Source: a virus
Virus record (IMG/VR): IMGVR_UViG_3300025141_000047
Coordinates: 1 to 64,000 of that record
Strand: one strand, 5' to 3'
DNA: 64,000 nt
Made by a program: the position numbers and the translations under genes. Under the pieces are notes generated by a model, which worked only from the letters and a program-made list of their open reading frames with translations, made no database searches and was not told the DNA's origin. Positions 1 through 64,000 of this stretch are shown piece after piece (the first letter of the stretch is position 1; every line of letters starts with the position of its first letter).

Positions 1-1
1 C

Positions 2-1069
2 TTAGAATATGCTGAACGCATTGCTAAGGAAAATGAGATCGTGGAGAACCCACACAATTTCAAGAAGCAACCCACAGCCTGGATTAAGCACCAATTGGCT
101 GCTGACTACTTCAATGCTGAAATCACTATCAACGATGTTGCCGAACTCGCAGGTTGTCATGTGCAAACCATCAAGCGAGCATTGGAACAATTTGAGGCTG
201 AGGCCGATTACACCCATATTGCTGAGGACTTTCCAGATTGTGATGATGCTTCATGGGATGAACTCGGCATCTCCCTCAATGACACCCACCGCCTTCTCAT
301 CACCTGTGAGCGTTCCCCAACGGGTCGTTATGCACGTGGCCGACCAATCCGATTCATTATCAAGCCGAAAGAGGATTTGCCTTTCGATGGACCAACGGTT
401 GATGACGATGCGCCAGTTCTCAAAGAGGCTGATGACACCGATCCATCCCTCCATGCTTGCCCTGATTGCGGAACTTCAATATCAAAGGAACAAGCCGTTG
501 ATGATGCCCCCGATTGGATTTGTGAAGAATGTCATGCTCACCGCATGATGGAGGATGAGGAATGGGCGGAACAAACAAATGAACGCTCGGCTCAACGTGC
601 AATCTATGAGGCAAAGCCCATTGAGAATGTTCCAACCATCACAGACAATCCAATACCTCTTGAGGCATTGATTGATGATGAACCAGAATATGCTCCTGAG
701 CAAACCGATGCTGAAATTGAAGCCGACTATGCTATGATTGAGGCCATTGAATCAGGAACCACCTATGAACGGGATTTCACGCCTGTTCCAGACAGTGTTC
801 CAGACAGTGTTCTTGAAGGGGTTGTCAAAGCAGTATCTAAGGGCGGTTGCGACAACAATTGCGATGCCCCCGTTTCATTCAAATCAATGACTTCTATTGG
901 TGAAAGAGGATTCTGCACCGAAAAGTGTTGGGCTGAGTATGTTGGCGAACCAGTCAAGCCAGAAGGCCACTATGGACTTCAAGCAGCGTATGATGAAGAG
1001 GTTGAACTACAAAGCACTGAATCAAGCCCTCTTGACGGATTTAACTTTTCAAACGCAATGGGGTTTTGA
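2..1069 (+). CDS. HTH and zinc-finger protein, 5' end outside window
   Basis: The frame is open to the left edge, so this gene is probably truncated by the window. The first internal start is a GTG at 41, but the codons before it also read as protein. Numbered from that GTG, residues 30-51 form a likely helix-turn-helix (ITINDVAELAGCHVQTIKRA), suggesting DNA binding. A CPDC...CEEC zinc ribbon follows near residues 139-163, then a long acidic stretch, and a second cysteine group (CDNNC...CTEKC) lies near the C-terminus. Residues 206-215 read PLEALIDDEP, a peptide almost repeated in the RecA-like ATPase at 7791. A replication or regulatory DNA-binding protein is inferred. No family was recognised. 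Confidence 0.6.
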   Translation, partial: LEYAERIAKENEIVENPHNFKKQPTAWIKHQLAADYFNAEITINDVAELAGCHVQTIKRALEQFEAEADYTHIAEDFPDCDDASWDELGISLNDTHRLLITCERSPTGRYARGRPIRFIIKPKEDLPFDGPTVDDDAPVLKEADDTDPSLHACPDCGTSISKEQAVDDAPDWICEECHAHRMMEDEEWAEQTNERSAQRAIYEAKPIENVPTITDNPIPLEALIDDEPEYAPEQTDAEIEADYAMIEAIESGTTYERDFTPVPDSVPDSVLEGVVKAVSKGGCDNNCDAPVSFKSMTSIGERGFCTEKCWAEYVGEPVKPEGHYGLQAAYDEEVELQSTESSPLDGFNFSNAMGF

Positions 1070-1070
1070 A

Positions 1071-1241
1071 GTGAGCGACGAGATGGTAAGTGCATTAACA
1101 AACATCATCGGCTTATTGGCCGAATGTGATGAAACCTTAGATGGTGTGCCTGTCGTGAACCGTGATGGTGTCATTGAAACCCTTCGTGGTGTGATACAGG
1201 ATGAATGGATGCGAATAGGTGTTTTGGAGGCGGTTGAATGA
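1071..1241 (+). CDS. small hypothetical protein
   Basis: This is a 56-residue protein. The frame is open further upstream, but that part lies inside the previous gene, so the GTG one base after its stop codon is the natural start. An ATG at 1083 is the alternative. The protein is acidic and helical with no recognised family. Its TGA overlaps the next ATG (ATGA), suggesting translational coupling. Confidence 0.55.
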   Translation: MSDEMVSALTNIIGLLAECDETLDGVPVVNRDGVIETLRGVIQDEWMRIGVLEAVE

Positions 1242-1531
1242 GCCGACCAAAGCAAAACAGTGGTCCGAAAATGACTACTTATGAGCGAAAGCCAAAATCA
1301 CGTTCCGCCGCCAACAAAGTATGGGTGATGGTTCATTCAGTCTATGGGCAACCGCCTTCATGGATGAGGATGATACCCGCCAGAAGGTGGTTTGAGAACC
1401 AACAGGGCGAGAAGGAGTTCACCAATACATCTCGATGGGAGATTTCATTTGATGATGAAGGGGAAGACTTATTGATTCTCACAGGTCCAGCGAAAACAGT
1501 GGTTGAGATGCTACCTGGTTTGAGGAATTAA
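1238..1531 (+). CDS. small basic hypothetical protein
   Basis: This 97-residue protein starts on the ATGA overlap with the preceding gene. The N-terminal third is rich in Lys, Arg, Ser and Gln and looks disordered. The rest has aromatic and beta-like segments. No family was recognised. Its place in the tightly spaced early plus-strand run suggests an accessory early function. Confidence 0.55.
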   Translation: MSRPKQNSGPKMTTYERKPKSRSAANKVWVMVHSVYGQPPSWMRMIPARRWFENQQGEKEFTNTSRWEISFDDEGEDLLILTGPAKTVVEMLPGLRN

Positions 1532-1532
1532 A

Positions 1533-2156
1533 ATGGCATCACTAATTGAGTTCCCTCATGCACCTCTTTCACCGATCATGGTGTCTTTCATGAAGTGCAG
1601 GGAGAGCCGACAATTTCAGGGTTCTTATGAAGCAAGACCCAATGTTGGCGATGTTGTAGCATTCATTCCGTATCTGGATTTGCCGCATTATGCTCTTGAT
1701 GAAGAATTAGCCATAGCATTCATTGACAAGAATGGATTTAGAGGTTGGATTTCAAAAGACGATGTTTCAGCAAACTTTGACATGATTACTCCAAAACATA
1801 TTGATTGTTCGATTTATTTTACTTTGTTTGAGAAGCAAGGATGGGAGGCGACACCGATTCTATGGGCTGCAATTGACTGGAAAAAACACTTTCACTTGAG
1901 GACAGATGATGAGACATACGATTTGACCCCTGCATCGTTTTTCAGCCAATGTGATCTTATCACTGATTGTAAAATGTGCGGCCATCCCATGATGAATAAT
2001 GAAAAAGGCGTTCCGAAAGAGGATAAGTGCGAGGCTTGCGATTGGTCAAAGGCAGATGAAGAAAGAGATGCAGAAAAGAGATCGGCCATAGCAATTGTTG
2101 AATTTGATGAAAATAGTTCCTTCTTAGGTGAGGACTTGGGCGAGGAATGGGCGTGA
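1533..2156 (+). CDS. hypothetical protein with C-terminal zinc ribbon
   Basis: This 207-residue protein starts one base after the previous stop. The N-terminal 140 residues look like a mixed alpha/beta domain I do not recognise. A zinc ribbon follows with CKMC and CEAC pairs separated by about 18 residues, and then an acidic tail. The ribbon suggests nucleic-acid or protein binding. It is one of many CxxC-pair proteins in this operon. Confidence 0.6.
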   Translation: MASLIEFPHAPLSPIMVSFMKCRESRQFQGSYEARPNVGDVVAFIPYLDLPHYALDEELAIAFIDKNGFRGWISKDDVSANFDMITPKHIDCSIYFTLFEKQGWEATPILWAAIDWKKHFHLRTDDETYDLTPASFFSQCDLITDCKMCGHPMMNNEKGVPKEDKCEACDWSKADEERDAEKRSAIAIVEFDENSSFLGEDLGEEWA

Positions 2157-2160
2157 GGTT

Positions 2161-2436
2161 ATGGAACAATCTCAAGCACCAGCACCAATACCTGTTCTTG
2201 AGATACCAGAAGAAAGACCTCGCAAACCATCAGCCAAAATATCCTCTCTTTGGAAATGCGGCCATCCTGTTGATCTAAATTGGGTTCTTGAAGGATTTCG
2301 ATATTGCCCTTATTGTGGAGGCAAATATCCAAAGAACCGCCTCAATTTGATTGCTCGTTGGGTTGCATACCAGCGTTGGCATATCTCTTATCATCGGTAT
2401 GCAATAACTACTGATGATATGATGAAAAAAAAGTGA
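2161..2436 (+). CDS. small zinc-binding hypothetical protein
   Basis: This gene encodes 91 residues. The frame is open from 2128, but the ATG at 2161 directly follows a GTGAGGT ribosome-binding-like stretch and avoids overlap with the previous gene. A proline-rich N-terminus leads to a WKCGH...YCPYCGG cluster that could bind one zinc. The C-terminus is basic and aromatic. No family was recognised. Confidence 0.5.
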   Translation: MEQSQAPAPIPVLEIPEERPRKPSAKISSLWKCGHPVDLNWVLEGFRYCPYCGGKYPKNRLNLIARWVAYQRWHISYHRYAITTDDMMKKK

Positions 2437-2470
2437 GGCTTTAATTGCCGAACTCCTTTGGCTTAATTTA

Positions 2471-2728
2471 ATGTGGCCGTTTAAAACGCATGACTTGGAT
2501 GAAGCAGCAAGGCTTCTGGCTGAACACAAAACCTTCATCTCAGCGTATGATGAATTGCTGGCTGAACTTTTTGCGGATCGTGGGATGCTTTTAGGAAGCG
2601 CACGTTTCAAAGAACTTTCTGGCGTTGAACAATTTGACGCATTGAATGAAATTGATTCACGCATAATTCGAGTAAAGGATTTGAAAGAAAAGGAGGGATT
2701 GAGATTCAAGCGCAATTTGAAGTCATAG
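2471..2728 (+). CDS. small helical hypothetical protein
   Basis: This 85-residue protein is predicted to be almost entirely helical, with alternating charged and hydrophobic residues, a Leu/Ala-rich first half and a basic C-terminal end. No zinc cluster or membrane segment is visible. The short gap before it holds no obvious signal. Function unknown. Confidence 0.5.
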   Translation: MWPFKTHDLDEAARLLAEHKTFISAYDELLAELFADRGMLLGSARFKELSGVEQFDALNEIDSRIIRVKDLKEKEGLRFKRNLKS

Positions 2729-2763
2729 ATGAATCCGTTGAGGATGGAAGCCTTTTCATTCTA

Positions 2764-3012
2764 ATGAATAATCAGCCGAACATCGTCATATCCCCTCCAA
2801 ACAATGCAGGTTGGAGAGAGGTATTGATCGGAGTCCATGTATCGTTTGAGAAAAAGACGCTTCTTAAGGAGGTTGAAACATACATGATTGAAGAATTGGC
2901 GTTCCGACAAAACAATGACAAGAGAGGTTGGCGTTGGAAAAAAGTTCACACTGATTCACACGGAATGTCGTTTTACTCAACCAATGTTCGCAACACTTCG
3001 GAGGAAGAATAG
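2764..3012 (+). CDS. small hypothetical protein
   Basis: This 82-residue protein starts at a TAATG junction that closes an 11-codon mini reading frame (2729-2764), which may only serve coupling. It contains an IVISPPNN segment, a WREVLIGVHV strand and a helical middle. It ends in Glu codons that also form the ribosome-binding site of the next gene. No family was recognised. Confidence 0.5.
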   Translation: MNNQPNIVISPPNNAGWREVLIGVHVSFEKKTLLKEVETYMIEELAFRQNNDKRGWRWKKVHTDSHGMSFYSTNVRNTSEEE

Positions 3013-3132
3013 ATGAGGCTTTTTGGTCGAACTTGTTCAAAGAGAGAATGCAATAAACCTGCAAGGGCTGGATTTAGATTCTGTCATCACTGGCTGAAAC
3101 AAAAGAAATGCTCATACCAGGAGGAAGAATAA
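3013..3132 (+). CDS. tiny cysteine-rich basic protein
   Basis: This frame encodes 39 residues. The ATG directly follows the previous stop and is preceded by GGAGGAAGAA. The protein has four Cys and a His pair (CSKRECNK...FCHHW...CSY) within a strongly basic sequence, consistent with one small zinc finger. It ends in a Glu run whose codons supply the next ribosome-binding site. The compact spacing and strong site argue that it is translated. Confidence 0.45.
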   Translation: MRLFGRTCSKRECNKPARAGFRFCHHWLKQKKCSYQEEE

Positions 3133-3282
3133 ATGTCAAAAGATCAAACATTTGAAAAAAAATGCCCCGATTGTGGGAATAAAATGAAATTGGCTAACAA
3201 GAGATTCAATCCATTGACAGGAGAGCATCAACAAATTGTTCAATGCAAACAATGTAGGAGGTGGTTGTTCTTTGTCAAGTGA
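3133..3282 (+). CDS. tiny zinc-ribbon protein
   Basis: This frame encodes 49 residues, starting directly after the previous stop and preceded by AGGAGGAAGAA. It contains CPDCGNK and CKQCRRW pairs about 23 residues apart, a classic treble-clef or ribbon arrangement. The sequence is basic, which suggests nucleic-acid contact. Function unknown. Confidence 0.5.
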   Translation: MSKDQTFEKKCPDCGNKMKLANKRFNPLTGEHQQIVQCKQCRRWLFFVK

Positions 3283-3283
3283 A

Positions 3284-3811
3284 ATGCCGCCTCCCGATCA
3301 ACAAGACATTGAATGGGCGTATTATCTGTGGAACTCATTATCTGTTGGAGATGGCCGATGGGTTCTTCCTAATGTTGGGGCTTATGTCCGAACAGGAGTC
3401 AAGGAATTGACTTTGCGTGAAGTTCACTTTTCTAAGCCGACAGCAAATGAGTTCGGCAATTCTGTTTTTGATCAGCACCATTGGATTATGACTCTTGCAG
3501 ATAATATCGGATGGGAAATTAAAGAGGCCGTTTTGATGGCGACAGACAATGATGGTGAAATCAACATACCTGATGAATTAGTCGGCCTTGTTTCAATGTG
3601 CGCTGATAGATGCGGGGCGGTGTTCCGTGTTGAAGGCTTAAGTCCATCACAACAATTTGTGAAAATATCCGACTCATTGGTTTGTCCTTGCTGCGGCAAT
3701 GAACAAGCGGTTGAACCGTTGTTGAAATCTGTTCATATTGTCGTTGATGATAGAGGCTATCGGATCAATCAAGAACGTTTGAATCTTGAAAAGGATGAAG
3801 AGGAAGAATGA
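3284..3811 (+). CDS. hypothetical protein with zinc-binding cysteines
   Basis: This gene encodes 175 residues. The frame is open upstream to 3236, but the ATG at 3284, one base after the preceding stop, avoids overlap and gives a sensible N-terminus (MPPPDQQDIEWAYY). Cysteines in CADRCG and CPCCGNE in the C-terminal half could bind zinc. The C-terminus is acidic. No family was recognised. Confidence 0.55.
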   Translation: MPPPDQQDIEWAYYLWNSLSVGDGRWVLPNVGAYVRTGVKELTLREVHFSKPTANEFGNSVFDQHHWIMTLADNIGWEIKEAVLMATDNDGEINIPDELVGLVSMCADRCGAVFRVEGLSPSQQFVKISDSLVCPCCGNEQAVEPLLKSVHIVVDDRGYRINQERLNLEKDEEEE

Positions 3812-4101
3812 TGGGTGAAAATGATTTCAAGTCAAGAATTTTTGGGGTTGTTCCTACATCATTCACACCTGGTTTTGAACTACACATAATGACCAGTGAG
3901 GCTTTCAATGCGAGAGTCTTGAACTTGAGATTAAATCGTGTGATACCGTCTATGAGAGGCTACACTGGATATACAAAACAAGGGTTCATGCTGTCAAGAG
4001 ATGAAGCAAGGGTCTTACTCGAAGCGTTGGTTGAAGTCATACATGATGATGATGCGTGGGAGGATGAACCCAGTGAAACAGTGGTGATTGATGATGATTG
4101 A
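3808..4101 (+). CDS. small protein, possibly PC4-like
   Basis: This 97-residue protein starts on an ATGATG that overlaps the previous stop. Residues of roughly 30-75 run as beta strands followed by GFMLSRDEARVLLEAL and a final helix. That loosely recalls the PC4/YdbC single-stranded DNA-binding fold, in which strands lead to a K-G-[IF]-x-L-[ST] turn and a helix. The resemblance is weak and rests on pattern alone. The acidic tail overlaps the next gene. Confidence 0.45.
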   Translation: MMGENDFKSRIFGVVPTSFTPGFELHIMTSEAFNARVLNLRLNRVIPSMRGYTGYTKQGFMLSRDEARVLLEALVEVIHDDDAWEDEPSETVVIDDD

Positions 4102-4459
4102 ACGATGGATTGAACATCACCATGAGATTATATCTCACTTTTCAGCACGACTGGAACTACCAGAAGAAATAACTCCGATCATTTGCGAGATTTGGGATAG
4201 AACACGGTTGAAAGCAGCAAGGATTCCGAAGTCATTGATTGTTGATTGTGTGTATCTGGTTGCACACATGACAGGGAATCGGCGGTCAATTGTTGATATG
4301 AAAGACGCTGCATTGTCAATTATTCAAAGACGGACTAAACCATTTAATCAAGATCGGAGAAGGGATAAAGTGAATTGGGTTGAAACAGATTGGGCTAAAG
4401 CAATAATTCTTGACATACTGCCTGATGAACAATCCTTTGATGATTTCATGAATAGGTGA
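4091..4459 (+). CDS. possible TFIIB-like cyclin-fold protein
   Basis: This protein has 122 residues. Several in-frame starts cluster at 4088 (TTG), 4091 and 4094, all inside the end of the previous gene. The middle part, with EIWDRTRLKAARIPKSLIV followed by CVYLVAHMTGNRRS and a further helix, resembles one cyclin repeat of archaeal TFB/TFIIB: an aliphatic helix, a Lys/Arg-rich turn, a 'YLA'-type helix and a charged 'R-S-hydrophobic' turn. No zinc ribbon or second repeat is present. If correct, it could modulate host transcription. The assignment is tentative. Confidence 0.5.
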   Translation: MMIERWIEHHHEIISHFSARLELPEEITPIICEIWDRTRLKAARIPKSLIVDCVYLVAHMTGNRRSIVDMKDAALSIIQRRTKPFNQDRRRDKVNWVETDWAKAIILDILPDEQSFDDFMNR

Positions 4460-4463
4460 TGGC

Positions 4464-5909
4464 GTGAACTACCGCATTCTTGCTGAATCAATACGGGTGT
4501 GCAGGGCTATACCCCATGATAAATCAAAAATCATCAAGAATATGCTTTTGATGTGTCCTTTGAGTCAATGGAAAATTGCATACCTTTGCCATGCCCCATC
4601 ATCAAAGCATAGACTCTCCGATGAGGATTTACGAGAAATCTATTTTTTATTGACTGATCTTTATCCAGAAGAAGTTGAAGAAAACCCCAATTTGATTTCA
4701 ATGTTGGCTGGATTGTCAAAAGCAAACAAAACGGTTGCTATTGTTGATCGTGTTTTTGAAATCACAAAGTCGGTTTTAGAATCATGTGAAAACAATGTGC
4801 AGCGTTCAAACACAATTCGCCCTCTCTTTTCACGTATCACTTCTCAAGACCTAAAATGCTTCTTTCACCGATTGAGCAATAGACAGGGCATAATCAACCG
4901 CCATGACATCACAAAGGCTCTTGCTCATGCAAATGGAGAACTTATGAGGCACGTGAGGAAAGCATCATTCTTAATTGGTTTAGAGAAGGTATGCGATAGG
5001 CTTTCACGACAGGAAAGCATTCACGATGTCCTCAAACCTGCTATCGGAATGCCGATGATTATTCCCTCACCTACGATCTGCAACATTCGAGATATTCCTT
5101 TTGGGCGAACCTACTTGGAGATTCCAGAAGGAGAACGAATGACCCTGCACGTTCTAAAGGATGATATGCGATTATTCAATGTTGCTGGTGAGCGCATTGA
5201 TGATGAGGACTCCACGCTAAAAACGATTGTTGAAGCATCAGGAGTCAAAGAGGGCATCTATCTGGTTGAGTATGCAAGCGGCAGGGATATTGAAATGATG
5301 TTTGTTGATTTATTGACCCCCAGTATTGAAACCATGCCTTTTGAAAAAAGAAGGATTGAGATCGGTTGCCCCAATTGGTCTTTGAAACCAATGAATGAGA
5401 TTAACGATGCCACCTACTACCTTGAACACGTGGGGGCAAAGCAGCCTGTGGTTCTTTGGAACGCCAATGGTATATTGACCTATGAGAGTTCAGTATATGA
5501 GTCGGCTTTGATGAACATTCATCAAGTGCATAAGTCTGTGTTTATGGTTGTTGGAGGGTTGTATGTGAAAGAAAACCCGCTATCAAAACCAGTTCTTTCA
5601 AAGTGGAGAATTGCTGTCCGAGATGGCGACTCGCATTATGATGTTGGACTTGTTGATATTGATCCTACTGTTTCTTTGATGAGATTTACAAACCCTCACA
5701 AAATAATTGAAGGCGAACAGGTTTCAATGAAGAGTCCCGTTTTTGTAAATGTCAAAGTTATTTCATCTGGGTGGGGGGATTATGGGGCTTACATTCAAGG
5801 CATGATTGAAAGTGTCGCCAATAGTGCGGGTCTTTCCGATTGCGTTAGCATTGATGAAATCGAAGCCTTAACAAAGAGATGGGATGAAGAATATGGAGAT
5901 AATGACTAA
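4464..5909 (+). CDS. ATP-dependent DNA ligase-like protein lacking the catalytic lysine
   Basis: This 481-residue protein has a GTG start. The order of segments matches an archaeal/eukaryotic ligase I. There is a helical DNA-binding part (about 1-190), a linker LKPAIGMPM that recalls the conserved 'kPMLA' region, and an adenylation-like domain (about 205-360). The C-terminal OB-like part starts at VFMVVGGLYVK, near the usual 'D-L-V-V-V-G' start. At motif I, K-x-D-G-x-R is replaced by I220-P-E-G-E-R225, so the lysine that accepts AMP is missing. Motif III (D-G-E) reads V-E-Y270, and motif IIIa is kept as FVDLL (280-284). I infer a catalytically dead ligase used for DNA or clamp binding. An unrelated fold cannot be excluded. 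Confidence 0.6.
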   Translation: MNYRILAESIRVCRAIPHDKSKIIKNMLLMCPLSQWKIAYLCHAPSSKHRLSDEDLREIYFLLTDLYPEEVEENPNLISMLAGLSKANKTVAIVDRVFEITKSVLESCENNVQRSNTIRPLFSRITSQDLKCFFHRLSNRQGIINRHDITKALAHANGELMRHVRKASFLIGLEKVCDRLSRQESIHDVLKPAIGMPMIIPSPTICNIRDIPFGRTYLEIPEGERMTLHVLKDDMRLFNVAGERIDDEDSTLKTIVEASGVKEGIYLVEYASGRDIEMMFVDLLTPSIETMPFEKRRIEIGCPNWSLKPMNEINDATYYLEHVGAKQPVVLWNANGILTYESSVYESALMNIHQVHKSVFMVVGGLYVKENPLSKPVLSKWRIAVRDGDSHYDVGLVDIDPTVSLMRFTNPHKIIEGEQVSMKSPVFVNVKVISSGWGDYGAYIQGMIESVANSAGLSDCVSIDEIEALTKRWDEEYGDND

Positions 5910-5960
5910 GACATGGCTTTCAATGACGACGTGGGCGATGAAGGAAGAGGGGATTAAAGG

Positions 5961-6416
5961 ATGGCTGAGATTAACGATGGTGATGTTCATAATCTCAACA
6001 ATCAGCCTATTGATATTGATATTGGTTTTGGTTCTCTATCCGATAGCCTGGATTTACAACAAACTGATTTGAGGAATACATTGATTTCAGCCATGTTGTT
6101 GAGGGGCGATATACGATGCCGATTAACAACAAAATTCAAATGTGGTTATGAGATTAGACCCATCATTTGGTTTTCTAAGCAAACAGATGAAGTGGATGCT
6201 ACATTAGAGAAGATCGGTTTGAATTGGAAAAGAACTTTTGTTCGCACTGAGGACATCACTAAATTATGCTTCGCCTTCTCAAAGTTCTTCAATCTCAGCA
6301 CAAAATCACAGGGCTTGAAAATGGTGGAGAGCCTTAATGGGGTGTTGCCCCAACCCCTTGATTATCAAGAGGTGAAGGAAGCACTTATTCAAATTGAGAA
6401 TATAGTGAGCCTTTAA
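5961..6416 (+). CDS. hypothetical protein, weakly LAGLIDADG-like
   Basis: This 151-residue protein starts at an ATG preceded by AAAGG. The segment from GDIRCRL through GYEIRPIIWF and a later helical part faintly recalls half of a LAGLIDADG homing endonuclease domain. The signature LAGLIDADG helix itself is not evident, and I cannot point to active-site residues. A 14-codon mini frame at 5913-5957 sits just upstream. The protein should be treated as of unknown function. Confidence 0.5.
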   Translation: MAEINDGDVHNLNNQPIDIDIGFGSLSDSLDLQQTDLRNTLISAMLLRGDIRCRLTTKFKCGYEIRPIIWFSKQTDEVDATLEKIGLNWKRTFVRTEDITKLCFAFSKFFNLSTKSQGLKMVESLNGVLPQPLDYQEVKEALIQIENIVSL

Positions 6417-6461
6417 GACCCCTTCACCCTTCGGTTAAATCCCTGCGGGAGAGAAATACAC
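6417..6461 (+). promoter_or_regulatory. short spacer with possible promoter and RBS
   Basis: This 45-base spacer precedes the ssDNA-binding candidate. It has a weak AT-rich core (GGTTAAATC) that could act as an archaeal TATA element, followed by GCGGGAGAG as a possible ribosome-binding site. It is one of the few real gaps in the plus-strand block, which suggests a secondary transcription start. The evidence is weak. Confidence 0.2.
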
Positions 6462-7781
6462 ATGAATGAAGCATTGAAGCGAGTTATGGAAGCCAAAAAT
6501 TTGAGCGAAGAAGAAACAAAGGCTGCGTTTGCAGAATTTGTAAAGGAGAATTACCCTGAGATTTGGACTCAGGCTGCTGAAAACATCAGCAACCTTGAAG
6601 ACGAGGACATGGACTTCTTTTCATCTGCGTTTGAAGTGAATACAGTAAGAAGAAAAGGCACAGGTGGCAAAGGCGAAACTTGGGTTGGTATGATTGTGGC
6701 CTATGATGGGACACGTGATATGATGCAACGCCAAAGAGATACAGCCATTGAAGCGGCTGAGATCAATTTGGGTCAAGCACTTCGATACGGCATCAAGCAA
6801 AACGACAGAAGCATTGGAATTGGCCGTGTGGTCAAGTCCAACGAACCTGACTCAAACTGGTGCGTCAAAGGTGCTGATGATTCTTTGCTTTACAAGGAAT
6901 CCGCTACTGATGATAAAGTCCCGCTTTGGGTCATCGCCATCAACAACGGCGCATCCCACATCTGTTTGCTCAAGGCCGACAACCGTTCTCCAAAGAGGGC
7001 GTTCATGGTCAAGCGCAAGTGGCTTTTCATCGGCAACACGGAAGAGAAGTTCCTGAGCGAAGGTGCTTTGCCTCCAATGACGCTTGAATGTTCCTTTGGT
7101 GCTGCTGAGGTTGAACTTCAAATGCTTCGACCAATCAAGTTCAAGGCTGAAATGGAAACGGCATGGAAACCTCAAGGATCGGATGAGCCAGACCAACAAC
7201 AATTGGTTGCTCTTGACATTGATGCAGACTATGGCCTTGACTGGGTGGAAGAATCAATCCGCCCAAAGGTCGTGAGCCTGTTTGCACCAGACCAATTCCT
7301 CGCCAATTTCATGCCTTCTGTTGATTTGGCCGACGTTTTTGATTACCACATGGCCGAGCGCAAAATGCTTTCATCTGGGAAGGACTTTGGACCCCTATTT
7401 GCTATCAGTGGAACTGTTGATTACATAGACCACGCAGGTAAAGAGAACCTTTACACCGAAGGCGGATTCAAGCATTCAATCACTTTGACTTCAAACAGTC
7501 TGCGACGTGAGGATGCAAACGCAAACCTTTGGGTTGATGTTTCCCGACACCTTGTTGAGAAGCAACACGCATTCCAGGTCAAGAAGGCCGACTCATGGCG
7601 TGATTATGCAAGTGGAAGCCGTCTGTGGATTGTTGTTCGCTCTCGAACATGGCAAGGCACTGATGGAAGCGTCAATCTCAACATGGATGCAAAGAGCGTA
7701 TATGCTATGCCTCTCCGATCCATCGTGGCTAAAGAAGCCCCTGCCGATGCAAACGACATATCCCACACAAAGGACTTTTGA
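6462..7781 (+). CDS. candidate single-stranded DNA-binding protein
   Basis: This 439-residue protein lies directly upstream of a RecA-like ATPase. The C-terminal 140 residues have a beta-rich OB-like pattern: a FAISGTVDYI strand, a charged loop, ANLWVDVSRHL, GSRLWIVVRSRTW and a final strand. A second beta-rich region (about 150-190, including PLWVIAINNG and KRKWLFIG) may be another barrel. No zinc finger is present. The neighbours (Sak4-like ATPase, nuclease, primase) favour an RPA-like role coating replication intermediates. This is inferred from pattern and context, since no diagnostic motif exists for OB folds. Confidence 0.4.
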   Translation: MNEALKRVMEAKNLSEEETKAAFAEFVKENYPEIWTQAAENISNLEDEDMDFFSSAFEVNTVRRKGTGGKGETWVGMIVAYDGTRDMMQRQRDTAIEAAEINLGQALRYGIKQNDRSIGIGRVVKSNEPDSNWCVKGADDSLLYKESATDDKVPLWVIAINNGASHICLLKADNRSPKRAFMVKRKWLFIGNTEEKFLSEGALPPMTLECSFGAAEVELQMLRPIKFKAEMETAWKPQGSDEPDQQQLVALDIDADYGLDWVEESIRPKVVSLFAPDQFLANFMPSVDLADVFDYHMAERKMLSSGKDFGPLFAISGTVDYIDHAGKENLYTEGGFKHSITLTSNSLRREDANANLWVDVSRHLVEKQHAFQVKKADSWRDYASGSRLWIVVRSRTWQGTDGSVNLNMDAKSVYAMPLRSIVAKEAPADANDISHTKDF

Positions 7782-7790
7782 GGTGATTAA

Positions 7791-9047
7791 ATGACTGGAA
7801 CAGGATTTTTAGACAATTGGAAGCCCGTTGATACAACCAAAGAACCTTCTCAGCAAGAGAAGAAGGCTGAGGCTACAAACCTCCCTTCAACGGCTGAGGT
7901 GGCTCAAGCCCCTGTGGTGAACCAATCCCTGCCCTCCGTTGAAGAGAGGCAATCAGGAATGGTTTCTGGATTTGGAGATTTCCCGCTTGAGGCTTTGGTT
8001 GATGAAGAACCAGCAAAGGGTTTGCTTGAAAGCGAAGGAGTCATTGACTTTGATGCTGAAACAAGTGGCGCATGGTCGCTACCTCAATCAGCCAACCCTG
8101 CATGGAAGCGTATTGCTGCCGCACGATCAACACACGTGCGACAGGAACGCAAAGTTCTTTGTGGCGTTGTCGGACCTCGAAAGGCTGGTAAATCAGGAAT
8201 GCTTGTTGATTCATTGACTGATGAAGAAGTCGCCAATGGCGCAATGATTTTCATTGAGGATTTTGATGCGGGGGGAGATTCCACCGTATCTGCACACCAC
8301 AGGGACAAGCAAGAAAACATCGTTGTCCTAAACCCCTGGATCACCAACAAACAATCCAAAAGCCGTGTTCCTTTCAATTACCCTGAAACATTCAACAAGA
8401 CAATGGATGACTTGTTGTATGCTCTTGAAGTCGCTGAATCACAGGATGAATACTTCAAGGTTCACGGTAAAATGCCGAACCCATACCTCAAGACTTTTGT
8501 TTTTGATGGGATGGACCATTGGCTGCACATTTGTGGAACTGCAATGAAAATTGAAGACCTTGAACTGGGCGATGATGCGGTGGAAGTATCAGGTCGAAAG
8601 ACCGCCACTAAGGTTGGTCGTTTCAATTGGGAGTTCCGAAAGAACCGATACCAAGCGGCAATGAACACATTTCAAGAACTCAGCCGACTCAATGTTCACG
8701 TCTATGTGGTCACTGGTCAAAAGCCATCATACGATTCCAACGGAAACGAAATCATGGGTGCGGATATTGCCGCATGGATGAAAGACACCGAGCGTGATCT
8801 TGAACAACTTGTTGAGGTTTCATTGGAAGCCGAGAGGAATGAGATCGGTGAACTTACAGGTAAAACGATTTCAACCGCACAATTGAAGTTCAACCGAACC
8901 TCCCTGCGCCTCCCTGAGCCTGTTATCCTCTTCCAACAAGAAGTCGGAACAGACGGTCAATGGTTTGGCTACAAGGGGCTAAAAGACGGTTCTTTTGAGC
9001 ATCCTGATGATACCAATGAACTTACTACTACTGAGGACTCGGAATGA
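7791..9047 (+). CDS. Sak4/RecA-like P-loop ATPase
   Basis: This 418-residue protein has a Walker A motif G128-PRKAGKS135 and a Walker B-like strand TFVFDGMD with the acidic residue at D239. A later beta segment (VHVYVVTGQKP) resembles the sensor strand of RecA-type cores. The overall layout fits the Sak4/RadA-like single-strand annealing or recombination ATPases common in tailed viruses. The first 110 residues are a disordered, Glu- and Pro-rich extension holding PLEALVDEEP (65-74), which nearly matches a peptide in the protein at 2-1069. A role in recombination-dependent replication with the upstream ssDNA-binding candidate is inferred. It overlaps the next gene by ATGA. Confidence 0.65.
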   Translation: MTGTGFLDNWKPVDTTKEPSQQEKKAEATNLPSTAEVAQAPVVNQSLPSVEERQSGMVSGFGDFPLEALVDEEPAKGLLESEGVIDFDAETSGAWSLPQSANPAWKRIAAARSTHVRQERKVLCGVVGPRKAGKSGMLVDSLTDEEVANGAMIFIEDFDAGGDSTVSAHHRDKQENIVVLNPWITNKQSKSRVPFNYPETFNKTMDDLLYALEVAESQDEYFKVHGKMPNPYLKTFVFDGMDHWLHICGTAMKIEDLELGDDAVEVSGRKTATKVGRFNWEFRKNRYQAAMNTFQELSRLNVHVYVVTGQKPSYDSNGNEIMGADIAAWMKDTERDLEQLVEVSLEAERNEIGELTGKTISTAQLKFNRTSLRLPEPVILFQQEVGTDGQWFGYKGLKDGSFEHPDDTNELTTTEDSE

Positions 9048-9199
9048 CACTTAGCGGGAATCAAACCTGCAAGCATCAATGGCGAGCGTTGCCTGATGTA
9101 GTGGCCGACCCCGACAAAGGACTTGTTGCTTCGGTCTATTGCTATCAATGCGGCCATTCCCGTTATGCACAATTGAAATTGATTGGAGGGAAACAGTGA
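9044..9199 (+). CDS. tiny zinc-finger protein
   Basis: This 51-residue protein starts on the ATGA overlap with the ATPase gene. It has a CKHQW segment and a CYQCGH segment about 23 residues apart, a C-x2-H...C-x2-C arrangement that could bind one zinc. Its stop overlaps the next start (TGATG). Function unknown. The coupled translation suggests it is a genuine gene. Confidence 0.5.
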   Translation: MTLSGNQTCKHQWRALPDVVADPDKGLVASVYCYQCGHSRYAQLKLIGGKQ

Positions 9200-9465
9200 T
9201 GGTTTCAGTCAAAGTCGGCAGCCAAATCACGATTACTTCTGGCGACATGGAAGACATATTCCGTGTTCGAGGTCAATTGATTGACGATTACAAAATCTCT
9301 TTTGATACAGGAAAAGGATCAAAAGGGTATGATTGGTTCCTGGATTGGTCGCTACAACACAGTGATGAGATTTCAAGAGATGAGGCGATAACTCATATCA
9401 AGAAACGTCTTGATGAGGCCAAACTTGAATACGATGTGTTGGTTAAGACATATACGGATGATTGA
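9199..9465 (+). CDS. small hypothetical protein
   Basis: This protein has 88 residues, with the start taken at the TGATG overlap, although the frame is open from 9139. An N-terminal beta-rich half (VKVGSQITITSGD...FRVRGQL) is followed by a helical C-terminal half. It may be a small beta-barrel adaptor, but no family was recognised. Confidence 0.5.
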   Translation: MVSVKVGSQITITSGDMEDIFRVRGQLIDDYKISFDTGKGSKGYDWFLDWSLQHSDEISRDEAITHIKKRLDEAKLEYDVLVKTYTDD

Positions 9466-10438
9466 TACTATGGATGAGAAGATCGGTTTGGTTTGTTTTT
9501 CAGGCGGCAAGGATAGCACCGCTATGTTGCTGCGTATGCTGGAATTAAACGACCCCGATATGCCCGTCAATCGAATTGTCTTTGCTGATACAGGATTTGA
9601 GTTCCCTGAATTGCTTGAATACATGGATATGGTGATGAAATATATTAACATCAAATATCCTGAAAAGAACCTCAAACTTGAGATGGTCGGTTCCCCTAAG
9701 ACATGGGATGAATGGTTCTATGGTGTTATGAAGCGTGGAAACAACAAAGGAAAACAACGTGGCGCACCTCTTAGAGCATATCCTTGCTACTGGGCAAGAG
9801 AAGCAAAGGTTCAGCCTTTGCAGAAAGTGGCTAAGGAAGCGGATATTGCATACATTGGAATTGCTGCTGATGAAGCCCACCGTGTAGGTAAAGAGGATGA
9901 TCCACGCAACGCTAAGAACAGATACCCGTTGGTTGAATGGGGCTGGACTGAGGATGATTGCATCAAGTATTTGGATAGCCTCGAAATGGTCAATGAACTC
10001 TATGTGAACTTTGACCGTTTGGGGTGCTTCCATTGCATCAAACAACCGTTGGAGTCATGGTGGAATCTATGGCGTGGCTATCCTGAGTTCTGGAAGATCG
10101 CCAAACACTGGGATAAGGAAAGCGTGAAAGTGAGTAATCATGGGCTGCGCTCAATGAAACCAGGTAAGGATGGGTATTTGCTTGAAGAACTTGAAGAACG
10201 ATTCAAACAGGGGTATAAACCTCCTTCAAAGAAAGGAAAGTTCGATTGTAATTCCTGTAAAGCCGTTGCATTTACGGCGGTTGGTCAATTGAAGTTAGAG
10301 GACTTTGACAGCGATGATGCGATAGAACGTATTGATGAGAAGTTCATTGATGAAGAACCAACCGCTTGCGAAGTATTGCTTGAGCCAGAAGAGGACATCA
10401 CCTGTGATATTGTAGGGGGGTCTTTTGATGAAAATTGA
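9458..10438 (+). CDS. PP-loop enzyme, PAPS reductase/DndC-like
   Basis: This protein has 326 residues, starting at the ATG overlapping the previous stop (ATG at 9470 is an alternative). The PP-loop motif SGGKDSTAML lies near residues 16-25, and VFADTGFEFPEL follows as in adenosine phosphosulphate reductases. A zinc or Fe-S type set includes CYW, CFHC and CNSC. Such proteins bind ATP or PAPS. Relatives take part in sulphur assimilation, tRNA thiolation or DNA phosphorothioation (DndC). Between replication genes and methyltransferases, a role in DNA modification or resistance is more likely than sulphur metabolism, but partners such as DndD/E are not seen. The exact reaction remains open. Confidence 0.65.
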   Translation: MIDTMDEKIGLVCFSGGKDSTAMLLRMLELNDPDMPVNRIVFADTGFEFPELLEYMDMVMKYINIKYPEKNLKLEMVGSPKTWDEWFYGVMKRGNNKGKQRGAPLRAYPCYWAREAKVQPLQKVAKEADIAYIGIAADEAHRVGKEDDPRNAKNRYPLVEWGWTEDDCIKYLDSLEMVNELYVNFDRLGCFHCIKQPLESWWNLWRGYPEFWKIAKHWDKESVKVSNHGLRSMKPGKDGYLLEELEERFKQGYKPPSKKGKFDCNSCKAVAFTAVGQLKLEDFDSDDAIERIDEKFIDEEPTACEVLLEPEEDITCDIVGGSFDEN

Positions 10439-10982
10439 TAGATCATGGGCAATGCCAAATGCACTTACATTTTCAATCCAACCAATAACATTGTTTTTGG
10501 AGGAAGAAATCAAAGGAGAGGAATGGGCTGATCCATTCGCAAGGAATACAGATTTGGCGAAATACACAAACGATCTTAATCCCAACACCAAAGCCCAATC
10601 TAATTTGGAAGCATTGGACTTTTTGAAAACTTTTGAGAATAATTCCCTTGACGGAGTTCTTTTTGATCCCCCCTATTCCCCACGTCAAATTAAGGAGGTG
10701 TATGATGAAATAGGAATCCCTCTCCATGATACAAAAAGTTCGGTTTGGTCGAATTGGAAAAAAGAAATAGCCAGAATCGTTAAACCTGGCGGCAAAGTCA
10801 TATCATTTGGATGGAACACCTGCGGAATCGGCTTAACACTTGATTTCAAAATAGAGCGCATATTGCTTGTATGTCATGGCGGGAACCATAATGATACAAT
10901 CGTGACGCTTGAGGTAAAGGGCGATAAAGCAAATTATCCCTCAGCAAAACAAACAACATTATTTCAGGAGGGGGAGGAATGA
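10428..10982 (+). CDS. DNA methyltransferase, small DPPY type
   Basis: This gene encodes 184 residues, with the ATG at 10428 preceded by a G-rich stretch; a TTG lies at 10425. Motif IV is DPPY at 80-83, and KPGGKVISFGW (119-129) follows as the usual next strand. This places it in the amino-methyltransferase class (N6-adenine or N4-cytosine). It is shorter than typical enzymes and lacks an obvious F-x-G-x-G AdoMet motif, so the AdoMet site may be degenerate or the protein may act with a partner. The tail has Q175-TTLF179, a clamp-binding-like peptide shared with the other methyltransferases here. Confidence 0.6.
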   Translation: MKIDRSWAMPNALTFSIQPITLFLEEEIKGEEWADPFARNTDLAKYTNDLNPNTKAQSNLEALDFLKTFENNSLDGVLFDPPYSPRQIKEVYDEIGIPLHDTKSSVWSNWKKEIARIVKPGGKVISFGWNTCGIGLTLDFKIERILLVCHGGNHNDTIVTLEVKGDKANYPSAKQTTLFQEGEE

Positions 10983-11998
10983 AAGTTAGACCGCCTAAGC
11001 CCAGACCGATCCCCGTAAGCGGAGATTTGTATTCAACATACGCATGGCATCCAAACATGGCCGATGATAAAATCCTCCGTGTAAGTAAATCCTCACTTGG
11101 GGCTTTCCAAACCTGCGAGCAACAGTATTTCATCAAATATGTGCTTGGAGTCAAAGAGCCTGAAAACGATAACATGATTCGAGGAACAAACGTGCATGAC
11201 GCATACGAGTTCATTATGGATCGTAGCCTTGATGTTGAACACGCAACAAAGGTGAAAGAGCAACATGGCTATGAAGGCGTAAGAGGATATTTTGAATCTC
11301 TTATCCCTCCCGCACAAATCAAGAAGGGATGGGATGATGAATATGCCCTCCCTACTGGGAACGAATACACATTGGGCGAGCCTGAACATCTATCTCGATT
11401 GATGGAAGCCGAATCAAAGCGATTCATGGGTTCAAACCCCAATGCCTTTTTGCCTGTTGGAAACGAATTGGGCGTTGATGCTATCGTTGAACTTGACATT
11501 AACGGGACAAAGGTTCAGGCTCACTTGAACGGTTTCATTGACCGCTTGTTCATGGATGATAACGGCGATTATCACGTTCATGAATTGAAAACAGGGCTGT
11601 GGAAGGATAAGAAAACTAAGTATGAGAGCATGGCAAAAGAAATGGCTTTCTATGTGTATATGCTCAGTAAATCGCAGCAACCCACGCATGGCGGAGTCAA
11701 TATCCGCTATTGGGGATGGGATCACACAAAAGGCATAGAAGGAACTCCAACCCAGATTTACAGATTTATTGAACCTGTCAAGGCAGGTATCATTTCCGAT
11801 ATGCTCACCGATCTCAAAGCCCTTGTATCGGCACACCTTCGATACAAAGGAGATTTTAACGGCAAAATGTTTGCTACAAAACCGACTGGTGCTGAGAGGT
11901 ATTTCTGTCTGCCCTGGTGCGGGGTCAAGGGTTTTTGCCCTAAGTATGAGCGACACATGATGCCGCATGAAATGAGGGATAAAGTGGAGGGGAATTGA
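10979..11998 (+). CDS. PD-(D/E)XK nuclease, RecB/Cas4-like with Fe-S cysteines
   Basis: This 339-residue protein begins on an ATGA overlap. The N-terminal part has the family pattern SKSSLGAFQTCEQQYFIKY. His73 (GTNVHDAYE), Asp188 (GFIDRL) and E202-L-K204 form the usual H...D...ExK active site. Cys46 with Cys310, Cys314 and Cys320 matches the split four-cysteine 4Fe-4S arrangement of Cas4/AddB-type nucleases. The likely role is DNA end-processing exonuclease for recombination or replication, next to the Sak4-like ATPase. No helicase domain is fused. Confidence 0.75.
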   Translation: MKVRPPKPRPIPVSGDLYSTYAWHPNMADDKILRVSKSSLGAFQTCEQQYFIKYVLGVKEPENDNMIRGTNVHDAYEFIMDRSLDVEHATKVKEQHGYEGVRGYFESLIPPAQIKKGWDDEYALPTGNEYTLGEPEHLSRLMEAESKRFMGSNPNAFLPVGNELGVDAIVELDINGTKVQAHLNGFIDRLFMDDNGDYHVHELKTGLWKDKKTKYESMAKEMAFYVYMLSKSQQPTHGGVNIRYWGWDHTKGIEGTPTQIYRFIEPVKAGIISDMLTDLKALVSAHLRYKGDFNGKMFATKPTGAERYFCLPWCGVKGFCPKYERHMMPHEMRDKVEGN

Positions 11999-11999
11999 T

Positions 12000-13241
12000 G
12001 TGCGATATGTTAGCCTATTTAGTGGAATTGAAGCCTGTTCAGTCGGATGGAAAGACCTTGACTGGAAACCTGTTGCCTTTGCAGATTTTGACGAGTTCCC
12101 CTCAGCCGTTCTCAAACATCATTATCCAGAAGTGCCGAATGCGGGAGATGTGTTGAAACATGACTGGACTCAATACAAAGGAAAATGCGAACTCATTGTC
12201 GGAGGAAGCCCCTGTCAGTCTTTCTCCCATGCTGGAAAGCGACTTGGAATGGATGATCCACGTGGCAACCTCGCCCTTCACTATCTCCGAATTGTTAGGG
12301 ACATTCAACCGAAGTGGTTCATCTATGAAAACGTGCCAGGTTTATTGTCATCAAACGGAGGGGAAGATTTTGCCTCCTTTCTCGGAGAAGTGGCGGAACT
12401 CGGGTATGGGTTCGCCTATCGAGTTCTTGACGCTCAATACTTCGGAGTTCCCCAACGACGGCGAAGAGTCTTTGTTGTCGGGTGTGCTGATGGAGATTGG
12501 CGAAGTGCCGCAGCGATTTTATTTGACAAGTCGTGCCTCATCGGGGATTCTGCGAAGGGCGGATCGGAGGGGAAAAACGCTACCCTCTTCTCTCAGGCAA
12601 GCGTTGGAGACGAGAGCAGGGGATTACCTCAGCGAAGAGGAATAGTTCATTGTGAAAAAGTCGGACCAACAATGACGAGTTCTGGTCCACCGTATTCACG
12701 GACTGGAAACGAAAGAGTTGAGCATGAAGCGTTGGTTGTGCAAAAACAAAACGCAATTGGATTTTCCCATACGCAGGGCTTAGATTGCCAACCATCAACA
12801 AATCACTTCCCAACGCTACGTGCGGAGGGCAACGGAATGGCCGTGAGCCTCCCCATACACGACAAAGCGACTCGCTTCAAAGGCGGAGGCGAAGGAAGGA
12901 ATGATGATGGCGCAAGTAATTTTCTGGGAGTAGGCAAAGAAACCGATCCAATGTATGCTTTGACCGCCAATGATAACCACATGGTCTTTCATCACATAGT
13001 TCGAAGGCTTACCCCTATTGAATGCGAGCGATTGCAGGGATTCCCTGATAACTACACGCAAGTTGCTTGGAAAGGAAAACCTGCTGAGGAATGCCCAGAC
13101 GGACACCGCTACAAGGCACTGGGCAATAGCATGGCCGTTCCAGTTATGCGATGGATTGGAGAGAGGATTGATATGTTGGATTCAGCAGACCTCTCAAAGC
13201 GGGAACGGGCAAAAACGACTCAGCAAATGACTTTGTGGTGA
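12000..13241 (+). CDS. DNA (cytosine-5) methyltransferase
   Basis: This 413-residue protein has a GTG start one base after the preceding stop. An overlapping ATG at 11998 is out of frame. Motif I is LFSGIEACSVG, the catalytic P-C72-Q lies in GGSPCQSF, the ENV motif is at 110-112, QRRRRVF starts at 152, and the C-terminal motif is YKALGNSMAVPV. All key m5C methyltransferase motifs are therefore present. A variable target-recognition region spans about 200-340. The C-terminus ends Q409-MTLW, resembling a sliding-clamp peptide. No matching restriction gene is adjacent, so protection of viral DNA from host restriction is the likely role. Confidence 0.9.
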   Translation: MRYVSLFSGIEACSVGWKDLDWKPVAFADFDEFPSAVLKHHYPEVPNAGDVLKHDWTQYKGKCELIVGGSPCQSFSHAGKRLGMDDPRGNLALHYLRIVRDIQPKWFIYENVPGLLSSNGGEDFASFLGEVAELGYGFAYRVLDAQYFGVPQRRRRVFVVGCADGDWRSAAAILFDKSCLIGDSAKGGSEGKNATLFSQASVGDESRGLPQRRGIVHCEKVGPTMTSSGPPYSRTGNERVEHEALVVQKQNAIGFSHTQGLDCQPSTNHFPTLRAEGNGMAVSLPIHDKATRFKGGGEGRNDDGASNFLGVGKETDPMYALTANDNHMVFHHIVRRLTPIECERLQGFPDNYTQVAWKGKPAEECPDGHRYKALGNSMAVPVMRWIGERIDMLDSADLSKRERAKTTQQMTLW

Positions 13242-13246
13242 ATAAC

Positions 13247-14347
13247 ATGGCTCTCTTCAATCATTTCCCACGTGAAATTGACATGAGGACTCGAAAGGTT
13301 ATCACCACTGAAAAGCAATTGCAGCACTACATCAATACGACAAACGGCAAAGGAAACCTCACCACTACTGTTTATGGATTTAGGGCTTTGAAACCAAAGG
13401 GAAACCGATGCGAATACAATACTGCAATAATCCCTCACTTTGTCATGGACTTTGATGCCGATCAAGGAGTCCGTGTTCATGGGCTGGATGAAGAAGTCGC
13501 AAAGAACAAGTGTTGTGATGAGGTTTTATCCCTTTCCAAACATTTCAAATTCAAGGGCTATCGCCATGCTATTTGGTTCACAGGTGGCGGTTTCCACATT
13601 TGGACTAAACTTGACAGGGAGTATGTTTTGCCCCCTGATAAAATGGCCGACTTGTTATTTTCAGGCCGAATGAAAATCAATGAATGGGTTAAGCGATACA
13701 ACATGAAAACTCTTGACCCTGTGGTGTCCTTTCGACCAGATAGACATATACGCATCCCAAACACATACAACTTCAAACGCCAAATTTGGGGCATTCCGAT
13801 TCAACATGAGGATTTAGCGCAGGGTTGGGATTTCATCGTTGAGAAAGCCAAAGAACCGAAACCTGGAATGCACCTTTATGATGGGCGAGGAATGGGACTT
13901 GAAATTATTGAACGTGATTCTGTGGATATGTTCAAGGGGCGATATAATGCCGATACAAGGACATTTGAAATGGAGGACTTGAACATTGACATTGAAAGAA
14001 TCAACAACATACCCATGCTTCCCTGCTTGGCTCAAGCCGCTTGCGAAAAGGGCGGCAATCCACCGCATAAGCCACGATCTTATCTCATGATGTATCTAAT
14101 GGATTATTTCAGGAACTTCGCCAGACCTGCAAGAGAGGCTAAAGTTCCCAATAGTGAAGTCCTAACACTTACTCACGCATTCATACGTTCTTTAGAATGG
14201 TCGGATTACAGCCCTAAAGAAACATCAAAATACCTTCAACATGGTGTTGATCGGTATTACTTGACTCCAACTTGTCCTACGATATATCATGAAGGATTGT
14301 GTGTCGGCAAGTGTCCGTATTATGATGAGAAGGGGGCAACCCCATGA
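13247..14347 (+). CDS. archaeo-eukaryotic primase, PriS-like core with PriL-like tail
   Basis: This protein has 366 residues from the ATG at 13247; GTG codons at 13235 and 13238 are alternatives. The catalytic pair D68-x-D70 lies in FVMDFDAD, FTGGGFH117 is the S/T-x-x-x-x-H strand, and HIRIPNTYNFK holds the basic third motif. This is the AEP active-site set. The C-terminal half has C260, C343, C352 and C356 spaced like the Fe-S domain of the archaeal/eukaryotic large primase subunit, with a helical region between. It therefore looks like a one-chain PriS-PriL fusion that starts DNA synthesis. The helicase candidate lies downstream. Confidence 0.75.
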   Translation: MALFNHFPREIDMRTRKVITTEKQLQHYINTTNGKGNLTTTVYGFRALKPKGNRCEYNTAIIPHFVMDFDADQGVRVHGLDEEVAKNKCCDEVLSLSKHFKFKGYRHAIWFTGGGFHIWTKLDREYVLPPDKMADLLFSGRMKINEWVKRYNMKTLDPVVSFRPDRHIRIPNTYNFKRQIWGIPIQHEDLAQGWDFIVEKAKEPKPGMHLYDGRGMGLEIIERDSVDMFKGRYNADTRTFEMEDLNIDIERINNIPMLPCLAQAACEKGGNPPHKPRSYLMMYLMDYFRNFARPAREAKVPNSEVLTLTHAFIRSLEWSDYSPKETSKYLQHGVDRYYLTPTCPTIYHEGLCVGKCPYYDEKGATP

Positions 14348-15627
14348 AATACAAGTTGCTTCATGGTGATTGCCTCAAGAAAATGGCCGAGATGGATGAC
14401 AATTCCGTTCACGCCATCGTCACCGATCCACCATACGGGCTTTCATTCATGTCAAAGAAATGGGACTACGATGTGCCTTCTGTTAAAATTTGGAGGGAAA
14501 CATTTAGAGTTCTCAAACCAGGAGGATTCCTTCTTTCATTTGCTGGCTCTCGCACCTATCATCGCATGGCGGTGAACATTGAGGATGCAGGTTTTGAAAT
14601 CCGTGACCAAATCATGTGGGTCTATGGTTCGGGCTTCCCTAAGTCGCATAACATCAGCAAGGCGATAGACAAGGCCGCAGGTGTGGAAAGGACAGAAGTT
14701 ATAGGCACACGGCATCGGAATGTCAAACCTTTCAATGACGAGGAAGGTTGGAACAAAAATAATACTCAAGGAGATTATGAATACAAAGCACCAGCAACCA
14801 AAGAAGCAAAACAATGGGATGGTTGGGGTTCAGCCCTCAAACCTGCCCATGAGCCTATCGTGGTCGCCCGTAAGCCTCTCATCGGAACTATCGTTGAGAA
14901 TGTGCTTGAGCATGGGACTGGCGGCTTAAACATTGACGTTTGCCGCATTGAACATAACGACCCTATGATAACTCGAAAAGACTTTGATAGCAACACAGGA
15001 GAGATTTTTCAAAGGGCTAAGGGCGATGAAGCAGGTCCAAGTGCAAAGGGTCGCTTCCCTGCTAATTTCATTCACGATGGATCGGATGAAGTCGTGAGCC
15101 AGTTCCCTGATACGAAAGGCGCAACAAGTCGCACAGATACTACTTCAACAGGAATGTTTGCGGGAGGGGATGCTGGAACTGTATATCCTGATTCTGGTTC
15201 CGCCGCACGATTCTTTTACTGCGCTAAAGCAAGCAAAGCCGAGAGAAACATAGGTCTTGAACACCTCCCTAATGTTGAGCGCACTGATTACGGCGGCTTC
15301 CACAGCGAAGAAGGACTCATCAACAACGGGAGAAACCCTGAGAATAGGGAACTGATGAAGAACCCTCATCCAACGGTAAAGCCTGTCAATTTAATGAAGT
15401 ATTTGTGCCGTCTTGTGACTCCTAAAAATGGAATAGTCCTTGATCCGTTTATGGGTTCGGGAACAACAGGAATTGCTGCAACACAAGAAGGTTTCAACTT
15501 TGTTGGTATTGAAATGGATGACGAATATATCAAAATCGCAAATTATCGAATCTCACATTGGGTGGAAGAAAAGCAAGAACTCATTTTAGAACAAAGACGA
15601 CAAAAGACATTATTTCAAGACTGGTGA
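14344..15627 (+). CDS. DNA amino-methyltransferase, DPPY type
   Basis: This 427-residue protein begins on an ATGA overlap with the primase. Motif IV is D28-PPY31 near the N-terminus, and the AdoMet motif DPFMGSGTTG is near 367 at the C-terminus. This is the beta-group order typical of N4-cytosine and N6-adenine enzymes. The central 150 residues hold the target-recognition region. The tail reads Q420-KTLF424-QDW, resembling a clamp-binding peptide. It probably protects viral DNA and is the second of four methyltransferases in the window. Confidence 0.85.
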   Translation: MKYKLLHGDCLKKMAEMDDNSVHAIVTDPPYGLSFMSKKWDYDVPSVKIWRETFRVLKPGGFLLSFAGSRTYHRMAVNIEDAGFEIRDQIMWVYGSGFPKSHNISKAIDKAAGVERTEVIGTRHRNVKPFNDEEGWNKNNTQGDYEYKAPATKEAKQWDGWGSALKPAHEPIVVARKPLIGTIVENVLEHGTGGLNIDVCRIEHNDPMITRKDFDSNTGEIFQRAKGDEAGPSAKGRFPANFIHDGSDEVVSQFPDTKGATSRTDTTSTGMFAGGDAGTVYPDSGSAARFFYCAKASKAERNIGLEHLPNVERTDYGGFHSEEGLINNGRNPENRELMKNPHPTVKPVNLMKYLCRLVTPKNGIVLDPFMGSGTTGIAATQEGFNFVGIEMDDEYIKIANYRISHWVEEKQELILEQRRQKTLFQDW

Positions 15628-15631
15628 TTAT

Positions 15632-15889
15632 ATGACAGAAGAAAAAGAATTAGAAGAGATACGAAAAAAGAAAGCCGAAGAAATGCTACAAGCCCACCAT
15701 AAGGGCGAAGCACCGCCAGAAGTGTTGGACTGGTCATTCCGTCGAAACAACAAAACAGGTTTCTTTGAAATCTGTCAAAAAGAAAACATGGTTGCGATCA
15801 CGCAAGACCCCAACTGGGCTTCTTTGGTCGTTGATATGCTAAACAGCCTTACATTGGCGCAACAGGTGGTTCAAAATGACGAAAACTGA
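15632..15889 (+). CDS. small hypothetical protein
   Basis: This 85-residue protein has a highly charged Glu/Lys N-terminal helix (about 1-30), a short WSFRRNNKTGFFEI beta hairpin and a C-terminal helix. It overlaps the nuclease gene start. No family was recognised. It may be an accessory subunit for one of the adjacent enzymes. Confidence 0.5.
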   Translation: MTEEKELEEIRKKKAEEMLQAHHKGEAPPEVLDWSFRRNNKTGFFEICQKENMVAITQDPNWASLVVDMLNSLTLAQQVVQNDEN

Positions 15890-16589
15890 ACGCATCCTTT
15901 TCATTGACAATCGAGAACGTTCTGGCCTTGAAGGTCTTGTAATCAAGTATTGTGATAAAAATAAACTCAAATATGAAGTTCGCCAAACAATAATCACGGA
16001 TTATTCATTTGCTGATGTAGGGATAGAGGCAAAATCAATTGATGATTACATGAGCAGTATGTATTCAGGGCATCTGGAAAGACAACTACAAAACCTTGAA
16101 GACAATTATACAAATCCAATTCTTTTGATTCATGGAACGCTTGATCAGTATGTCACTAAATCCGCAAAGAGGGGGCGAAAAATACGATTCATTACAGCAT
16201 TTGCATCATTTACTGGCTCGCTCGCTCGTTATCATACCGACTTTGATGTTTCAATTTTGATTTTCCCTGATAAATCAACAGCAGCACGTTTCATCTGTAA
16301 GCGTTTTGAGAAGCATGGAACGCTCGGCTCATCATCAACATATAAATTGCTTAGAAAGACCGCTACTGAGGATATGAGAATTGACATTTTACAAGGGGCG
16401 GGATGCAGCGTAGCAATCGCAAAGCGACTCCTTGAACAATATGGCTCTATCGTTGAAATATCATCCTTAACGGCCAAAGAACTGCAAGCGGTTGAAGGAA
16501 TCGGCAAGGTTAGAGCAAAGAGAATCGTTGATGCTTTCAACAGCGAAGAACCGATTGCACAAGAGAAAGTGAAGATGTCAAGGGCTTGA
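15876..16589 (+). CDS. ERCC4-family nuclease (XPF/Hef-like) with helix-hairpin-helix pair
   Basis: This 237-residue protein has the size of the helicase-less crenarchaeal XPF. The nuclease domain begins LFIDNRERSG and its core motif is ADVGIE51-AKSIDD57. The usual E-R-K-x3-D is thus E-A-K-x2/3-D, with Arg replaced by Ala but the acidic residues and Lys kept. The C-terminal region (about 160-225) holds two helix-hairpin-helix elements (GCSVAIAKRLL, VEGIGKVRAKRIVDAF). It should cleave branched or flapped DNA. Such genes are archaeal or eukaryotic in type, supporting an archaeal host. No PIP-like tail is visible. Confidence 0.8.
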   Translation: MTKTERILFIDNRERSGLEGLVIKYCDKNKLKYEVRQTIITDYSFADVGIEAKSIDDYMSSMYSGHLERQLQNLEDNYTNPILLIHGTLDQYVTKSAKRGRKIRFITAFASFTGSLARYHTDFDVSILIFPDKSTAARFICKRFEKHGTLGSSSTYKLLRKTATEDMRIDILQGAGCSVAIAKRLLEQYGSIVEISSLTAKELQAVEGIGKVRAKRIVDAFNSEEPIAQEKVKMSRA

Positions 16590-16657
16590 TTTAGTGAGGC
16601 TTCATATACCCTACTTGCGGTGGATAGAGATGCCCAAAGAACAACAGGAGGAATAAC
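16590..16657 (+). promoter_or_regulatory. possible promoter before helicase gene
   Basis: This 68-base gap is the longest in the plus-strand block. It contains TTCATATACC, an AT-rich element that could be an archaeal TATA box, about 45 bases before the ATG, and a strong AGGAGGAAT ribosome-binding site next to the start. An 8-codon mini frame ends inside that site. Promoter activity is a guess from composition and spacing. Confidence 0.25.
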
Positions 16658-18109
16658 ATGATATTGAAACCCACATCGGACTCAGGAGATCGCAAATGGT
16701 TTGACTACTCGCTTGTCAAAACACCACATGAAGGAAGTAAATACATCAAAGAATACATTGAACGATTCAATACGGTTTCTTTCTTCAACGAGTTCGCAGG
16801 TTTGCTTTCTTTGTTTTATGTCGTAGGTCAAGTAATTTCACCTTATGTGCGTGTTCCAATTCATGGGACTCACCTCGATACAAGGGTTCACGTCTATTGG
16901 ATTCAACAATCCAGAACGGGTAAATCAGCAGCCTATGAGTTCACCAAGCAATTGCTTGATGCTTGCGATGTTGAAAGTGCTAAATTCACATCTGGTTCGG
17001 ATGCGGGGTTGTTGGGACACGTTGATGCTGAACCCGAATATGATGAAGCAGGGAAGCCAACTGGAAAGACAACCTATGTAGTCACCAAAGGTTTGCTAAA
17101 TGGCTACAAAACACTTCTATTTGATGAAGCAAGTGTTTTGCTTGATGATAAAAAGTCATATTTTTCCGAGAAAATCCTGTATTTACAAGAAGCGATGGCT
17201 CCCATTGGATCGGCCACAAACAATTTGGCTAAGGTTTTGAAAGGGGCTGATATTCAAGTGACATCTGGCGTTTCTATATGGGCGACCACTTTTCCTCCAA
17301 AGGACATTATGCACCATGTATTGGAAAAGGGATTCTTCCAGCGTGTATTCCTATATCAAAATGATGTAGGACAAGAACTACGGCAAACCACCAGTGAACA
17401 CCGACTTCAAGGGACTTATGTTCCTGTTCCAGAAAAGGTATGGGGATATGATGCGTTGGCCGCATTTATTCTTGAAAAGAAAGACGAAGTGCGAACACGC
17501 CTATTGAAAGCCGCACGTATGAGCCTCGAAGAATGGGATGCGTTAGAGGATTTTGAAAGGGACAAAATAGCCAATAACTATTGTTATGACATATTTACTG
17601 TTGATGAATCATACCACGCAGCATTGTTGAATGCGACCACAGATTACTACGAACTTGTTAATCAAATACACGACCCAAACGTTAAGGAAACGGCAACATC
17701 GTTTATTCCTAACATTGAAAATTATACCATCACTTTTGGAAACATCATCGCAACAATCATGGGTTCAACGGTGATTACCGCCGATCACATTATGATGGCG
17801 ACTGAGATTATCTATGACAACTTGCACAACCTGGTGATATGGCTTGAACAGAAACAGGATTTCAAAGCAAAGAAAAAGCGAGATGCGTCGTTGCACGAAT
17901 GGAAAGTCGCATACAACAAATGCAAGAAAATGGCGCATTCACGTTCAAAGCGAGAATGTGTTCCAAAGAAGGAATTGGAAAGTGTTTATGCGGTCAATCA
18001 AGGAGTTAGCAAGAAAACGGCTGAAAGAAGGTTGAAGAAACTCACAGATTCCCCCGATGCCGACAGGCTCATGGATGGCCGCAACGCATTCATTACATTC
18101 AACTGGTGA
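16658..18109 (+). CDS. P-loop ATPase, candidate replicative helicase
   Basis: This 483-residue protein has a P-loop-like stretch WIQQSRTGKSA with Lys89, a Walker B LLFDEASVLL with D156-E157, a polar strand SIWATTFPP that could be sensor 1, and GFFQR as a possible arginine finger. The C-terminal 90 residues are basic and end in a winged-helix-like segment (KKELESVYA...SKKTAERRLKKL), as in MCM and related helicases. Placement after the primase and nuclease supports a replicative helicase role. No family signature is certain. DUF3987-like or MCM-like ATPases are the closest I can suggest. Confidence 0.6.
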   Translation: MILKPTSDSGDRKWFDYSLVKTPHEGSKYIKEYIERFNTVSFFNEFAGLLSLFYVVGQVISPYVRVPIHGTHLDTRVHVYWIQQSRTGKSAAYEFTKQLLDACDVESAKFTSGSDAGLLGHVDAEPEYDEAGKPTGKTTYVVTKGLLNGYKTLLFDEASVLLDDKKSYFSEKILYLQEAMAPIGSATNNLAKVLKGADIQVTSGVSIWATTFPPKDIMHHVLEKGFFQRVFLYQNDVGQELRQTTSEHRLQGTYVPVPEKVWGYDALAAFILEKKDEVRTRLLKAARMSLEEWDALEDFERDKIANNYCYDIFTVDESYHAALLNATTDYYELVNQIHDPNVKETATSFIPNIENYTITFGNIIATIMGSTVITADHIMMATEIIYDNLHNLVIWLEQKQDFKAKKKRDASLHEWKVAYNKCKKMAHSRSKRECVPKKELESVYAVNQGVSKKTAERRLKKLTDSPDADRLMDGRNAFITFNW

Positions 18110-18113
18110 TAGC

Positions 18114-18758
18114 ATGAAGCGAAAAGTGAAAATGTTCCTGAAAGAAAATGACATTTTACCAATAGCGGTATTTTCATCAACGGATGCTTCATCCTTAGAA
18201 ACAGGATATTCCGATCCCAGTAAATTCTCACTTGACATGGTTATGATTTACAAAGACAATTATTTTCATGCGTTCTCGTTGGGTGAAGATCAGCAATATG
18301 TGGTTCAAGAGCAGCGAATCAAAGGGCATCACCTTCTTGCTTTGCCCGATTTTATCAAGGGCATGACTTTATGTGGCTATGACCTTGATTTCATCATTAA
18401 ACTACTTGATTTGAATTGCCGCCCTGATGAGGGATTTGAGGCATGGGGGAACCCGAACCCAATAGACATTTCAAAGACATTAAGAGATTTGACAGGAAAA
18501 CGCTACAATCTATTTAATTTGGCTTTCTGGAATGCTTGCGATGATATGTCCCGACTTTCCGAAGTATTCCAGTTGCACCGATTGAAAATTATAACTGATT
18601 GGTTTAATGGTTCAAGACGAAACATTATTCGTAAATTGAGAACTGATGTGAAGTGGATTTCGCAACTGGTCTATCGAATGCAAAAGCATAAATCAATTAT
18701 TGTTAAGGATGAAAACGGCGATTGGGAAAAATTGAGTCTGGTGGCGGAAGAGGAATGA
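18114..18758 (+). CDS. hypothetical protein, faintly DnaQ exonuclease-like
   Basis: This protein has 214 residues from the ATG at 18114, four bases after the helicase gene. A segment MTLCGYDLDFIIKLLDL followed by IDISKTLRDLTGKRYNLFNLAF recalls the middle and late motifs of PolB-type 3'-5' exonucleases. The expected first D-x-E motif is not evident, so catalysis is doubtful. The C-terminus is basic and helical. It ends with an ATGA overlap to the next gene. Confidence 0.5.
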   Translation: MKRKVKMFLKENDILPIAVFSSTDASSLETGYSDPSKFSLDMVMIYKDNYFHAFSLGEDQQYVVQEQRIKGHHLLALPDFIKGMTLCGYDLDFIIKLLDLNCRPDEGFEAWGNPNPIDISKTLRDLTGKRYNLFNLAFWNACDDMSRLSEVFQLHRLKIITDWFNGSRRNIIRKLRTDVKWISQLVYRMQKHKSIIVKDENGDWEKLSLVAEEE

Positions 18759-18934
18759 AAGAGTATCGTGATCAAGTAATGCAAACCTGTTCAGGTTGCG
18801 ATACCGATGTGTTGGCGATTCGCATAAACGGGTTTTATGCGGGGAGTCGTGATAGAATCTTTTTATGGGAATGCCCTATGTGTAAATTCATCTGGCGCAA
18901 GCCAAAACCAATAGTGGTGAATGAAAATGACTAA
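18755..18934 (+). CDS. small zinc-ribbon protein
   Basis: This 59-residue protein starts on ATGA with a GGAAGAGG ribosome-binding site. CSGC and CPMC pairs are 28 residues apart around a short beta hairpin, a zinc-ribbon layout. It ends in Glu/Asn/Asp and overlaps the next gene. It belongs to the run of small zinc proteins encoded in the plus-strand block. Confidence 0.55.
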   Translation: MKEYRDQVMQTCSGCDTDVLAIRINGFYAGSRDRIFLWECPMCKFIWRKPKPIVVNEND

Positions 18935-19328
18935 AGAACATTGTCAAATATGCAATCAAGACGGCCACTTATCGCATGATTGCTCGCATGATGATGAATG
19001 TAAATGTTGTCCTTGCGGGGAAGAATGCCAGATGTTTTGCACTTGCCCTAAATCTGCACCGCATATAGATAATGAAGATCACCGCAAATCAGCCGACAAA
19101 CCCTTTGAAAAAGCATGGACTTTGATGAAGTCCGATTGGTGGGAAACCATTGATTCGGAAATGGAGAAACCTGTTGCTCGTTTTGAAGGTGGACCGATTG
19201 ATTGCCCCGAATGCAAAGGCTTACATGGGGGAATGATTCGTGAAGAAGAAGGACACCTCAATTTTGTTTGCCCTGATTGCGGCTACATGGAAAACGCAAA
19301 GTATTTTCAACCCCTAACAAGTGAGTGA
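18921..19328 (+). CDS. CCHC zinc-knuckle and zinc-ribbon protein with F-x-x-AW motif
   Basis: This protein has 135 residues. Residues 8-21 read C-QI-C-NQDG-H-LSHD-C, an exact C-x2-C-x4-H-x4-C zinc knuckle. A dense cysteine group follows (CKCCPCGEEC...CTC), then the peptide FEKAWTLMK at 62-70, and finally a CPEC...CPDC ribbon. CCHC knuckles usually bind single-stranded nucleic acid. The F-[DE]-x-[AS]-W peptide recurs in five other proteins of this window. An ATG two codons downstream is an alternative start. Confidence 0.6.
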   Translation: MKMTKEHCQICNQDGHLSHDCSHDDECKCCPCGEECQMFCTCPKSAPHIDNEDHRKSADKPFEKAWTLMKSDWWETIDSEMEKPVARFEGGPIDCPECKGLHGGMIREEEGHLNFVCPDCGYMENAKYFQPLTSE

Positions 19329-19332
19329 TTGA

Positions 19333-20478
19333 ATGTCAAATACAAATCTCGCTGAGGGTCATGAGAAAACGGCTACGGGCGCATCAACCTATCAAAACGA
19401 TGGCCTCCGTGATTCCGATGTCCTCACCAGTCCATCATTGACAAACAATGTTGAACGTGGACTTGGCAACGGCGTGATTCCGATCACCCTCAACCGATAT
19501 GATGAAGCCAACAGAAACAACCCTGTTAGCGGCAATTGTTGTGTTCGACCCAATGGAACATTGGGAACCACTTCGGAGATTTATGTTGATGCTGGCGTAG
19601 TTCAACTTGATGGAATGTTTTACAATGTCGGTTCGGCATCTGTATTGGATATATCGGCAGCGACGAATTATCATTCTGGCTATCATGGGTCGGCAATCCC
19701 AAACGGGACAAATCCAGGAGATGAAGCAATACTACTTGTCTATGTTGATCCTCGAAAGCCAAATAACATTGGATTTACATACGGCTCTTATGTTGATACC
19801 GCTACTGGACTATACCCCCAATCCTCTTCAAACCACCTTGTCTTGCAGAATACGGTATTAGCAGCCGTAAGGGTTGGAAAGGGGGCTTCTGCACCCGTAG
19901 TTCTCGCCATAGAGGACAAGAGGGTATTCATTAGGCCTGGTCCAGTTGCTTTGTCGGCAATTGAACATAGCGATGGTTCGGAAAACAACCTTCGGAATGA
20001 TTTCATAGGTGGGTTTAACGCCGCCGATTTACCGATTACCGATCTCGGAGTCTTGTTTGCTCGAAACCCAAGTGGGTTCGGCGCAACACCTCAAGGCGTA
20101 GGACAAACACATTTGTTCTTTCAATCAGATCTTGGTTTAGGACAAACACCTGATGGCGGAGGGACTTATCAAATCACGCCAGTTCATAAAACATCAATCA
20201 CCCCCTCTATTCCTTATGTTGGACCAACGGTTTTGCCTATTGGAACAGCAGCCCCTTCTGGTTTGCTTTACAAACCATTGTTAAGTGAGGAAGATGGCAC
20301 AACTCCTTTAGTGACTGTTGATGTATATGATGCGGCAAATGTGTATTTAGGCAGATCGCTTCCCCTTTTGGGATTCGTATTGAATCCAGGTGATTTGACG
20401 CTTATGGACCCTGCACCAGCAGGTTTTCCCACCGCAGCAAGCGCAGTAATCACCTATATTCATGCACAGCACACTTGA
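19333..20478 (+). CDS. putative virion or tail-tip structural protein
   Basis: This 381-residue protein is rich in Gly, Thr, Asn, Pro and Ala, with beta-strand periodicity and few charged residues, unlike the enzymes before it. It contains segments such as EIYVDAGVVQLDGMFYNVG and AILLVYVDPRKP. These look like the N-terminal part of baseplate or receptor-binding proteins, which often describe a coordinate-like beta scaffold. It lies on the plus strand although most structural genes are on the minus strand, at the meeting point of both blocks. Its exact role is unknown. Confidence 0.5.
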   Translation: MSNTNLAEGHEKTATGASTYQNDGLRDSDVLTSPSLTNNVERGLGNGVIPITLNRYDEANRNNPVSGNCCVRPNGTLGTTSEIYVDAGVVQLDGMFYNVGSASVLDISAATNYHSGYHGSAIPNGTNPGDEAILLVYVDPRKPNNIGFTYGSYVDTATGLYPQSSSNHLVLQNTVLAAVRVGKGASAPVVLAIEDKRVFIRPGPVALSAIEHSDGSENNLRNDFIGGFNAADLPITDLGVLFARNPSGFGATPQGVGQTHLFFQSDLGLGQTPDGGGTYQITPVHKTSITPSIPYVGPTVLPIGTAAPSGLLYKPLLSEEDGTTPLVTVDVYDAANVYLGRSLPLLGFVLNPGDLTLMDPAPAGFPTAASAVITYIHAQHT

Positions 20479-20505
20479 TATACAAGCAAATATGCGCTTG
20501 CTCTA

Positions 20506-20745
20506 ATGCTTCAACTTCAAAATGAGATTTTTTCTTATGAACGTTCTTGGGAACAAATAGAGGATATGCTGGTTCGTGCTGAAAAAAAGCAAAATGAATG
20601 GGTTATGAGATTTCATGAAGCCAAAGAATCAATGGATAAAGAAACCATGAGAGAATGCGCCCGAAACAAGAAGGCATTAGAAGGGGTAGTCAAAACACTT
20701 CGATGGACTTTGGGTGATCGTGGAATTGATAATCCTTTGAGTTAA
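20506..20745 (+). CDS. small coiled-coil protein
   Basis: This 79-residue protein is almost wholly helical with heptad-like spacing of Leu/Ile/Met and many Glu/Lys residues, so a coiled coil is likely. It is the last plus-strand gene, and its stop codon directly abuts the stop of the opposing minus-strand gene. It may associate with the preceding structural protein as a chaperone, but nothing shows this directly. Confidence 0.5.
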   Translation: MLQLQNEIFSYERSWEQIEDMLVRAEKKQNEWVMRFHEAKESMDKETMRECARNKKALEGVVKTLRWTLGDRGIDNPLS

Positions 20746-21972
20746 TCAGTAATCAAAAAGACTCTTCTTTTTCATCCCTCTTTGCACGTGTTCAGGAAAG
20801 TTCCTCAATCCGAGAACCTCAACTACGGGTGTTGCATTCCTTTTTGGTTTTCTCATCCATGTGTGGGTATCAAAATTGGCATCCAATAAATCATCAATCA
20901 TTTCTTGATTTGGCAAACCTGTTTGTGGATTGACCATGTAATTTGAATAAACAACTGGTCCATCATGTTCAGCCCCTATTTTGATTGTATCTCTTTGAAG
21001 TTGATCGTATAATCCCCCTTGTAATTGTTCATCGGAACCCCCATACTGTATTTTCCGACCAACATATTGAGGATCTAGGTATAGGAACTCATCGCCTTGC
21101 ATCAACTTTGCCGTATCTCTTAAATCTCCTGAATGTATTTCAACGTCTTTCAAACGGTTTGCATAACCGCTTAGATCAATTGAGCCAACATCACTTGGCA
21201 TCCACCGTATCTGTTTTCCATCCTTCATTGGGGGGTTTCTCCAACCAGATTTGTATGCTGGACCTTCAGTATATCGAGAGCCACCATACCATTCAGGGAA
21301 TTTTGCCTTTTGCTTAGGGCTTGTTGGATATTTCAAACCAAAGAATGATTGTTGATTTGCCCCAACTAAATTATGAGCCAATTCCATGTTTTCATCGTCA
21401 GTCAGATCCCGCCCCATGACATCTCTTTGGAATCTCAAATCATTAAACCGATCAATCATTTCAAACATTCTTTCTTTATTTTTAGGCAATTCAACATTAC
21501 CCATGCCTGTTTTCAGTTGTTGGAATAAATTAGTGTTATCAGGGTTAATGTCTGCAAAAAATCCTGTTCCCCTATTTAATCCGAGAATTGTTGAACCGCT
21601 TCCACCATAAAGTTCAGCAGGTCGAGCATCAGGGAAAAAATCAGCAAGACCTCTCATGTAAGGTTGAATACCTGTTTTTCCACCAACCCAATTTACAACT
21701 GTGGGAAGCATTTGTTCGCTTGATTTGAAACCTGGTTGTAAATCTTTGAATGAAGCACCACCCTTCATTTTAGACCACGATTTGTCTTGTAATTTACCAC
21801 TTTGATATGGAAAAGGGAATGGTGATAATTTCTTATTTTCCCCTCCCCATCCGTGAATTTGTTCATTGAGAAGGGGCATCAAATCATCCATGCTTTCATA
21901 GGATTTGCCTTCATGGTAAATATCGGCCTTCATCAGATCCCATGCTACATCAAACACCATATCAAGCCTCAC
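20746..21972 (-). CDS. D12-class DNA adenine methyltransferase-like protein, DPQY variant
   Basis: This 408-residue protein has the Dam-type motif NWVGGKTGI (94-102), the AdoMet motif ELYGGSGST (120-128) and the catalytic motif LDPQY (299-303), where the usual second Pro of DPPY is Gln. Residues 7-15 read FDVAWDLMK, the recurrent tag-like peptide, followed by about 75 residues of extension not found in ordinary Dam proteins. The C-terminus is K402-KSLF406-DY, similar to the clamp-like tails of the other three methyltransferases. It ends the late operon, away from the other enzymes, so it may be made late or enter virions. That is inference. Confidence 0.7.
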   Translation of the reverse strand: MRLDMVFDVAWDLMKADIYHEGKSYESMDDLMPLLNEQIHGWGGENKKLSPFPFPYQSGKLQDKSWSKMKGGASFKDLQPGFKSSEQMLPTVVNWVGGKTGIQPYMRGLADFFPDARPAELYGGSGSTILGLNRGTGFFADINPDNTNLFQQLKTGMGNVELPKNKERMFEMIDRFNDLRFQRDVMGRDLTDDENMELAHNLVGANQQSFFGLKYPTSPKQKAKFPEWYGGSRYTEGPAYKSGWRNPPMKDGKQIRWMPSDVGSIDLSGYANRLKDVEIHSGDLRDTAKLMQGDEFLYLDPQYVGRKIQYGGSDEQLQGGLYDQLQRDTIKIGAEHDGPVVYSNYMVNPQTGLPNQEMIDDLLDANFDTHTWMRKPKRNATPVVEVLGLRNFPEHVQRGMKKKSLFDY

Positions 21973-22226
21973 CTCTTTGTGGAGGCTCTTTTGCCCCCTG
22001 CGCCTAATTGACGGCGCATGGCGGGTCGGACTGTTCCCCTGCTCTTGTTGCGCTTGTATCGGCGTTTGGTTCGCTCTCGCTTGACCTTGCGTGAAATGTC
22101 CCAGATGCGGTGTTCAGCCTGTCTGTATGGTCTGTCGCTGATGTTTGATTGCGTGTAGCCTCGAAAGCGGCCTTTACTGATTGAATCCCATGCGGCTTCA
22201 AACGGATCGGCGGAGGCTTTGAACAT
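21969..22226 (-). CDS. small highly basic protein with F-x-x-AW motif
   Basis: This 85-residue protein carries FEAAWDSISK at 9-18 and then a very Arg/Lys-rich C-terminal half, suggesting DNA or RNA binding. Its end overlaps the methyltransferase start by ATGA. A frame-shifted alternative on the same strand (22004-22234) is judged a shadow because it lacks the motif. The basic tail and late position would fit a virion nucleoid-type protein, but this is unproven. Confidence 0.55.
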   Translation of the reverse strand: MFKASADPFEAAWDSISKGRFRGYTQSNISDRPYRQAEHRIWDISRKVKRERTKRRYKRNKSRGTVRPAMRRQLGAGGKRASTKR

Positions 22227-22234
22227 CTCTTCAC

Positions 22235-22717
22235 CTAAGCCATATTTTCCGTTGCATCATCGTAATAATCCATGAATCCTTCGGCAACTTCTTCCCAATC
22301 AACATCGCTCATTGCATCAACTTCACCATATCCACTTAATTCTTCATGAAAACCTTCAATATCCATCATTGCGGCAGGTAAGACCTTTGTTGCGAGCAAC
22401 GTTTTGACCTCATCTCGACTTTCACCCATATTAACTGCGGATTGAATGGCGTTTATGGTTGTAAAGTAAATGCTTTCAGTGTTTTGCGCCCATAATTCAG
22501 CACTACGGGTTGCCGTAGCCATGTCTTTTAGCATCAAAGACCAAGCAGTATCAAAGGACTTCTTTTGCATCATTCCAGATACAGCACCGCCAATCAAATT
22601 ACCTGCTGCTTGTTGAACTTTAGGATTCTTTGCTGCTGCCGCCCCAACTCTTGCTGCACCTGCAACCAGTGGTGCAACTTTTTCTTCATTCTTTTCATCG
22701 TTCTTTTCTTCGGACAT
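22235..22717 (-). CDS. small acidic protein with Ala/Gly-rich segment and F-x-x-AW motif
   Basis: This 160-residue protein has a Glu/Lys-rich start, then an Ala/Gly/Val-rich stretch (about 15-50) that could insert in a membrane or pack as a flexible helix. FDTAWSLMLK follows at 55-64, and then an acidic helical C-terminus. It abuts its neighbours tightly. No family was recognised. The shared peptide with neighbours suggests a common partner. Confidence 0.55.
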   Translation of the reverse strand: MSEEKNDEKNEEKVAPLVAGAARVGAAAAKNPKVQQAAGNLIGGAVSGMMQKKSFDTAWSLMLKDMATATRSAELWAQNTESIYFTTINAIQSAVNMGESRDEVKTLLATKVLPAAMMDIEGFHEELSGYGEVDAMSDVDWEEVAEGFMDYYDDATENMA

Positions 22718-23058
22718 TATCTCACTTCCATTAGAATATCAACACGGACTTCATTTGTTCCGTTCTTTGTGATAGGCATGAATGTTGCCCTAAAAGAAGG
22801 CGAATCAAGAGGGTTTGTCCCATGAAGGACAATCTCAGTGATGGCCTGTTCGCTGCTCAACTGGGTATCAAACAATGCACTTACAGATATAGTCCGATCA
22901 TCAATGCGTTGAATCAATGTGTCTTGGCTCATTTTGGTGTTCCCTGCGCCTCCATCACGGCTTGAGGCATCGGAAGTCCCAGAACCAAGCGAACACTTCT
23001 TGATGAGCGTTTGGAGGTGGTCGGTCAAAGCGGCTTTTAGGGGGTCAAGAACAGGCAT
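22717..23058 (-). CDS. small hypothetical protein
   Basis: This 113-residue protein starts MPVLDPLKAALTDHLQTLI, an amphipathic helix. A Ser/Gly-rich linker and a beta-rich C-terminal half (ITEIVLHGTN, FRATFMPITKNGTNEVRVDI) follow. The helix-plus-beta plan recalls small tail or baseplate proteins. It lies between two proteins that carry the F-x-x-AW peptide but lacks that peptide itself. Confidence 0.5.
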   Translation of the reverse strand: MPVLDPLKAALTDHLQTLIKKCSLGSGTSDASSRDGGAGNTKMSQDTLIQRIDDRTISVSALFDTQLSSEQAITEIVLHGTNPLDSPSFRATFMPITKNGTNEVRVDILMEVR

Positions 23059-23285
23059 TATTTCACCTCCCTCATTGAACTTTTCACATCATGCCTTCTT
23101 GATTCGCAATAAGGTGTTTGGGGGTCCATGCACATATACGCAGGTTCGACAAAACGGCCACTTGAGCCAATAAATCCATCTTGATATTCCATTGGACCTT
23201 TGCATTCAGGGCAATCCATAGGAAGCATCAACTTGTGCCGACTTTTTCTTTTTAGCAACCCCCATGCTTTTTCAAATGCGCCCAT
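23058..23285 (-). CDS. small zinc-binding protein with F-x-x-AW motif
   Basis: This 75-residue protein begins MGAFEKAWGLLK, so the recurrent peptide is at the extreme N-terminus (4-12). A CPECKG pair and two later cysteines (YMC, YC) could bind zinc. The remainder is basic. It follows the giant tail-tip gene with one base between them. Function unknown. Confidence 0.55.
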   Translation of the reverse strand: MGAFEKAWGLLKRKSRHKLMLPMDCPECKGPMEYQDGFIGSSGRFVEPAYMCMDPQTPYCESRRHDVKSSMREVK

Positions 23286-23286
23286 A

Positions 23287-26200
23287 TCATTTCACCACGT
23301 AGTTGCGACTCTTACTCATGCCGATAGGGAATCCCCTCTTAGAATCATCCCTAACACCTATCTTTCCAAGCCCGTTTTTGTGTTTTGCACCGATGATGAA
23401 ACCTGTTTCATTGATGTTGCGAACACGGACTCTATGAACTGAAATGATATTGACGGATGAAGACATAGTGATGTTTTCTTTGGTGTTTTTATCGCCCGAT
23501 GAAAAATTCAATCCGCTAACATCAATTGTGCTTGTTTTTAAATCGGTCAAAATACCTTCAATTCCTTTTTCGTATTGAGCGATTGTAAGATCGGTCTTGA
23601 GAGAATGGAAACTATGTTTTGCTTCAAAAACAACGAACTTTCCAATAACGCCTTGAGTCGGTAAATTGATGGCGACCACATCACCTGCTGAAATTGAAGT
23701 TGCATTGATTAAACCGTATAATGTAATCATTGGCGCACCATTTTCAGCCCTCGCCAACAGGGTTTTAGCCAATTTACGTGCGGCTGATACGCTCTTAATT
23801 CCAGGTATTTGTTGTCGGAGGGTTTTGACTACTTCTTCCTCACTACCTGCCGATGCTTCACGTATTTTCTCGCTATCTCGGACTCGAATGAATACAATTT
23901 CATTCCCTGCGATAACATCTCCAACGATGACAATTTCATTTGGAGAATCAAATAATTTACTAACGGAAACCTTCTCAACTCCATTCTCAACGCCGATCCG
24001 AATGCCCTTTTCATTGAAAACTTTCTTTGAATAAATCAAAGCCCCGTTTCTTTCATTGATTATTTGTCGGCCATCAATCTGTGAAATGTTCCTTAGAACC
24101 TCCATTGTGTTCAAACCTTTTACTTCACGTGAAACATATTCAAGGCTATGGTCGTTAATCTGTTTCAACATTGGGTGTGCGCCCAAGTATTCTTCCATAT
24201 CTCTTGAATTTTGATGGAAGGCATTTGAAGGCGTGACTGAGATTCCTGATTGATTGCCCCCTGCATCATTCAATAGATGCAAAGCCGCATCGGTTGTCCT
24301 AATGCCGATATATCCATTTTGTGCTGCGATTACATCACCGACAACCATTCCTGAGTCGGAAAGCGTTTTACCTGATAAATCATTGAAAACCATGAACGTT
24401 TCGCCTTCTTCGGTGATGATTTCAGCAACACGCCATTTCATGTTGTGTGAATCAATCACATACGGTGGTGAAAAAGTGCTTGAAAGAGAACGGCCATCAA
24501 CCTTTACACTTTGAAGCCCGTTTTTGTTCTTTATTGCCCCCTTTTCACCATTACTTATGATGAATGGTTGTTGCGATGCCATGATGAAATCCGATGGCTC
24601 GTAAGCAATCAAACCTCGATAATTTAATGGAGTCTTTACGACTTCATTCTTTTCATTATCAAAATGATACCACGCTTGAGATTGAATTTTCATAGCAACA
24701 ACGGCGTTATCAATGAATGTTGGCGAGATCGCTTGAACAACCAATGGGCTTCTGGCATCGTCAATAACTCCTGTGGATGAAGAAACATCGGTATAATACA
24801 ACTCCAATCCTGTGAAATCCGATATTGTTAAGCCGCCTAAATCAACAATTGTTCCAGTGGTGGTTATGTCGTTTTTGGTTATTGAAGTGTAAGTGATTGA
24901 ACCTGTGTGTGAGAGAGCAAATAACTTTCCAGTTGGAGGCAAAATTGAAGCATCATCAACTAAGAAAACGCCACCCCCTTTGCTGGCCTTAACTGTGATA
25001 CGTGGATAATACCTCATTGCCTCTTTTGATTGAGAAACCTTTCCAGTGAAAGTATGTCGTGCATGATCACCCATAACGCCAGACACCAAATCATATTTGG
25101 TTTCGGATTGATAAATCGGTTCATTACCTCCTGTTGAGAATGATTGTGAATAGCGTGGCTCAACGGATGGGAGGATTTGCCCATCAACAATTCGGTGTGC
25201 ATCGGATTTGGAAAATTGAAGCATATTTGCTGTTGGAATCAAATGCCAAGTAATGTCATATTCATTTGCATTTGGATATTCGATTGAGAATGCCGACCCT
25301 GCCGAAGTGATCGGTTCAACTTTGTTTTCACCCCTTGCATAATTCATCTCAAACATACCATACCTCTTATCACGGTCAAATGGCATTGAGGCAAAAGCCG
25401 ATGTTGAGATAGAGCATCGTGGACCCAAAACCCATCCGTCTTGAAGAAGATCGGAGGCAAAACCAAACAATTTTAATGGCCTTACTGGTCTTACGATGTA
25501 ATCAACATACTTTCTTTGAGGGTGCGAACTTGTAGGATAATTTGAATTTGAGTCCAGTTCGGTGCTTAATGAATCATCGTTTTCTTCTGTTCGATTGAGA
25601 TATGTTTTTCGGAGAATATACACCCCTCCCCATGCAGGGAGTCCACTAACGCCTCGAACAGTCCATGAATCTAAAGCATGAGTCTTGTAATCTGTTCTTA
25701 CCGTATCTGTTGAGAGAAGGCCGCTAATTGCGCCTTTAGCGTTATTTGAATCAGGACTCCATGTAGGTTTGATTCTAAAGTCTGGGGCGGCTGAGGTTGA
25801 ACCTGTCCCATCCACCGAAAAACCATTATTCGCTAAGAATGTTTTAATCGTATGTGATGGCAAAACAGGGAATTGTCGCCCAAGCATGAGATCGGTGTGT
25901 AATGACAAAGCACGTGTTCCTGTGACCGCATAAGAAACATCTTCATTTTTGTTCCTCTCACTTTCAACTTCCATAATCAATCCTAAGCGTGGTTCTGTTC
26001 TTGCTTGAACTTGCCTTGTGTCGGAGATTTCATTTAGAACATCTGGCCTTGTTTCAACAATGTTAGCCCCGCCTGAGTATTGTGTATGGGAAAACCCATT
26101 TGGAGGGTATGATGTTTTACTATCTGTTTCATGATAGGCATGAAAGTTCGTGTGCAGCGCATTGCCTTTTAATTTGTAAAAATTTGATGGCGCACCAAAC

Positions 26201-29200
26201 CGAGTTGTTGCATCGGTTGTCAAAATCCCCCCTGCTGAATCCTGTTGAGGATATGTTGGGCTTCCACTTCTTTGCACAAGATCCATAAATGGGTCGCTTC
26301 CTTTGTTGATTGGTTTTGTATCTGTTGGCCTCATGTGTCCTGTATGCAAATAAGACACGGATATTGGGTTTATCGCAATGTCATATTTTCGAGCCAAATA
26401 AGCCTCCACTTCATACTGTTCAGCCGTTGTCAATTTACGATCATACTGAATTACCTCAGCAATTTTCCCATTCAAATGATAGGATGAAGGGACACTACCA
26501 ACTTGATAAGTCCCACCCGTTGCACGATAAAATCCACCTGTGACTGTCCCTGCTGATGGTTCCATGTAGCCGTTTTGGTAAAGTTCAAGGGTTGCAGTTG
26601 AACCGCCTCCATCACCTCCAAAAATTTTACCTGTCAATAACGCCGCTTCGCCTCCAACCGCAGTATCATTTGGCGTGACCGCTTGAATCCATCCACTATT
26701 CGCCCCGCCCCATAATTGATATTCGTTTCCAGAATCCATTCTTGCATACAGATTAAACCCACTTCGAGCAACAGGCGTTCCTGAACGTGATTCAACAAGT
26801 CCGTGAACGTTTCCATCATCGGAATCAACAAAACCAACAACAAACACAGTCGTTTCAATGGAGTTCAATTTTTCTTGGAAAGGTAAAGACAAGAAATCGT
26901 TGCCGTCGCAATCAATAACAGGCATATTGTTCACAGATGAATTGCGTTTGATGAATGTTGGTTGAGCCGAAGCCGTTCCTTGTGTGAACTCCCATTTGTT
27001 CGGTGAAGAATCAATCCATGAACTTACTGATGCGCCGTCTTTCAAATCTAAAGAATCGGCCTTTAACCATAGAACAGGATTGCTAATTGGAAGAGTTGTA
27101 GGTCGGTTATCATCTAATTCATAATCCCAAGCACCTGCGGCCATTGAATCTGGCGAAAGCATCCCGTTTTGAGTAATCCCTAATGTTGCACCAATCCCGA
27201 TGTTGTCAATTTTTTGATTGGTTGCATTCAAGTTCTTTTCAAACGGGTGCGCCTCCGCCGTGAAATCATTTGCTACAAAACCAACTGGAACGGTTCTTTC
27301 AAGGCCATAACTGAGTCTAAAGTTCGTATCAAAGGAGAAAGCATCGTCTTTAGCAGTAAGTCCATTCCCAGGTAGATCTTCCATTGAGTCGTGTTTTCCT
27401 CCGTCAAAACGACCACTTTCAGCCATCGCATACGTGTTTTGTGTTTCGGTTGGATCGCCAGCAAGCATATTTTGTCCGTTTGAAGCGGTTCTTATGCCCC
27501 ATGCTCTTACGGGCAATCGTCTGCTCATGTCAATTCCAACACAAGGATTCAAAACAAAGAATTGACGGTTCAAATCCTCATTATCGGAGTCTAAATCAAT
27601 GCCCTTGACCACCGCTAAAGTTGAGTTGGGATTCAAAGCATCGCCAATACCTTCTCCACGTGAATATCGTTTTGTTCCGTTTTGGTTGTAAAGTTGAATT
27701 GTCCCATGTGCTTCTCTTCGAGTTGTATGACCCATCAAAACAGCACCTACGCCTCTCAACCCCTCAACATTTCCATGCCCCCCTGCATTCAACCCATTGT
27801 AAGCATAATTTTGCATCCATTGATTCACATAAATTCTTTCAAAGGGAGATGCAATTTGAGGTGAACCTGCATTTGCGCCAACATGATAACCATTTGGTGA
27901 AAAGTTGCGTAGTAAAAGACCTCTTGTTGCAGGGTAATTTAATGAACGTGGCATCCCTGCTTCACGGTATCTAAAAGCCATGAAATGTTCACGCATTGTT
28001 CCAAAGAATACAGGGTGGCTGTATTCAGCCAACCATGTGCAAAGGAACGCATCAGGGGTTCCTCCATTTGCTGTGTTTTGTGATTTTGTCAAAGCAAAAT
28101 CCGCCCAATCGGATTCATCAGCAGTTGAATAAGAGGTGGCTGGAACTGTTGCGTGTTGGGGTTGGGGCGTAGCAGCCACATTCAACAATTCGGGATCGTG
28201 AGCCATCAAAGGTGGAACTGTTGCTAATTCAGTCGCAACACGTGGCCTTATGACTCCTTCATGAAAACCTCGAACAAACCAATTCCCTAATCCATCAATA
28301 GCAACTCTTTTTATCGGCTCAGGCCGACCTCCGATAGCCAAATAATTGTTCAAAAAGAAACCGTTAATCATCATTTCACTTGCAGTATTGAATCGCCTCC
28401 CTGTTAAAGAACTGCCTTGTAGGGTTAATTTTGTTGCGCCTCCCGTTGAAATAGAACCGCTTATCTCAGTATTGGCGAAGGACACTTTTTCTGGTGTTCC
28501 ATTTACATTGGTGTGCTTTTGTCCTGGTGCAAAGAGATAGTCGGGAATGCTTCTATGTGTTGCAGACGTATATGCCCCATCAGCGTCATATAGCCTCATT
28601 CCTTTTAATTCATCGAGGGGCAATCCATCCGATACAAAAGAGCCTGTGCTATACACGGCTGAACCGTTTTTGACATCTATGGTGTCAAGTTCAAATGTTG
28701 TTGCACTGTTTGTCGTGTTGGTGTTTCCAAAACCAAAATGTTTGTATTCTGTTTCAGCCTCAAACATCAAAGAATACGCTGAACCATGAGATCGGTGCAG
28801 TTGCCGCCTCATTGAAGTTGGCGTTCCTCTATGGCAAAGAGGCATAATGAATGAATGGCCTTGCCTTCCAAATCGAACACGATGATGAGCGATTGGGTTT
28901 CCTGTTTCAACCCCATTATTGGTTTGAGTCAATAAACTGCCTCTTTCTGTATGATCAGCCATCCTGTGTGAAGAAAATAAGCGTGTAGTCCCGCTTGGAA
29001 TTGTGCCAATGGCAACACTTGATTCTAAACCGAATGAGTCTTGTATTTTGCTATGTAAAATACGCTCACAATGGAAAATCAAAGTTCGGTCATGCGTGTC
29101 ATACTGAGAACATTCATCGCTATTTAGTTCAGCATCCCCCGCTTTTCTTGGATTAGGGGCGGATAACCCGCCCATTCCCCATGTTTGATTTGACCATGCC

Positions 29201-30864
29201 TGAACACGATCATGACCACTACGGACAAATATGCCGCCTGGAATATCCTCTTGTTTGGGCAATTGTATTTTCAAATTAGGCGGAACTGAGTCATTTGGCG
29301 CAGAAGGCCGAGTTATTGTTTCACCAGTGTTTGGATCCTCACGGCCAGTCAAAACTTCAAAATCCCTAATTACCGTTCCAAAAGGTGAACCGCCTTTGAG
29401 CATCAATTTATTCCCTAAATCATCAACAACGGATATATCATCAAAAACACGATGCTCATTGCTGATTTGAAATAATACACGTTCTGTGTTTGTTTCGGTT
29501 TTGGTTCTAAAGGTTCGAGCGTATGATTTTTGCGAACTATCATTTAATGTGTGTGCTGTTTGAACAGCCGCCGTATCAATATCGGTGAGATGGACTCCAT
29601 TTGCGCCCGTAGCGACATAGTGATTGCTTCGGGGGTTGGTGTTTGGAAAAATGGACCTTGAATTTTCAAACCTGACAGAAAAGTCTGGGGCTGCTACGTG
29701 ATTTGTTTTCAATTCCACCCCATAGTCTAACTTCTCAATTCTTAAACGGCCATGTGTGGTCAAATCACCCTCAGTATCGGGGTGCAAAGAAACAATTCCG
29801 TGATATGCGGGTGCTTTTTGCACCCTATCAGGCGGAGGGATTGACGGCATTTGACATGAATTAAGACCTTCAATTGAAAAGCGATTATAGCCATGATTTG
29901 ATGAATGTTGAGATGCAAGAATGCCGCTTCTTGAATCATAATTTAGTGCTGGTAAGCCCATGTTTCCGCCATCCATTGGTTTTGCGACCAATCGGTGAAC
30001 TCCAATACTCCCCATGCCTTGAATGAATGGACCGCCGTTTGCAGCACCCCAATACCCCCCATTTGTGCTTGGCGTATTCCGATCCCATGTGATTGCGAGA
30101 GTATGTTTTGGTGGCTCTCCAATGAGAGTAAAGACATTAGTTAATGTTGCACCTGCGGAGGGGGAACCTGTGAGAGTCATAATTGAAGGTATTGTTGCCT
30201 CAATTGTTGCGTATGATGAATGAACTGTGGCTGCCTTTTTGTATCGGAGAGTTGTATTTTCATAATCCCCATCAGCCATTCTTGGACTTCCTGTTGATGA
30301 AGCGACTCTCAATGAAAATTCATTTGTCAATTCACTTGGAAAACCATTTTTGTTAAGGGTTGCGATTTCTAAATCAACAACTGTTTTGCCCGAACCTTGC
30401 GATTGAAAAACCACCGAATCTATTGTGTATTTTTCAGGAAGAGATTGTCGAATATATCTCGCACGTAGGTATTTTGTTAAATCCCTCTCCCCTTTCATTT
30501 TGATTCTTCGAGAATTGATTTTGGCGGCAATAAAACGTGTTGCTTCTTCTGTTCCTAAATCATAGGTGTATAGAGCATTATTGTGATCGGCTTTTTGTTG
30601 TTTCAAATCAATTGCTATCACATTTTGTGCCTCAGCAATTGTGGCTGATGCCGCCGCCAAAGGAGTTCGGATTAGAAGCGTGACTCCCTGCCTCCAATCT
30701 GTTGAATTGACACCAGATTCCCAGTCTTCGATTGTATCTTCATAGGCGGTATCAGGGTATGTGAGGTGCATAGCGAAAATACCCGAAGGATATTCACCAG
30801 TTGATGTTCTGCCCCATGAACCCGTTTCAGCAGGGAATACATACCGAGAATATGATTCAGCCAT
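23287..30864 (-). CDS. giant tail-tip/hub protein with LamG domain
   Basis: This gene encodes about 2525 residues from the ATG at 30864, which has a GGTGA site eight bases before it; a frame-open start at 30897 would overlap the upstream gene. The protein is mostly beta-rich. A LamG/concanavalin-like domain lies around residues 1260-1500, starting PVLWLKADSLDLKDGASVSSW and ending with the typical 'A-E-V-I-x-Y-D-R-x-L' helix region. The C-terminal 300 residues (including SAGDVVAINLPTQG) resemble phage tail-hub or late-control D-type proteins. LamG domains bind sugars, so it probably contacts the host envelope at the tail tip. It is far longer than ordinary hub proteins. Confidence 0.7.
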   Translation of the reverse strand: MAESYSRYVFPAETGSWGRTSTGEYPSGIFAMHLTYPDTAYEDTIEDWESGVNSTDWRQGVTLLIRTPLAAASATIAEAQNVIAIDLKQQKADHNNALYTYDLGTEEATRFIAAKINSRRIKMKGERDLTKYLRARYIRQSLPEKYTIDSVVFQSQGSGKTVVDLEIATLNKNGFPSELTNEFSLRVASSTGSPRMADGDYENTTLRYKKAATVHSSYATIEATIPSIMTLTGSPSAGATLTNVFTLIGEPPKHTLAITWDRNTPSTNGGYWGAANGGPFIQGMGSIGVHRLVAKPMDGGNMGLPALNYDSRSGILASQHSSNHGYNRFSIEGLNSCQMPSIPPPDRVQKAPAYHGIVSLHPDTEGDLTTHGRLRIEKLDYGVELKTNHVAAPDFSVRFENSRSIFPNTNPRSNHYVATGANGVHLTDIDTAAVQTAHTLNDSSQKSYARTFRTKTETNTERVLFQISNEHRVFDDISVVDDLGNKLMLKGGSPFGTVIRDFEVLTGREDPNTGETITRPSAPNDSVPPNLKIQLPKQEDIPGGIFVRSGHDRVQAWSNQTWGMGGLSAPNPRKAGDAELNSDECSQYDTHDRTLIFHCERILHSKIQDSFGLESSVAIGTIPSGTTRLFSSHRMADHTERGSLLTQTNNGVETGNPIAHHRVRFGRQGHSFIMPLCHRGTPTSMRRQLHRSHGSAYSLMFEAETEYKHFGFGNTNTTNSATTFELDTIDVKNGSAVYSTGSFVSDGLPLDELKGMRLYDADGAYTSATHRSIPDYLFAPGQKHTNVNGTPEKVSFANTEISGSISTGGATKLTLQGSSLTGRRFNTASEMMINGFFLNNYLAIGGRPEPIKRVAIDGLGNWFVRGFHEGVIRPRVATELATVPPLMAHDPELLNVAATPQPQHATVPATSYSTADESDWADFALTKSQNTANGGTPDAFLCTWLAEYSHPVFFGTMREHFMAFRYREAGMPRSLNYPATRGLLLRNFSPNGYHVGANAGSPQIASPFERIYVNQWMQNYAYNGLNAGGHGNVEGLRGVGAVLMGHTTRREAHGTIQLYNQNGTKRYSRGEGIGDALNPNSTLAVVKGIDLDSDNEDLNRQFFVLNPCVGIDMSRRLPVRAWGIRTASNGQNMLAGDPTETQNTYAMAESGRFDGGKHDSMEDLPGNGLTAKDDAFSFDTNFRLSYGLERTVPVGFVANDFTAEAHPFEKNLNATNQKIDNIGIGATLGITQNGMLSPDSMAAGAWDYELDDNRPTTLPISNPVLWLKADSLDLKDGASVSSWIDSSPNKWEFTQGTASAQPTFIKRNSSVNNMPVIDCDGNDFLSLPFQEKLNSIETTVFVVGFVDSDDGNVHGLVESRSGTPVARSGFNLYARMDSGNEYQLWGGANSGWIQAVTPNDTAVGGEAALLTGKIFGGDGGGSTATLELYQNGYMEPSAGTVTGGFYRATGGTYQVGSVPSSYHLNGKIAEVIQYDRKLTTAEQYEVEAYLARKYDIAINPISVSYLHTGHMRPTDTKPINKGSDPFMDLVQRSGSPTYPQQDSAGGILTTDATTRFGAPSNFYKLKGNALHTNFHAYHETDSKTSYPPNGFSHTQYSGGANIVETRPDVLNEISDTRQVQARTEPRLGLIMEVESERNKNEDVSYAVTGTRALSLHTDLMLGRQFPVLPSHTIKTFLANNGFSVDGTGSTSAAPDFRIKPTWSPDSNNAKGAISGLLSTDTVRTDYKTHALDSWTVRGVSGLPAWGGVYILRKTYLNRTEENDDSLSTELDSNSNYPTSSHPQRKYVDYIVRPVRPLKLFGFASDLLQDGWVLGPRCSISTSAFASMPFDRDKRYGMFEMNYARGENKVEPITSAGSAFSIEYPNANEYDITWHLIPTANMLQFSKSDAHRIVDGQILPSVEPRYSQSFSTGGNEPIYQSETKYDLVSGVMGDHARHTFTGKVSQSKEAMRYYPRITVKASKGGGVFLVDDASILPPTGKLFALSHTGSITYTSITKNDITTTGTIVDLGGLTISDFTGLELYYTDVSSSTGVIDDARSPLVVQAISPTFIDNAVVAMKIQSQAWYHFDNEKNEVVKTPLNYRGLIAYEPSDFIMASQQPFIISNGEKGAIKNKNGLQSVKVDGRSLSSTFSPPYVIDSHNMKWRVAEIITEEGETFMVFNDLSGKTLSDSGMVVGDVIAAQNGYIGIRTTDAALHLLNDAGGNQSGISVTPSNAFHQNSRDMEEYLGAHPMLKQINDHSLEYVSREVKGLNTMEVLRNISQIDGRQIINERNGALIYSKKVFNEKGIRIGVENGVEKVSVSKLFDSPNEIVIVGDVIAGNEIVFIRVRDSEKIREASAGSEEEVVKTLRQQIPGIKSVSAARKLAKTLLARAENGAPMITLYGLINATSISAGDVVAINLPTQGVIGKFVVFEAKHSFHSLKTDLTIAQYEKGIEGILTDLKTSTIDVSGLNFSSGDKNTKENITMSSSVNIISVHRVRVRNINETGFIIGAKHKNGLGKIGVRDDSKRGFPIGMSKSRNYVVK

Positions 30865-30869
30865 TGTAT

Positions 30870-33800
30870 TCACCACTTGATTCTTGACGCATACCATGAG
30901 GTCGCATCAGCATAACTCATGCCACGCTTCCATAAAGCAACATCGGATAGGAACCCCGCAAAATGGATAGGTCCAGCCGAGTTCTTGCCATCGCCAAAAG
31001 AACCGCCAGTTCCCGTCACGCCGTATGTCGCCGCACCTGTTTGAAGTGCGGTGAAGTAATCTTGATGCGGTGCAGTTATTGTCTGCCCCCCTTGTGTAGT
31101 CCAACCAGCAAGCAATTTCACGTATGGCGCACCAATCAAAGCACAACCAATTGTAGTCATGTCTTTATCCCGAATTGTTTGAAGTGCCGTTGGAACATCT
31201 GGGTGATCAGCATCGCCGCCCGAATATCCACTTGCTTGTGTTTCAAAGGTGTTTTTCTTGTTTGGGGAGACTCCCAATGTCCCGTAATTTTGGTCGGAAA
31301 CGCTCACAAGGTATGGCGAATAATCAAAAATACCTGCTTCAATCGCCCCTGTTAAGGGGTTGGTAATTCCAACAGTATTGCCCATGTAAAGAAAAGCGGG
31401 AGTTGCCCCACCAGGATCTCTCCCCGCCATAATGAAAGTATGGGCTGATGAAACAACTTCAACTGTTCCGCCAGATACAGTGCTTGGAACAAGAACTGAC
31501 GTTGCTAAAGGACTATTATTTGGATGCGGGTAAAGTTGTTCTGGGAATGAGATCGCAACTGAGATGGCGTTTTTAGTTGTCCCTCCGTGTGCGACAGACG
31601 GTGAACCTCCAATATGCAATCCGTAAGGTTTCCCATTAGGGGTTCCATCATCGTAAATTGAATGAAAAATAGGTCCTGTTGCGTAATCTGGATTTGAAGT
31701 GGGAGGTCTAAAAATGGCTGAAACAGCCCAACTCGCCCCCAATGGGTTAAAGTCTTTGATTTCACCATGCTCGGCTTCAATTGTTCCTGAATTGTTGTTA
31801 AACAATGCTACAACATCTCCGTGATGGAACAATTTTACTTGGGCATTGTTGGTAGGGTGTTGCATCACTTCATGAGGATGAGTTGGACCATCAATATAAG
31901 CCCCAAAGCCATTTGCCGATGTAATCCGCAACTTTCGATTATACAGGTCTTCTCTCCAAAGGGTATTGGCTTGAGTCAAAGCACCAGTTCCTACGTCTTC
32001 TGTTGAATCATACAGGCTATTTGTTAATCGTGCATAAAAAGCACATTTTCCTTCTGGCTCATTGTTTTGATTCAATACTGTTTGATGATGGAATCCTTTG
32101 AGAGTATCGTTGTTGATCGTGTCTTCATTTTTAACATCTGTAAAGTCTAAAATCGCCACAGGTGCGGTCATTTCTCCGATATTTTGAAAACCTGAAAAAC
32201 CAGTCGGACCTTTTGAAAGAGCGTGTTTGTAAAAATCGGAATAATCGTTATCTGTGCCGTCGCTTATATCAAAAGTCAATCCAGTGTGGCCTCCGCCAAA
32301 GAAAAGAATGCCTTCGGAATCCATCAATGGATAAAGGAACTCAATTTCTTGCCCTACTTCTTCATCAGCAGGGGTGTTAAAAGCCCCCTCATAGAAGAAT
32401 TTGACAAACTTATCTGGGTCTTCAAGAGGGGTGACATACTCCAAATAACATTCGCCCAAAGCACTTTCCGAACCTTGATTGATTGCGATATTTGAAAAAG
32501 TCGCCAATTTATTGTTGATACGAACCAGCCCTAACGCCGACCCTGTTCCAATTGTTTGTCTTGATTGTAAAGTTCGTAAAAAGTAATCCATGACCTTTCC
32601 CTCCACAGTCATGTAAATGAATCGTTTAGCCCCATTATCCCAATTATACGAACCATTACTTGAAGAAAGCCCCGTTGCTGTGGATTTGGTTTTTGCTTTG
32701 AAAATAGACCCAACTCCGTTGTATTCTCTCAAATTTGCATCGGAATCGTTGTAATGGCTAATTGCCCCATGAGGTGCGCCAGTAAAGGTTGTAATTGGGA
32801 CAAAGGCTTCTCCATCAGCACCAAGAGGCATTGGTGCGGGAAAAGAGTTCAATTGATACGATTTACTGTTTGTTGCCAACAGCCCTCCATGACCTATGGC
32901 TTGAATTGGTTGATAGGGATAAACCGATCTGTTTGAAATCCAAACCGCAAACTCTCGCCCTGTTGCACCTGGAACGGTGCTATGAATCACAATTGAGAGT
33001 CCTGATTCTCCGTTTCGAGATACCACTTCCGAACCAATGAAAGAACGGACATAACCCATGTGGCCTCCCGTATTCCTTGAGGAACCCTCCAAAGGAGTAT
33101 CATAAGCACTTGACCCTGAATCATTCTTTGCTTGGGGGTGGCCTCCCATGTTTATTTGCCGAATCAATTCATTAACACATTCGGAAAAACCGTTTGATTT
33201 CAAAGCAATGTTGCGTAGCGAATAGATGTTTGGAATGACGTATTTCAAATCATCTCCATCTGCGTTGATTCCTTTTAATCCTGTGAAATTTTGATGGCAA
33301 ATAACTGGTTCACGTAATTCTCGGTTATTATTTGAGCCATACTCATTGAAAATATCCCATTCCAGCCCTCCAAAACCAATATGATCGGGGATTATCAAAA
33401 AATCCTTTAAGCCACTTAAATTAAACGTGTGAGAACTATTAACTCCTAAAAGGGCATCAATTTGCGCCTTGAACAAATCAGCCATACCTGCCGAACTTGA
33501 TGAATAATCCAATTTTATTGATTGGGTATGACCTGTAATATCATTTACGATCACGCCACCCAAAGTCACGGTTGCCCCCAAAAAAACTTTACTTGTAGCC
33601 GTTGGTGCTACTGCTGTTAAATTAAGGGCTTCATCACGTTGAGGATAACGTAGGAATGATTCATCAACATAGATTCGATTTGTTGCGTTGTCTATTTTGT
33701 GAACCCTCATCATGTGATAAGTGCAATATCCGAGATCTTCTTTTCCAGTCGGCGCAACAAACCCCTCTCCAACAGTGATGTAAAATTTCTTCCCCAAAAC

Positions 33801-35864
33801 GCCAGTTGATGGGTTAATTTCTGGACCATTGCTGTTTTGAAGCGTGTCATTAAAAAATGGTTCTGTATCATCAACTTGAATGTAAGAATTAGCAGTTCCG
33901 AGAGTTAGGGCATGACCTGTAATCACCGCTTGTATTGAAGGCATTTGTGCTTTTAATCCAAAAGAAAGGTTGTTTGCGGTGGCTTCAAAAGCAATTGAGT
34001 TGTCAAATTCAATTGCCGCTTTGGAGTCTTGCATCCCCCAATCAATAGAATGTCTTGCTTCATAATCTCTCATTTGAACACGATTTTTAGCCGTCATTGT
34101 GCAATCAAGAGTAAGTAAAACCTCGTTCCCAATAGGGTGTATTGAATCGTCTATTCCGTTTGTTTCTTTATAGATGCCATCAACGTCATAGAACATTGAA
34201 GGGAATAAAGGCAATTCAACCAAAGCACGTGTTGAGGCGTAGTCTGTTGATGTTTGCCTATCATTTCTAACCGATACATTCCCTGAACTAACCAACCGAT
34301 CTTTCCATCCTTCTAAAAATCGGTGTTCAACCCATTCTGGTTTTTGATCAGCCCCCCCTTGACCAACGCCGCCTAAAGTCAAAGAAACAGTTGGTGTCCC
34401 AACATCGCCAATCTCCTTGATTGGAATGCTTTCACCAAGATTGAGGTTTCGAGATGTTTCTTTATCGGTTATATCCATCAATTTTGAACGGCCACGTATT
34501 TCAAGACTTGCATTGCCGTTTTTTATTGTCGTGTTGAACTCTTCGGCACGACCTCGAAGTAAAGCAATTTCAATTGAAACTAAAGACGGATTTCTTGATT
34601 CGCTTTCTGTCAAAAAATCATCAAAAACAGCATATCTGTTTTTATTTGCAGGTGAAACCAATAGCAAATGTTGATTTTGTTTCACCATGTTGTCAATAAC
34701 ATTGAAAACTTGAAGCGTGGATCGTGTCAATTGCGAAGGAGTATTTGTGACCCCATCATAACTTGATAAATCGCTTCCAACATTTGATTTGACGGTCATG
34801 ACATGGTGACTGGGGTTTGCTGTTTCATCGGGGGTGTTTGGGTTCAATACTGCTTTTGGATAGCCATACCCCAACAGACTATCCTTTCTTGTCAATAGGC
34901 AATCGGAGATGTCAATAAAAGGAGAGGGAAAAGAACCTCCAAAGCCGTGTGTTTTGAGAAGGTGGGATTTAATCGGTCTTTTGAACTCTTTTGAAGGCAA
35001 TGAAATAATGCCTCCTGGCGCAGTTATTGAAAGTTGAACATCGGAACTGGTTCCAGGTGGTGATGAATAAGGTTTGAGAAGAATGTCGGACAAACTACGA
35101 AAAACACCTGTTGATACTTCATATAGGGTCGTTGATGCGGGAATCATTTTTTCAACGATTAAATAGCCCTTATGCTCTCCTTCAACGTGATAAGGTCGTT
35201 GATTAACATTGACTTGAGTTGGTGTTAAAGAAACGCCAGCAACAACCTGCCCCGTTAAATCAATGGCGTTGTAATGAACCAAAATCCGACTTGGACCACC
35301 TGCACTTGTCAAAATTGAAGGAGATTCAATCGAAGCAATAAATGACTCTTTAGTGGGGGTCAAATGCTTGATATATCCATCATTTGTGGGCTTATCATCC
35401 ACCAAAACTGCCTCATGATCGGTGTCTAAACCTTTGATCATGAAGGGCTTTACATCATCAACCGCAATTGCTATGATTTCATCATACACTGATGAAGAAA
35501 GAGTTGCAGCAACATTTGAATTGTAAGAGCCAATCCCTGCTTGAATCACCATTCTATTGAATGGGTTTCCGCCTGAATCTGTTGAATACGATGTTTTGCT
35601 TTTGTTTGAAATTGATGTTGCTTCTCCCAAAAAGACCTTTTCAGTGATATTTACAGAATCGTTTTGCTTCAAAATGGATTGTAGCGACACTTGATCTGTT
35701 TTGTAAATAAACTCATCAACAACTCCTTGAATTGTTTGCTTTACAACTTGCTCATCTGGTGTCGGCATTTGATGTAGGAAAAACTCACCCTCCACTTTAT
35801 TGTAAGAAGTCATGCCTGACATTCCCGCCAAACCTTCATCGTTTGATTCGTTTAAATCAGCCAT
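30870..35864 (-). CDS. large tail-tip/baseplate protein with C-terminal LamG-like domain
   Basis: This 1664-residue protein starts at the ATG overlapping the upstream stop; a TTG precedes it. It is beta-rich, Ser/Thr/Asn/Gly-rich and low in cysteine. The N-terminal 300 residues look like a baseplate scaffold. The last 250 residues run from SWAVSAIFRPP to a closing GFLSDVALWKRGMSYADA, the usual end of a LamG jelly roll. It lies between two other LamG proteins, so all three probably form the adhesion apparatus. No enzymatic motif was seen. Confidence 0.65.
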   Translation of the reverse strand: MADLNESNDEGLAGMSGMTSYNKVEGEFFLHQMPTPDEQVVKQTIQGVVDEFIYKTDQVSLQSILKQNDSVNITEKVFLGEATSISNKSKTSYSTDSGGNPFNRMVIQAGIGSYNSNVAATLSSSVYDEIIAIAVDDVKPFMIKGLDTDHEAVLVDDKPTNDGYIKHLTPTKESFIASIESPSILTSAGGPSRILVHYNAIDLTGQVVAGVSLTPTQVNVNQRPYHVEGEHKGYLIVEKMIPASTTLYEVSTGVFRSLSDILLKPYSSPPGTSSDVQLSITAPGGIISLPSKEFKRPIKSHLLKTHGFGGSFPSPFIDISDCLLTRKDSLLGYGYPKAVLNPNTPDETANPSHHVMTVKSNVGSDLSSYDGVTNTPSQLTRSTLQVFNVIDNMVKQNQHLLLVSPANKNRYAVFDDFLTESESRNPSLVSIEIALLRGRAEEFNTTIKNGNASLEIRGRSKLMDITDKETSRNLNLGESIPIKEIGDVGTPTVSLTLGGVGQGGADQKPEWVEHRFLEGWKDRLVSSGNVSVRNDRQTSTDYASTRALVELPLFPSMFYDVDGIYKETNGIDDSIHPIGNEVLLTLDCTMTAKNRVQMRDYEARHSIDWGMQDSKAAIEFDNSIAFEATANNLSFGLKAQMPSIQAVITGHALTLGTANSYIQVDDTEPFFNDTLQNSNGPEINPSTGVLGKKFYITVGEGFVAPTGKEDLGYCTYHMMRVHKIDNATNRIYVDESFLRYPQRDEALNLTAVAPTATSKVFLGATVTLGGVIVNDITGHTQSIKLDYSSSSAGMADLFKAQIDALLGVNSSHTFNLSGLKDFLIIPDHIGFGGLEWDIFNEYGSNNNRELREPVICHQNFTGLKGINADGDDLKYVIPNIYSLRNIALKSNGFSECVNELIRQINMGGHPQAKNDSGSSAYDTPLEGSSRNTGGHMGYVRSFIGSEVVSRNGESGLSIVIHSTVPGATGREFAVWISNRSVYPYQPIQAIGHGGLLATNSKSYQLNSFPAPMPLGADGEAFVPITTFTGAPHGAISHYNDSDANLREYNGVGSIFKAKTKSTATGLSSSNGSYNWDNGAKRFIYMTVEGKVMDYFLRTLQSRQTIGTGSALGLVRINNKLATFSNIAINQGSESALGECYLEYVTPLEDPDKFVKFFYEGAFNTPADEEVGQEIEFLYPLMDSEGILFFGGGHTGLTFDISDGTDNDYSDFYKHALSKGPTGFSGFQNIGEMTAPVAILDFTDVKNEDTINNDTLKGFHHQTVLNQNNEPEGKCAFYARLTNSLYDSTEDVGTGALTQANTLWREDLYNRKLRITSANGFGAYIDGPTHPHEVMQHPTNNAQVKLFHHGDVVALFNNNSGTIEAEHGEIKDFNPLGASWAVSAIFRPPTSNPDYATGPIFHSIYDDGTPNGKPYGLHIGGSPSVAHGGTTKNAISVAISFPEQLYPHPNNSPLATSVLVPSTVSGGTVEVVSSAHTFIMAGRDPGGATPAFLYMGNTVGITNPLTGAIEAGIFDYSPYLVSVSDQNYGTLGVSPNKKNTFETQASGYSGGDADHPDVPTALQTIRDKDMTTIGCALIGAPYVKLLAGWTTQGGQTITAPHQDYFTALQTGAATYGVTGTGGSFGDGKNSAGPIHFAGFLSDVALWKRGMSYADATSWYASRIKW

Positions 35865-38233
35865 CAAATCACCGTATATTTGTCAATAAAATAACCTTGA
35901 ACTTGTTGTCTTTCAGCATCCGACAACGCCTTATCATACAGAATTATTTCTGCAAATTCGGTGTTTTGGGGTGCTTTATTGTTTGCCGTTCCTGTTTTAG
36001 CGGCAGGGTCGGTGGTTAAAGCCCTGCCGAATAGACCGAAAAGGCGGTCATCGAAACGGAATGGGGTCACTACTTTTCCTACAAAGGTTGATGCAGCAAA
36101 ACCATGTTCATGAATAATTGCATTTGTAGTTGCGTGATTGAAAGTTAAGGAGAACAAACCAGCAAGGAAAAAGCCATTTGAAGTTGCCCCACTTGGGGTC
36201 ACGGTTGTTTGATTTGTTGTTGCGCCGTTGTTTGTTAAATTGTAATTAGAAGCAGTTGTTCCTTGACCAAAGAATGTTTTTGACGTTGATGCGTTTTCCC
36301 CTATGAAATCATAGGCCGTAAGAGGGGAATATGTAGGCTGATAAGCCATGAAAAACACTGTAAATCCGCCAGTCCCTAAATTATGCGTTATCTCTTTCGA
36401 TTCCCCGTCATTTGTTCCAATGTTCACCAATGCGCCATCACTTGAAGTAATTTTCAAAGAAGGATAAGAATTGAAGTTGGGGCTTTGGGCTTGATATGCC
36501 CATGTTCCCACAGCATAAACGCCAAAGTCGTTGCCGCTTTTGTCTGGAAGGTGAGTCACGGTTGCGCCATCGGATAATCCCGTCAAACCATTGACTGGCA
36601 ACCAAAGAAGCATATTGCTCTTTAGAGGGGGGTCTGGCTCATCAACTTCGCTCGTTGATGGCGCAGTTCCAATTGTTGAAGGGATTCGGCTTTGTGTTGA
36701 AACAAAGTATGCGGTGTTGTTGTTTCCACTACGATCTGTAAATCGTTGCGATTGAGTAAAAGCCGCCCTTGTAAAAGCGTCTTTTTGGCGGGTCACTTGA
36801 TTCGCAACGGCAGCAGATGTATTTTTGTTCCCTCCATCCAAGACCAAATCTGCATTTCCTAAAACCAACCAAATTGGCGTTCCATCGGCATGATCAAACA
36901 AGAATCCTTGACCCTTTGGGTGATTCTCAATGGTTGCTGCGGTTGTTGCATCATTGGCGAGATGAACAGATTGACAAATGACTCTATTATTGGCGAAGTC
37001 AAGTGAAATAATACGGATTCTTTCTATTGGGTTGTTCATGGGGTCTAAATCATCGGTTGTTGAAAGGAATATATCTGTCCCACTTGTGATGTTTCGAGTT
37101 CGGCCACTTGCTGTTTTCGCCACACCTGTTATTGGGTGTGTTCCTGATTGATTGATAACAGCATTCAAAGAAGAATGCTTGATACGATCCGATTCGAGAT
37201 AATCCAAAGAACCTATATTTGTCCCATAAGTGTAAGCATTGAGATTCAATGTTGATGAAAACCACGTTTGAGAACTTATGTCCTTCAAAGGCAAACCAGT
37301 AGCCAACGATGCTAATTTTTCTAAAGCCGAATAGGTGTCATTGTTTCCGTCTTGCATATCATAAATACGAAAATACCCTAAGTCATTGATATTTTGAAAA
37401 TCATAGCCCAAGCACACCAAAGGCGTATCGAACACATTTGATTTTCTCAAAACACCATCTCGACCCTGCGTGGGAGATGATTCGTTTTTGTTGTTGAAAA
37501 AGTGAAGCGAAGGAAAATCTATTTCGTCTTCAAAGTCCCAAAGACCAATTGTTTGATCGTTCACTGTCAAAGGTTGCAGCAAAGGAGGGTTCATTCCTTT
37601 TTCAATACTGATACTTTCAATAATTCCCCTATATTCCCCCCCTCTCCCTCCAATGAAAAGGTCCGATGAAACATTGTCTAAAATCCGTTGTTCAATGAGA
37701 TTCAAGGAAGCAACCAAATTTGTGTTCACATAAAGGCGCAATTCATCACCTGTAAATTGAGCAGTAATGAGCATCAATGGTTGCGCCCCTTCGGATATGT
37801 CGTCTGGGAGGTGTTCTCCGCCCCCGTATGACCCAGAATGGGCTTCATTCAAGGTATTCACGTTAAAGGGGGAAGTGATCGTAAAAACACGGCCAATGCA
37901 ATGTATTGAGAATTGGATTGGTGCTGCTTTGAAAGGATGCCCTACTTTCAATTCAAAACAACCTGGTTTGATTACGACTGTTCCGCCATAATTTGGGACA
38001 ACATAGGCATTGATAGTGAATGCACTAAGGATTGAATTAAGTGGGTTTGATTCAATAGGCCGATGTATTCTCCCAATCTTTGTAGCATGGCTCTTTACGG
38101 TTGTAGCACTTCCAGAATATGTTGGGTGCAAGAGATTTAGTCCTGATTCCTTGAATTGACCCGTAGGAACCACTATTCCATCGGTAAAGCCATTGAAACG
38201 AATGGCGTTGCTTTTGATTCTGTGTAGCCCCAT
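35864..38233 (-). CDS. tail-tip protein with two LamG-like domains
   Basis: This protein has 789 residues from the ATG at 38233, which has a GGTGGGG site upstream; an open frame to 38317 would overlap the previous gene. The N-terminal 240 residues contain a jelly-roll-like segment ending FIGGRGGEYRGIIESISIEKG. A second LamG domain occupies about 535-789, starting LLWLPVNGLTGLSDGATVTHL and ending AEIILYDKALSDAERQQVQG. The second start is clearly similar to the LamG of the 2525-residue protein, suggesting domain duplication. Carbohydrate or envelope binding is the likely role. Confidence 0.65.
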   Translation of the reverse strand: MGLHRIKSNAIRFNGFTDGIVVPTGQFKESGLNLLHPTYSGSATTVKSHATKIGRIHRPIESNPLNSILSAFTINAYVVPNYGGTVVIKPGCFELKVGHPFKAAPIQFSIHCIGRVFTITSPFNVNTLNEAHSGSYGGGEHLPDDISEGAQPLMLITAQFTGDELRLYVNTNLVASLNLIEQRILDNVSSDLFIGGRGGEYRGIIESISIEKGMNPPLLQPLTVNDQTIGLWDFEDEIDFPSLHFFNNKNESSPTQGRDGVLRKSNVFDTPLVCLGYDFQNINDLGYFRIYDMQDGNNDTYSALEKLASLATGLPLKDISSQTWFSSTLNLNAYTYGTNIGSLDYLESDRIKHSSLNAVINQSGTHPITGVAKTASGRTRNITSGTDIFLSTTDDLDPMNNPIERIRIISLDFANNRVICQSVHLANDATTAATIENHPKGQGFLFDHADGTPIWLVLGNADLVLDGGNKNTSAAVANQVTRQKDAFTRAAFTQSQRFTDRSGNNNTAYFVSTQSRIPSTIGTAPSTSEVDEPDPPLKSNMLLWLPVNGLTGLSDGATVTHLPDKSGNDFGVYAVGTWAYQAQSPNFNSYPSLKITSSDGALVNIGTNDGESKEITHNLGTGGFTVFFMAYQPTYSPLTAYDFIGENASTSKTFFGQGTTASNYNLTNNGATTNQTTVTPSGATSNGFFLAGLFSLTFNHATTNAIIHEHGFAASTFVGKVVTPFRFDDRLFGLFGRALTTDPAAKTGTANNKAPQNTEFAEIILYDKALSDAERQQVQGYFIDKYTVI

Positions 38234-38234
38234 T

Positions 38235-39482
38235 TCACAACCCCACCAACTGTTCGACTGGCGCAAGTTGTAGTTGATATTCCCATACCGAAGCCCCCGC
38301 TTCATAACCTGGATCAAAAGACTGAACTACAACAGGAATCGCAACTCCTTGCCGCAAAAATGGATTAGGTCGAACTGGTTTGTTGTTGATAATATCCACT
38401 GGGTCATACTGTTCAGTATTTGATTCAGCCGAATGATCGGTTCCAGGTCCAGCAGGTATCAAAAATTGCCTCAACTCTTTATTCCCTGATGTTGAAGCAA
38501 TAAGCGTTTCATAGGGGATTCTCACACCAATGATGTATTTTTTTACAGACTTTGCTTGGTCTATTCTCAAAAATTGGGATGAATCAAAAGAAGCGATAGA
38601 ATCTGGTAAATCAATTAACGAACCTGTCAAAACCTGTGGGCTAATCAAAGCACCACCAGCACTTGGGTTTGTAATTGAGTTGATGAGATCTTGTAATTTA
38701 TCCCCTTTTGTCATTTTAACTCCCGTCACGCCACCAGACATATTGCTTACAAAGAATTGCGAATCCCATGATGTTTTGTTGCCGTCTTTCGTCATTTGCA
38801 CTACTGTTGATGTGTTGCCACCAGAACCAGTTGCTACATTGGAAACTGTGATGTGTTCATTTGAATAAGTTCCCGTTGAACCCGTTTGATTTTGATATGA
38901 TACAGCCGCAGCCTGTCCCGCTTTTGTTGAAACAGCCACTTCTGTTGTTAAAGCCACCGTTGCAGTATCAACTTTGATGTTTGCAGCGTTTAACGCATTT
39001 ACAATTGCTGTTGAAAGTGTTGAGGTATTGGTGGTTGATGAATAATCAACATAAACAATGCTTTGGGTTGCTACAACACTTGACAAAGCACCATTATTCA
39101 AAATGATTTCAACAGATTCACCGAGATCGGCATCAATTTGCCCCTTTGTTTGAAACTTAATTGTAGCACCATGCAATTTTGGTTTTATTGTAGTCCAATT
39201 AACCCCGTATGAATTAAACCATGAAGTCGCCCCTGCGCTTCCAAAAGAAAGAGATAAGTCCATTGACATTTCAGCAGAAGAACTTCCTGTGGCTTGTTCA
39301 TCATCTGTAATGATCCCATCTATAACAATCGCAACTGAGGGTTGGTTCAAATCCAATGCGGCACGTGTAGCCAAAAGAGGGATTTGATGAACCAAAACGT
39401 TTCTTTGAATTGAAATCCCAATGTTTGTTGCTTCGAGTTCAATAATTGTGCTATCTCTTTTGATAAGTTGAATCATTGGCAT
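38235..39482 (-). CDS. tail protein after tape measure (distal tail/baseplate candidate)
   Basis: This 415-residue protein is beta-rich and lies directly after the tape measure, where distal tail or baseplate hub proteins normally sit. The N-terminus (IQLIKRDSTIIELEATNIGISIQRN) and C-terminus (WEYQLQLAPVEQLVGL) look like two halves of a tail-tube-like fold interrupted by a Thr/Ser/Ala-rich central insertion (about 130-260). The role is assigned by position rather than a specific motif. Confidence 0.55.
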   Translation of the reverse strand: MPMIQLIKRDSTIIELEATNIGISIQRNVLVHQIPLLATRAALDLNQPSVAIVIDGIITDDEQATGSSSAEMSMDLSLSFGSAGATSWFNSYGVNWTTIKPKLHGATIKFQTKGQIDADLGESVEIILNNGALSSVVATQSIVYVDYSSTTNTSTLSTAIVNALNAANIKVDTATVALTTEVAVSTKAGQAAAVSYQNQTGSTGTYSNEHITVSNVATGSGGNTSTVVQMTKDGNKTSWDSQFFVSNMSGGVTGVKMTKGDKLQDLINSITNPSAGGALISPQVLTGSLIDLPDSIASFDSSQFLRIDQAKSVKKYIIGVRIPYETLIASTSGNKELRQFLIPAGPGTDHSAESNTEQYDPVDIINNKPVRPNPFLRQGVAIPVVVQSFDPGYEAGASVWEYQLQLAPVEQLVGL

Positions 39483-39483
39483 C

Positions 39484-40911
39484 TCAAATCACCCCTCTTG
39501 TAAAGTTCCCGCCTCTTGAACGGTTTCTCATAATTTTACTCACTTCATCGCTAACGGCCTTTGCGATCTCCTTAGCGTTTCCTCCGCCACTTACATTGAT
39601 GGTGATATTATTTGTGCTTGATGAACCGCCGCCTACATCTCCCTTGATTGATACAGGGATTGTTCGACCATCTGGAAGTGGAACAACTGCCTCCGTTCCG
39701 TGTAGCGTGACTGGATAACCGCTTTTCGGACCACTTGCTACTCCCCCATCATTGAATCCCAAGAAATCGGCAGCACCGCCGATCATATCTCCGCCCCATT
39801 CAAGAGCCTCCGAGATTCCATCTAAAATCCATTCAATTGCCTCGATAATTGGGTCTAAAATTGTCATGATGGCATCCATAGCAACACTGAAATAAGGCGA
39901 TAGCCAATCAATAAGAGCCATAATAGACTTCATTACCACTGAGAGAATGCCTGTGATGATGCGAACAATAGGCTCAAGGAATGAAAATACGGCAGAAACA
40001 AAACGAATCAAAGGTGGGGCTAATTTTGCCCATACCTGAATAAAAATTGATATTACGCTCGCAAATAAAACTGCGATTACCCCTCCAATCACAGCAATGT
40101 ATTCAATAGCAAGGACAGCAAAATCAATGATGCCGCTATCAAAAAGAAAATCAACCATTGCATCAATTGTGTTTTCAATACCTTTGATTAAATCATCCAT
40201 TGTAAGCCCAGTGCTTTTGAAGGCGTTCATTATGATCCCTAAAGCCATGCCAACAAGACCAAAAAAAGTCCCGAAAGCATCAACAATTCTTTGAAGCATA
40301 CCCGCTTCATCCATGCGGGTGACAATATCTCCGATCCCCGTCAATACTGCCGCAATGAATGTGAAGTATAGAACTATGATGTTTGAAAGGAAAACAAAAA
40401 TGCCTTCTAAAAACGGTATAAATGCCCCTGCCGACGCTTCAAAGTCAATACCCCCTACTGCATCAATAACTGCCCCTATTGCATCCATAAAAGCATCAAT
40501 AACGCCCTTTCCCGCTTCAATTACAGAACCGAATGCAGCGAAGGCCGACTCACCCCCTCCAAACGATTTTGTGAGGATAAAAATTGCCGCCCCAACCAAT
40601 GCAAAAGCACCCAGAACAAAAATCATAATTGTGTTTATTGAAGTGAAAGCCTTCAAAACACCTGAGACTGGTTTTAGCAATAGGTCGGTTGCTTTACCCA
40701 ATTTTTCAGTGACCTCTCCAACTTCCTCGAACACGTCTGTTATCGTTTCAGCCGTGTTTTTCAAATCCACATATTTTCGATAAAACGGACCCAGTGTTTT
40801 GTTAATCAATTTATATTTGACGTTGAGAATGTTTAGTGATTTACCTTGCTCTTTAGCAAGTGTATTCATTTTGGATTGTGCCGATAAGAATTTATTCATC
40901 TCGTCGCTCAT
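39484..40911 (-). CDS. tail tape measure protein
   Basis: This 475-residue protein has an N-terminal charged helical region, several long hydrophobic Ile/Val/Phe/Ala stretches (between about 85 and 330) and a Gly/Ser-rich end. Residues near 395-420 (YPVTLHGTEAVVPLPDGR) match the sequence commonly seen near the end of tape measure proteins. The gene follows the frameshifted chaperone, the standard order. At roughly 1.5 angstrom per residue this predicts a tail near 70 nm, rather short. The hydrophobic segments may help membrane penetration. Confidence 0.8.
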   Translation of the reverse strand: MSDEMNKFLSAQSKMNTLAKEQGKSLNILNVKYKLINKTLGPFYRKYVDLKNTAETITDVFEEVGEVTEKLGKATDLLLKPVSGVLKAFTSINTIMIFVLGAFALVGAAIFILTKSFGGGESAFAAFGSVIEAGKGVIDAFMDAIGAVIDAVGGIDFEASAGAFIPFLEGIFVFLSNIIVLYFTFIAAVLTGIGDIVTRMDEAGMLQRIVDAFGTFFGLVGMALGIIMNAFKSTGLTMDDLIKGIENTIDAMVDFLFDSGIIDFAVLAIEYIAVIGGVIAVLFASVISIFIQVWAKLAPPLIRFVSAVFSFLEPIVRIITGILSVVMKSIMALIDWLSPYFSVAMDAIMTILDPIIEAIEWILDGISEALEWGGDMIGGAADFLGFNDGGVASGPKSGYPVTLHGTEAVVPLPDGRTIPVSIKGDVGGGSSSTNNITINVSGGGNAKEIAKAVSDEVSKIMRNRSRGGNFTRGVI

Positions 40912-40912
40912 T

Positions 40913-41631
40913 TTATCCCTCCATCACTTTTTGGTTATGCCTCTCGAAGAAATCATCCATTCCTTCACCATCGCTCGTTGTGCGTATGGGTTGCCCCTTA
41001 TTGCCTCTTCCATGCTTCATTTGCCTTTCAGCCTGTTTCTTCATGCGTTCAATCATCTCCGCCTTCTTGTCGTTAGCGGCTCTAACGATCATATAATCAA
41101 GCATTACACGGTCTGGGGGTTGTTCATCCCAAAAATGAGGGGGGCATCCAAAATGTGTTCCAAGACTGAATGTGATGGCTTGATAAGAAAGAATTGTTGC
41201 CTGTTGAGCATTTAGTGTGGGGCGTTCCTCTTCGGATAAATCCTCATCAAGAAACCCTACTAAATCCTCATAGGTTAATCCAAAGGGCTTACACCACCCG
41301 CAAACTGCCCGATGATGTCATTTAAATCGGGGAGAACGGTCTTGACAATTGCGCCAACTTCTGGTGTGAGATTTAAAAGATCGGCTTTTGAAAGTGCAGG
41401 TTCGGTTTTTTGGATGCAAGTTGAAAATACATACTTCCAATAGCCGCCCAAATCAATAGTTGGTGCAACTTCACCATCAGCATTCGTGGCGAATGAAACA
41501 AATTGCGACATTGCTTCTTGTTGCGCCACCCATGAAAGGGGTTTGACAAAAACAACCAAAGTTCCGACAGGGGTTTCAAGTTCGTGTCGAATCGGCGTGT
41601 TGCTCAAAACAAAAGGATTATTCTTCTGCAT
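40913..41631 (-). CDS. tail assembly chaperone, frameshifted long form (gpGT-like)
   Basis: The long product is inferred from a -1 frameshift at the heptamer in 41281-41287. About 117 residues of the first frame are followed by 122 residues of the second, which is open without interruption down to 40913. The second frame begins GLTYEDLVGFLDEDLSEEE after the slip, includes FGCPPHFWDEQPPDRV and ends with a Lys/Arg/Met-rich helical tail. It has an internal ATG at 41104 but no ribosome-binding site at its true beginning. This is the arrangement of the lambda gpG/gpGT chaperones, which load the tape measure. The downstream gene is indeed the tape measure. Confidence 0.75.
41275..41631 (-). CDS. 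tail assembly chaperone, short form (gpG-like)
   Basis: This protein has 118 residues from the ATG at 41631, overlapping the end of the upstream gene; the frame is open to 41697, but the extension is a Lys run inside the neighbour. It begins MQKNNPFVLSNTPIRHELET, a strand-rich start, and then is helical (WVAQQEAMSQF, LNLTPEVGAIV). Size, position between tail tube and tape measure, and the slippery site near its stop identify it as the tail chaperone. It is made in excess over the frameshifted form in known systems. Confidence 0.7.
   Translation of the reverse strand: MQKNNPFVLSNTPIRHELETPVGTLVVFVKPLSWVAQQEAMSQFVSFATNADGEVAPTIDLGGYWKYVFSTCIQKTEPALSKADLLNLTPEVGAIVKTVLPDLNDIIGQFAGGVSPLD
41281..41287 (-). 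promoter_or_regulatory. programmed -1 frameshift slippery heptamer
   Basis: Read on the minus strand, the bases are CCCTTTG in zero-frame phase C-CCT-TTG, a perfect X-XXY-YYZ site. Slipping back one base gives CCC-TTT-G and enters the frame that runs on to 40913. The zero-frame TAA follows two codons later. No pairing structure downstream was worked out. Confidence 0.7.
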
Positions 41632-41968
41632 AATCCTCAACCACTTCTTCTTCTTCTTCAACTTCTTCTGGAGAATCATGTTCAAGCAAACGTGCAATCA
41701 ATTCATCCTTCTTTCCAGATACGGTCAAATCTCGATTTGTTAATTCAACTCGGAGTTCAGTGACGGTCATTGCATCCCATCGGTTTGTTTCAACTTCTTT
41801 GAGGGGGGCAGGTTCGCCCCGAACTGATACTGCAAGGTCGGGAATTGATGTGTGAACTTTCACATCATCAGCCGATAAACCAGGTCCCGCTTTTACAGAA
41901 ACCCCGTCAATTCGCCAGTCCAAACTTACTCTTTTTCCATCAACATTTACTGTCCCTGTCAATCGCAT
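41618..41968 (-). CDS. small protein with C-terminal SAP domain
   Basis: This protein has 116 residues from the ATG at 41968, chosen because GGTGA lies about eight bases upstream; the open frame from 42076 overlaps the tail tube gene. The first 70 residues are beta-rich. A SAP-like helix-turn-helix follows (TVTELRVELTNRDLTVSGKK, then ELIARLLEHD), and the end is a run of Glu. SAP domains bind DNA or act as small protein-binding modules. A tail or connector location with DNA contact is possible. A second SAP protein occurs at 48142. Confidence 0.6.
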   Translation of the reverse strand: MRLTGTVNVDGKRVSLDWRIDGVSVKAGPGLSADDVKVHTSIPDLAVSVRGEPAPLKEVETNRWDAMTVTELRVELTNRDLTVSGKKDELIARLLEHDSPEEVEEEEEVVEDYAEE

Positions 41969-42008
41969 TATATTCACCGTTGCATTCTTTTGTCTTAAAG
42001 CCTCATCA

Positions 42009-44192
42009 TCAAAGCGTGAAATAAGGCGAGTTCTCCGAAACTTTGAGGTGTCGAACTGCCAGTTCCACTTGAACAATTACCGCCCCTTTGTCTTCTGGGA
42101 CTTGATGATCGGCTTTAACAATCGTATAATCCTCAATGGTAATTGTAGCATTTTCACGTGTGCTATTGCTTCCACGCTTTTTCATGCTCAATGTAATGTC
42201 ATTTGTGTTTTGATGATGCTTCCGTGTGCGAATCTGTTCCCACAGTTGGTCATCCTCAATCATTGCGCTAAAAGAAAAGGTGTATTCTCGTTGCGCTTCT
42301 GTAATGTCAAGAGGCATTTGAACAGCACCAAGTTGGACTTGATCTGTATCAACAGTATTGCCCTCATAGCCTCGAATAAAATGTCGTGCTTGATTCCCAT
42401 TAGCGATGCTAAACTCAACCTGTGTTGCTCTCAATACAGGTCGCCCAAATACTTCAAAACTCAAGTCTTGGAACAGATATGGCTTTTCACCATTGACAGC
42501 AATACCTGATGCTTTCCTGTTAATTGCTGAATTTGCAGTATTCTCAAACATTCGGTGAGGGGTGAAAACATTTGCCGTGTCGGTATAATGTCGGCCACCC
42601 TCATAATCAACCTGCAATTTGACTTCGCCCTCAGTATTTGCACTAAATCCGATTTGTTGCACTTTGCATCCATTGTAAAGACGTAGCAGTTGGTTAGAAC
42701 CAGGTGTTGCGTTATCCCTGCGGAACGATTGCTCAATCATGAAAGTTGGAAGCGAGGTATCTCCAAAGAGGGTGTGTTCAACGCCAAATTGGAGTTCTTT
42801 TGTTGTTCCATCAATGTTTGGACTCCCTCTTGAATCTGTTGCGGTGTATTGGAGTCTTTCAACGCCAGCCGATCCAACGGCGTGAGCGAAAAAGAAAGGT
42901 TCTTCAATATACACAAATGCACCACTTACTGCAATTACACGGCGAATCTCATTCTTGAATACAGTCGGCAACGTGTCGTCTTGGCCTGGAATTGTATGCG
43001 TGTCTTTGTCAATAATTTGGATATAATCACCTGCGGCAAACTTTCCAGCGATTGTTGCGCCGAGATTTACTCGCACATCTCTTCGAGCGATTGCAGCAGC
43101 GAGAGGTGCAAGGAGATAAACGGTATTCCCTGCTACTACTGCTCTTGCTAATGCGCCAGTATCAATATCTGCCGCCCCTGTTAAATTTAGTAAGGTAATC
43201 CCCGTATATGACCCAAACAAAACATCGCCTGTGCTGCTTAGGGTTTTGAATATCCCTCCATTTGCAGCATCAACCGATACGTGGGTATCGGATGGAATGT
43301 CGGTGAGAAGTGTAATCACACTTGCTGCATCTGTTGAAGTGTTGGTCTTTGCCCCAACAAGAACATGATCTCCCGAAACCAAATTGCTTGTTCCTGTCAA
43401 AGTGCTTGCAGAAACAGCACTAAGGGAATCCGTATCGCCTGTCCCGTATTGCTGTGCTTGATACACTTTAGTTGCGGCAGCGATGTTAAGCGGTTGTTCT
43501 CCGCCTGTAATGCCGCCTGAGCCATCGGAAAGCGTGACAAATTCGCCCTTGCTCTTTGCTACGTGTCCTCCAAGAGCGTATTTCATCCACCTAAAGGTGT
43601 GAGCGTTAAGGGCAAATGAACCGCCAGCAAGGGTTTCTTTACCACTTGTAAGGACATTTACATCTCGACCCATGCCGATGATGTGTTGTTTGCGAACATC
43701 AATCTCAGGCTCAGGGAGGGAGAAGTTGTCAAGAAGTCCAAAGAATTGATCGGTCTTGACCTGTTGCGCTGCATCAGTCATAGCCGATTCAAAAGTTGGA
43801 GATCGTAGTGAATCAAGAATAAGCAAATCGGATGCGGCGGCATTAGTCGCTGTGGCCGTCACTAATGCGGGTTGAACGGTGATTGTTCCAGCCGTAGTAT
43901 TGTTGGCAATCACATAATAAGTGCGCTTTGTTGAAGCATGGTCATCCGATGTAAAGGCACTTCCACCTGTAATCCTCAAAATACAACCAACAAGGGCGTT
44001 ATCTGGGATTTCAACATCAGTTCCACTTCCTGTATGCCAATAATTTGCCGTTCCAATGGTGATAAGGCTTGTATTGCCCGATTTAGAAGTGTGAGTCCAG
44101 CCCGTTGCTGCCCCATCACCAGTCGCCATCAATCCTGTTTCTTTACCCCACGATACTTCGGCAATGTCGCCCTTGTAAATTGTTCCAACCAT
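42009..44192 (-). CDS. major tail tube protein, enlarged
   Basis: This 727-residue protein is beta-rich and lies between the tail terminator candidate and the chaperone, where the tail tube gene is expected. The N-terminus (MVGTIYKGDIAEVSWGKE) and a late region (TREYTF-like EAQREYTFSFSAMIEDD, then ENATITIEDYTIVKADHQ) look like tube-fold strands. It is much longer than ordinary tube proteins (about 150-350 residues). The central Ala/Thr/Gly-rich part (about 230-420) is probably an inserted domain exposed on the tail surface. The assignment is by order and composition. Confidence 0.6.
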   Translation of the reverse strand: MVGTIYKGDIAEVSWGKETGLMATGDGAATGWTHTSKSGNTSLITIGTANYWHTGSGTDVEIPDNALVGCILRITGGSAFTSDDHASTKRTYYVIANNTTAGTITVQPALVTATATNAAASDLLILDSLRSPTFESAMTDAAQQVKTDQFFGLLDNFSLPEPEIDVRKQHIIGMGRDVNVLTSGKETLAGGSFALNAHTFRWMKYALGGHVAKSKGEFVTLSDGSGGITGGEQPLNIAAATKVYQAQQYGTGDTDSLSAVSASTLTGTSNLVSGDHVLVGAKTNTSTDAASVITLLTDIPSDTHVSVDAANGGIFKTLSSTGDVLFGSYTGITLLNLTGAADIDTGALARAVVAGNTVYLLAPLAAAIARRDVRVNLGATIAGKFAAGDYIQIIDKDTHTIPGQDDTLPTVFKNEIRRVIAVSGAFVYIEEPFFFAHAVGSAGVERLQYTATDSRGSPNIDGTTKELQFGVEHTLFGDTSLPTFMIEQSFRRDNATPGSNQLLRLYNGCKVQQIGFSANTEGEVKLQVDYEGGRHYTDTANVFTPHRMFENTANSAINRKASGIAVNGEKPYLFQDLSFEVFGRPVLRATQVEFSIANGNQARHFIRGYEGNTVDTDQVQLGAVQMPLDITEAQREYTFSFSAMIEDDQLWEQIRTRKHHQNTNDITLSMKKRGSNSTRENATITIEDYTIVKADHQVPEDKGAVIVQVELAVRHLKVSENSPYFTL

Positions 44193-44202
44193 TTTTAATT
44201 CC

Positions 44203-44640
44203 TCATATTATTGTTTCTAAAGCATCGGCAAATGTAATCACTTCGGCTTGCATTGTGTATCTAAAGAACCTCTTGCTACGGTCCGACAAATCGGTTCTCG
44301 TCTTGAAGATAACCCTATCAAAGTCGTTATTGTTGCCCTTTCTGTGTTTATGAATGATGCGCCGAACCTCGTCACGGAGGGCGGCAAGTCGCTCTCGACT
44401 CTTGACAGTGCGTATGTCAATGGTGAGATTGACGTTGATATTCACAAAATCAAATAGCAGTTCTGGTTGCGCTTCATTATGAGCCGTTTCAAAAATACGG
44501 ATTACATCATGGTCTTGAAGTCGCCCTCTTTTACCCTCTCCACGATCCAATACCGTAATGTCCTCAATAGAAGGTTTTGGCGATACATTCCAGTTGGAAT
44601 CCAACAAATCACGTATGGCGAGTAAAGCATCCTTAGCCAT
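44203..44640 (-). CDS. tail terminator/neck protein candidate
   Basis: This protein has 145 residues, with the ATG at 44640 overlapping the upstream stop. It is alpha/beta: a first helix LLAIRDLLDSNW, central strands (NINVNLTIDIRTV) and helix RLAALRDEVRRIIHKH, closing with strands FRYTMQAEVITF. This plan fits gpU-like tail terminators that sit just before the tube gene. Similarity is structural only, and the position supports it. Confidence 0.55.
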   Translation of the reverse strand: MAKDALLAIRDLLDSNWNVSPKPSIEDITVLDRGEGKRGRLQDHDVIRIFETAHNEAQPELLFDFVNINVNLTIDIRTVKSRERLAALRDEVRRIIHKHRKGNNNDFDRVIFKTRTDLSDRSKRFFRYTMQAEVITFADALETII

Positions 44641-44900
44641 CACATCAACCCCAATGTTCTTTTCAAGTCTTCATCCACTTTCCTCTTGTAAGGGCTTGAT
44701 TTTGACAATATATCCACATTTTGGTCAATATCCTCATCATCCATTTCGATGCCATCAGCCTCAGCCATTTTGACCTCACGATCTTTAACCTGTTCTCGAT
44801 ATTTGGGTTCACCTTTGATAGCAGCCTCAGTTGAACGGGCTATATTTTTGAAAGAATTGGAAAGTTCTTTCATATACATTTGCATGAATATAAACAGCAT
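44640..44900 (-). CDS. small head-tail region protein
   Basis: This 86-residue protein starts at the ATG after a GGTGG site; an internal ATG (MKELSN) is an alternative. It is helical and highly charged, with an acidic centre (EADGIEMDDEDIDQN) and a basic end. Its position between connector and terminator candidates suggests a neck or joining role. No family was recognised. Confidence 0.5.
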   Translation of the reverse strand: MLFIFMQMYMKELSNSFKNIARSTEAAIKGEPKYREQVKDREVKMAEADGIEMDDEDIDQNVDILSKSSPYKRKVDEDLKRTLGLM

Positions 44901-46481
44901 TTAACCACCCATACCTGCAACAATAATTGTTTCTTGATAAGGAATTAACATTCGTTTGACCTCTTCATCCAACTTTTGCACTTTTGCATTGAGATCAATG
45001 TTGCTTGTTCCTTCTGGGAAAAGAACGGTATAATCATCGGTGAGGTATATATCCATGCAAACCATTTTGATGCACACTTCTTTGATTACCTTATCCAAAT
45101 ATCGCTCGCCAAAAATATAAGACACTTTGATTGAATGGTTTTCATAGAATGGATATTGATTGTTGAACATGATTGCCCCGTTATCCTCCATAGCCCACCA
45201 ATCCTTTTGACGGGCTTCATCTATGATGTCGGTTTTGAATCGAAGTTGTTTGATTACAATATCAGTTGCTAAATTTGTAGTGAAATCAGTCACCAGTTGT
45301 TCTTGAACCGTGAATACATTCCCTACACGGCTACATCTGGCAACGTATGTTGTCCCACCAGTGGTATAAAACACCAGTCCTTCCCGTTCACCAAAGGTGC
45401 TTGCATCGGCTACGGTGAAATTTGAACCTGCAACATTGGTTATAGCACTTTGAGGGTCATGGACCAATGAGAACTCGAAAGCATCAGGGTCATTTGTAGC
45501 GATGGTTGAATCCTCACCTTCTTCTGTTGAACGCATGGATGAGATCGTGACGAACCCATCTCCTTCATCGCTGTTGGCGGTTGCTAAATACTCATTATCA
45601 ACATTGAGTTGTTTGCTATTTTCTTGTAGCGTTCCTATCGCAATATCGCCACGCCCTGTGGCTGTGTCTTTGTTAATGAGGTTAGCAATGTTTTGTGCGG
45701 TTGTTTTATGCCCAAAATCCCCATCCCACGTGGTTGAAGTCTTTCCACGTTGCAGCGTAGCCGTGTGAGCCACACCAGGACATAGAAACAACTTATTTGA
45801 AGCGGCTATTGAATTTGGTTTGACTTCAAACTTAGCAATTGACGACCCCAATTCACGGTATTTATCGCCTTGCCAAACGCTCAAACGAAGGATGCGTTGA
45901 ATCGCCCTGTGGCGAAGATAAACTGCGCCCACATAATCAGTGTAGTATCTCCTTCGATATGGCTTGAATGTTGTAAAGTTGTAATACTGATCAGCCGCTA
46001 TGTGTGGCCTCCAATTTTGACGACAAACAGTATCTATGTAATCCTGTTTTTCACGGATAAGCGTTTCAACTTGAGATTTGGTTAAACCTCGCTCTTTGCT
46101 ATTGGTGATTGCCGAATTGATTTGTATTTGTGCGCTATTGGCGGTGGTGAATGCTTCGCTGGCTATTTGCTCAACAACAACATTGACATTGCCACTACTG
46201 CCGCTTTCAACGCTCAATACAGTGTAAGTGTCGCCAAGCGCATTTGCATCATCATAAACAGTAATTGAGGTGTCCTTCTCAATTTTCCAACGCCTGTAAT
46301 TTGCACCAGTTATCGGCAATTTCAAATTGTCGCCATCAACGATGCTATCGGCGGATAATGCAATTGGATCGGGAAGTGGTAATTGAAGAAAATTTGCTAT
46401 GTCATCAACGCTGCAATAAACCAACTCTTCAGGAAACAATGGCGAACTTGGCCTATGTCCTGGATTGTAAATTTCTGGCAA
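44901..46481 (-). CDS. head-tail connector/adaptor protein, enlarged
   Basis: This 526-residue protein starts with TTG behind a G-rich site, with no good ATG nearby. The N-terminus (YCSVDDIANFLQLP) and the C-terminal helices (KVIKEVCIKMVCMDIYLTDD, then KVQKLDEEVKRML) fit an adaptor protein of the gp6/gp15 type. The middle (about 210-400) is a beta-rich insertion with Thr/Ala/Ser-rich repeats similar in style to that in the tail tube protein. Inserted domains in tube and connector are a feature of this virus. The assignment is by position and partial pattern. Confidence 0.55.
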   Translation of the reverse strand: MPEIYNPGHRPSSPLFPEELVYCSVDDIANFLQLPLPDPIALSADSIVDGDNLKLPITGANYRRWKIEKDTSITVYDDANALGDTYTVLSVESGSSGNVNVVVEQIASEAFTTANSAQIQINSAITNSKERGLTKSQVETLIREKQDYIDTVCRQNWRPHIAADQYYNFTTFKPYRRRYYTDYVGAVYLRHRAIQRILRLSVWQGDKYRELGSSIAKFEVKPNSIAASNKLFLCPGVAHTATLQRGKTSTTWDGDFGHKTTAQNIANLINKDTATGRGDIAIGTLQENSKQLNVDNEYLATANSDEGDGFVTISSMRSTEEGEDSTIATNDPDAFEFSLVHDPQSAITNVAGSNFTVADASTFGEREGLVFYTTGGTTYVARCSRVGNVFTVQEQLVTDFTTNLATDIVIKQLRFKTDIIDEARQKDWWAMEDNGAIMFNNQYPFYENHSIKVSYIFGERYLDKVIKEVCIKMVCMDIYLTDDYTVLFPEGTSNIDLNAKVQKLDEEVKRMLIPYQETIIVAGMGG

Positions 46482-46494
46482 CGATTATCCCCCC

Positions 46495-46881
46495 TTAATC
46501 ATGGAGGGTAATTGGGGGCTTGCCGCCCTTTCCTCGCTTCATGTGTTTGATTGCGTTTCTTCGAGTTGGGCATGACGACAAAGGAACATCTGGGCTTGGG
46601 CAAGCCATAGGGTCCCCATGACATACTGGGCAATCGCCAAACTTCATCAATTCCCATGATGCCTCAAAAATAGATTTTCTCATAGATGCTTCATCAGGGT
46701 CGTATTCAGGCGATTTTCCGCCGTCATAAGGTGGCCTTTTTTGAGGTTTAGGATTGTCATAAGGAGATGGAGGTTTTTCTTTTGGCTTATACTCAGGGTG
46801 AGGGTTAGATCCATCACGGTATGGTTCGCTTTTTTTATCATCTGGTCGTTTTTTGGGGTCGGGGGTGTAAGGATTGCTCAT
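46495..46881 (-). CDS. proline-rich protein with F-x-x-SW motif and zinc cysteines
   Basis: This gene encodes 128 residues; the ATG at 46881 overlaps the upstream stop by ATGA. The first 65 residues are a disordered Pro/Lys/Asp/Tyr-rich tract. Residues 72-80 read FEASWELMK, the recurrent peptide, followed at once by CPVCHGDPMACPSP and a further Cys. The C-terminus is basic. It is the only member of the motif set that lies away from the 19-23 kb cluster. Confidence 0.55.
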   Translation of the reverse strand: MSNPYTPDPKKRPDDKKSEPYRDGSNPHPEYKPKEKPPSPYDNPKPQKRPPYDGGKSPEYDPDEASMRKSIFEASWELMKFGDCPVCHGDPMACPSPDVPLSSCPTRRNAIKHMKRGKGGKPPITLHD

Positions 46882-47210
46882 TGATGGTGTCCTCCTAAGT
46901 TGTAATACATCGCTTCTCCACATACGGCACATTCAGGAGTCCAACAGAAGTGAAGCATCCCACACGCAATACAGCGTGTTCCTGAGCCAATGTTTTGAAT
47001 ATCCTGTGCTTGTTGTTTTGTGACCTTAACAAACGTAGTCCCTGCACGATCCATGTTCTCTTTGCTGAATGGTGAATCATCCTCAGCAATTGATCCTTGA
47101 GTTGTGGCTATCTCAAACATTCGAGAGTTCCTTCGCTTCTTAATCTCAAGCGAAGTATCGAGGTCCATTTCGCCTACTTCAAGTCTTGGCATGGGGTATT
47201 TCCCCCTCAT
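46878..47210 (-). CDS. small zinc-ribbon head protein
   Basis: This 110-residue protein has an acidic, helical first part and then a CIACG...CAVCGE pair in the last 35 residues forming a zinc ribbon, closing with Gly/His. Placed among small head genes, it could stabilise the capsid or contact DNA. No family was recognised. It overlaps both neighbours by ATGA-type junctions. Confidence 0.55.
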   Translation of the reverse strand: MRGKYPMPRLEVGEMDLDTSLEIKKRRNSRMFEIATTQGSIAEDDSPFSKENMDRAGTTFVKVTKQQAQDIQNIGSGTRCIACGMLHFCWTPECAVCGEAMYYNLGGHHQ

Positions 47211-47557
47211 GCACGTGCGCCAGTAATCGTGACACGAAGGATAATGCCTGTTCCAGCCGTAATATCTCCTGAAAGGTTGAGTCCTGTTGCTTCAACAAGT
47301 GCGACATTTGCACCGCCACCATCAGCAGGATCGGTTTGGGCATAAGCCTTGATTTTGCTATTTGCACGATCATACTCAAACACATATCCTCCTGTGTTTT
47401 CAATTTGAATCAATTCTGCGTTTCCGACCCAATCTGTTGCTGCGAATGCAATTCCGCCAGCATCCCATGTAGTGTCATCTGTTGCGACTTTAAGCGAAAC
47501 CGTCAAGCGGTTTCCTGTCACATTTGTTCTGCCTATTTGTTCTGTTTCAACGGCCAT
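47207..47557 (-). CDS. small beta-rich head protein, decoration-like
   Basis: This 116-residue protein is rich in Thr, Ala, Gly and Val with regular beta strands (RLTVSLKVATDD, AELIQIENTGGYVFEY, GIILRVTITGA) and no cysteine. It lies after the capsid gene among similar small beta proteins, a common place for capsid decoration or fibre proteins. The assignment is by composition and position. Confidence 0.5.
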   Translation of the reverse strand: MAVETEQIGRTNVTGNRLTVSLKVATDDTTWDAGGIAFAATDWVGNAELIQIENTGGYVFEYDRANSKIKAYAQTDPADGGGANVALVEATGLNLSGDITAGTGIILRVTITGARA

Positions 47558-47606
47558 GTTTATTCCTCAGTGTGTCTTTGTTTATATCCCTTTTCATAAA
47601 AAATGC

Positions 47607-48128
47607 CTATTCAGTAAGGATAATGATTCTAACAACGGATGGAGGGGCTAATACACCTGGATGGGCGCAAGCCAAATTTATTCTAACTTGACCACAAACA
47701 AGACCATTCCAAGCAGCAGGTTCAGTGATTGCACCAGCCCCCGATTCGGAGGCAGATGTGGTCGAAACTGAAAAATGAAGTGAGTTCTGTGCATTGGCCG
47801 TTCCTTGATTTGATCCTTGCGTGACTTCGTGCATAGAAACCATATTTGCCCCAGAACCAGTAAAGTTCAATTTACTGATTTTATCAAAATAGGGGAGTTC
47901 AGCACCGCTACCGTCTTCAATATCCATGAACCATTCCATCTCACCAAGATTAGAAGACGATCCAAGAGTAGTCGCATCCGTAGCATCAACAATAACTTTT
48001 GACACCTTTCCATTTATTTTAACCTGAACAGAAGGAGTTCCGCCGTCAATTACAACAACATGACGATTTACACGGCAACGGCTGAGGTAGTTCTCGCCAT
48101 CGGTGAAGGTTTGTCTGTTATTTGTCAT
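47607..48128 (-). CDS. beta-rich head protein
   Basis: This protein has 173 residues from the ATG at 48128; the upstream open frame adds only three residues. Strands such as HVVVIDGGTPSVQVKINGKVSKVIVDA dominate and the C-terminus ends VVRIIILTE. It resembles the neighbouring 116-residue protein in style. It may be a second decoration or head-fibre component. No motif names it. Confidence 0.5.
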   Translation of the reverse strand: MTNNRQTFTDGENYLSRCRVNRHVVVIDGGTPSVQVKINGKVSKVIVDATDATTLGSSSNLGEMEWFMDIEDGSGAELPYFDKISKLNFTGSGANMVSMHEVTQGSNQGTANAQNSLHFSVSTTSASESGAGAITEPAAWNGLVCGQVRINLACAHPGVLAPPSVVRIIILTE

Positions 48129-48141
48129 GACACACACCTAT

Positions 48142-48525
48142 TTATACTGATAAAAGTTCAATCAATTCAGCCTTCTTAGAGGTGTTTTTAACAGCGATTC
48201 CACGTTCTTTGCATAGAGCCATCAATTTTGCTCTTGTCATAGATGAATAATCAATAGTTTCCTCAGTTGCCTCTTCGACCTGTTCTTCAACGATCTCTTC
48301 AACCGTAGGCTCAATTGTAGCCTTCATTGCTTCTGTCTTTTCATCTGGAGCATCGTCAATGATTTTCCACATTGTTGCACCATTAGCGATGCCTGGTTTG
48401 ATCATCTCATCAACAAACTGTGTTGGGAGTTCTCGAATCATTCCACGTGAAAATCCAGTTCTAACGCCATTCAATGCAAATTCGGTATATGCACGTGCGC
48501 CCACATATTGGACTTTAATTCCCAT
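48142..48525 (-). CDS. small protein with C-terminal SAP domain
   Basis: This protein has 127 residues from the ATG at 48525, preceded by GAGGTG. The N-terminal 65 residues are beta-rich, then an acidic Glu/Val/Thr linker follows, then a SAP-like domain (SSMTRAKLMALCKERGIAVK, then KAELIELLS). The plan of a beta head, an acidic stretch and SAP mirrors the protein at 41618, with acid and SAP in swapped order. It may link the capsid to DNA or to other head proteins. Confidence 0.55.
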   Translation of the reverse strand: MGIKVQYVGARAYTEFALNGVRTGFSRGMIRELPTQFVDEMIKPGIANGATMWKIIDDAPDEKTEAMKATIEPTVEEIVEEQVEEATEETIDYSSMTRAKLMALCKERGIAVKNTSKKAELIELLSV

Positions 48526-48535
48526 GAGGAACACC

Positions 48536-48943
48536 TCAACGGTAAAGGAAAGTCACTCGGTATTTATCTGCGGCAAGACTGTTTGCATCAGCAGCGAACT
48601 TGATGAGGGTTGATGTGTGATCGCCCTCAGCCATTCGACCTGCGGCAGTTGTAAAGTTGTAGTGTCCCAGAACGCCAATCAATTCAGTTCCAGCAACACA
48701 GTTGGTTGCGAGAGCCAAGTCGTAAGTCGTAGCGGTGTTTGCGCTTGTTGCAGTAAGTTCAACAATCGCCAGATGAACAGTTCCATTTGCCGCATTTGAA
48801 CCAATTGGGCTTTGTAGCCAATCAGTATCGCCAGCGTCAATCAGTGTTCCAGCGTTGTTCACTTTGGTTAATCCTCCGACTCCACTCCAAAGAGGGGTGT
48901 TCAAGATTACAGTTCCATTTCCAGTTATGTTTGCGTTTGCCAT
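48536..48943 (-). CDS. small capsid decoration-type protein
   Basis: This gene encodes 135 residues, with the ATG at 48943 preceded by GGAGATGA; the frame is open to 49192 but that part lies inside the capsid gene. It is beta-rich and Ala/Thr/Gly/Asn-rich with almost no charged stretches. Its place directly after the capsid gene and its strong ribosome-binding site, the same as that of the capsid gene, fit an abundant capsid decoration protein. The assignment is by position. Confidence 0.55.
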   Translation of the reverse strand: MANANITGNGTVILNTPLWSGVGGLTKVNNAGTLIDAGDTDWLQSPIGSNAANGTVHLAIVELTATSANTATTYDLALATNCVAGTELIGVLGHYNFTTAAGRMAEGDHTSTLIKFAADANSLAADKYRVTFLYR

Positions 48944-48974
48944 GTTATCATCTCCATTGTTTGTTTTTTGAATA

Positions 48975-50123
48975 TCAGGCGGATAGGTCACGGATCTTGC
49001 CGTGTGCGCCATAAAAGAGTTGCCAAAGTTCACCCATTGTGTGGAAGAGTCCGACTTGACCAAGACGGTTGATACCGAATGGATCGCCAGTCTCGATTCC
49101 GCTTTCGTGGTAAAGAGTTGGTTTTGCTGTGCAGAAATACATATAGTCTGTATCAAGCATATAGATGCGAGATAGGCCACCAGTTGGTGCATGAACGTCT
49201 TTTGCAGGGATGATAGGAACGCCGTTGTAGGTTGCGACTACAAAGCCACCTTCCATACCAGGGATTCCTTGAACACCGTTCACGGAGGGGGTGACTCTCT
49301 TCATCTCAGTAAATCGTTGCTGAGGCTGCAAGAGTTGTTGAATTTTCTCGATGGTATCATACCCTGTGAGCATGACCTTTGGCTGACCTCCACGTTCCCA
49401 GACACTTCGGAACATTCCATCAAGAATGTTCAAGGTCAAAGGTCGTTCAGCACCAGCAGTTCCCATATCCACGTTTGCATCGAACCAGTCGTTTGCGCCA
49501 GTGGAGTTGCGAGTAATTGAATACATATTGTGGTCTGTCAAAGCCGAAATATCGCCAAAGGAAGCAGGTTCACTGAAAGACGATGATGTAGCACGATCAA
49601 TGGATTCAAAGTTGTTTCCAGCGACAGTATCAACATCTCGAAGAAGCATCTTGTTGATTGATTCAGCGTGGGATTTTGACATCTCCATCTTGATAACTGC
49701 TCTTGCATCGCCCAGTCCATCATCCTTGTCTGCAAGGAACATGGCGGTTTCGCTGAGGTCAAACTTGGAAGCCACAGTCTTTGGCTTGGTGCTGACTTCT
49801 GCAAATGTTGGCTTGGTGGAATCAGGTAGCGCACCGTTCTCAGGAAGACCTACTGCATCAGTTGGCTTTCCAGTCACGACACGCCATCCAGACTTCTCCC
49901 AGGGTTTCTTAGGAAGAATTGAGAATGCGTTGAACTCTTGGTTCAATTGCGACCAGACTTTGCGGCCAAATATCGCTTGGTAAGTTCCAGCAGTTGAGGA
50001 CATCAACGGTGAATCAGCCTTGAGTAAGTCTGTTCCGCTATATGCCCATGCGTTTGTTCCAGCACCCGCACCGTAGTAAAGGCGTTCCATGTCTTCGATT
50101 GTTCGGATATATCCTTGCGTCAT
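48975..50123 (-). CDS. HK97-type major capsid protein
   Basis: This protein has 382 residues from the ATG at 50123. That start has GGAGAT at a proper distance, whereas the ATGs at 50138 and 50132 overlap the site itself. The protein has an extended N-terminal arm, an E-loop-like region and the alternating alpha/beta content of the HK97 fold. It includes KVMLTGYDTIEKIQQLL (spine-like helix region) and a C-terminal strand set (GVPIIPAKDV, IYMLDTDYMYF). Position immediately after the protease-scaffold and before decoration candidates supports it. It is shorter than many but within range. Confidence 0.8.
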   Translation of the reverse strand: MTQGYIRTIEDMERLYYGAGAGTNAWAYSGTDLLKADSPLMSSTAGTYQAIFGRKVWSQLNQEFNAFSILPKKPWEKSGWRVVTGKPTDAVGLPENGALPDSTKPTFAEVSTKPKTVASKFDLSETAMFLADKDDGLGDARAVIKMEMSKSHAESINKMLLRDVDTVAGNNFESIDRATSSSFSEPASFGDISALTDHNMYSITRNSTGANDWFDANVDMGTAGAERPLTLNILDGMFRSVWERGGQPKVMLTGYDTIEKIQQLLQPQQRFTEMKRVTPSVNGVQGIPGMEGGFVVATYNGVPIIPAKDVHAPTGGLSRIYMLDTDYMYFCTAKPTLYHESGIETGDPFGINRLGQVGLFHTMGELWQLFYGAHGKIRDLSA

Positions 50124-50152
50124 CTTTTTCATCTCCATTTATTTTTTGATTT

Positions 50153-51481
50153 TCACTCGCCTCGCAAAGCACGTTGAGCGAGCATTTCTGCTGCTCGCCA
50201 GCCATCAAGGTCTGTTCCCATTGCATTGAACTCATCATGAGTCGGCACACGGATGGAAGTTGTAGGTTGGGTTGGTGAAACATCGCTCTTTTGTAGCGAT
50301 GCGTTCTCGGACTTGAGCATTGCGATCTCTTCACGGAGGGAGTTGAGTTGAACTCCAACATCGTTTGCCTTTCGCATCTCAATAGCCTGAGTTGTTTCAG
50401 CGTTGTATCGCTCTTGCCATTCTTTCTCAACAAGACCCTTTACTGCTTCTTCATCACGGAGAGCAGCGTAGGTTCGATAGCCCTTTTCCAATGTTTCAGG
50501 AGTCAAGGACTTGATAACGTTTCCATTGCCTTTTGGTGCGTTCATTTTCATTGATGGCGCACGTGGGGCTTTGATGACATTTTGATTGCCGCTTGGGGAT
50601 GGGAGAGAAGGATAGGATGGCTCGGATGCACCTTCGCCAGAACCTACTTCATCGCCTTGTCCTCGATGGGAATATCCGCCACGACCTTGTTCAAGAAGGT
50701 ATGCCTTCTCTAAGCCGAAGTGACCACGAACTGCATTCAAATCAACGCCAGATTCATGAGCGAACTTTTCAAGTGTGGTGATATAGTCAAGAGCCGCTTC
50801 ATCCGCATGGGATTTCTGGGTGTCTTGGTATTCATCGCTCTTTTCTTCCTTTTCTTCGGATTTTTCGCTCAGTTCTTTGAGGACTGAGTTCAGTCCAGCC
50901 TTTATTTCATTCAGGGTTTCAGTATTGCTCATATTATCATCTTCCATTTTTAGTATTGTGTAGGTTGATTCTGGGTTTATTCCTTTCTTGCATAGCGTGA
51001 TTTCATGCAATTCAAGATCGGTAATCTCTCTATGGTTTCCAAGTTCTGGTGTGGTTTTACTCACACGGAATAGGGCTTGACCGCCAATCGAGAATGCTCG
51101 CAAGTCACCGTTGCGAATTTGCTTTTGCACTTCACGTGCTTTTTGAATGTCGCTGCGGATTTTGCAGACGACGAAGAGGCCGTGATCATCAACTTCGGAT
51201 TTCCAAACACGGCCTTCTGCATCGGTGTGGTCGCCAACGACTTCACCAACTTGGATTCCTGAATGTGCTAACTGAACATTGCGGAATGCTTTGTTATCCA
51301 TGAATTGACCGAATGCTTTCTTTAGAGCAGCAGTTGGGATTCTATCTCCCTGCTTATCGACCATATCAACAGATGCGTAGCCAGCAACAAAGAGTTCGCC
51401 TTGACTACCTGATGACTTCAACAAAAAATCCGATCCTTCCGCATTCCATGATGCGGTGTGGAGTTCGAGACTGGTCGCCAT
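50153..51481 (-). CDS. prohead protease fused to scaffold
   Basis: This protein has 442 residues. The first 180 form a U35/HK97-type serine protease: His73 in QLAHSG, Ser131 in LRAFSIGG, and a following LELHEITL strand (the common 'hE-[IV]-[ST]-L' motif). The rest is Glu/Lys-rich, disordered and helical with a late coiled-coil (SLREEIAMLKSENASLQ), as expected for a scaffold that is digested after assembly. The capsid gene follows directly. A fusion of protease and scaffold in one chain is known in several tailed viruses. Confidence 0.8.
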   Translation of the reverse strand: MATSLELHTASWNAEGSDFLLKSSGSQGELFVAGYASVDMVDKQGDRIPTAALKKAFGQFMDNKAFRNVQLAHSGIQVGEVVGDHTDAEGRVWKSEVDDHGLFVVCKIRSDIQKAREVQKQIRNGDLRAFSIGGQALFRVSKTTPELGNHREITDLELHEITLCKKGINPESTYTILKMEDDNMSNTETLNEIKAGLNSVLKELSEKSEEKEEKSDEYQDTQKSHADEAALDYITTLEKFAHESGVDLNAVRGHFGLEKAYLLEQGRGGYSHRGQGDEVGSGEGASEPSYPSLPSPSGNQNVIKAPRAPSMKMNAPKGNGNVIKSLTPETLEKGYRTYAALRDEEAVKGLVEKEWQERYNAETTQAIEMRKANDVGVQLNSLREEIAMLKSENASLQKSDVSPTQPTTSIRVPTHDEFNAMGTDLDGWRAAEMLAQRALRGE

Positions 51482-51523
51482 TGATTCTAACGACTTTGTG
51501 TAATCCTATATGAAGGGATATGT

Positions 51524-54500
51524 TCAAATCTCTTCTGCTTCCGACCTATCATCAGGTTCGGCTTCTTGCTCATCAGCCATTTCCTGTTGCGTTTTTAGGG
51601 GCATTCTTAGAGTTGCAGTTCCATTTTGAACATCTATTACTGCTTGTTCCCCTGTTGCGGAGTCTTTAACCTGCAAATGTTTCATTGGAATCTCTTCAAC
51701 TTCTTCGGATTCTTTGGGATCGTAAAATGTAGTCCCGCTATCCTCTATGAGTTCTGTTGGACCTCTTGGGGCGGTAATATCGGCTTGCATCCCCGCCCAT
51801 GCGCCACCATCTGGTGAAATACGATTCATTCTCGGAAACATATTTTCGATAATATCATCATCTATTGCTTCATTAACAGTCCATTTTTTCCCATCATCTG
51901 TCCTTTCAAGGCCATATTCTCCTGAAAACATCTCAAGCATTTTCTCATTGAGTCCTTTGACATTATCCAACAAGTATTCTGTTGTTTTTGCCGTATCATC
52001 CTCAGTTATTGTCTTACGTGCCTGTTGCATAGTGTGTGCTACATTATCGCCTTCTTCATTTTCACCAATGATTGATGGCGCACGTAGCAAGGTCTTTTTT
52101 ACAATACTCAATTTTCGAGGTCGCTTTCTTTTCAGGGTTGAATGAAGTGGCTGATGAGTTCCACCATCACTTGAAGTGACTGTCCCACCTGCCGCAGCAC
52201 CGCCTCCCCCTGCCGCAGCACCTTCTTTCAATAAATCAACTGCGACTGGACCCCATAATGGAATGTCATTTTGTGCTTTTGTGAACATGGCTTCGTTTCC
52301 TTCAAATGTTGAGATGGTGAAGCCCTTTCCATCAAATTCACCCTTTACAATTACAGGATCATAAATTGAAGGATATACCAATTTTATTTGATTGGGATAG
52401 ACAATGAGTTCAGGCATTGGAGGATAGAATGCTTTAGCGATGGAATCCTTTGCGTATCTAATCCACTTTGGGTGGACTTCTTTTTCTTTCATGAATGTTG
52501 AACGTGAATCTCGAATTAACAATTCATCATCGTCAAAATTATGTATCGCTTTTCCTAAACCTTCTTGATCGGTTGATACGCAATTAGTGGGCATTGGAAA
52601 ATGCACATTTTCTGTTGAATCATAAAGTGTCCTTAACGCATTGATACGATCTTCAAGGGGTTCAAGGTGCATATCTGTTCCTTTGTGAACCAACAAATCA
52701 ACTACTTTGAGGGTCTTTCCATCCAAATATCCATCAAAAGTAAAATCCCCTTTTATTTCACGCAATTGCTTCTTTATTGAACTGGGCAATTTATCTGTTT
52801 TCAAATGATTACCTTTTCTTTCAATGAACATTCGCTCTCCTTGCGGCATTTTTTGAACTATCCAATCTCCTGAGAATCCACGCAACTTATCCATGTCATC
52901 TAATTTGTGAATCGTGTATGCTGGAATGATTTTGGTTGTAAAAACGCCAGTTGGTTCATAGTCCTCCGCTTTGAGAATGCTTCCTGTTGCGATAGGCGAA
53001 AGTCCTCTATGGTCTAAAGCCGATAAAGCATGAATATCTCTTTGCTTCGGCATAACATTTGACTCCAATAGTGAAGGCAATACTGCCTTTATTTTGTTTT
53101 CATGAACAGTTCTTTGCATAATGTTGAACGGTTCTTCGGCCATTCCAAAACTGATGCCCCCGCTTTGAGGATCATGTTTCCATGTAAGCGTTGCTGGCAT
53201 TTCATGACCCCAAAGGTGGGTGTTTCCAGTATTGTAAGTGGGAGGGGTTGTAGCAAATGATGTAGGATGAACGGGTCCAAGTTGTTTCAATTGCATTGCT
53301 ATTTTGTTTCCATTCATTGTTGGGGCTAAGGCTCGGTATTCTTCCCCCATATTCATTTTCTTCATAGCAAAATCAGCCGCACCTGCAAGTTGTTGTAGGT
53401 TTCCACGTGCGAGAGTTGCTTGTTCCATGTTTGTTGGATCGGAGGGATTAAGGATTTGAGGTCCAAGTTGTTTCATCACCCTTTGAGCCATATTGTTCAT
53501 CACTTTACCCATGTGCATATCATTTGCGGCGAATAAAGCGTTGTGATTATCCCAGTATGTAGGGTTTGATGAGGGGTGTTCTTCACGGAACATACCGATT
53601 CTTGGTGAACCCATATCTGCTTGACCAGATAAAGAACGCCCTAAACGACTCATCATCATTTGGTCGGATGGGACAATCATTCGGCCTCCTTGACCTTGAA
53701 CTTCACTGGGATGCAAAAAATGAAGGTTTGAAGCATGACTCCAATTCGCCCTCCGCTTCTCGAAAAAGTCGGCATCGTTGAAATTTGATGTTAAAGAGGC
53801 GTGTGATGGATTATTCTTTGCATCAGGATGGTTGGAGATGTGAGGAAAGTGGCTTCCCCCATCGGATTCATAGGTGTCAAGCATACTGTTTGAAACGCCC
53901 ATTAAAGCCTCATCAAGCCAACCGCCGCCGAAAACTTTTGGGTATGTTTGACTCATTATGTCATGCAATGAATTTGAATCACGCCCCACGCCTCCCCAGG
54001 GCTGAAATATGTCCCACCAATGATGGGTATGCGATGGTTCAACGCCATTCGCCATCTCAACAAAAGGACTGACAAAGTGCAAATCAGCACTTGCTTCATC
54101 ACTTTTCATAAACTCGGCGTTTGGCATCATTTGAGGAATTGGTTCTTTTGCAGGGCAAACTGGACCATGACGATCACTTGCCCTGCGCCACCATTGAAGG
54201 AGAGGAATATATCTCGCTCGAAATGAGCGTAATGCCCGACCCCATGAAATCCCCGCCTTTTCGCTCATTTTGTTTTTCAACACTTTAGCATCAGGTGAGT
54301 TCATGTCTTTTTTTGTAGCCATCTGTTGCATCAGCCCCAAAAACTGTTCTCGTTGATCCTCAGTGTTATATTCCAAACCAAACAGATAAGGCAACAAACC
54401 CAATCGCTTTTGCCATTCATTGATTTTCCCATCACGGTATTCGTCATCGGAATATGTGCTGTATCTATTCCGATCACGTGTCATCAAATCATGCAACGTT

Positions 54501-54979
54501 TCTTTTGGCTGACCATATCGGGCAATATCAAAATTAAGACGGCTTTCATGTTCAGCAATTGCTTTGAGATGAGGCATGGCGTGAGCCAAATGTTCAGCGT
54601 ATGCAGGGTCGCCCCATGCTGCGCCATGAAGCAACGGGCAACTGTTTGATTTCATGCCGAATGGTTGATGTTCGCCAAACTGATTTTCTGGCGATGCAAT
54701 AGGCCAGTCTGTTAATGGATTGTTTGAAACCTTTGTATGCCCCGCTACAAAATCAGCATGAGTAGGTATTTTCATTTGAGATACCGCCATTGGTGCGGAT
54801 AAATCGGTCATTCTAAACTCAGGCAATTCAGGTGTCATGCCTCCAAGCATGGTTGCCGTGTCTTGAGGCGTTTCTTGACCGTCTGGGATTTGACCTGCAT
54901 AATGCTTAAAATCAAATGCTGATGCTTTGTGAATTGAAAGGATTGCATCTGTTCGCAGCCTATCTAATTCAAGCGTCAT
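51524..54979 (-). CDS. large head-region protein with ligase-like domain lacking the catalytic lysine
   Basis: This protein has 1151 residues. About 1-650 are Met/His/Asn-rich with no recognised domain. Residues 665-845 follow the ATP-dependent ligase order. A linker (GLSPIATGSILKAEDY) leads to motif I-like K710-M-P-Q-G-E-R716, motif III-like FDGY751, motif IIIa VVDLLVHKGTD (759-769) with PLEDR, motif IV-like ELLIRD (819-824), and motif V-like W839-IRY. The nucleotidyl lysine is displaced or replaced by Met711, and the motif III Glu is Tyr. The rest has a Gly/Ala run (GAAAGGGGAAAGG) and an acidic tail. Its place between portal-side genes and the protease suggests a virion protein. Catalysis is doubtful. 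Confidence 0.6.
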   Translation of the reverse strand: MTLELDRLRTDAILSIHKASAFDFKHYAGQIPDGQETPQDTATMLGGMTPELPEFRMTDLSAPMAVSQMKIPTHADFVAGHTKVSNNPLTDWPIASPENQFGEHQPFGMKSNSCPLLHGAAWGDPAYAEHLAHAMPHLKAIAEHESRLNFDIARYGQPKETLHDLMTRDRNRYSTYSDDEYRDGKINEWQKRLGLLPYLFGLEYNTEDQREQFLGLMQQMATKKDMNSPDAKVLKNKMSEKAGISWGRALRSFRARYIPLLQWWRRASDRHGPVCPAKEPIPQMMPNAEFMKSDEASADLHFVSPFVEMANGVEPSHTHHWWDIFQPWGGVGRDSNSLHDIMSQTYPKVFGGGWLDEALMGVSNSMLDTYESDGGSHFPHISNHPDAKNNPSHASLTSNFNDADFFEKRRANWSHASNLHFLHPSEVQGQGGRMIVPSDQMMMSRLGRSLSGQADMGSPRIGMFREEHPSSNPTYWDNHNALFAANDMHMGKVMNNMAQRVMKQLGPQILNPSDPTNMEQATLARGNLQQLAGAADFAMKKMNMGEEYRALAPTMNGNKIAMQLKQLGPVHPTSFATTPPTYNTGNTHLWGHEMPATLTWKHDPQSGGISFGMAEEPFNIMQRTVHENKIKAVLPSLLESNVMPKQRDIHALSALDHRGLSPIATGSILKAEDYEPTGVFTTKIIPAYTIHKLDDMDKLRGFSGDWIVQKMPQGERMFIERKGNHLKTDKLPSSIKKQLREIKGDFTFDGYLDGKTLKVVDLLVHKGTDMHLEPLEDRINALRTLYDSTENVHFPMPTNCVSTDQEGLGKAIHNFDDDELLIRDSRSTFMKEKEVHPKWIRYAKDSIAKAFYPPMPELIVYPNQIKLVYPSIYDPVIVKGEFDGKGFTISTFEGNEAMFTKAQNDIPLWGPVAVDLLKEGAAAGGGGAAAGGTVTSSDGGTHQPLHSTLKRKRPRKLSIVKKTLLRAPSIIGENEEGDNVAHTMQQARKTITEDDTAKTTEYLLDNVKGLNEKMLEMFSGEYGLERTDDGKKWTVNEAIDDDIIENMFPRMNRISPDGGAWAGMQADITAPRGPTELIEDSGTTFYDPKESEEVEEIPMKHLQVKDSATGEQAVIDVQNGTATLRMPLKTQQEMADEQEAEPDDRSEAEEI

Positions 54980-55881
54980 TCGAAATCATCACCAGGCCAG
55001 CATCGGTCACAACGATTGACTGTTCCACCCCTGGCTGAATGAGTTGATGGCCTACCGCAATCGCCACATGATTTTGGTTTTTCTTCTTTAGCGAGGTGGT
55101 CTTTGACCTGTTTCAACAATCCCTCAATCTCACCGATCATTCCGAGATTGTTTCGCCCTGCGTGTTTTGTTAAAGAGGCGAGGCGTTGCTCGATAGTGTC
55201 AATGTTTGGCGGATTCTTACGTGTGCCGCCAGCATCGTTGTAGTGCATATGTAGGCTACTGCTTTTTGCAGTATATCCTTTTTGAGCATACGCAGGGATT
55301 TTAGCGGTTTCACTGATAGTGGATTTTTTAGGTCCATCGTTTGTTGCAGGGTATGTGCCGTTAGTTGTAAATCCGTGTGCATTAACAGGCATCCCGCCAT
55401 CAACGTTTTGGAATTGAGGGAATAGGTTCTCAACACTTGATTCTTGACTGTATTTTTTGAGTTCTTTGGATTTAGGATAGCACGTTTCGCAAGACCCGCC
55501 TTCATCATCTTCCATGCACATTGAATTACAAGTGGTGTTTTTGACTACAATGCCCATCTCTTGAAGAATCTCGGTGGTCTTATCCATTTTAAGAGGCGCA
55601 CATTCGGGGTCGTCAGCACAAGCCGAACAGCCGCCATCTTCGTCAAGAGCAATTTCGTGAAGGCCACAAACATATTTTTCACCATCAAATTGACGCTTTG
55701 ATATTTTATTCTTGTTGCCTTTTGGTGTAGGCAATTCAGGTGCTTTTCTTTGACCACGATCTGATTTGTATTGCTTAGAAGTTGTTTTCTTTTCAACAAT
55801 ACTTTTCAATAAGTCTTGAACATCGGCCAAAAGAAGTCCTTCTGGGGTATCAGTCATTGGATTAAACCATTGTGCGCTCAT
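54976..55881 (-). CDS. cysteine-rich head-region protein with three zinc clusters
   Basis: This protein has 301 residues from the ATG at 55881, which overlaps the upstream stop; the frame is open to 55914. After a Lys-rich segment there are three cysteine groups: CGLHE...CSAC...C, then CNSMC...CETC, and a C-terminal CGDCG...CDRC. These fit three zinc sites. The linkers are disordered. Its end overlaps the 1151-residue gene by ATGA. Function unknown, probably a structural or nucleic-acid-binding head component. Confidence 0.55.
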   Translation of the reverse strand: MSAQWFNPMTDTPEGLLLADVQDLLKSIVEKKTTSKQYKSDRGQRKAPELPTPKGNKNKISKRQFDGEKYVCGLHEIALDEDGGCSACADDPECAPLKMDKTTEILQEMGIVVKNTTCNSMCMEDDEGGSCETCYPKSKELKKYSQESSVENLFPQFQNVDGGMPVNAHGFTTNGTYPATNDGPKKSTISETAKIPAYAQKGYTAKSSSLHMHYNDAGGTRKNPPNIDTIEQRLASLTKHAGRNNLGMIGEIEGLLKQVKDHLAKEEKPKSCGDCGRPSTHSARGGTVNRCDRCWPGDDFE

Positions 55882-56195
55882 GCTGTTCTCACCTGCTTTT
55901 CTGCTGCTTCCCAATCCTTGAGGACTTCATCTCTTGATTTTAAGAACAAATCACCGCTTCCTGAAAAGGGCGTATTATCCACTGGAACTTGTCGATTAAG
56001 AGGATCAAATGTTTCATCGGCGTGAGGGGTGGTGTATTTTTTCCATCCATGCTTTCTCATTAACAACTCAGGGTCACCCATTGCTTTTGCTAATGTGGTG
56101 TTTTCAGCCTCAAGTGCCTGGACTCTTTGATTAAGAACACGGACTTCGCCAATCAGTTCTTTGAGAATGTCAATTTGCTCTTGTTCATCGCTCAC
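55878..56195 (-). CDS. small coiled-coil head-region protein
   Basis: This 105-residue protein has an N-terminal coiled coil (ELIGEVRVLNQRVQALEAEN) with Leu/Val heptads. The middle is polar and the end is a charged helix. It overlaps both neighbours by ATGA. It may act as an assembly or oligomerisation factor for packaging proteins. No family was recognised. Confidence 0.5.
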   Translation of the reverse strand: MSDEQEQIDILKELIGEVRVLNQRVQALEAENTTLAKAMGDPELLMRKHGWKKYTTPHADETFDPLNRQVPVDNTPFSGSGDLFLKSRDEVLKDWEAAEKQVRTA

Positions 56196-56632
56196 ATTCC
56201 CACCCCCATGCCGCCTTGAGGTGGCATTCCTTGTTGCGGAGGCATATTCATTGGAGGTTGTTGTTGCATTGCTGCGGCCATTGGATCGTTAGCCCCGCCG
56301 ACTGGTGCAAGTGGTTGCATTCCCGCAATTGAAGCGTGGGCTTCTCGAATCATTGAAATGTCTTGAGAGAGAGATAGGATTTTTTGGCGTAGTGCCTCCA
56401 TGTTTTTTTGTAGGGCAAGCGTAGGCTCGGATTCAACATTGGTTGCACGTGCTTGCGACATAATTTGGTTCATCTCATTACATTGAGAGGCAAGTGTTTG
56501 AATGCCGTCATCAATAGCGTTAATCAAAAGTGCCGCAGGTGCGGTTGAAACAGAAGTCACAGGGTCGTTTTTGTAAAGGTCATAGATGTGCGCTGATTGG
56601 CGACGATCCACCCATCCTTCCATTTTCCACAT
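56192..56632 (-). CDS. small helical protein with Met/Pro/Gln-rich tail
   Basis: This 146-residue protein has two long helices (about 35-100), and the last 35 residues are a low-complexity Met/Pro/Gln/Gly tract (QQPPMNMPPQQGMPPQGGMG). The tail looks disordered. It sits between a coiled-coil protein and another helical protein. A scaffold-like or assembly role is possible. Nothing identifies it. Confidence 0.5.
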   Translation of the reverse strand: MWKMEGWVDRRQSAHIYDLYKNDPVTSVSTAPAALLINAIDDGIQTLASQCNEMNQIMSQARATNVESEPTLALQKNMEALRQKILSLSQDISMIREAHASIAGMQPLAPVGGANDPMAAAMQQQPPMNMPPQQGMPPQGGMGVGM

Positions 56633-56635
56633 TGT

Positions 56636-56974
56636 TCAAACCACCCGATGAGGCGTGTAAAATCCTGTTGCTCGGCCATGACGACTTACGCCCTGAGCAA
56701 CCGCATTTTCAGTGCCGTTATAATCGGATGCCGTGTTATCAAATTGAGGGATGACTCCCATGAATACATCAGCAGGTTGATTTTTAGAAACTGATTTTTG
56801 AACTTGGTCGTGAAGTGCTAAATCGGACTTTAACATTGATAGTGCATTTTCAGCCGCCATAATCCCTGCGGAGATTGCGCTTGCATCATTTGAGGCAATT
56901 GCCTTTTGGATTCCTTCAACTGCGGCCAACGCCCTTCGAGCCATTGGGTCCATCTTCTCGATAATATCAAACAT
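56636..56974 (-). CDS. small helical head-region protein
   Basis: This 112-residue protein is predominantly helical, with an Ala/Met-rich core (AISAGIMAAENALSMLKSD) and a basic C-terminus. It follows the portal gene. No motif or family was recognised. The context suggests a portal-associated or assembly protein. Confidence 0.5.
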   Translation of the reverse strand: MFDIIEKMDPMARRALAAVEGIQKAIASNDASAISAGIMAAENALSMLKSDLALHDQVQKSVSKNQPADVFMGVIPQFDNTASDYNGTENAVAQGVSRHGRATGFYTPHRVV

Positions 56975-57004
56975 CTTCGCTCACCCTTTCGCAGTATCTC
57001 CCAC

Positions 57005-58807
57005 TTATTGACTGTTGCCCCTTGAACCGCCCAAACCATGCCGTTTTTCTGTTTCTTTGATTTGGTGGTCAATGGCTTTTTCCTGTGGAGATTTATGTTC
57101 TCTTTTGTCCGTCTTTACAGATGCAGCCGAAGGCGCACCATCAACACGTCGAATCATACCTGGACTTTCACCGCCGCTTTGACGTGTGTTTTCGCTTTGA
57201 GTCCTCAAAGGCGGTAAATCAGTTCCAGCAGTTGTAGCGAGGGAATCAGCAAAAGGAATAGACCCCCTGCTTGAATCAAAATTGGTTCGCTTAAACATCA
57301 TGTTTGGATCGGAGAGCATTTCATCTCCTTTTTGCACAGGTTGTCCTCCGCCCTGTTGTTGCTGCTGTTGTTGAGCCTGTGCCGCAGCGACTTCTTGAGG
57401 GTTTGGTTGCTTGAAATCAAAGTGAAGTATTTTGTCATCTATTCCATCACGGAGGTTTGCCTCATAACCTGCTTGCTTCATTTGCATCATGTTGCGAATA
57501 GCCATCTCATCTCTTCGCAATTGCATAATTTCATCCTCTTCCTCATGTGGATTTAGAAGAAGTTCCCATTCTTTGATTTCAAAAGCCTCAGTAATTTGAG
57601 GGAATAATACCCGATTGTAAATTGATTGTGCAAATGCTACGGCTCGGTTGCTCACCACGATCTGCATTCCTTCGTTATTAAGTCCACCACCAGACACATC
57701 ATTCATGAAAACATTTGATACTCCAAAGAATGCTGCGATTCTTTGTCTTATGTCATCCTTAATTGGGATATATTGCAGTTCTTCGAGGGTGTCCATCATA
57801 CGCACATACTCAAGACCTCCACGCCCAGATTCGGTTTCAACACCAATTGTTGGAATGTAAGACGGATCACGCTCAAGGTGTTCCTGAATGTTTCTGGCGG
57901 TTCGCTCAACCGTTTCCATGTTGGATGATTTGATGACCATAACGCCTCTCGGCATACGCTTCTTTTGATACGCTGAATAGACATAATTATCCATAGCGAT
58001 GAGGGTATTGACCTGCCTCCACATTGTTGCGATAGGGCTTCGGCCATACAATTTACTGGGCGACCACTTACTGAGATGAATGACCTCGCCCTCAGTATAT
58101 ACTTGTCCTTTTCCAACACCTGCAAGGTTCATGTAATGGATCGGAACAACAGGCATCCCCGTTGCAGGGCATTTGTCCTTTGGGTCGCTGGTTCGATAAG
58201 TCCTATCAACCAATGAAGTGTATTGGCTTCCACCACGAACCCCTCTTTTATCAGCAAGCATACGCATGAAAATAGGGTCGGCACGTGTAATCTCCTTCAC
58301 CCTAAAAAACATGACCTTCTTTGTATCGGGATCAACAAAGTATTCCTTTGTAAGTATCAGGTAAGCATCATCAACAACGTTCAAGTCCATTTCGACTTCT
58401 TTCATAATTTCAATGAAACTTTGCATCATTCCATTTTTGCTTTCAAGTAATGCCTCAGCGTATTCCAATTCGGATTTATCCGCTTTACGGACTTCTCCGC
58501 CGCATTTTCCACAGGATTCAACCTCTTGATGGAACTTTTCATCACATTCCCTGCATTTTACTACAAACTTTGGTTTCCACCCGTAGCCTTTTCTAAATGC
58601 TTCAACAGAAAGGTGATTGAGAATTGAGCGCAAAACTACGCATTCAAAGGTGGCTGCATAAAGAGCAGGTATCGTAATCCCTTGTAAAAGAGGGGGTTCT
58701 TGAATCCCAGATTGAAATAATGGCATTGTGGGCATGGGCGTTGTGTGCCTTTCCATGTCAATGCCTATCGCTGAAAATAAGCGTTCCATCCTCTCTTTAT
58801 CAGCCAT
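57005..58807 (-). CDS. HK97-type portal protein with inserted zinc ribbon
   Basis: This 600-residue protein has portal features: the region ending LYGRSPIATMWRQVNTLIAMD, the segment FFGVSNVFMNDVSG typical of portal clip/wing regions, and a long C-terminal helix EEEDEIMQLRRDEMAIRN. Residues 85-102 carry C85-x2-C88-x10-C99-x2-C102, a zinc ribbon inserted near the N-terminal wing. The C-terminal 120 residues are Gln-rich and disordered. It is encoded two genes after the terminase in transcript order, a normal packaging cluster. The ribbon insert is unusual for portals. Confidence 0.8.
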   Translation of the reverse strand: MADKERMERLFSAIGIDMERHTTPMPTMPLFQSGIQEPPLLQGITIPALYAATFECVVLRSILNHLSVEAFRKGYGWKPKFVVKCRECDEKFHQEVESCGKCGGEVRKADKSELEYAEALLESKNGMMQSFIEIMKEVEMDLNVVDDAYLILTKEYFVDPDTKKVMFFRVKEITRADPIFMRMLADKRGVRGGSQYTSLVDRTYRTSDPKDKCPATGMPVVPIHYMNLAGVGKGQVYTEGEVIHLSKWSPSKLYGRSPIATMWRQVNTLIAMDNYVYSAYQKKRMPRGVMVIKSSNMETVERTARNIQEHLERDPSYIPTIGVETESGRGGLEYVRMMDTLEELQYIPIKDDIRQRIAAFFGVSNVFMNDVSGGGLNNEGMQIVVSNRAVAFAQSIYNRVLFPQITEAFEIKEWELLLNPHEEEDEIMQLRRDEMAIRNMMQMKQAGYEANLRDGIDDKILHFDFKQPNPQEVAAAQAQQQQQQQGGGQPVQKGDEMLSDPNMMFKRTNFDSSRGSIPFADSLATTAGTDLPPLRTQSENTRQSGGESPGMIRRVDGAPSAASVKTDKREHKSPQEKAIDHQIKETEKRHGLGGSRGNSQ

Positions 58808-60041
58808 TTATTACAGCCTCCTTAATCTCTTCAAACCCTTCAATAGAAAGATTCCATGATTTCAAAAGTCTTACTTGCTTTTGAGGTTTAGAATGTGAAT
58901 ATGTGAGGCATTTTTTGGCATCCTCGTCATCCTCAAGAGCCTTTTTCAATATCATGATTTCACTTCTCTTTTGAGTCAAATGTGGCAAAGACACATCAAG
59001 TGCCTTAGCGACTGAGAACTCCCCCTCAATCACTAAACCCTTGCCTTCGGCTATAATTCCTCGCACACCGAGTTCCGTGTTAAGTGCATAGGCATATTCC
59101 TTGCATACCCTTGAATTAAAAGGAAGAATGACTCTTGGAACTCCACGTGGGCTAATTTCAATTGTGCCGCCAACTTCATAGAGATCGCCAATCAAAGCCC
59201 CTGCGTCTTTCACTATGATGTCGTTTTTCTTTAATCCATAAAATAAACCTTTATCATTGTTTTTTGAGCCTGAACCCAATGCTTCAATGTCATATAGGAA
59301 TCCATGTGATTTGATGAGCATAGCAATTTTGGTGGTGCTGCCCTTTACACCATAAGATTGTAGCGATTGGGTATTCATGCTTCCATATTCGTCAAGAACC
59401 TCATGCGCTTTCTGTAAAGAATTTCTTTCTGGTCGGCTTAAGCGTTCCTCTTTTGTAATTCGATTTGACCAACTTTCGTAAGCCGAGTCGTTTCCATCCG
59501 ACCAACTCTTCACAAATCGCCTAAATGGAATCTCCAAAGAATCTGTATTCTTGTGCAACATATTCCAATCAAAGTCTGTAAAGGGGAGAGAATCAACAAT
59601 ATCGGGTGATACTGAGGGGAATGATTTCAACAGCGACTTTCTTTCTTCAATAATCAAAGGCTCAATGATTTGAACCATCTCATCTCTTCCAGATTTTATG
59701 AATAGGTCAATTATCTCCGAACCCTGCATACCGAAATTATCAACAAACCATGTTTTTGAAACTGGAACAGGCGATGTAGCGGTTTCAACTTCGGTTCCTG
59801 GTTGATTGTTGCCGCCACCCATGTTAGCAGAATCAAAACCTTCGATTGCTGCGTCTTCACGTGGACTCCCTGCTGACTCATCCTTTTGTTGAGATGCCGC
59901 TTTTTTCTTTTGGTCAAGCAACTTCTTTTCTTGGAGATTGTTCTTCAATTCCATTTCAACTAACTTAGAATCAAGAACCTTGATAATCGCATCTGTTGGC
60001 GATTGAACGTCAAAAACGCCTTCTATTCTTTTATCAAACAT
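58800..60041 (-). CDS. unknown packaging-region protein
   Basis: This 413-residue protein lies between terminase and portal genes and overlaps both. The first 75 residues are a charged coiled-coil with a Lys/Gln-rich centre. The middle is helical (about 95-240), with SRPERNSLQKAHEVLDEYG. The C-terminal third looks alpha/beta (GGTIEISPRGVPRVIL, GVRGIIAEGKGLVIEGEFS). It is not a recognisable small terminase or ligase. A packaging or portal-associated role is inferred from place alone. Confidence 0.5.
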   Translation of the reverse strand: MFDKRIEGVFDVQSPTDAIIKVLDSKLVEMELKNNLQEKKLLDQKKKAASQQKDESAGSPREDAAIEGFDSANMGGGNNQPGTEVETATSPVPVSKTWFVDNFGMQGSEIIDLFIKSGRDEMVQIIEPLIIEERKSLLKSFPSVSPDIVDSLPFTDFDWNMLHKNTDSLEIPFRRFVKSWSDGNDSAYESWSNRITKEERLSRPERNSLQKAHEVLDEYGSMNTQSLQSYGVKGSTTKIAMLIKSHGFLYDIEALGSGSKNNDKGLFYGLKKNDIIVKDAGALIGDLYEVGGTIEISPRGVPRVILPFNSRVCKEYAYALNTELGVRGIIAEGKGLVIEGEFSVAKALDVSLPHLTQKRSEIMILKKALEDDEDAKKCLTYSHSKPQKQVRLLKSWNLSIEGFEEIKEAVING

Positions 60042-61470
60042 TTGCCCACCCTAACCTACTTTGCCATACTTCTGCATCTAAAATCACGATGCTTTCTCGA
60101 TATTCTTTTGTTGCTTGAACGCCCAATGCAAGAGCAATAACCATGTCGTCATGACCGCCCAAACTCTCCATACGCCCGTTATCCAACATGGTGAACGTGG
60201 AGAGTTCAGTCAATAAAGTGTTCATCAATCTCCGTGTCCCTCCTTCGTCTTTGTAGGGTATATTCAACTTGCCCTGTTCAAATTGCAGTTGGAGGGTATG
60301 AATTAAAGCCTCTTTCTTCATACGGCTCATATTGAATGGTTTTATTGGGAGATCGCTTATCTCGTTTAGCACTTGATTGAATGCAATTGCGAAGTTATTT
60401 GTTTCAAGTTCAATGATAACAGGGTTGAATCTGGCATTCAATTCTATGATTTTATCAATTTGAGATGAAAAGTCCATTCCTTTCTCATGGTGGGTGTGGA
60501 TAATGTGTTTGTTTTTATTCTCATCAACTGCAATAACCATCATACAGGTATAGTCGGCTCTCCGATCTGCTGAGATTGCAGGATCCCAACCAATGTAGTA
60601 ATTGTAGGCTTCACCATCATGTGGATAATAAGACAACGCCAATTCCTCGTCTTTGACCTTGTTTAGCACTTCTTCAGGGAATAGACTCGCCTCGCTCGCA
60701 ATTGGTTTGCACAGGTATTCTCTTGTGAATGCAATAGAGGTCATGTCATTGCGTCTTGAATTTAGAGCATCCAAAGACCAACGCTCAGGAAACAAACATT
60801 CTCCTGTTTGCTCATTGATAGCAGGGTATTCTCGAACAGCGTATGATTTCAACTTCTTCAATTCGGCGTAAAGATCGGTATATGAAAACGGAGTCCCAAC
60901 AATGCACAGTTGAGCCGTGTGGTGAAGAACTGGAAGCAAAGCCGTGTAAAACCATGAGGATATATGCTTGAGTTGGGTTTGTGCTTCACTTGACAAAATA
61001 TCGTCAAGCACCACGATTTGAGGGTGCGCCCCACGAACCGCTTTTCCAACAGACATAGCCGAGATAGATGATTTGTTGGTGAACTTGAACTTCTGTTTTG
61101 CCCAACCTCTCTTTGGTTTTAGGTGTTGGAGAGCAGGTATTGATTCAATCAATTCATTCATTTTTCCCATGTGTTCAATAGATTGGTGCTGGCTGTGGGA
61201 AAAGAACAATACTTCTGTGCCTGGATTGTAAGCCATTTTCCAAAGGAGATAAACTCGATAGAAAACAGACTTTCCATGATCACGGCTGGCTATAATGCAG
61301 GTTTTACTGTTGTTTTCCGACAAATCATACCATTCTTGATGGAACTTTGTTAATATCCAGGGGTTCTTTTCATCATATTTTCCACAGATTTCTTCAAAAA
61401 AATACTTGAAGTCACGGCGACCCATTTCAAAATCAACATTAGCAGTTAATTGTTTAAGACCCTCCGACAT
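60034..61470 (-). CDS. terL: terminase large subunit
   Basis: This 478-residue protein has an ATPase Walker A ASRDHGKS (61-68) and Walker B IVVLDDIL with D156-D157. The nuclease half has GWDPAIS with Asp296, VIIELETNN as the next acidic strand, and GGHDDMVIA near the end as the third acidic site. These are the RNase H-like nuclease motifs of the large terminase. It cuts and pumps DNA into the prohead. No small terminase was recognised. Confidence 0.9.
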   Translation of the reverse strand: MSEGLKQLTANVDFEMGRRDFKYFFEEICGKYDEKNPWILTKFHQEWYDLSENNSKTCIIASRDHGKSVFYRVYLLWKMAYNPGTEVLFFSHSQHQSIEHMGKMNELIESIPALQHLKPKRGWAKQKFKFTNKSSISAMSVGKAVRGAHPQIVVLDDILSSEAQTQLKHISSWFYTALLPVLHHTAQLCIVGTPFSYTDLYAELKKLKSYAVREYPAINEQTGECLFPERWSLDALNSRRNDMTSIAFTREYLCKPIASEASLFPEEVLNKVKDEELALSYYPHDGEAYNYYIGWDPAISADRRADYTCMMVIAVDENKNKHIIHTHHEKGMDFSSQIDKIIELNARFNPVIIELETNNFAIAFNQVLNEISDLPIKPFNMSRMKKEALIHTLQLQFEQGKLNIPYKDEGGTRRLMNTLLTELSTFTMLDNGRMESLGGHDDMVIALALGVQATKEYRESIVILDAEVWQSRLGWANV

Positions 61471-61479
61471 ATTAGATCA

Positions 61480-63735
61480 CTACTCGAATAAATCATTCAT
61501 GCTGGTCCATGAAGGTTCTTTTGTTTCACCATCTGCTGATAACTCATTAAGAATACGTGGGGCGAGGAAAGCAGAAAATCGGTTATCATAATCACCAGTA
61601 TTCATGTGAGCCAAACCCCCCATGTGTAGCGGTAAATCCTCTCCACCTGCAAATGAAATCTCTTGATCGGAACTCAAACTGTTTGTTTGAAACATATTTG
61701 CCAATTGTTTTAATTTTTCATTTGAATAAGCGGAATCCCCAATGCGGCTATACCCATGACCTTCTATCGGTTTTATTCGCTGTTTGAAATCTTTTGGAGT
61801 TAGCGAAGTAATATCCCGCATCGAATTAAATAATTCCCTGTCTTCAAACGGGGGTAAGGCTTGAACTTGTGTTCCGTCAAGTGGTCGCATTGAACGTTCT
61901 CCTAACAAATAGCCAGGAAGTTCATGTGATTTTGCACCGAGATTTACACCCCTTTCAAGTGGAAAATCAAACATTCCAGTGGAAGTATTGTATCGTGGAG
62001 AAAGCATATTTGGACCTTTTATTGAAGGAGAACTTCTTCCCTTTGCATTGATTATTTTTTGTCCTTCGGGGGAAGAGGACATGATTCTTGAGCCATCCTC
62101 TCTAAACCATCCGTAGGGATTGCGTTTTGTTCCTTTTGGAAGACCTTCATGCCTCTTGGGAGTAATCATGCGAGAGCGAACCAACTGCCGATCAGAACGC
62201 TTCAGTGGCTCAGGGCGTTCACCAATAATGCGAGGCATTGGGGGGTAAGGTGGAGATTTACTCCACCTTGTTCCTTTTCCGTTCCATTTTCCAGGAATAT
62301 GCAAGAACCGATCCATTTCATCTATTCGGTCTTTTTTTGAACGTTTAGAGGAACCACCGCCTCCCGAAGCCATACTCATAATGCCATCCATGTCAAGAGC
62401 CAAAGCATTTGCTACTTCTGGAACCTTAAAGAAACCTCTTTCATCAAACTGTTTTTCATGACCAACGCCAAAACCTAAAATATGATCATTTGTAGTGGCT
62501 GATGCCGTATCAATATATCCTTCAGGATTTAACCAAACCGCAGGGTCGGTTTTTAATTTACCAAACATTCTCAAATCATTCATCGTGAGCCTTTTCAAAA
62601 GATCGCTTGCCGAATCAAGTTCTAAAGAATCGGCTGAACGCCGATACTCAGTTGGCGTTTTTGAATCAATTGCCGTTAAGTCTTGACGTTTTGGTTTTTC
62701 TTTAGTTTTTTTTTTAGAACCCTTTGCGGCTTTTTTTGCCCCTTCGGTGGCTTTGTCATCGGGCTTTTTGCCCTTCATACCTGCCGCTACCATATCGGCA
62801 GCACGTTGCGTTGCTGTCTTTTTTCCTTTTTCGGTTGCCGCAGGTGGTGTTTCGACCTTCTTAGCCTTCTTTGGTGTCTTTGGCTTAATTGTCTTTTTTG
62901 CTGCGTTTGAAACCGTTTTATCGGGTTTTGGAGTTTCTTTTGCTTTCGCCTTCGCTTTTCTTTTCTTTTTCCGTTCTTGGACTTTATCAAAATCAGCCAT
63001 TGCCTTTAGACCTTTTTCATCAAGTTTTGAATCATCAGTTTCATACTCAGGTTCTTCACCCAGTCTTTCCGATTTTCGATTTTGAACACGGTTAAACAAT
63101 TCTTCCGCCATTTCTTCTTTGGTCGGTGTGGCTTTTGGAATTGTCTTTGCGGCCTCAGCAACCGTTGGATCGGGTTGAGGCTCAGGCGTTGGCTTAGGTG
63201 TTGGCTCAGGTGTTGGCTCAGGCGTTGGCTGCGCTTCTGGCTGAGTCATCACGTCAAATGCAGGGTCAAAAGCGGCGGCGTGTTCAGGTGAACTTTCAAG
63301 TGGAGTTTCAAACCCCTCGTTTTCTGTTTGATATGCGGAATCATCTTGATGATCGGTGGGGTTGGTGATGTCGTTAGTGAAATCGGATTCATCAGGTGTT
63401 GGCTCAGGCGTTGGCTCAGGTGTTCGCTCTATTGATTCGGGCAACAATCGGCTTTCATCCGTAATTGGGAGAGATGATGCGACTTCGCCCCTTTGTGCTG
63501 GCAACAATCGTCTTTCATCCGTAATCACCTTATTCGCAGGGGGGGATGATACAACTTGTTCTTGAGGCATAACTTGTTCTTGAGGCATAACTTTGGTTCG
63601 TTGTGGACCCATTGTTGGGGCAAGCATTGAACGCAAACGCTCATTGCCTCTTTGTTGCCTAAAATCCCTTCTTTGTTGTCGGCCATCACGCCAACCTTTG
63701 TAAATGAAATCTAAAGCCTCTTCACGATCTTGCAT
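61480..63735 (-). CDS. low-complexity head-region protein with Pro-Glu-Thr repeats
   Basis: This 751-residue protein begins MQDREEALDFIYKGWRDG. A region with repeated TPEP units (about 107-115 and 170-190) follows, then a long Lys/Ala-rich tract (about 230-360), and an ordered C-terminal half rich in Met/Gly/Ser with no recognised domain. The DNA has matching tandem repeats. It lies just upstream of the terminase in transcription order. The composition suggests an extended, possibly DNA-contacting structural or internal virion protein. Confidence 0.5.
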   Translation of the reverse strand: MQDREEALDFIYKGWRDGRQQRRDFRQQRGNERLRSMLAPTMGPQRTKVMPQEQVMPQEQVVSSPPANKVITDERRLLPAQRGEVASSLPITDESRLLPESIERTPEPTPEPTPDESDFTNDITNPTDHQDDSAYQTENEGFETPLESSPEHAAAFDPAFDVMTQPEAQPTPEPTPEPTPKPTPEPQPDPTVAEAAKTIPKATPTKEEMAEELFNRVQNRKSERLGEEPEYETDDSKLDEKGLKAMADFDKVQERKKKRKAKAKAKETPKPDKTVSNAAKKTIKPKTPKKAKKVETPPAATEKGKKTATQRAADMVAAGMKGKKPDDKATEGAKKAAKGSKKKTKEKPKRQDLTAIDSKTPTEYRRSADSLELDSASDLLKRLTMNDLRMFGKLKTDPAVWLNPEGYIDTASATTNDHILGFGVGHEKQFDERGFFKVPEVANALALDMDGIMSMASGGGGSSKRSKKDRIDEMDRFLHIPGKWNGKGTRWSKSPPYPPMPRIIGERPEPLKRSDRQLVRSRMITPKRHEGLPKGTKRNPYGWFREDGSRIMSSSPEGQKIINAKGRSSPSIKGPNMLSPRYNTSTGMFDFPLERGVNLGAKSHELPGYLLGERSMRPLDGTQVQALPPFEDRELFNSMRDITSLTPKDFKQRIKPIEGHGYSRIGDSAYSNEKLKQLANMFQTNSLSSDQEISFAGGEDLPLHMGGLAHMNTGDYDNRFSAFLAPRILNELSADGETKEPSWTSMNDLFE
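63179..63230. repeat. 12-base tandem repeat (TPEP coding)
   Basis: The unit is GGCTCAGGCGTT on the plus strand with C/T variation, four copies and part of a fifth, encoding PTPE repeats in the minus-strand protein. Period 12 keeps the frame, so copy number can vary without breaking the gene. Confidence 0.8.
63393..63424. repeat. second cluster of the 12-base TPEP repeat
   Basis: Here there are two full copies and a partial copy of the same GGCTCAGGYGTT unit, about 160 bases from the first cluster within the same gene. This suggests past duplication or slippage. Confidence 0.75.
63440..63525. repeat. 26-base direct repeat pair
   Basis: The 26-base sequence at 63440-63465 recurs at 63500-63525 with one mismatch. 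On the minus strand it encodes ITDE[RS]RLLP twice. It is an in-frame internal duplication of the low-complexity protein. Confidence 0.75.
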
Positions 63736-63739
63736 GAAA

Positions 63740-64000
63740 TCACCGCCTTAGATTTGTTGTCGTGTTTCGCTCTTGAATTGATTTGCGAAGTGAAAGAATA
63801 TCGGAATAGGCCGTCAATTGAGAATCGAATGATGTGGCGATAGGCATTGGCGCACTCATGCCCATTGCCCGTTGATTCATGCGCTGATTTGCTGCTTGAT
63901 AATTTTTAGTCTGTTGTTGAGATTGCTGATTGGCCTTTCCACGTGCAGCACCGCCAGTGCTTCCGAATCGAGAAGTTGCACCAAAAGAAGCAATATCCAT
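63740..64000 (-). CDS. Gln/Asn-rich small protein, reaches right edge
   Basis: This frame encodes at least 86 residues. The ATG is at the very last bases of the window, so the real start may be further upstream. It is rich in Gln, Asn, Ala, Ser and Arg, looks disordered at first (ARGKANQQSQQQTKNYQAAN) and ends in a helix. It precedes the low-complexity protein in the packaging operon. Function unknown. Confidence 0.45.
   Translation of the reverse strand: MDIASFGATSRFGSTGGAARGKANQQSQQQTKNYQAANQRMNQRAMGMSAPMPIATSFDSQLTAYSDILSLRKSIQERNTTTNLRR

Follow-up and report, generated by a model that had tools for sequence, protein, structure and literature searches.

A conserved ligase-derived pseudoenzyme without the catalytic lysine, encoded in a gene block with a Sak4-like protein in marine tailed viruses

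Introduction

DNA ligases need their catalytic lysines to seal DNA. The yeast ligase Dnl4 with the substitution K466A nevertheless promotes end joining without adenylation (PMC3694833), and since this dead enzyme still aids the process, a non-catalytic role for a ligase homologue is plausible. Among viruses, Magrovirus/Aoguangviridae are marine, about 90 kb in size, and assigned to archaea; a replication module with PolB and an ATP-dependent ligase has been reported for them, as have an ERCC4 nuclease and an HMG-CoA lyase (PMC10768690, PMC10160649). In phages, Sak4 is a replication recombinase (PMC5499656). Our literature search found no inactive DNA ligases in viruses and no full-length ligase homologue that is natural, widely conserved, and devoid of every catalytic lysine.

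Here, we analyzed a window of 64,000 nucleotides, which corresponds to positions 1 to 64,000 of the IMG/VR virus record IMGVR_UViG_3300025141_000047. The whole record comprises 92.8 kb, and its genes for a terminase, a portal, a prohead protease, and an SU10-type capsid protein identify a tailed virus. The host may be a marine archaeon, as suggested by the ERCC4-HhH, TFIIB-like, and primase-like genes. The window encodes a conserved pseudoenzyme that is derived from a ligase and stands outside the active ligase family.

Results

The reading frame of the pseudo-ligase is open, encodes 481 amino acids, and begins with a GTG right after the end of the preceding gene (Table 1). No significant sequence match was found for it in Pfam, PHROGs, or the PDB. 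A family profile of 12 sequences likewise did not recover ligases from the PDB, and no match at the gathering cut-off of PF01068 (DNA_ligase_A_M) was obtained for the protein, for its relatives, or anywhere in the virus's own genome.

Table 1. Positions of the pseudo-ligase gene, its parts, its neighbors, and other features (window coordinates unless marked as genome coordinates)
Feature	Position	Strand	Basis or remark
Pseudo-ligase gene, 481 aa	4464-5909	+	ORF, relatives, fold
Helical part, residues 1-195, similar to the N-terminal DNA-binding domain (DBD) of ligases	4464-5048	+	all-helical in model, hhalign to ligase DBD; boundary approximate
Nucleotidyltransferase-like part, residues 196-352	5049-5519	+	hhalign, model; boundary approximate
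Degenerate motif I, E219-I-P-E-G-E-R225 (ligases: K-x-D-G-x-R)	5118-5138	+	lysine site I220 = 5121-5123
K308 codon	5385-5387	+	sole invariant lysine of the family (34/34 clusters)
OB-like part, residues 353-470, W381..RDG..YY.VG, without motif VI RxDK	5520-5873	+	hhalign, model; boundary approximate
Upstream neighbor, 123 aa, weak TFIIB (cyclin-like) repeat	4088-4459	+	syntenic in 46/50 loci
Downstream neighbor, 151 aa, conserved	5961-6416	+	45/50 loci
Downstream neighbor, 439 aa, conserved	6462-7781	+	48/50 loci
Sak4-like ssDNA annealing protein (RecA-type ATPase), 418 aa	7791-9047	+	47/50 loci
PD-(D/E)XK nuclease	10979-11998	+	PF12705, E 6e-18; same block in 33/50 loci
1151-aa protein flanked by portal and prohead protease	51524-54979	-	ligase-like segment at about 52088-52957
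Peptide-bearing regions	18921-19328; 20746-21972; 22235-22717; 23058-23285; 46495-46932	+; -; -; -; -	
Further peptide-bearing region, beyond the window	genome 75857-88193		loci L017/L018
HMG-CoA-lyase-like protein	genome 83954-84871 (L018:454-1371)	-	by eye

The fold was modeled with AlphaFold. With 43 diverse sequences, the mean pLDDT was 82 and the pTM 0.68, compared to a pLDDT of 36 with 11 close sequences. All 50 matches listed by Foldseek against the PDB were DNA ligases aligned over their full length. The best match was the P. furiosus enzyme 2CFM (E 3.5e-19), and the others included 9DFA, 2HIV, 3GDE, LigIV, LigI, and LigIII. TM-scores by query length ranged from 0.37 to 0.58 (TMq 0.58 for A. 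fulgidus 3GDE), which is in line with variable domain placement, yet not decisive. When Foldseek was run against a viral library, viral ligases ranked first.

When the family was aligned to ten archaeal ligases, hhalign gave a probability of 96% and an E-value of 1.4e-9 over 423 columns. The score was 81; with the profile reversed it was 16.7, and none of 20 column shuffles exceeded 22.4. The archaeal profile was built solely from fetched loci, and the P. furiosus query sequence was verified against 2CFM. Clean nulls and full-length structural matches together make ligase homology well supported along the whole length, with predicted helical DNA-binding, nucleotidyltransferase, and OB parts. 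A first-pass annotation of this DNA had proposed the segment order and fold of an ATP-dependent ligase and had named structure prediction as a check; the modeled nucleotidyltransferase and OB ligase fold, with 2CFM as the first match, agrees with it. The 'kPMLA'-like linker that it had described shows a loose similarity, with LKPAIGMPM in this segment.

Motif conservation was scored on 34 clusters of family members, made non-redundant at 90% identity. The lack of the motif I lysine at residues 219-225, noticed in the first-pass annotation, is a property of the whole family. Its site, three residues ahead of the invariant G223, is occupied by I, V, S, T, E, Y, H, N, or P, but never by K, and the preceding residue is almost always E. 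Thus a position that ligases keep fixed drifts freely here, which is the pattern predicted by lost adenylation. Because the loss is common to relatives at 29% identity, it is old. Lysine-keeping relatives, for which a search had also been proposed, were not found across the viral contigs. The lysine motif KIVSGRW in L128 was rejected, since it occupies a different site in a truncated copy.

The other catalytic motifs are degenerate as well. In motif III, the reported loss of D-G-E holds, but one acidic residue, E/D269, persists in all 34 clusters. Motif IIIa has an invariant D282, and its aromatic residue is replaced by V/I/L/C. The lysines of motif IV EGxxxK (EGLMAK in ligases) and motif V KxK (WLKIK in ligases) are gone from the aligned segments PVVLWNAN and SALMN, and no motif VI RxDK (LRxDK) occurs near the C-terminus; the alignment is weakest over motifs IV, V, and VI, so residue pairing there is approximate.

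The pocket has not decayed completely, since H229, E/D269, D282, R296, and K308 are retained. These invariant residues are more than a pure scaffold needs and leave room for relocated chemistry. The protein could still be a nucleotidyltransferase that uses the invariant K308 as nucleophile or phosphate ligand, and migrated catalytic lysines are indeed known in the kinases WNK1 and POMK (PMC10211241). However, K308 aligns between motifs IIIa and IV, away from motif I, and motifs IV, V, and VI have disappeared along with the motif I lysine; we regard this explanation as unlikely.

In the helical part, the basic DBD columns R57, R114, R124, R136, R146, and R165 are kept. The signature LxDEDxRE..LTDxYPEE (residues 51-70) is among the strongest conserved features of the family, and we know of no ligase counterpart. 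Charge counts against DNA binding: on family mean, the nucleotidyltransferase part has a net charge of about -10, and the DBD is only weakly basic.

The largest profile scan of viral contigs yielded 68 pseudo-ligase loci with relatives 29-91% identical, and 50 full or near-full proteins were aligned. The family is large and occurs in marine tailed viruses. Pattern-based and tblastn searches, with the limits inherent to them, recovered no member from 84,980 prokaryote genomes or from the annotated phages. Comparison to four close relatives gave dN/dS values of 0.056-0.091 in the computable cases, with all three parts constrained; these values are rough because synonymous sites are near saturation. 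The term viral pseudo-ligase, introduced in the first-pass annotation, is therefore appropriate for a ligase fold under strong purifying selection in which, family-wide, motifs I, IV, and V have no catalytic lysine and motif VI has no RxDK.

On contig IMGVR_UViG_3300029309_000005 (96,627 bases), the gene is split over both ends (L008/L009) with an overlap of about 30 residues, which suggests a complete genome that is circularly permuted or terminally repeated. Another relative (L019:897-2357) carries an in-frame stop (MPFQ*RREQ) and is thus either broken or mis-sequenced. Such a stop could suggest that an ordinary ligase was misassembled or misannotated, but the loss is common to 50 aligned relatives on independent contigs, and dN/dS is low; a conserved family already contradicts an artefact, to which we assign a negligible probability.

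PF01068 had no match above cut-off in 46 viral records, an NAD ligase was absent from 21 long records, and a canonical ligase was not detected in the window virus's own genome; these counts rest on contigs that may be incomplete. PF01068 does not detect even the pseudo-ligase and could likewise miss a very divergent ligase. PolB was present in nine of the 21 long records, and no match was found in the window virus. A ligase shape without catalysis, in records where no canonical ligase is detected, would suit a decoy sitting on nicks, or on host replication/repair factors, and thereby blocking host ligation or repair of viral intermediates. A ligase-less virus that blocks the host ligase would damage itself, however, and by gene order the pseudo-ligase belongs with viral recombination genes, not with genes for host takeover, which makes a decoy improbable. 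Clamp binding, also suggested in the first-pass annotation, finds no support: PCNA exceeded the cut-off in none of the 21 long records, and no conserved clamp-binding motif was seen. A partnership with PCNA was therefore dropped.

The pseudo-ligase lies in a block with the order TFIIB-like 123-aa protein, pseudo-ligase, 151-aa protein, 439-aa protein, and Sak4-like 418-aa protein, often followed by a PD-(D/E)XK nuclease. The TFIIB repeat PF00382 was detected in six of 29 members of the 123-aa family (best E 8e-5), and the window copy (E 0.0038) stayed below the Pfam cut-off. Its conserved position upstream could indicate that the pseudo-ligase is a transcription-linked DNA binder acting with the TFIIB-like protein. 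Given the sub-threshold match in the window and the recombination-type genes downstream, we consider such a role very unlikely. The 151-aa neighbor had no credible match in the PDB, and an SSB-like role of the 439-aa neighbor is possible from its position.

The profile phrog_124 (Sak4-like ssDNA annealing protein) matched 13 of 29 members of the 418-aa family (best E 9e-7), with the window copy below the threshold. A reverse search starting from Sak4 found the pseudo-ligase in 66 of 66 loci with sufficient upstream sequence, most of them on the same contigs as the earlier scan and hence not a fully independent sample. At these 66 loci, a profile of real ligases had no match. In the 14 Sak4 loci without a pseudo-ligase, Sak4 lay within 2.8 kb of the contig end. 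Synteny, rather than interaction, suggests the link to Sak4.

The 1151-aa protein of the head module contains residues resembling ligase motifs I, III, and IIIa, and orthologues were present in 20 of 46 records, chiefly long ones. Most aligned members have a lysine in motif I, K-P-x-G-[KE]-R (KPxGKR). The window copy reads K-M-P-Q-G-E-R, with M at the lysine site and K one residue earlier, as in two others. The hhalign match of the segment to ligases was weak, yet above the nulls (E 0.0017; score 33 vs at most 21). We take this candidate second ligase-like domain as a lead.

Sixteen predicted proteins together contain 17 copies of the short peptide F-x-x-[ASTV]-W-x-x-[LM]-K (e.g., MTAFDTAWSLLKM), mostly close to their N-termini. 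After shuffling of the proteins, the count was 0.03; the pattern was derived from the same proteins, yet the excess is huge. The peptide may be a capsid-targeting or ejection tag. For the HMG-CoA-lyase-like protein, the best matches in the phage collection were annotated as 2-isopropylmalate synthase (34% identity).

Discussion

The low dN/dS (0.06-0.09) and the almost fixed operon that ends in a Sak4-like protein argue for a working, non-ligating protein. The ancestor was a three-part ATP-dependent DNA ligase. Most likely, the present protein forms no lysyl-AMP intermediate and seals no nicks. Its old ligase architecture would most likely serve to bind DNA, or to close around it, where there are nicks, gaps, or annealed joints. 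The protein would most likely be a subunit without catalysis that works alongside the Sak4-like protein and both conserved neighbors in recombination-dependent replication or repair, and the host ligase would do the sealing. The DNA-nick scaffold that the first-pass annotation had envisaged would fit the place beside the Sak4-like protein. Taken as a whole, we consider it probable that this is a ligase-derived, DNA-binding, non-sealing pseudoenzyme of a viral Sak4 recombination/replication module. More tentatively, these viruses may have made a ligase into a cofactor that binds nicks or joints for a Sak4-type recombinase, or may use new chemistry centered on K308, perhaps with a second ligase-like domain in a head-module protein.

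The pseudo-ligase offers a clean system for asking what a ligase contributes to DNA repair apart from sealing, and it points to a recombination module that is absent from the annotated phage collection.

Compared to Magrovirus/Aoguangviridae, the window virus is alike in marine setting, size, and the presence of ERCC4 and putative HMG-CoA-lyase-like genes, but has no PolB match, and no canonical ligase was detected in it. Archaeal ATP-dependent DNA ligases (P. furiosus 2CFM, S. solfataricus 2HIV, A. fulgidus 3GDE) share the order of parts and match the structure over the full length, whereas the pseudo-ligase lacks the motif I lysine, has lost motifs IV, V, and VI, and is 13-15% identical to them in structural alignments. 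The protein R4T9C5 of Halogranum tailed virus 1 (HGTV-1), an archaeal tailed virus, is of similar size and a structural match (E 2.8e-12); compared by fold and annotation, it differs in being annotated as a DNA ligase. Finally, Dnl4 K466A is an engineered point mutant of an active enzyme, whereas the pseudo-ligase represents a natural inactive family.
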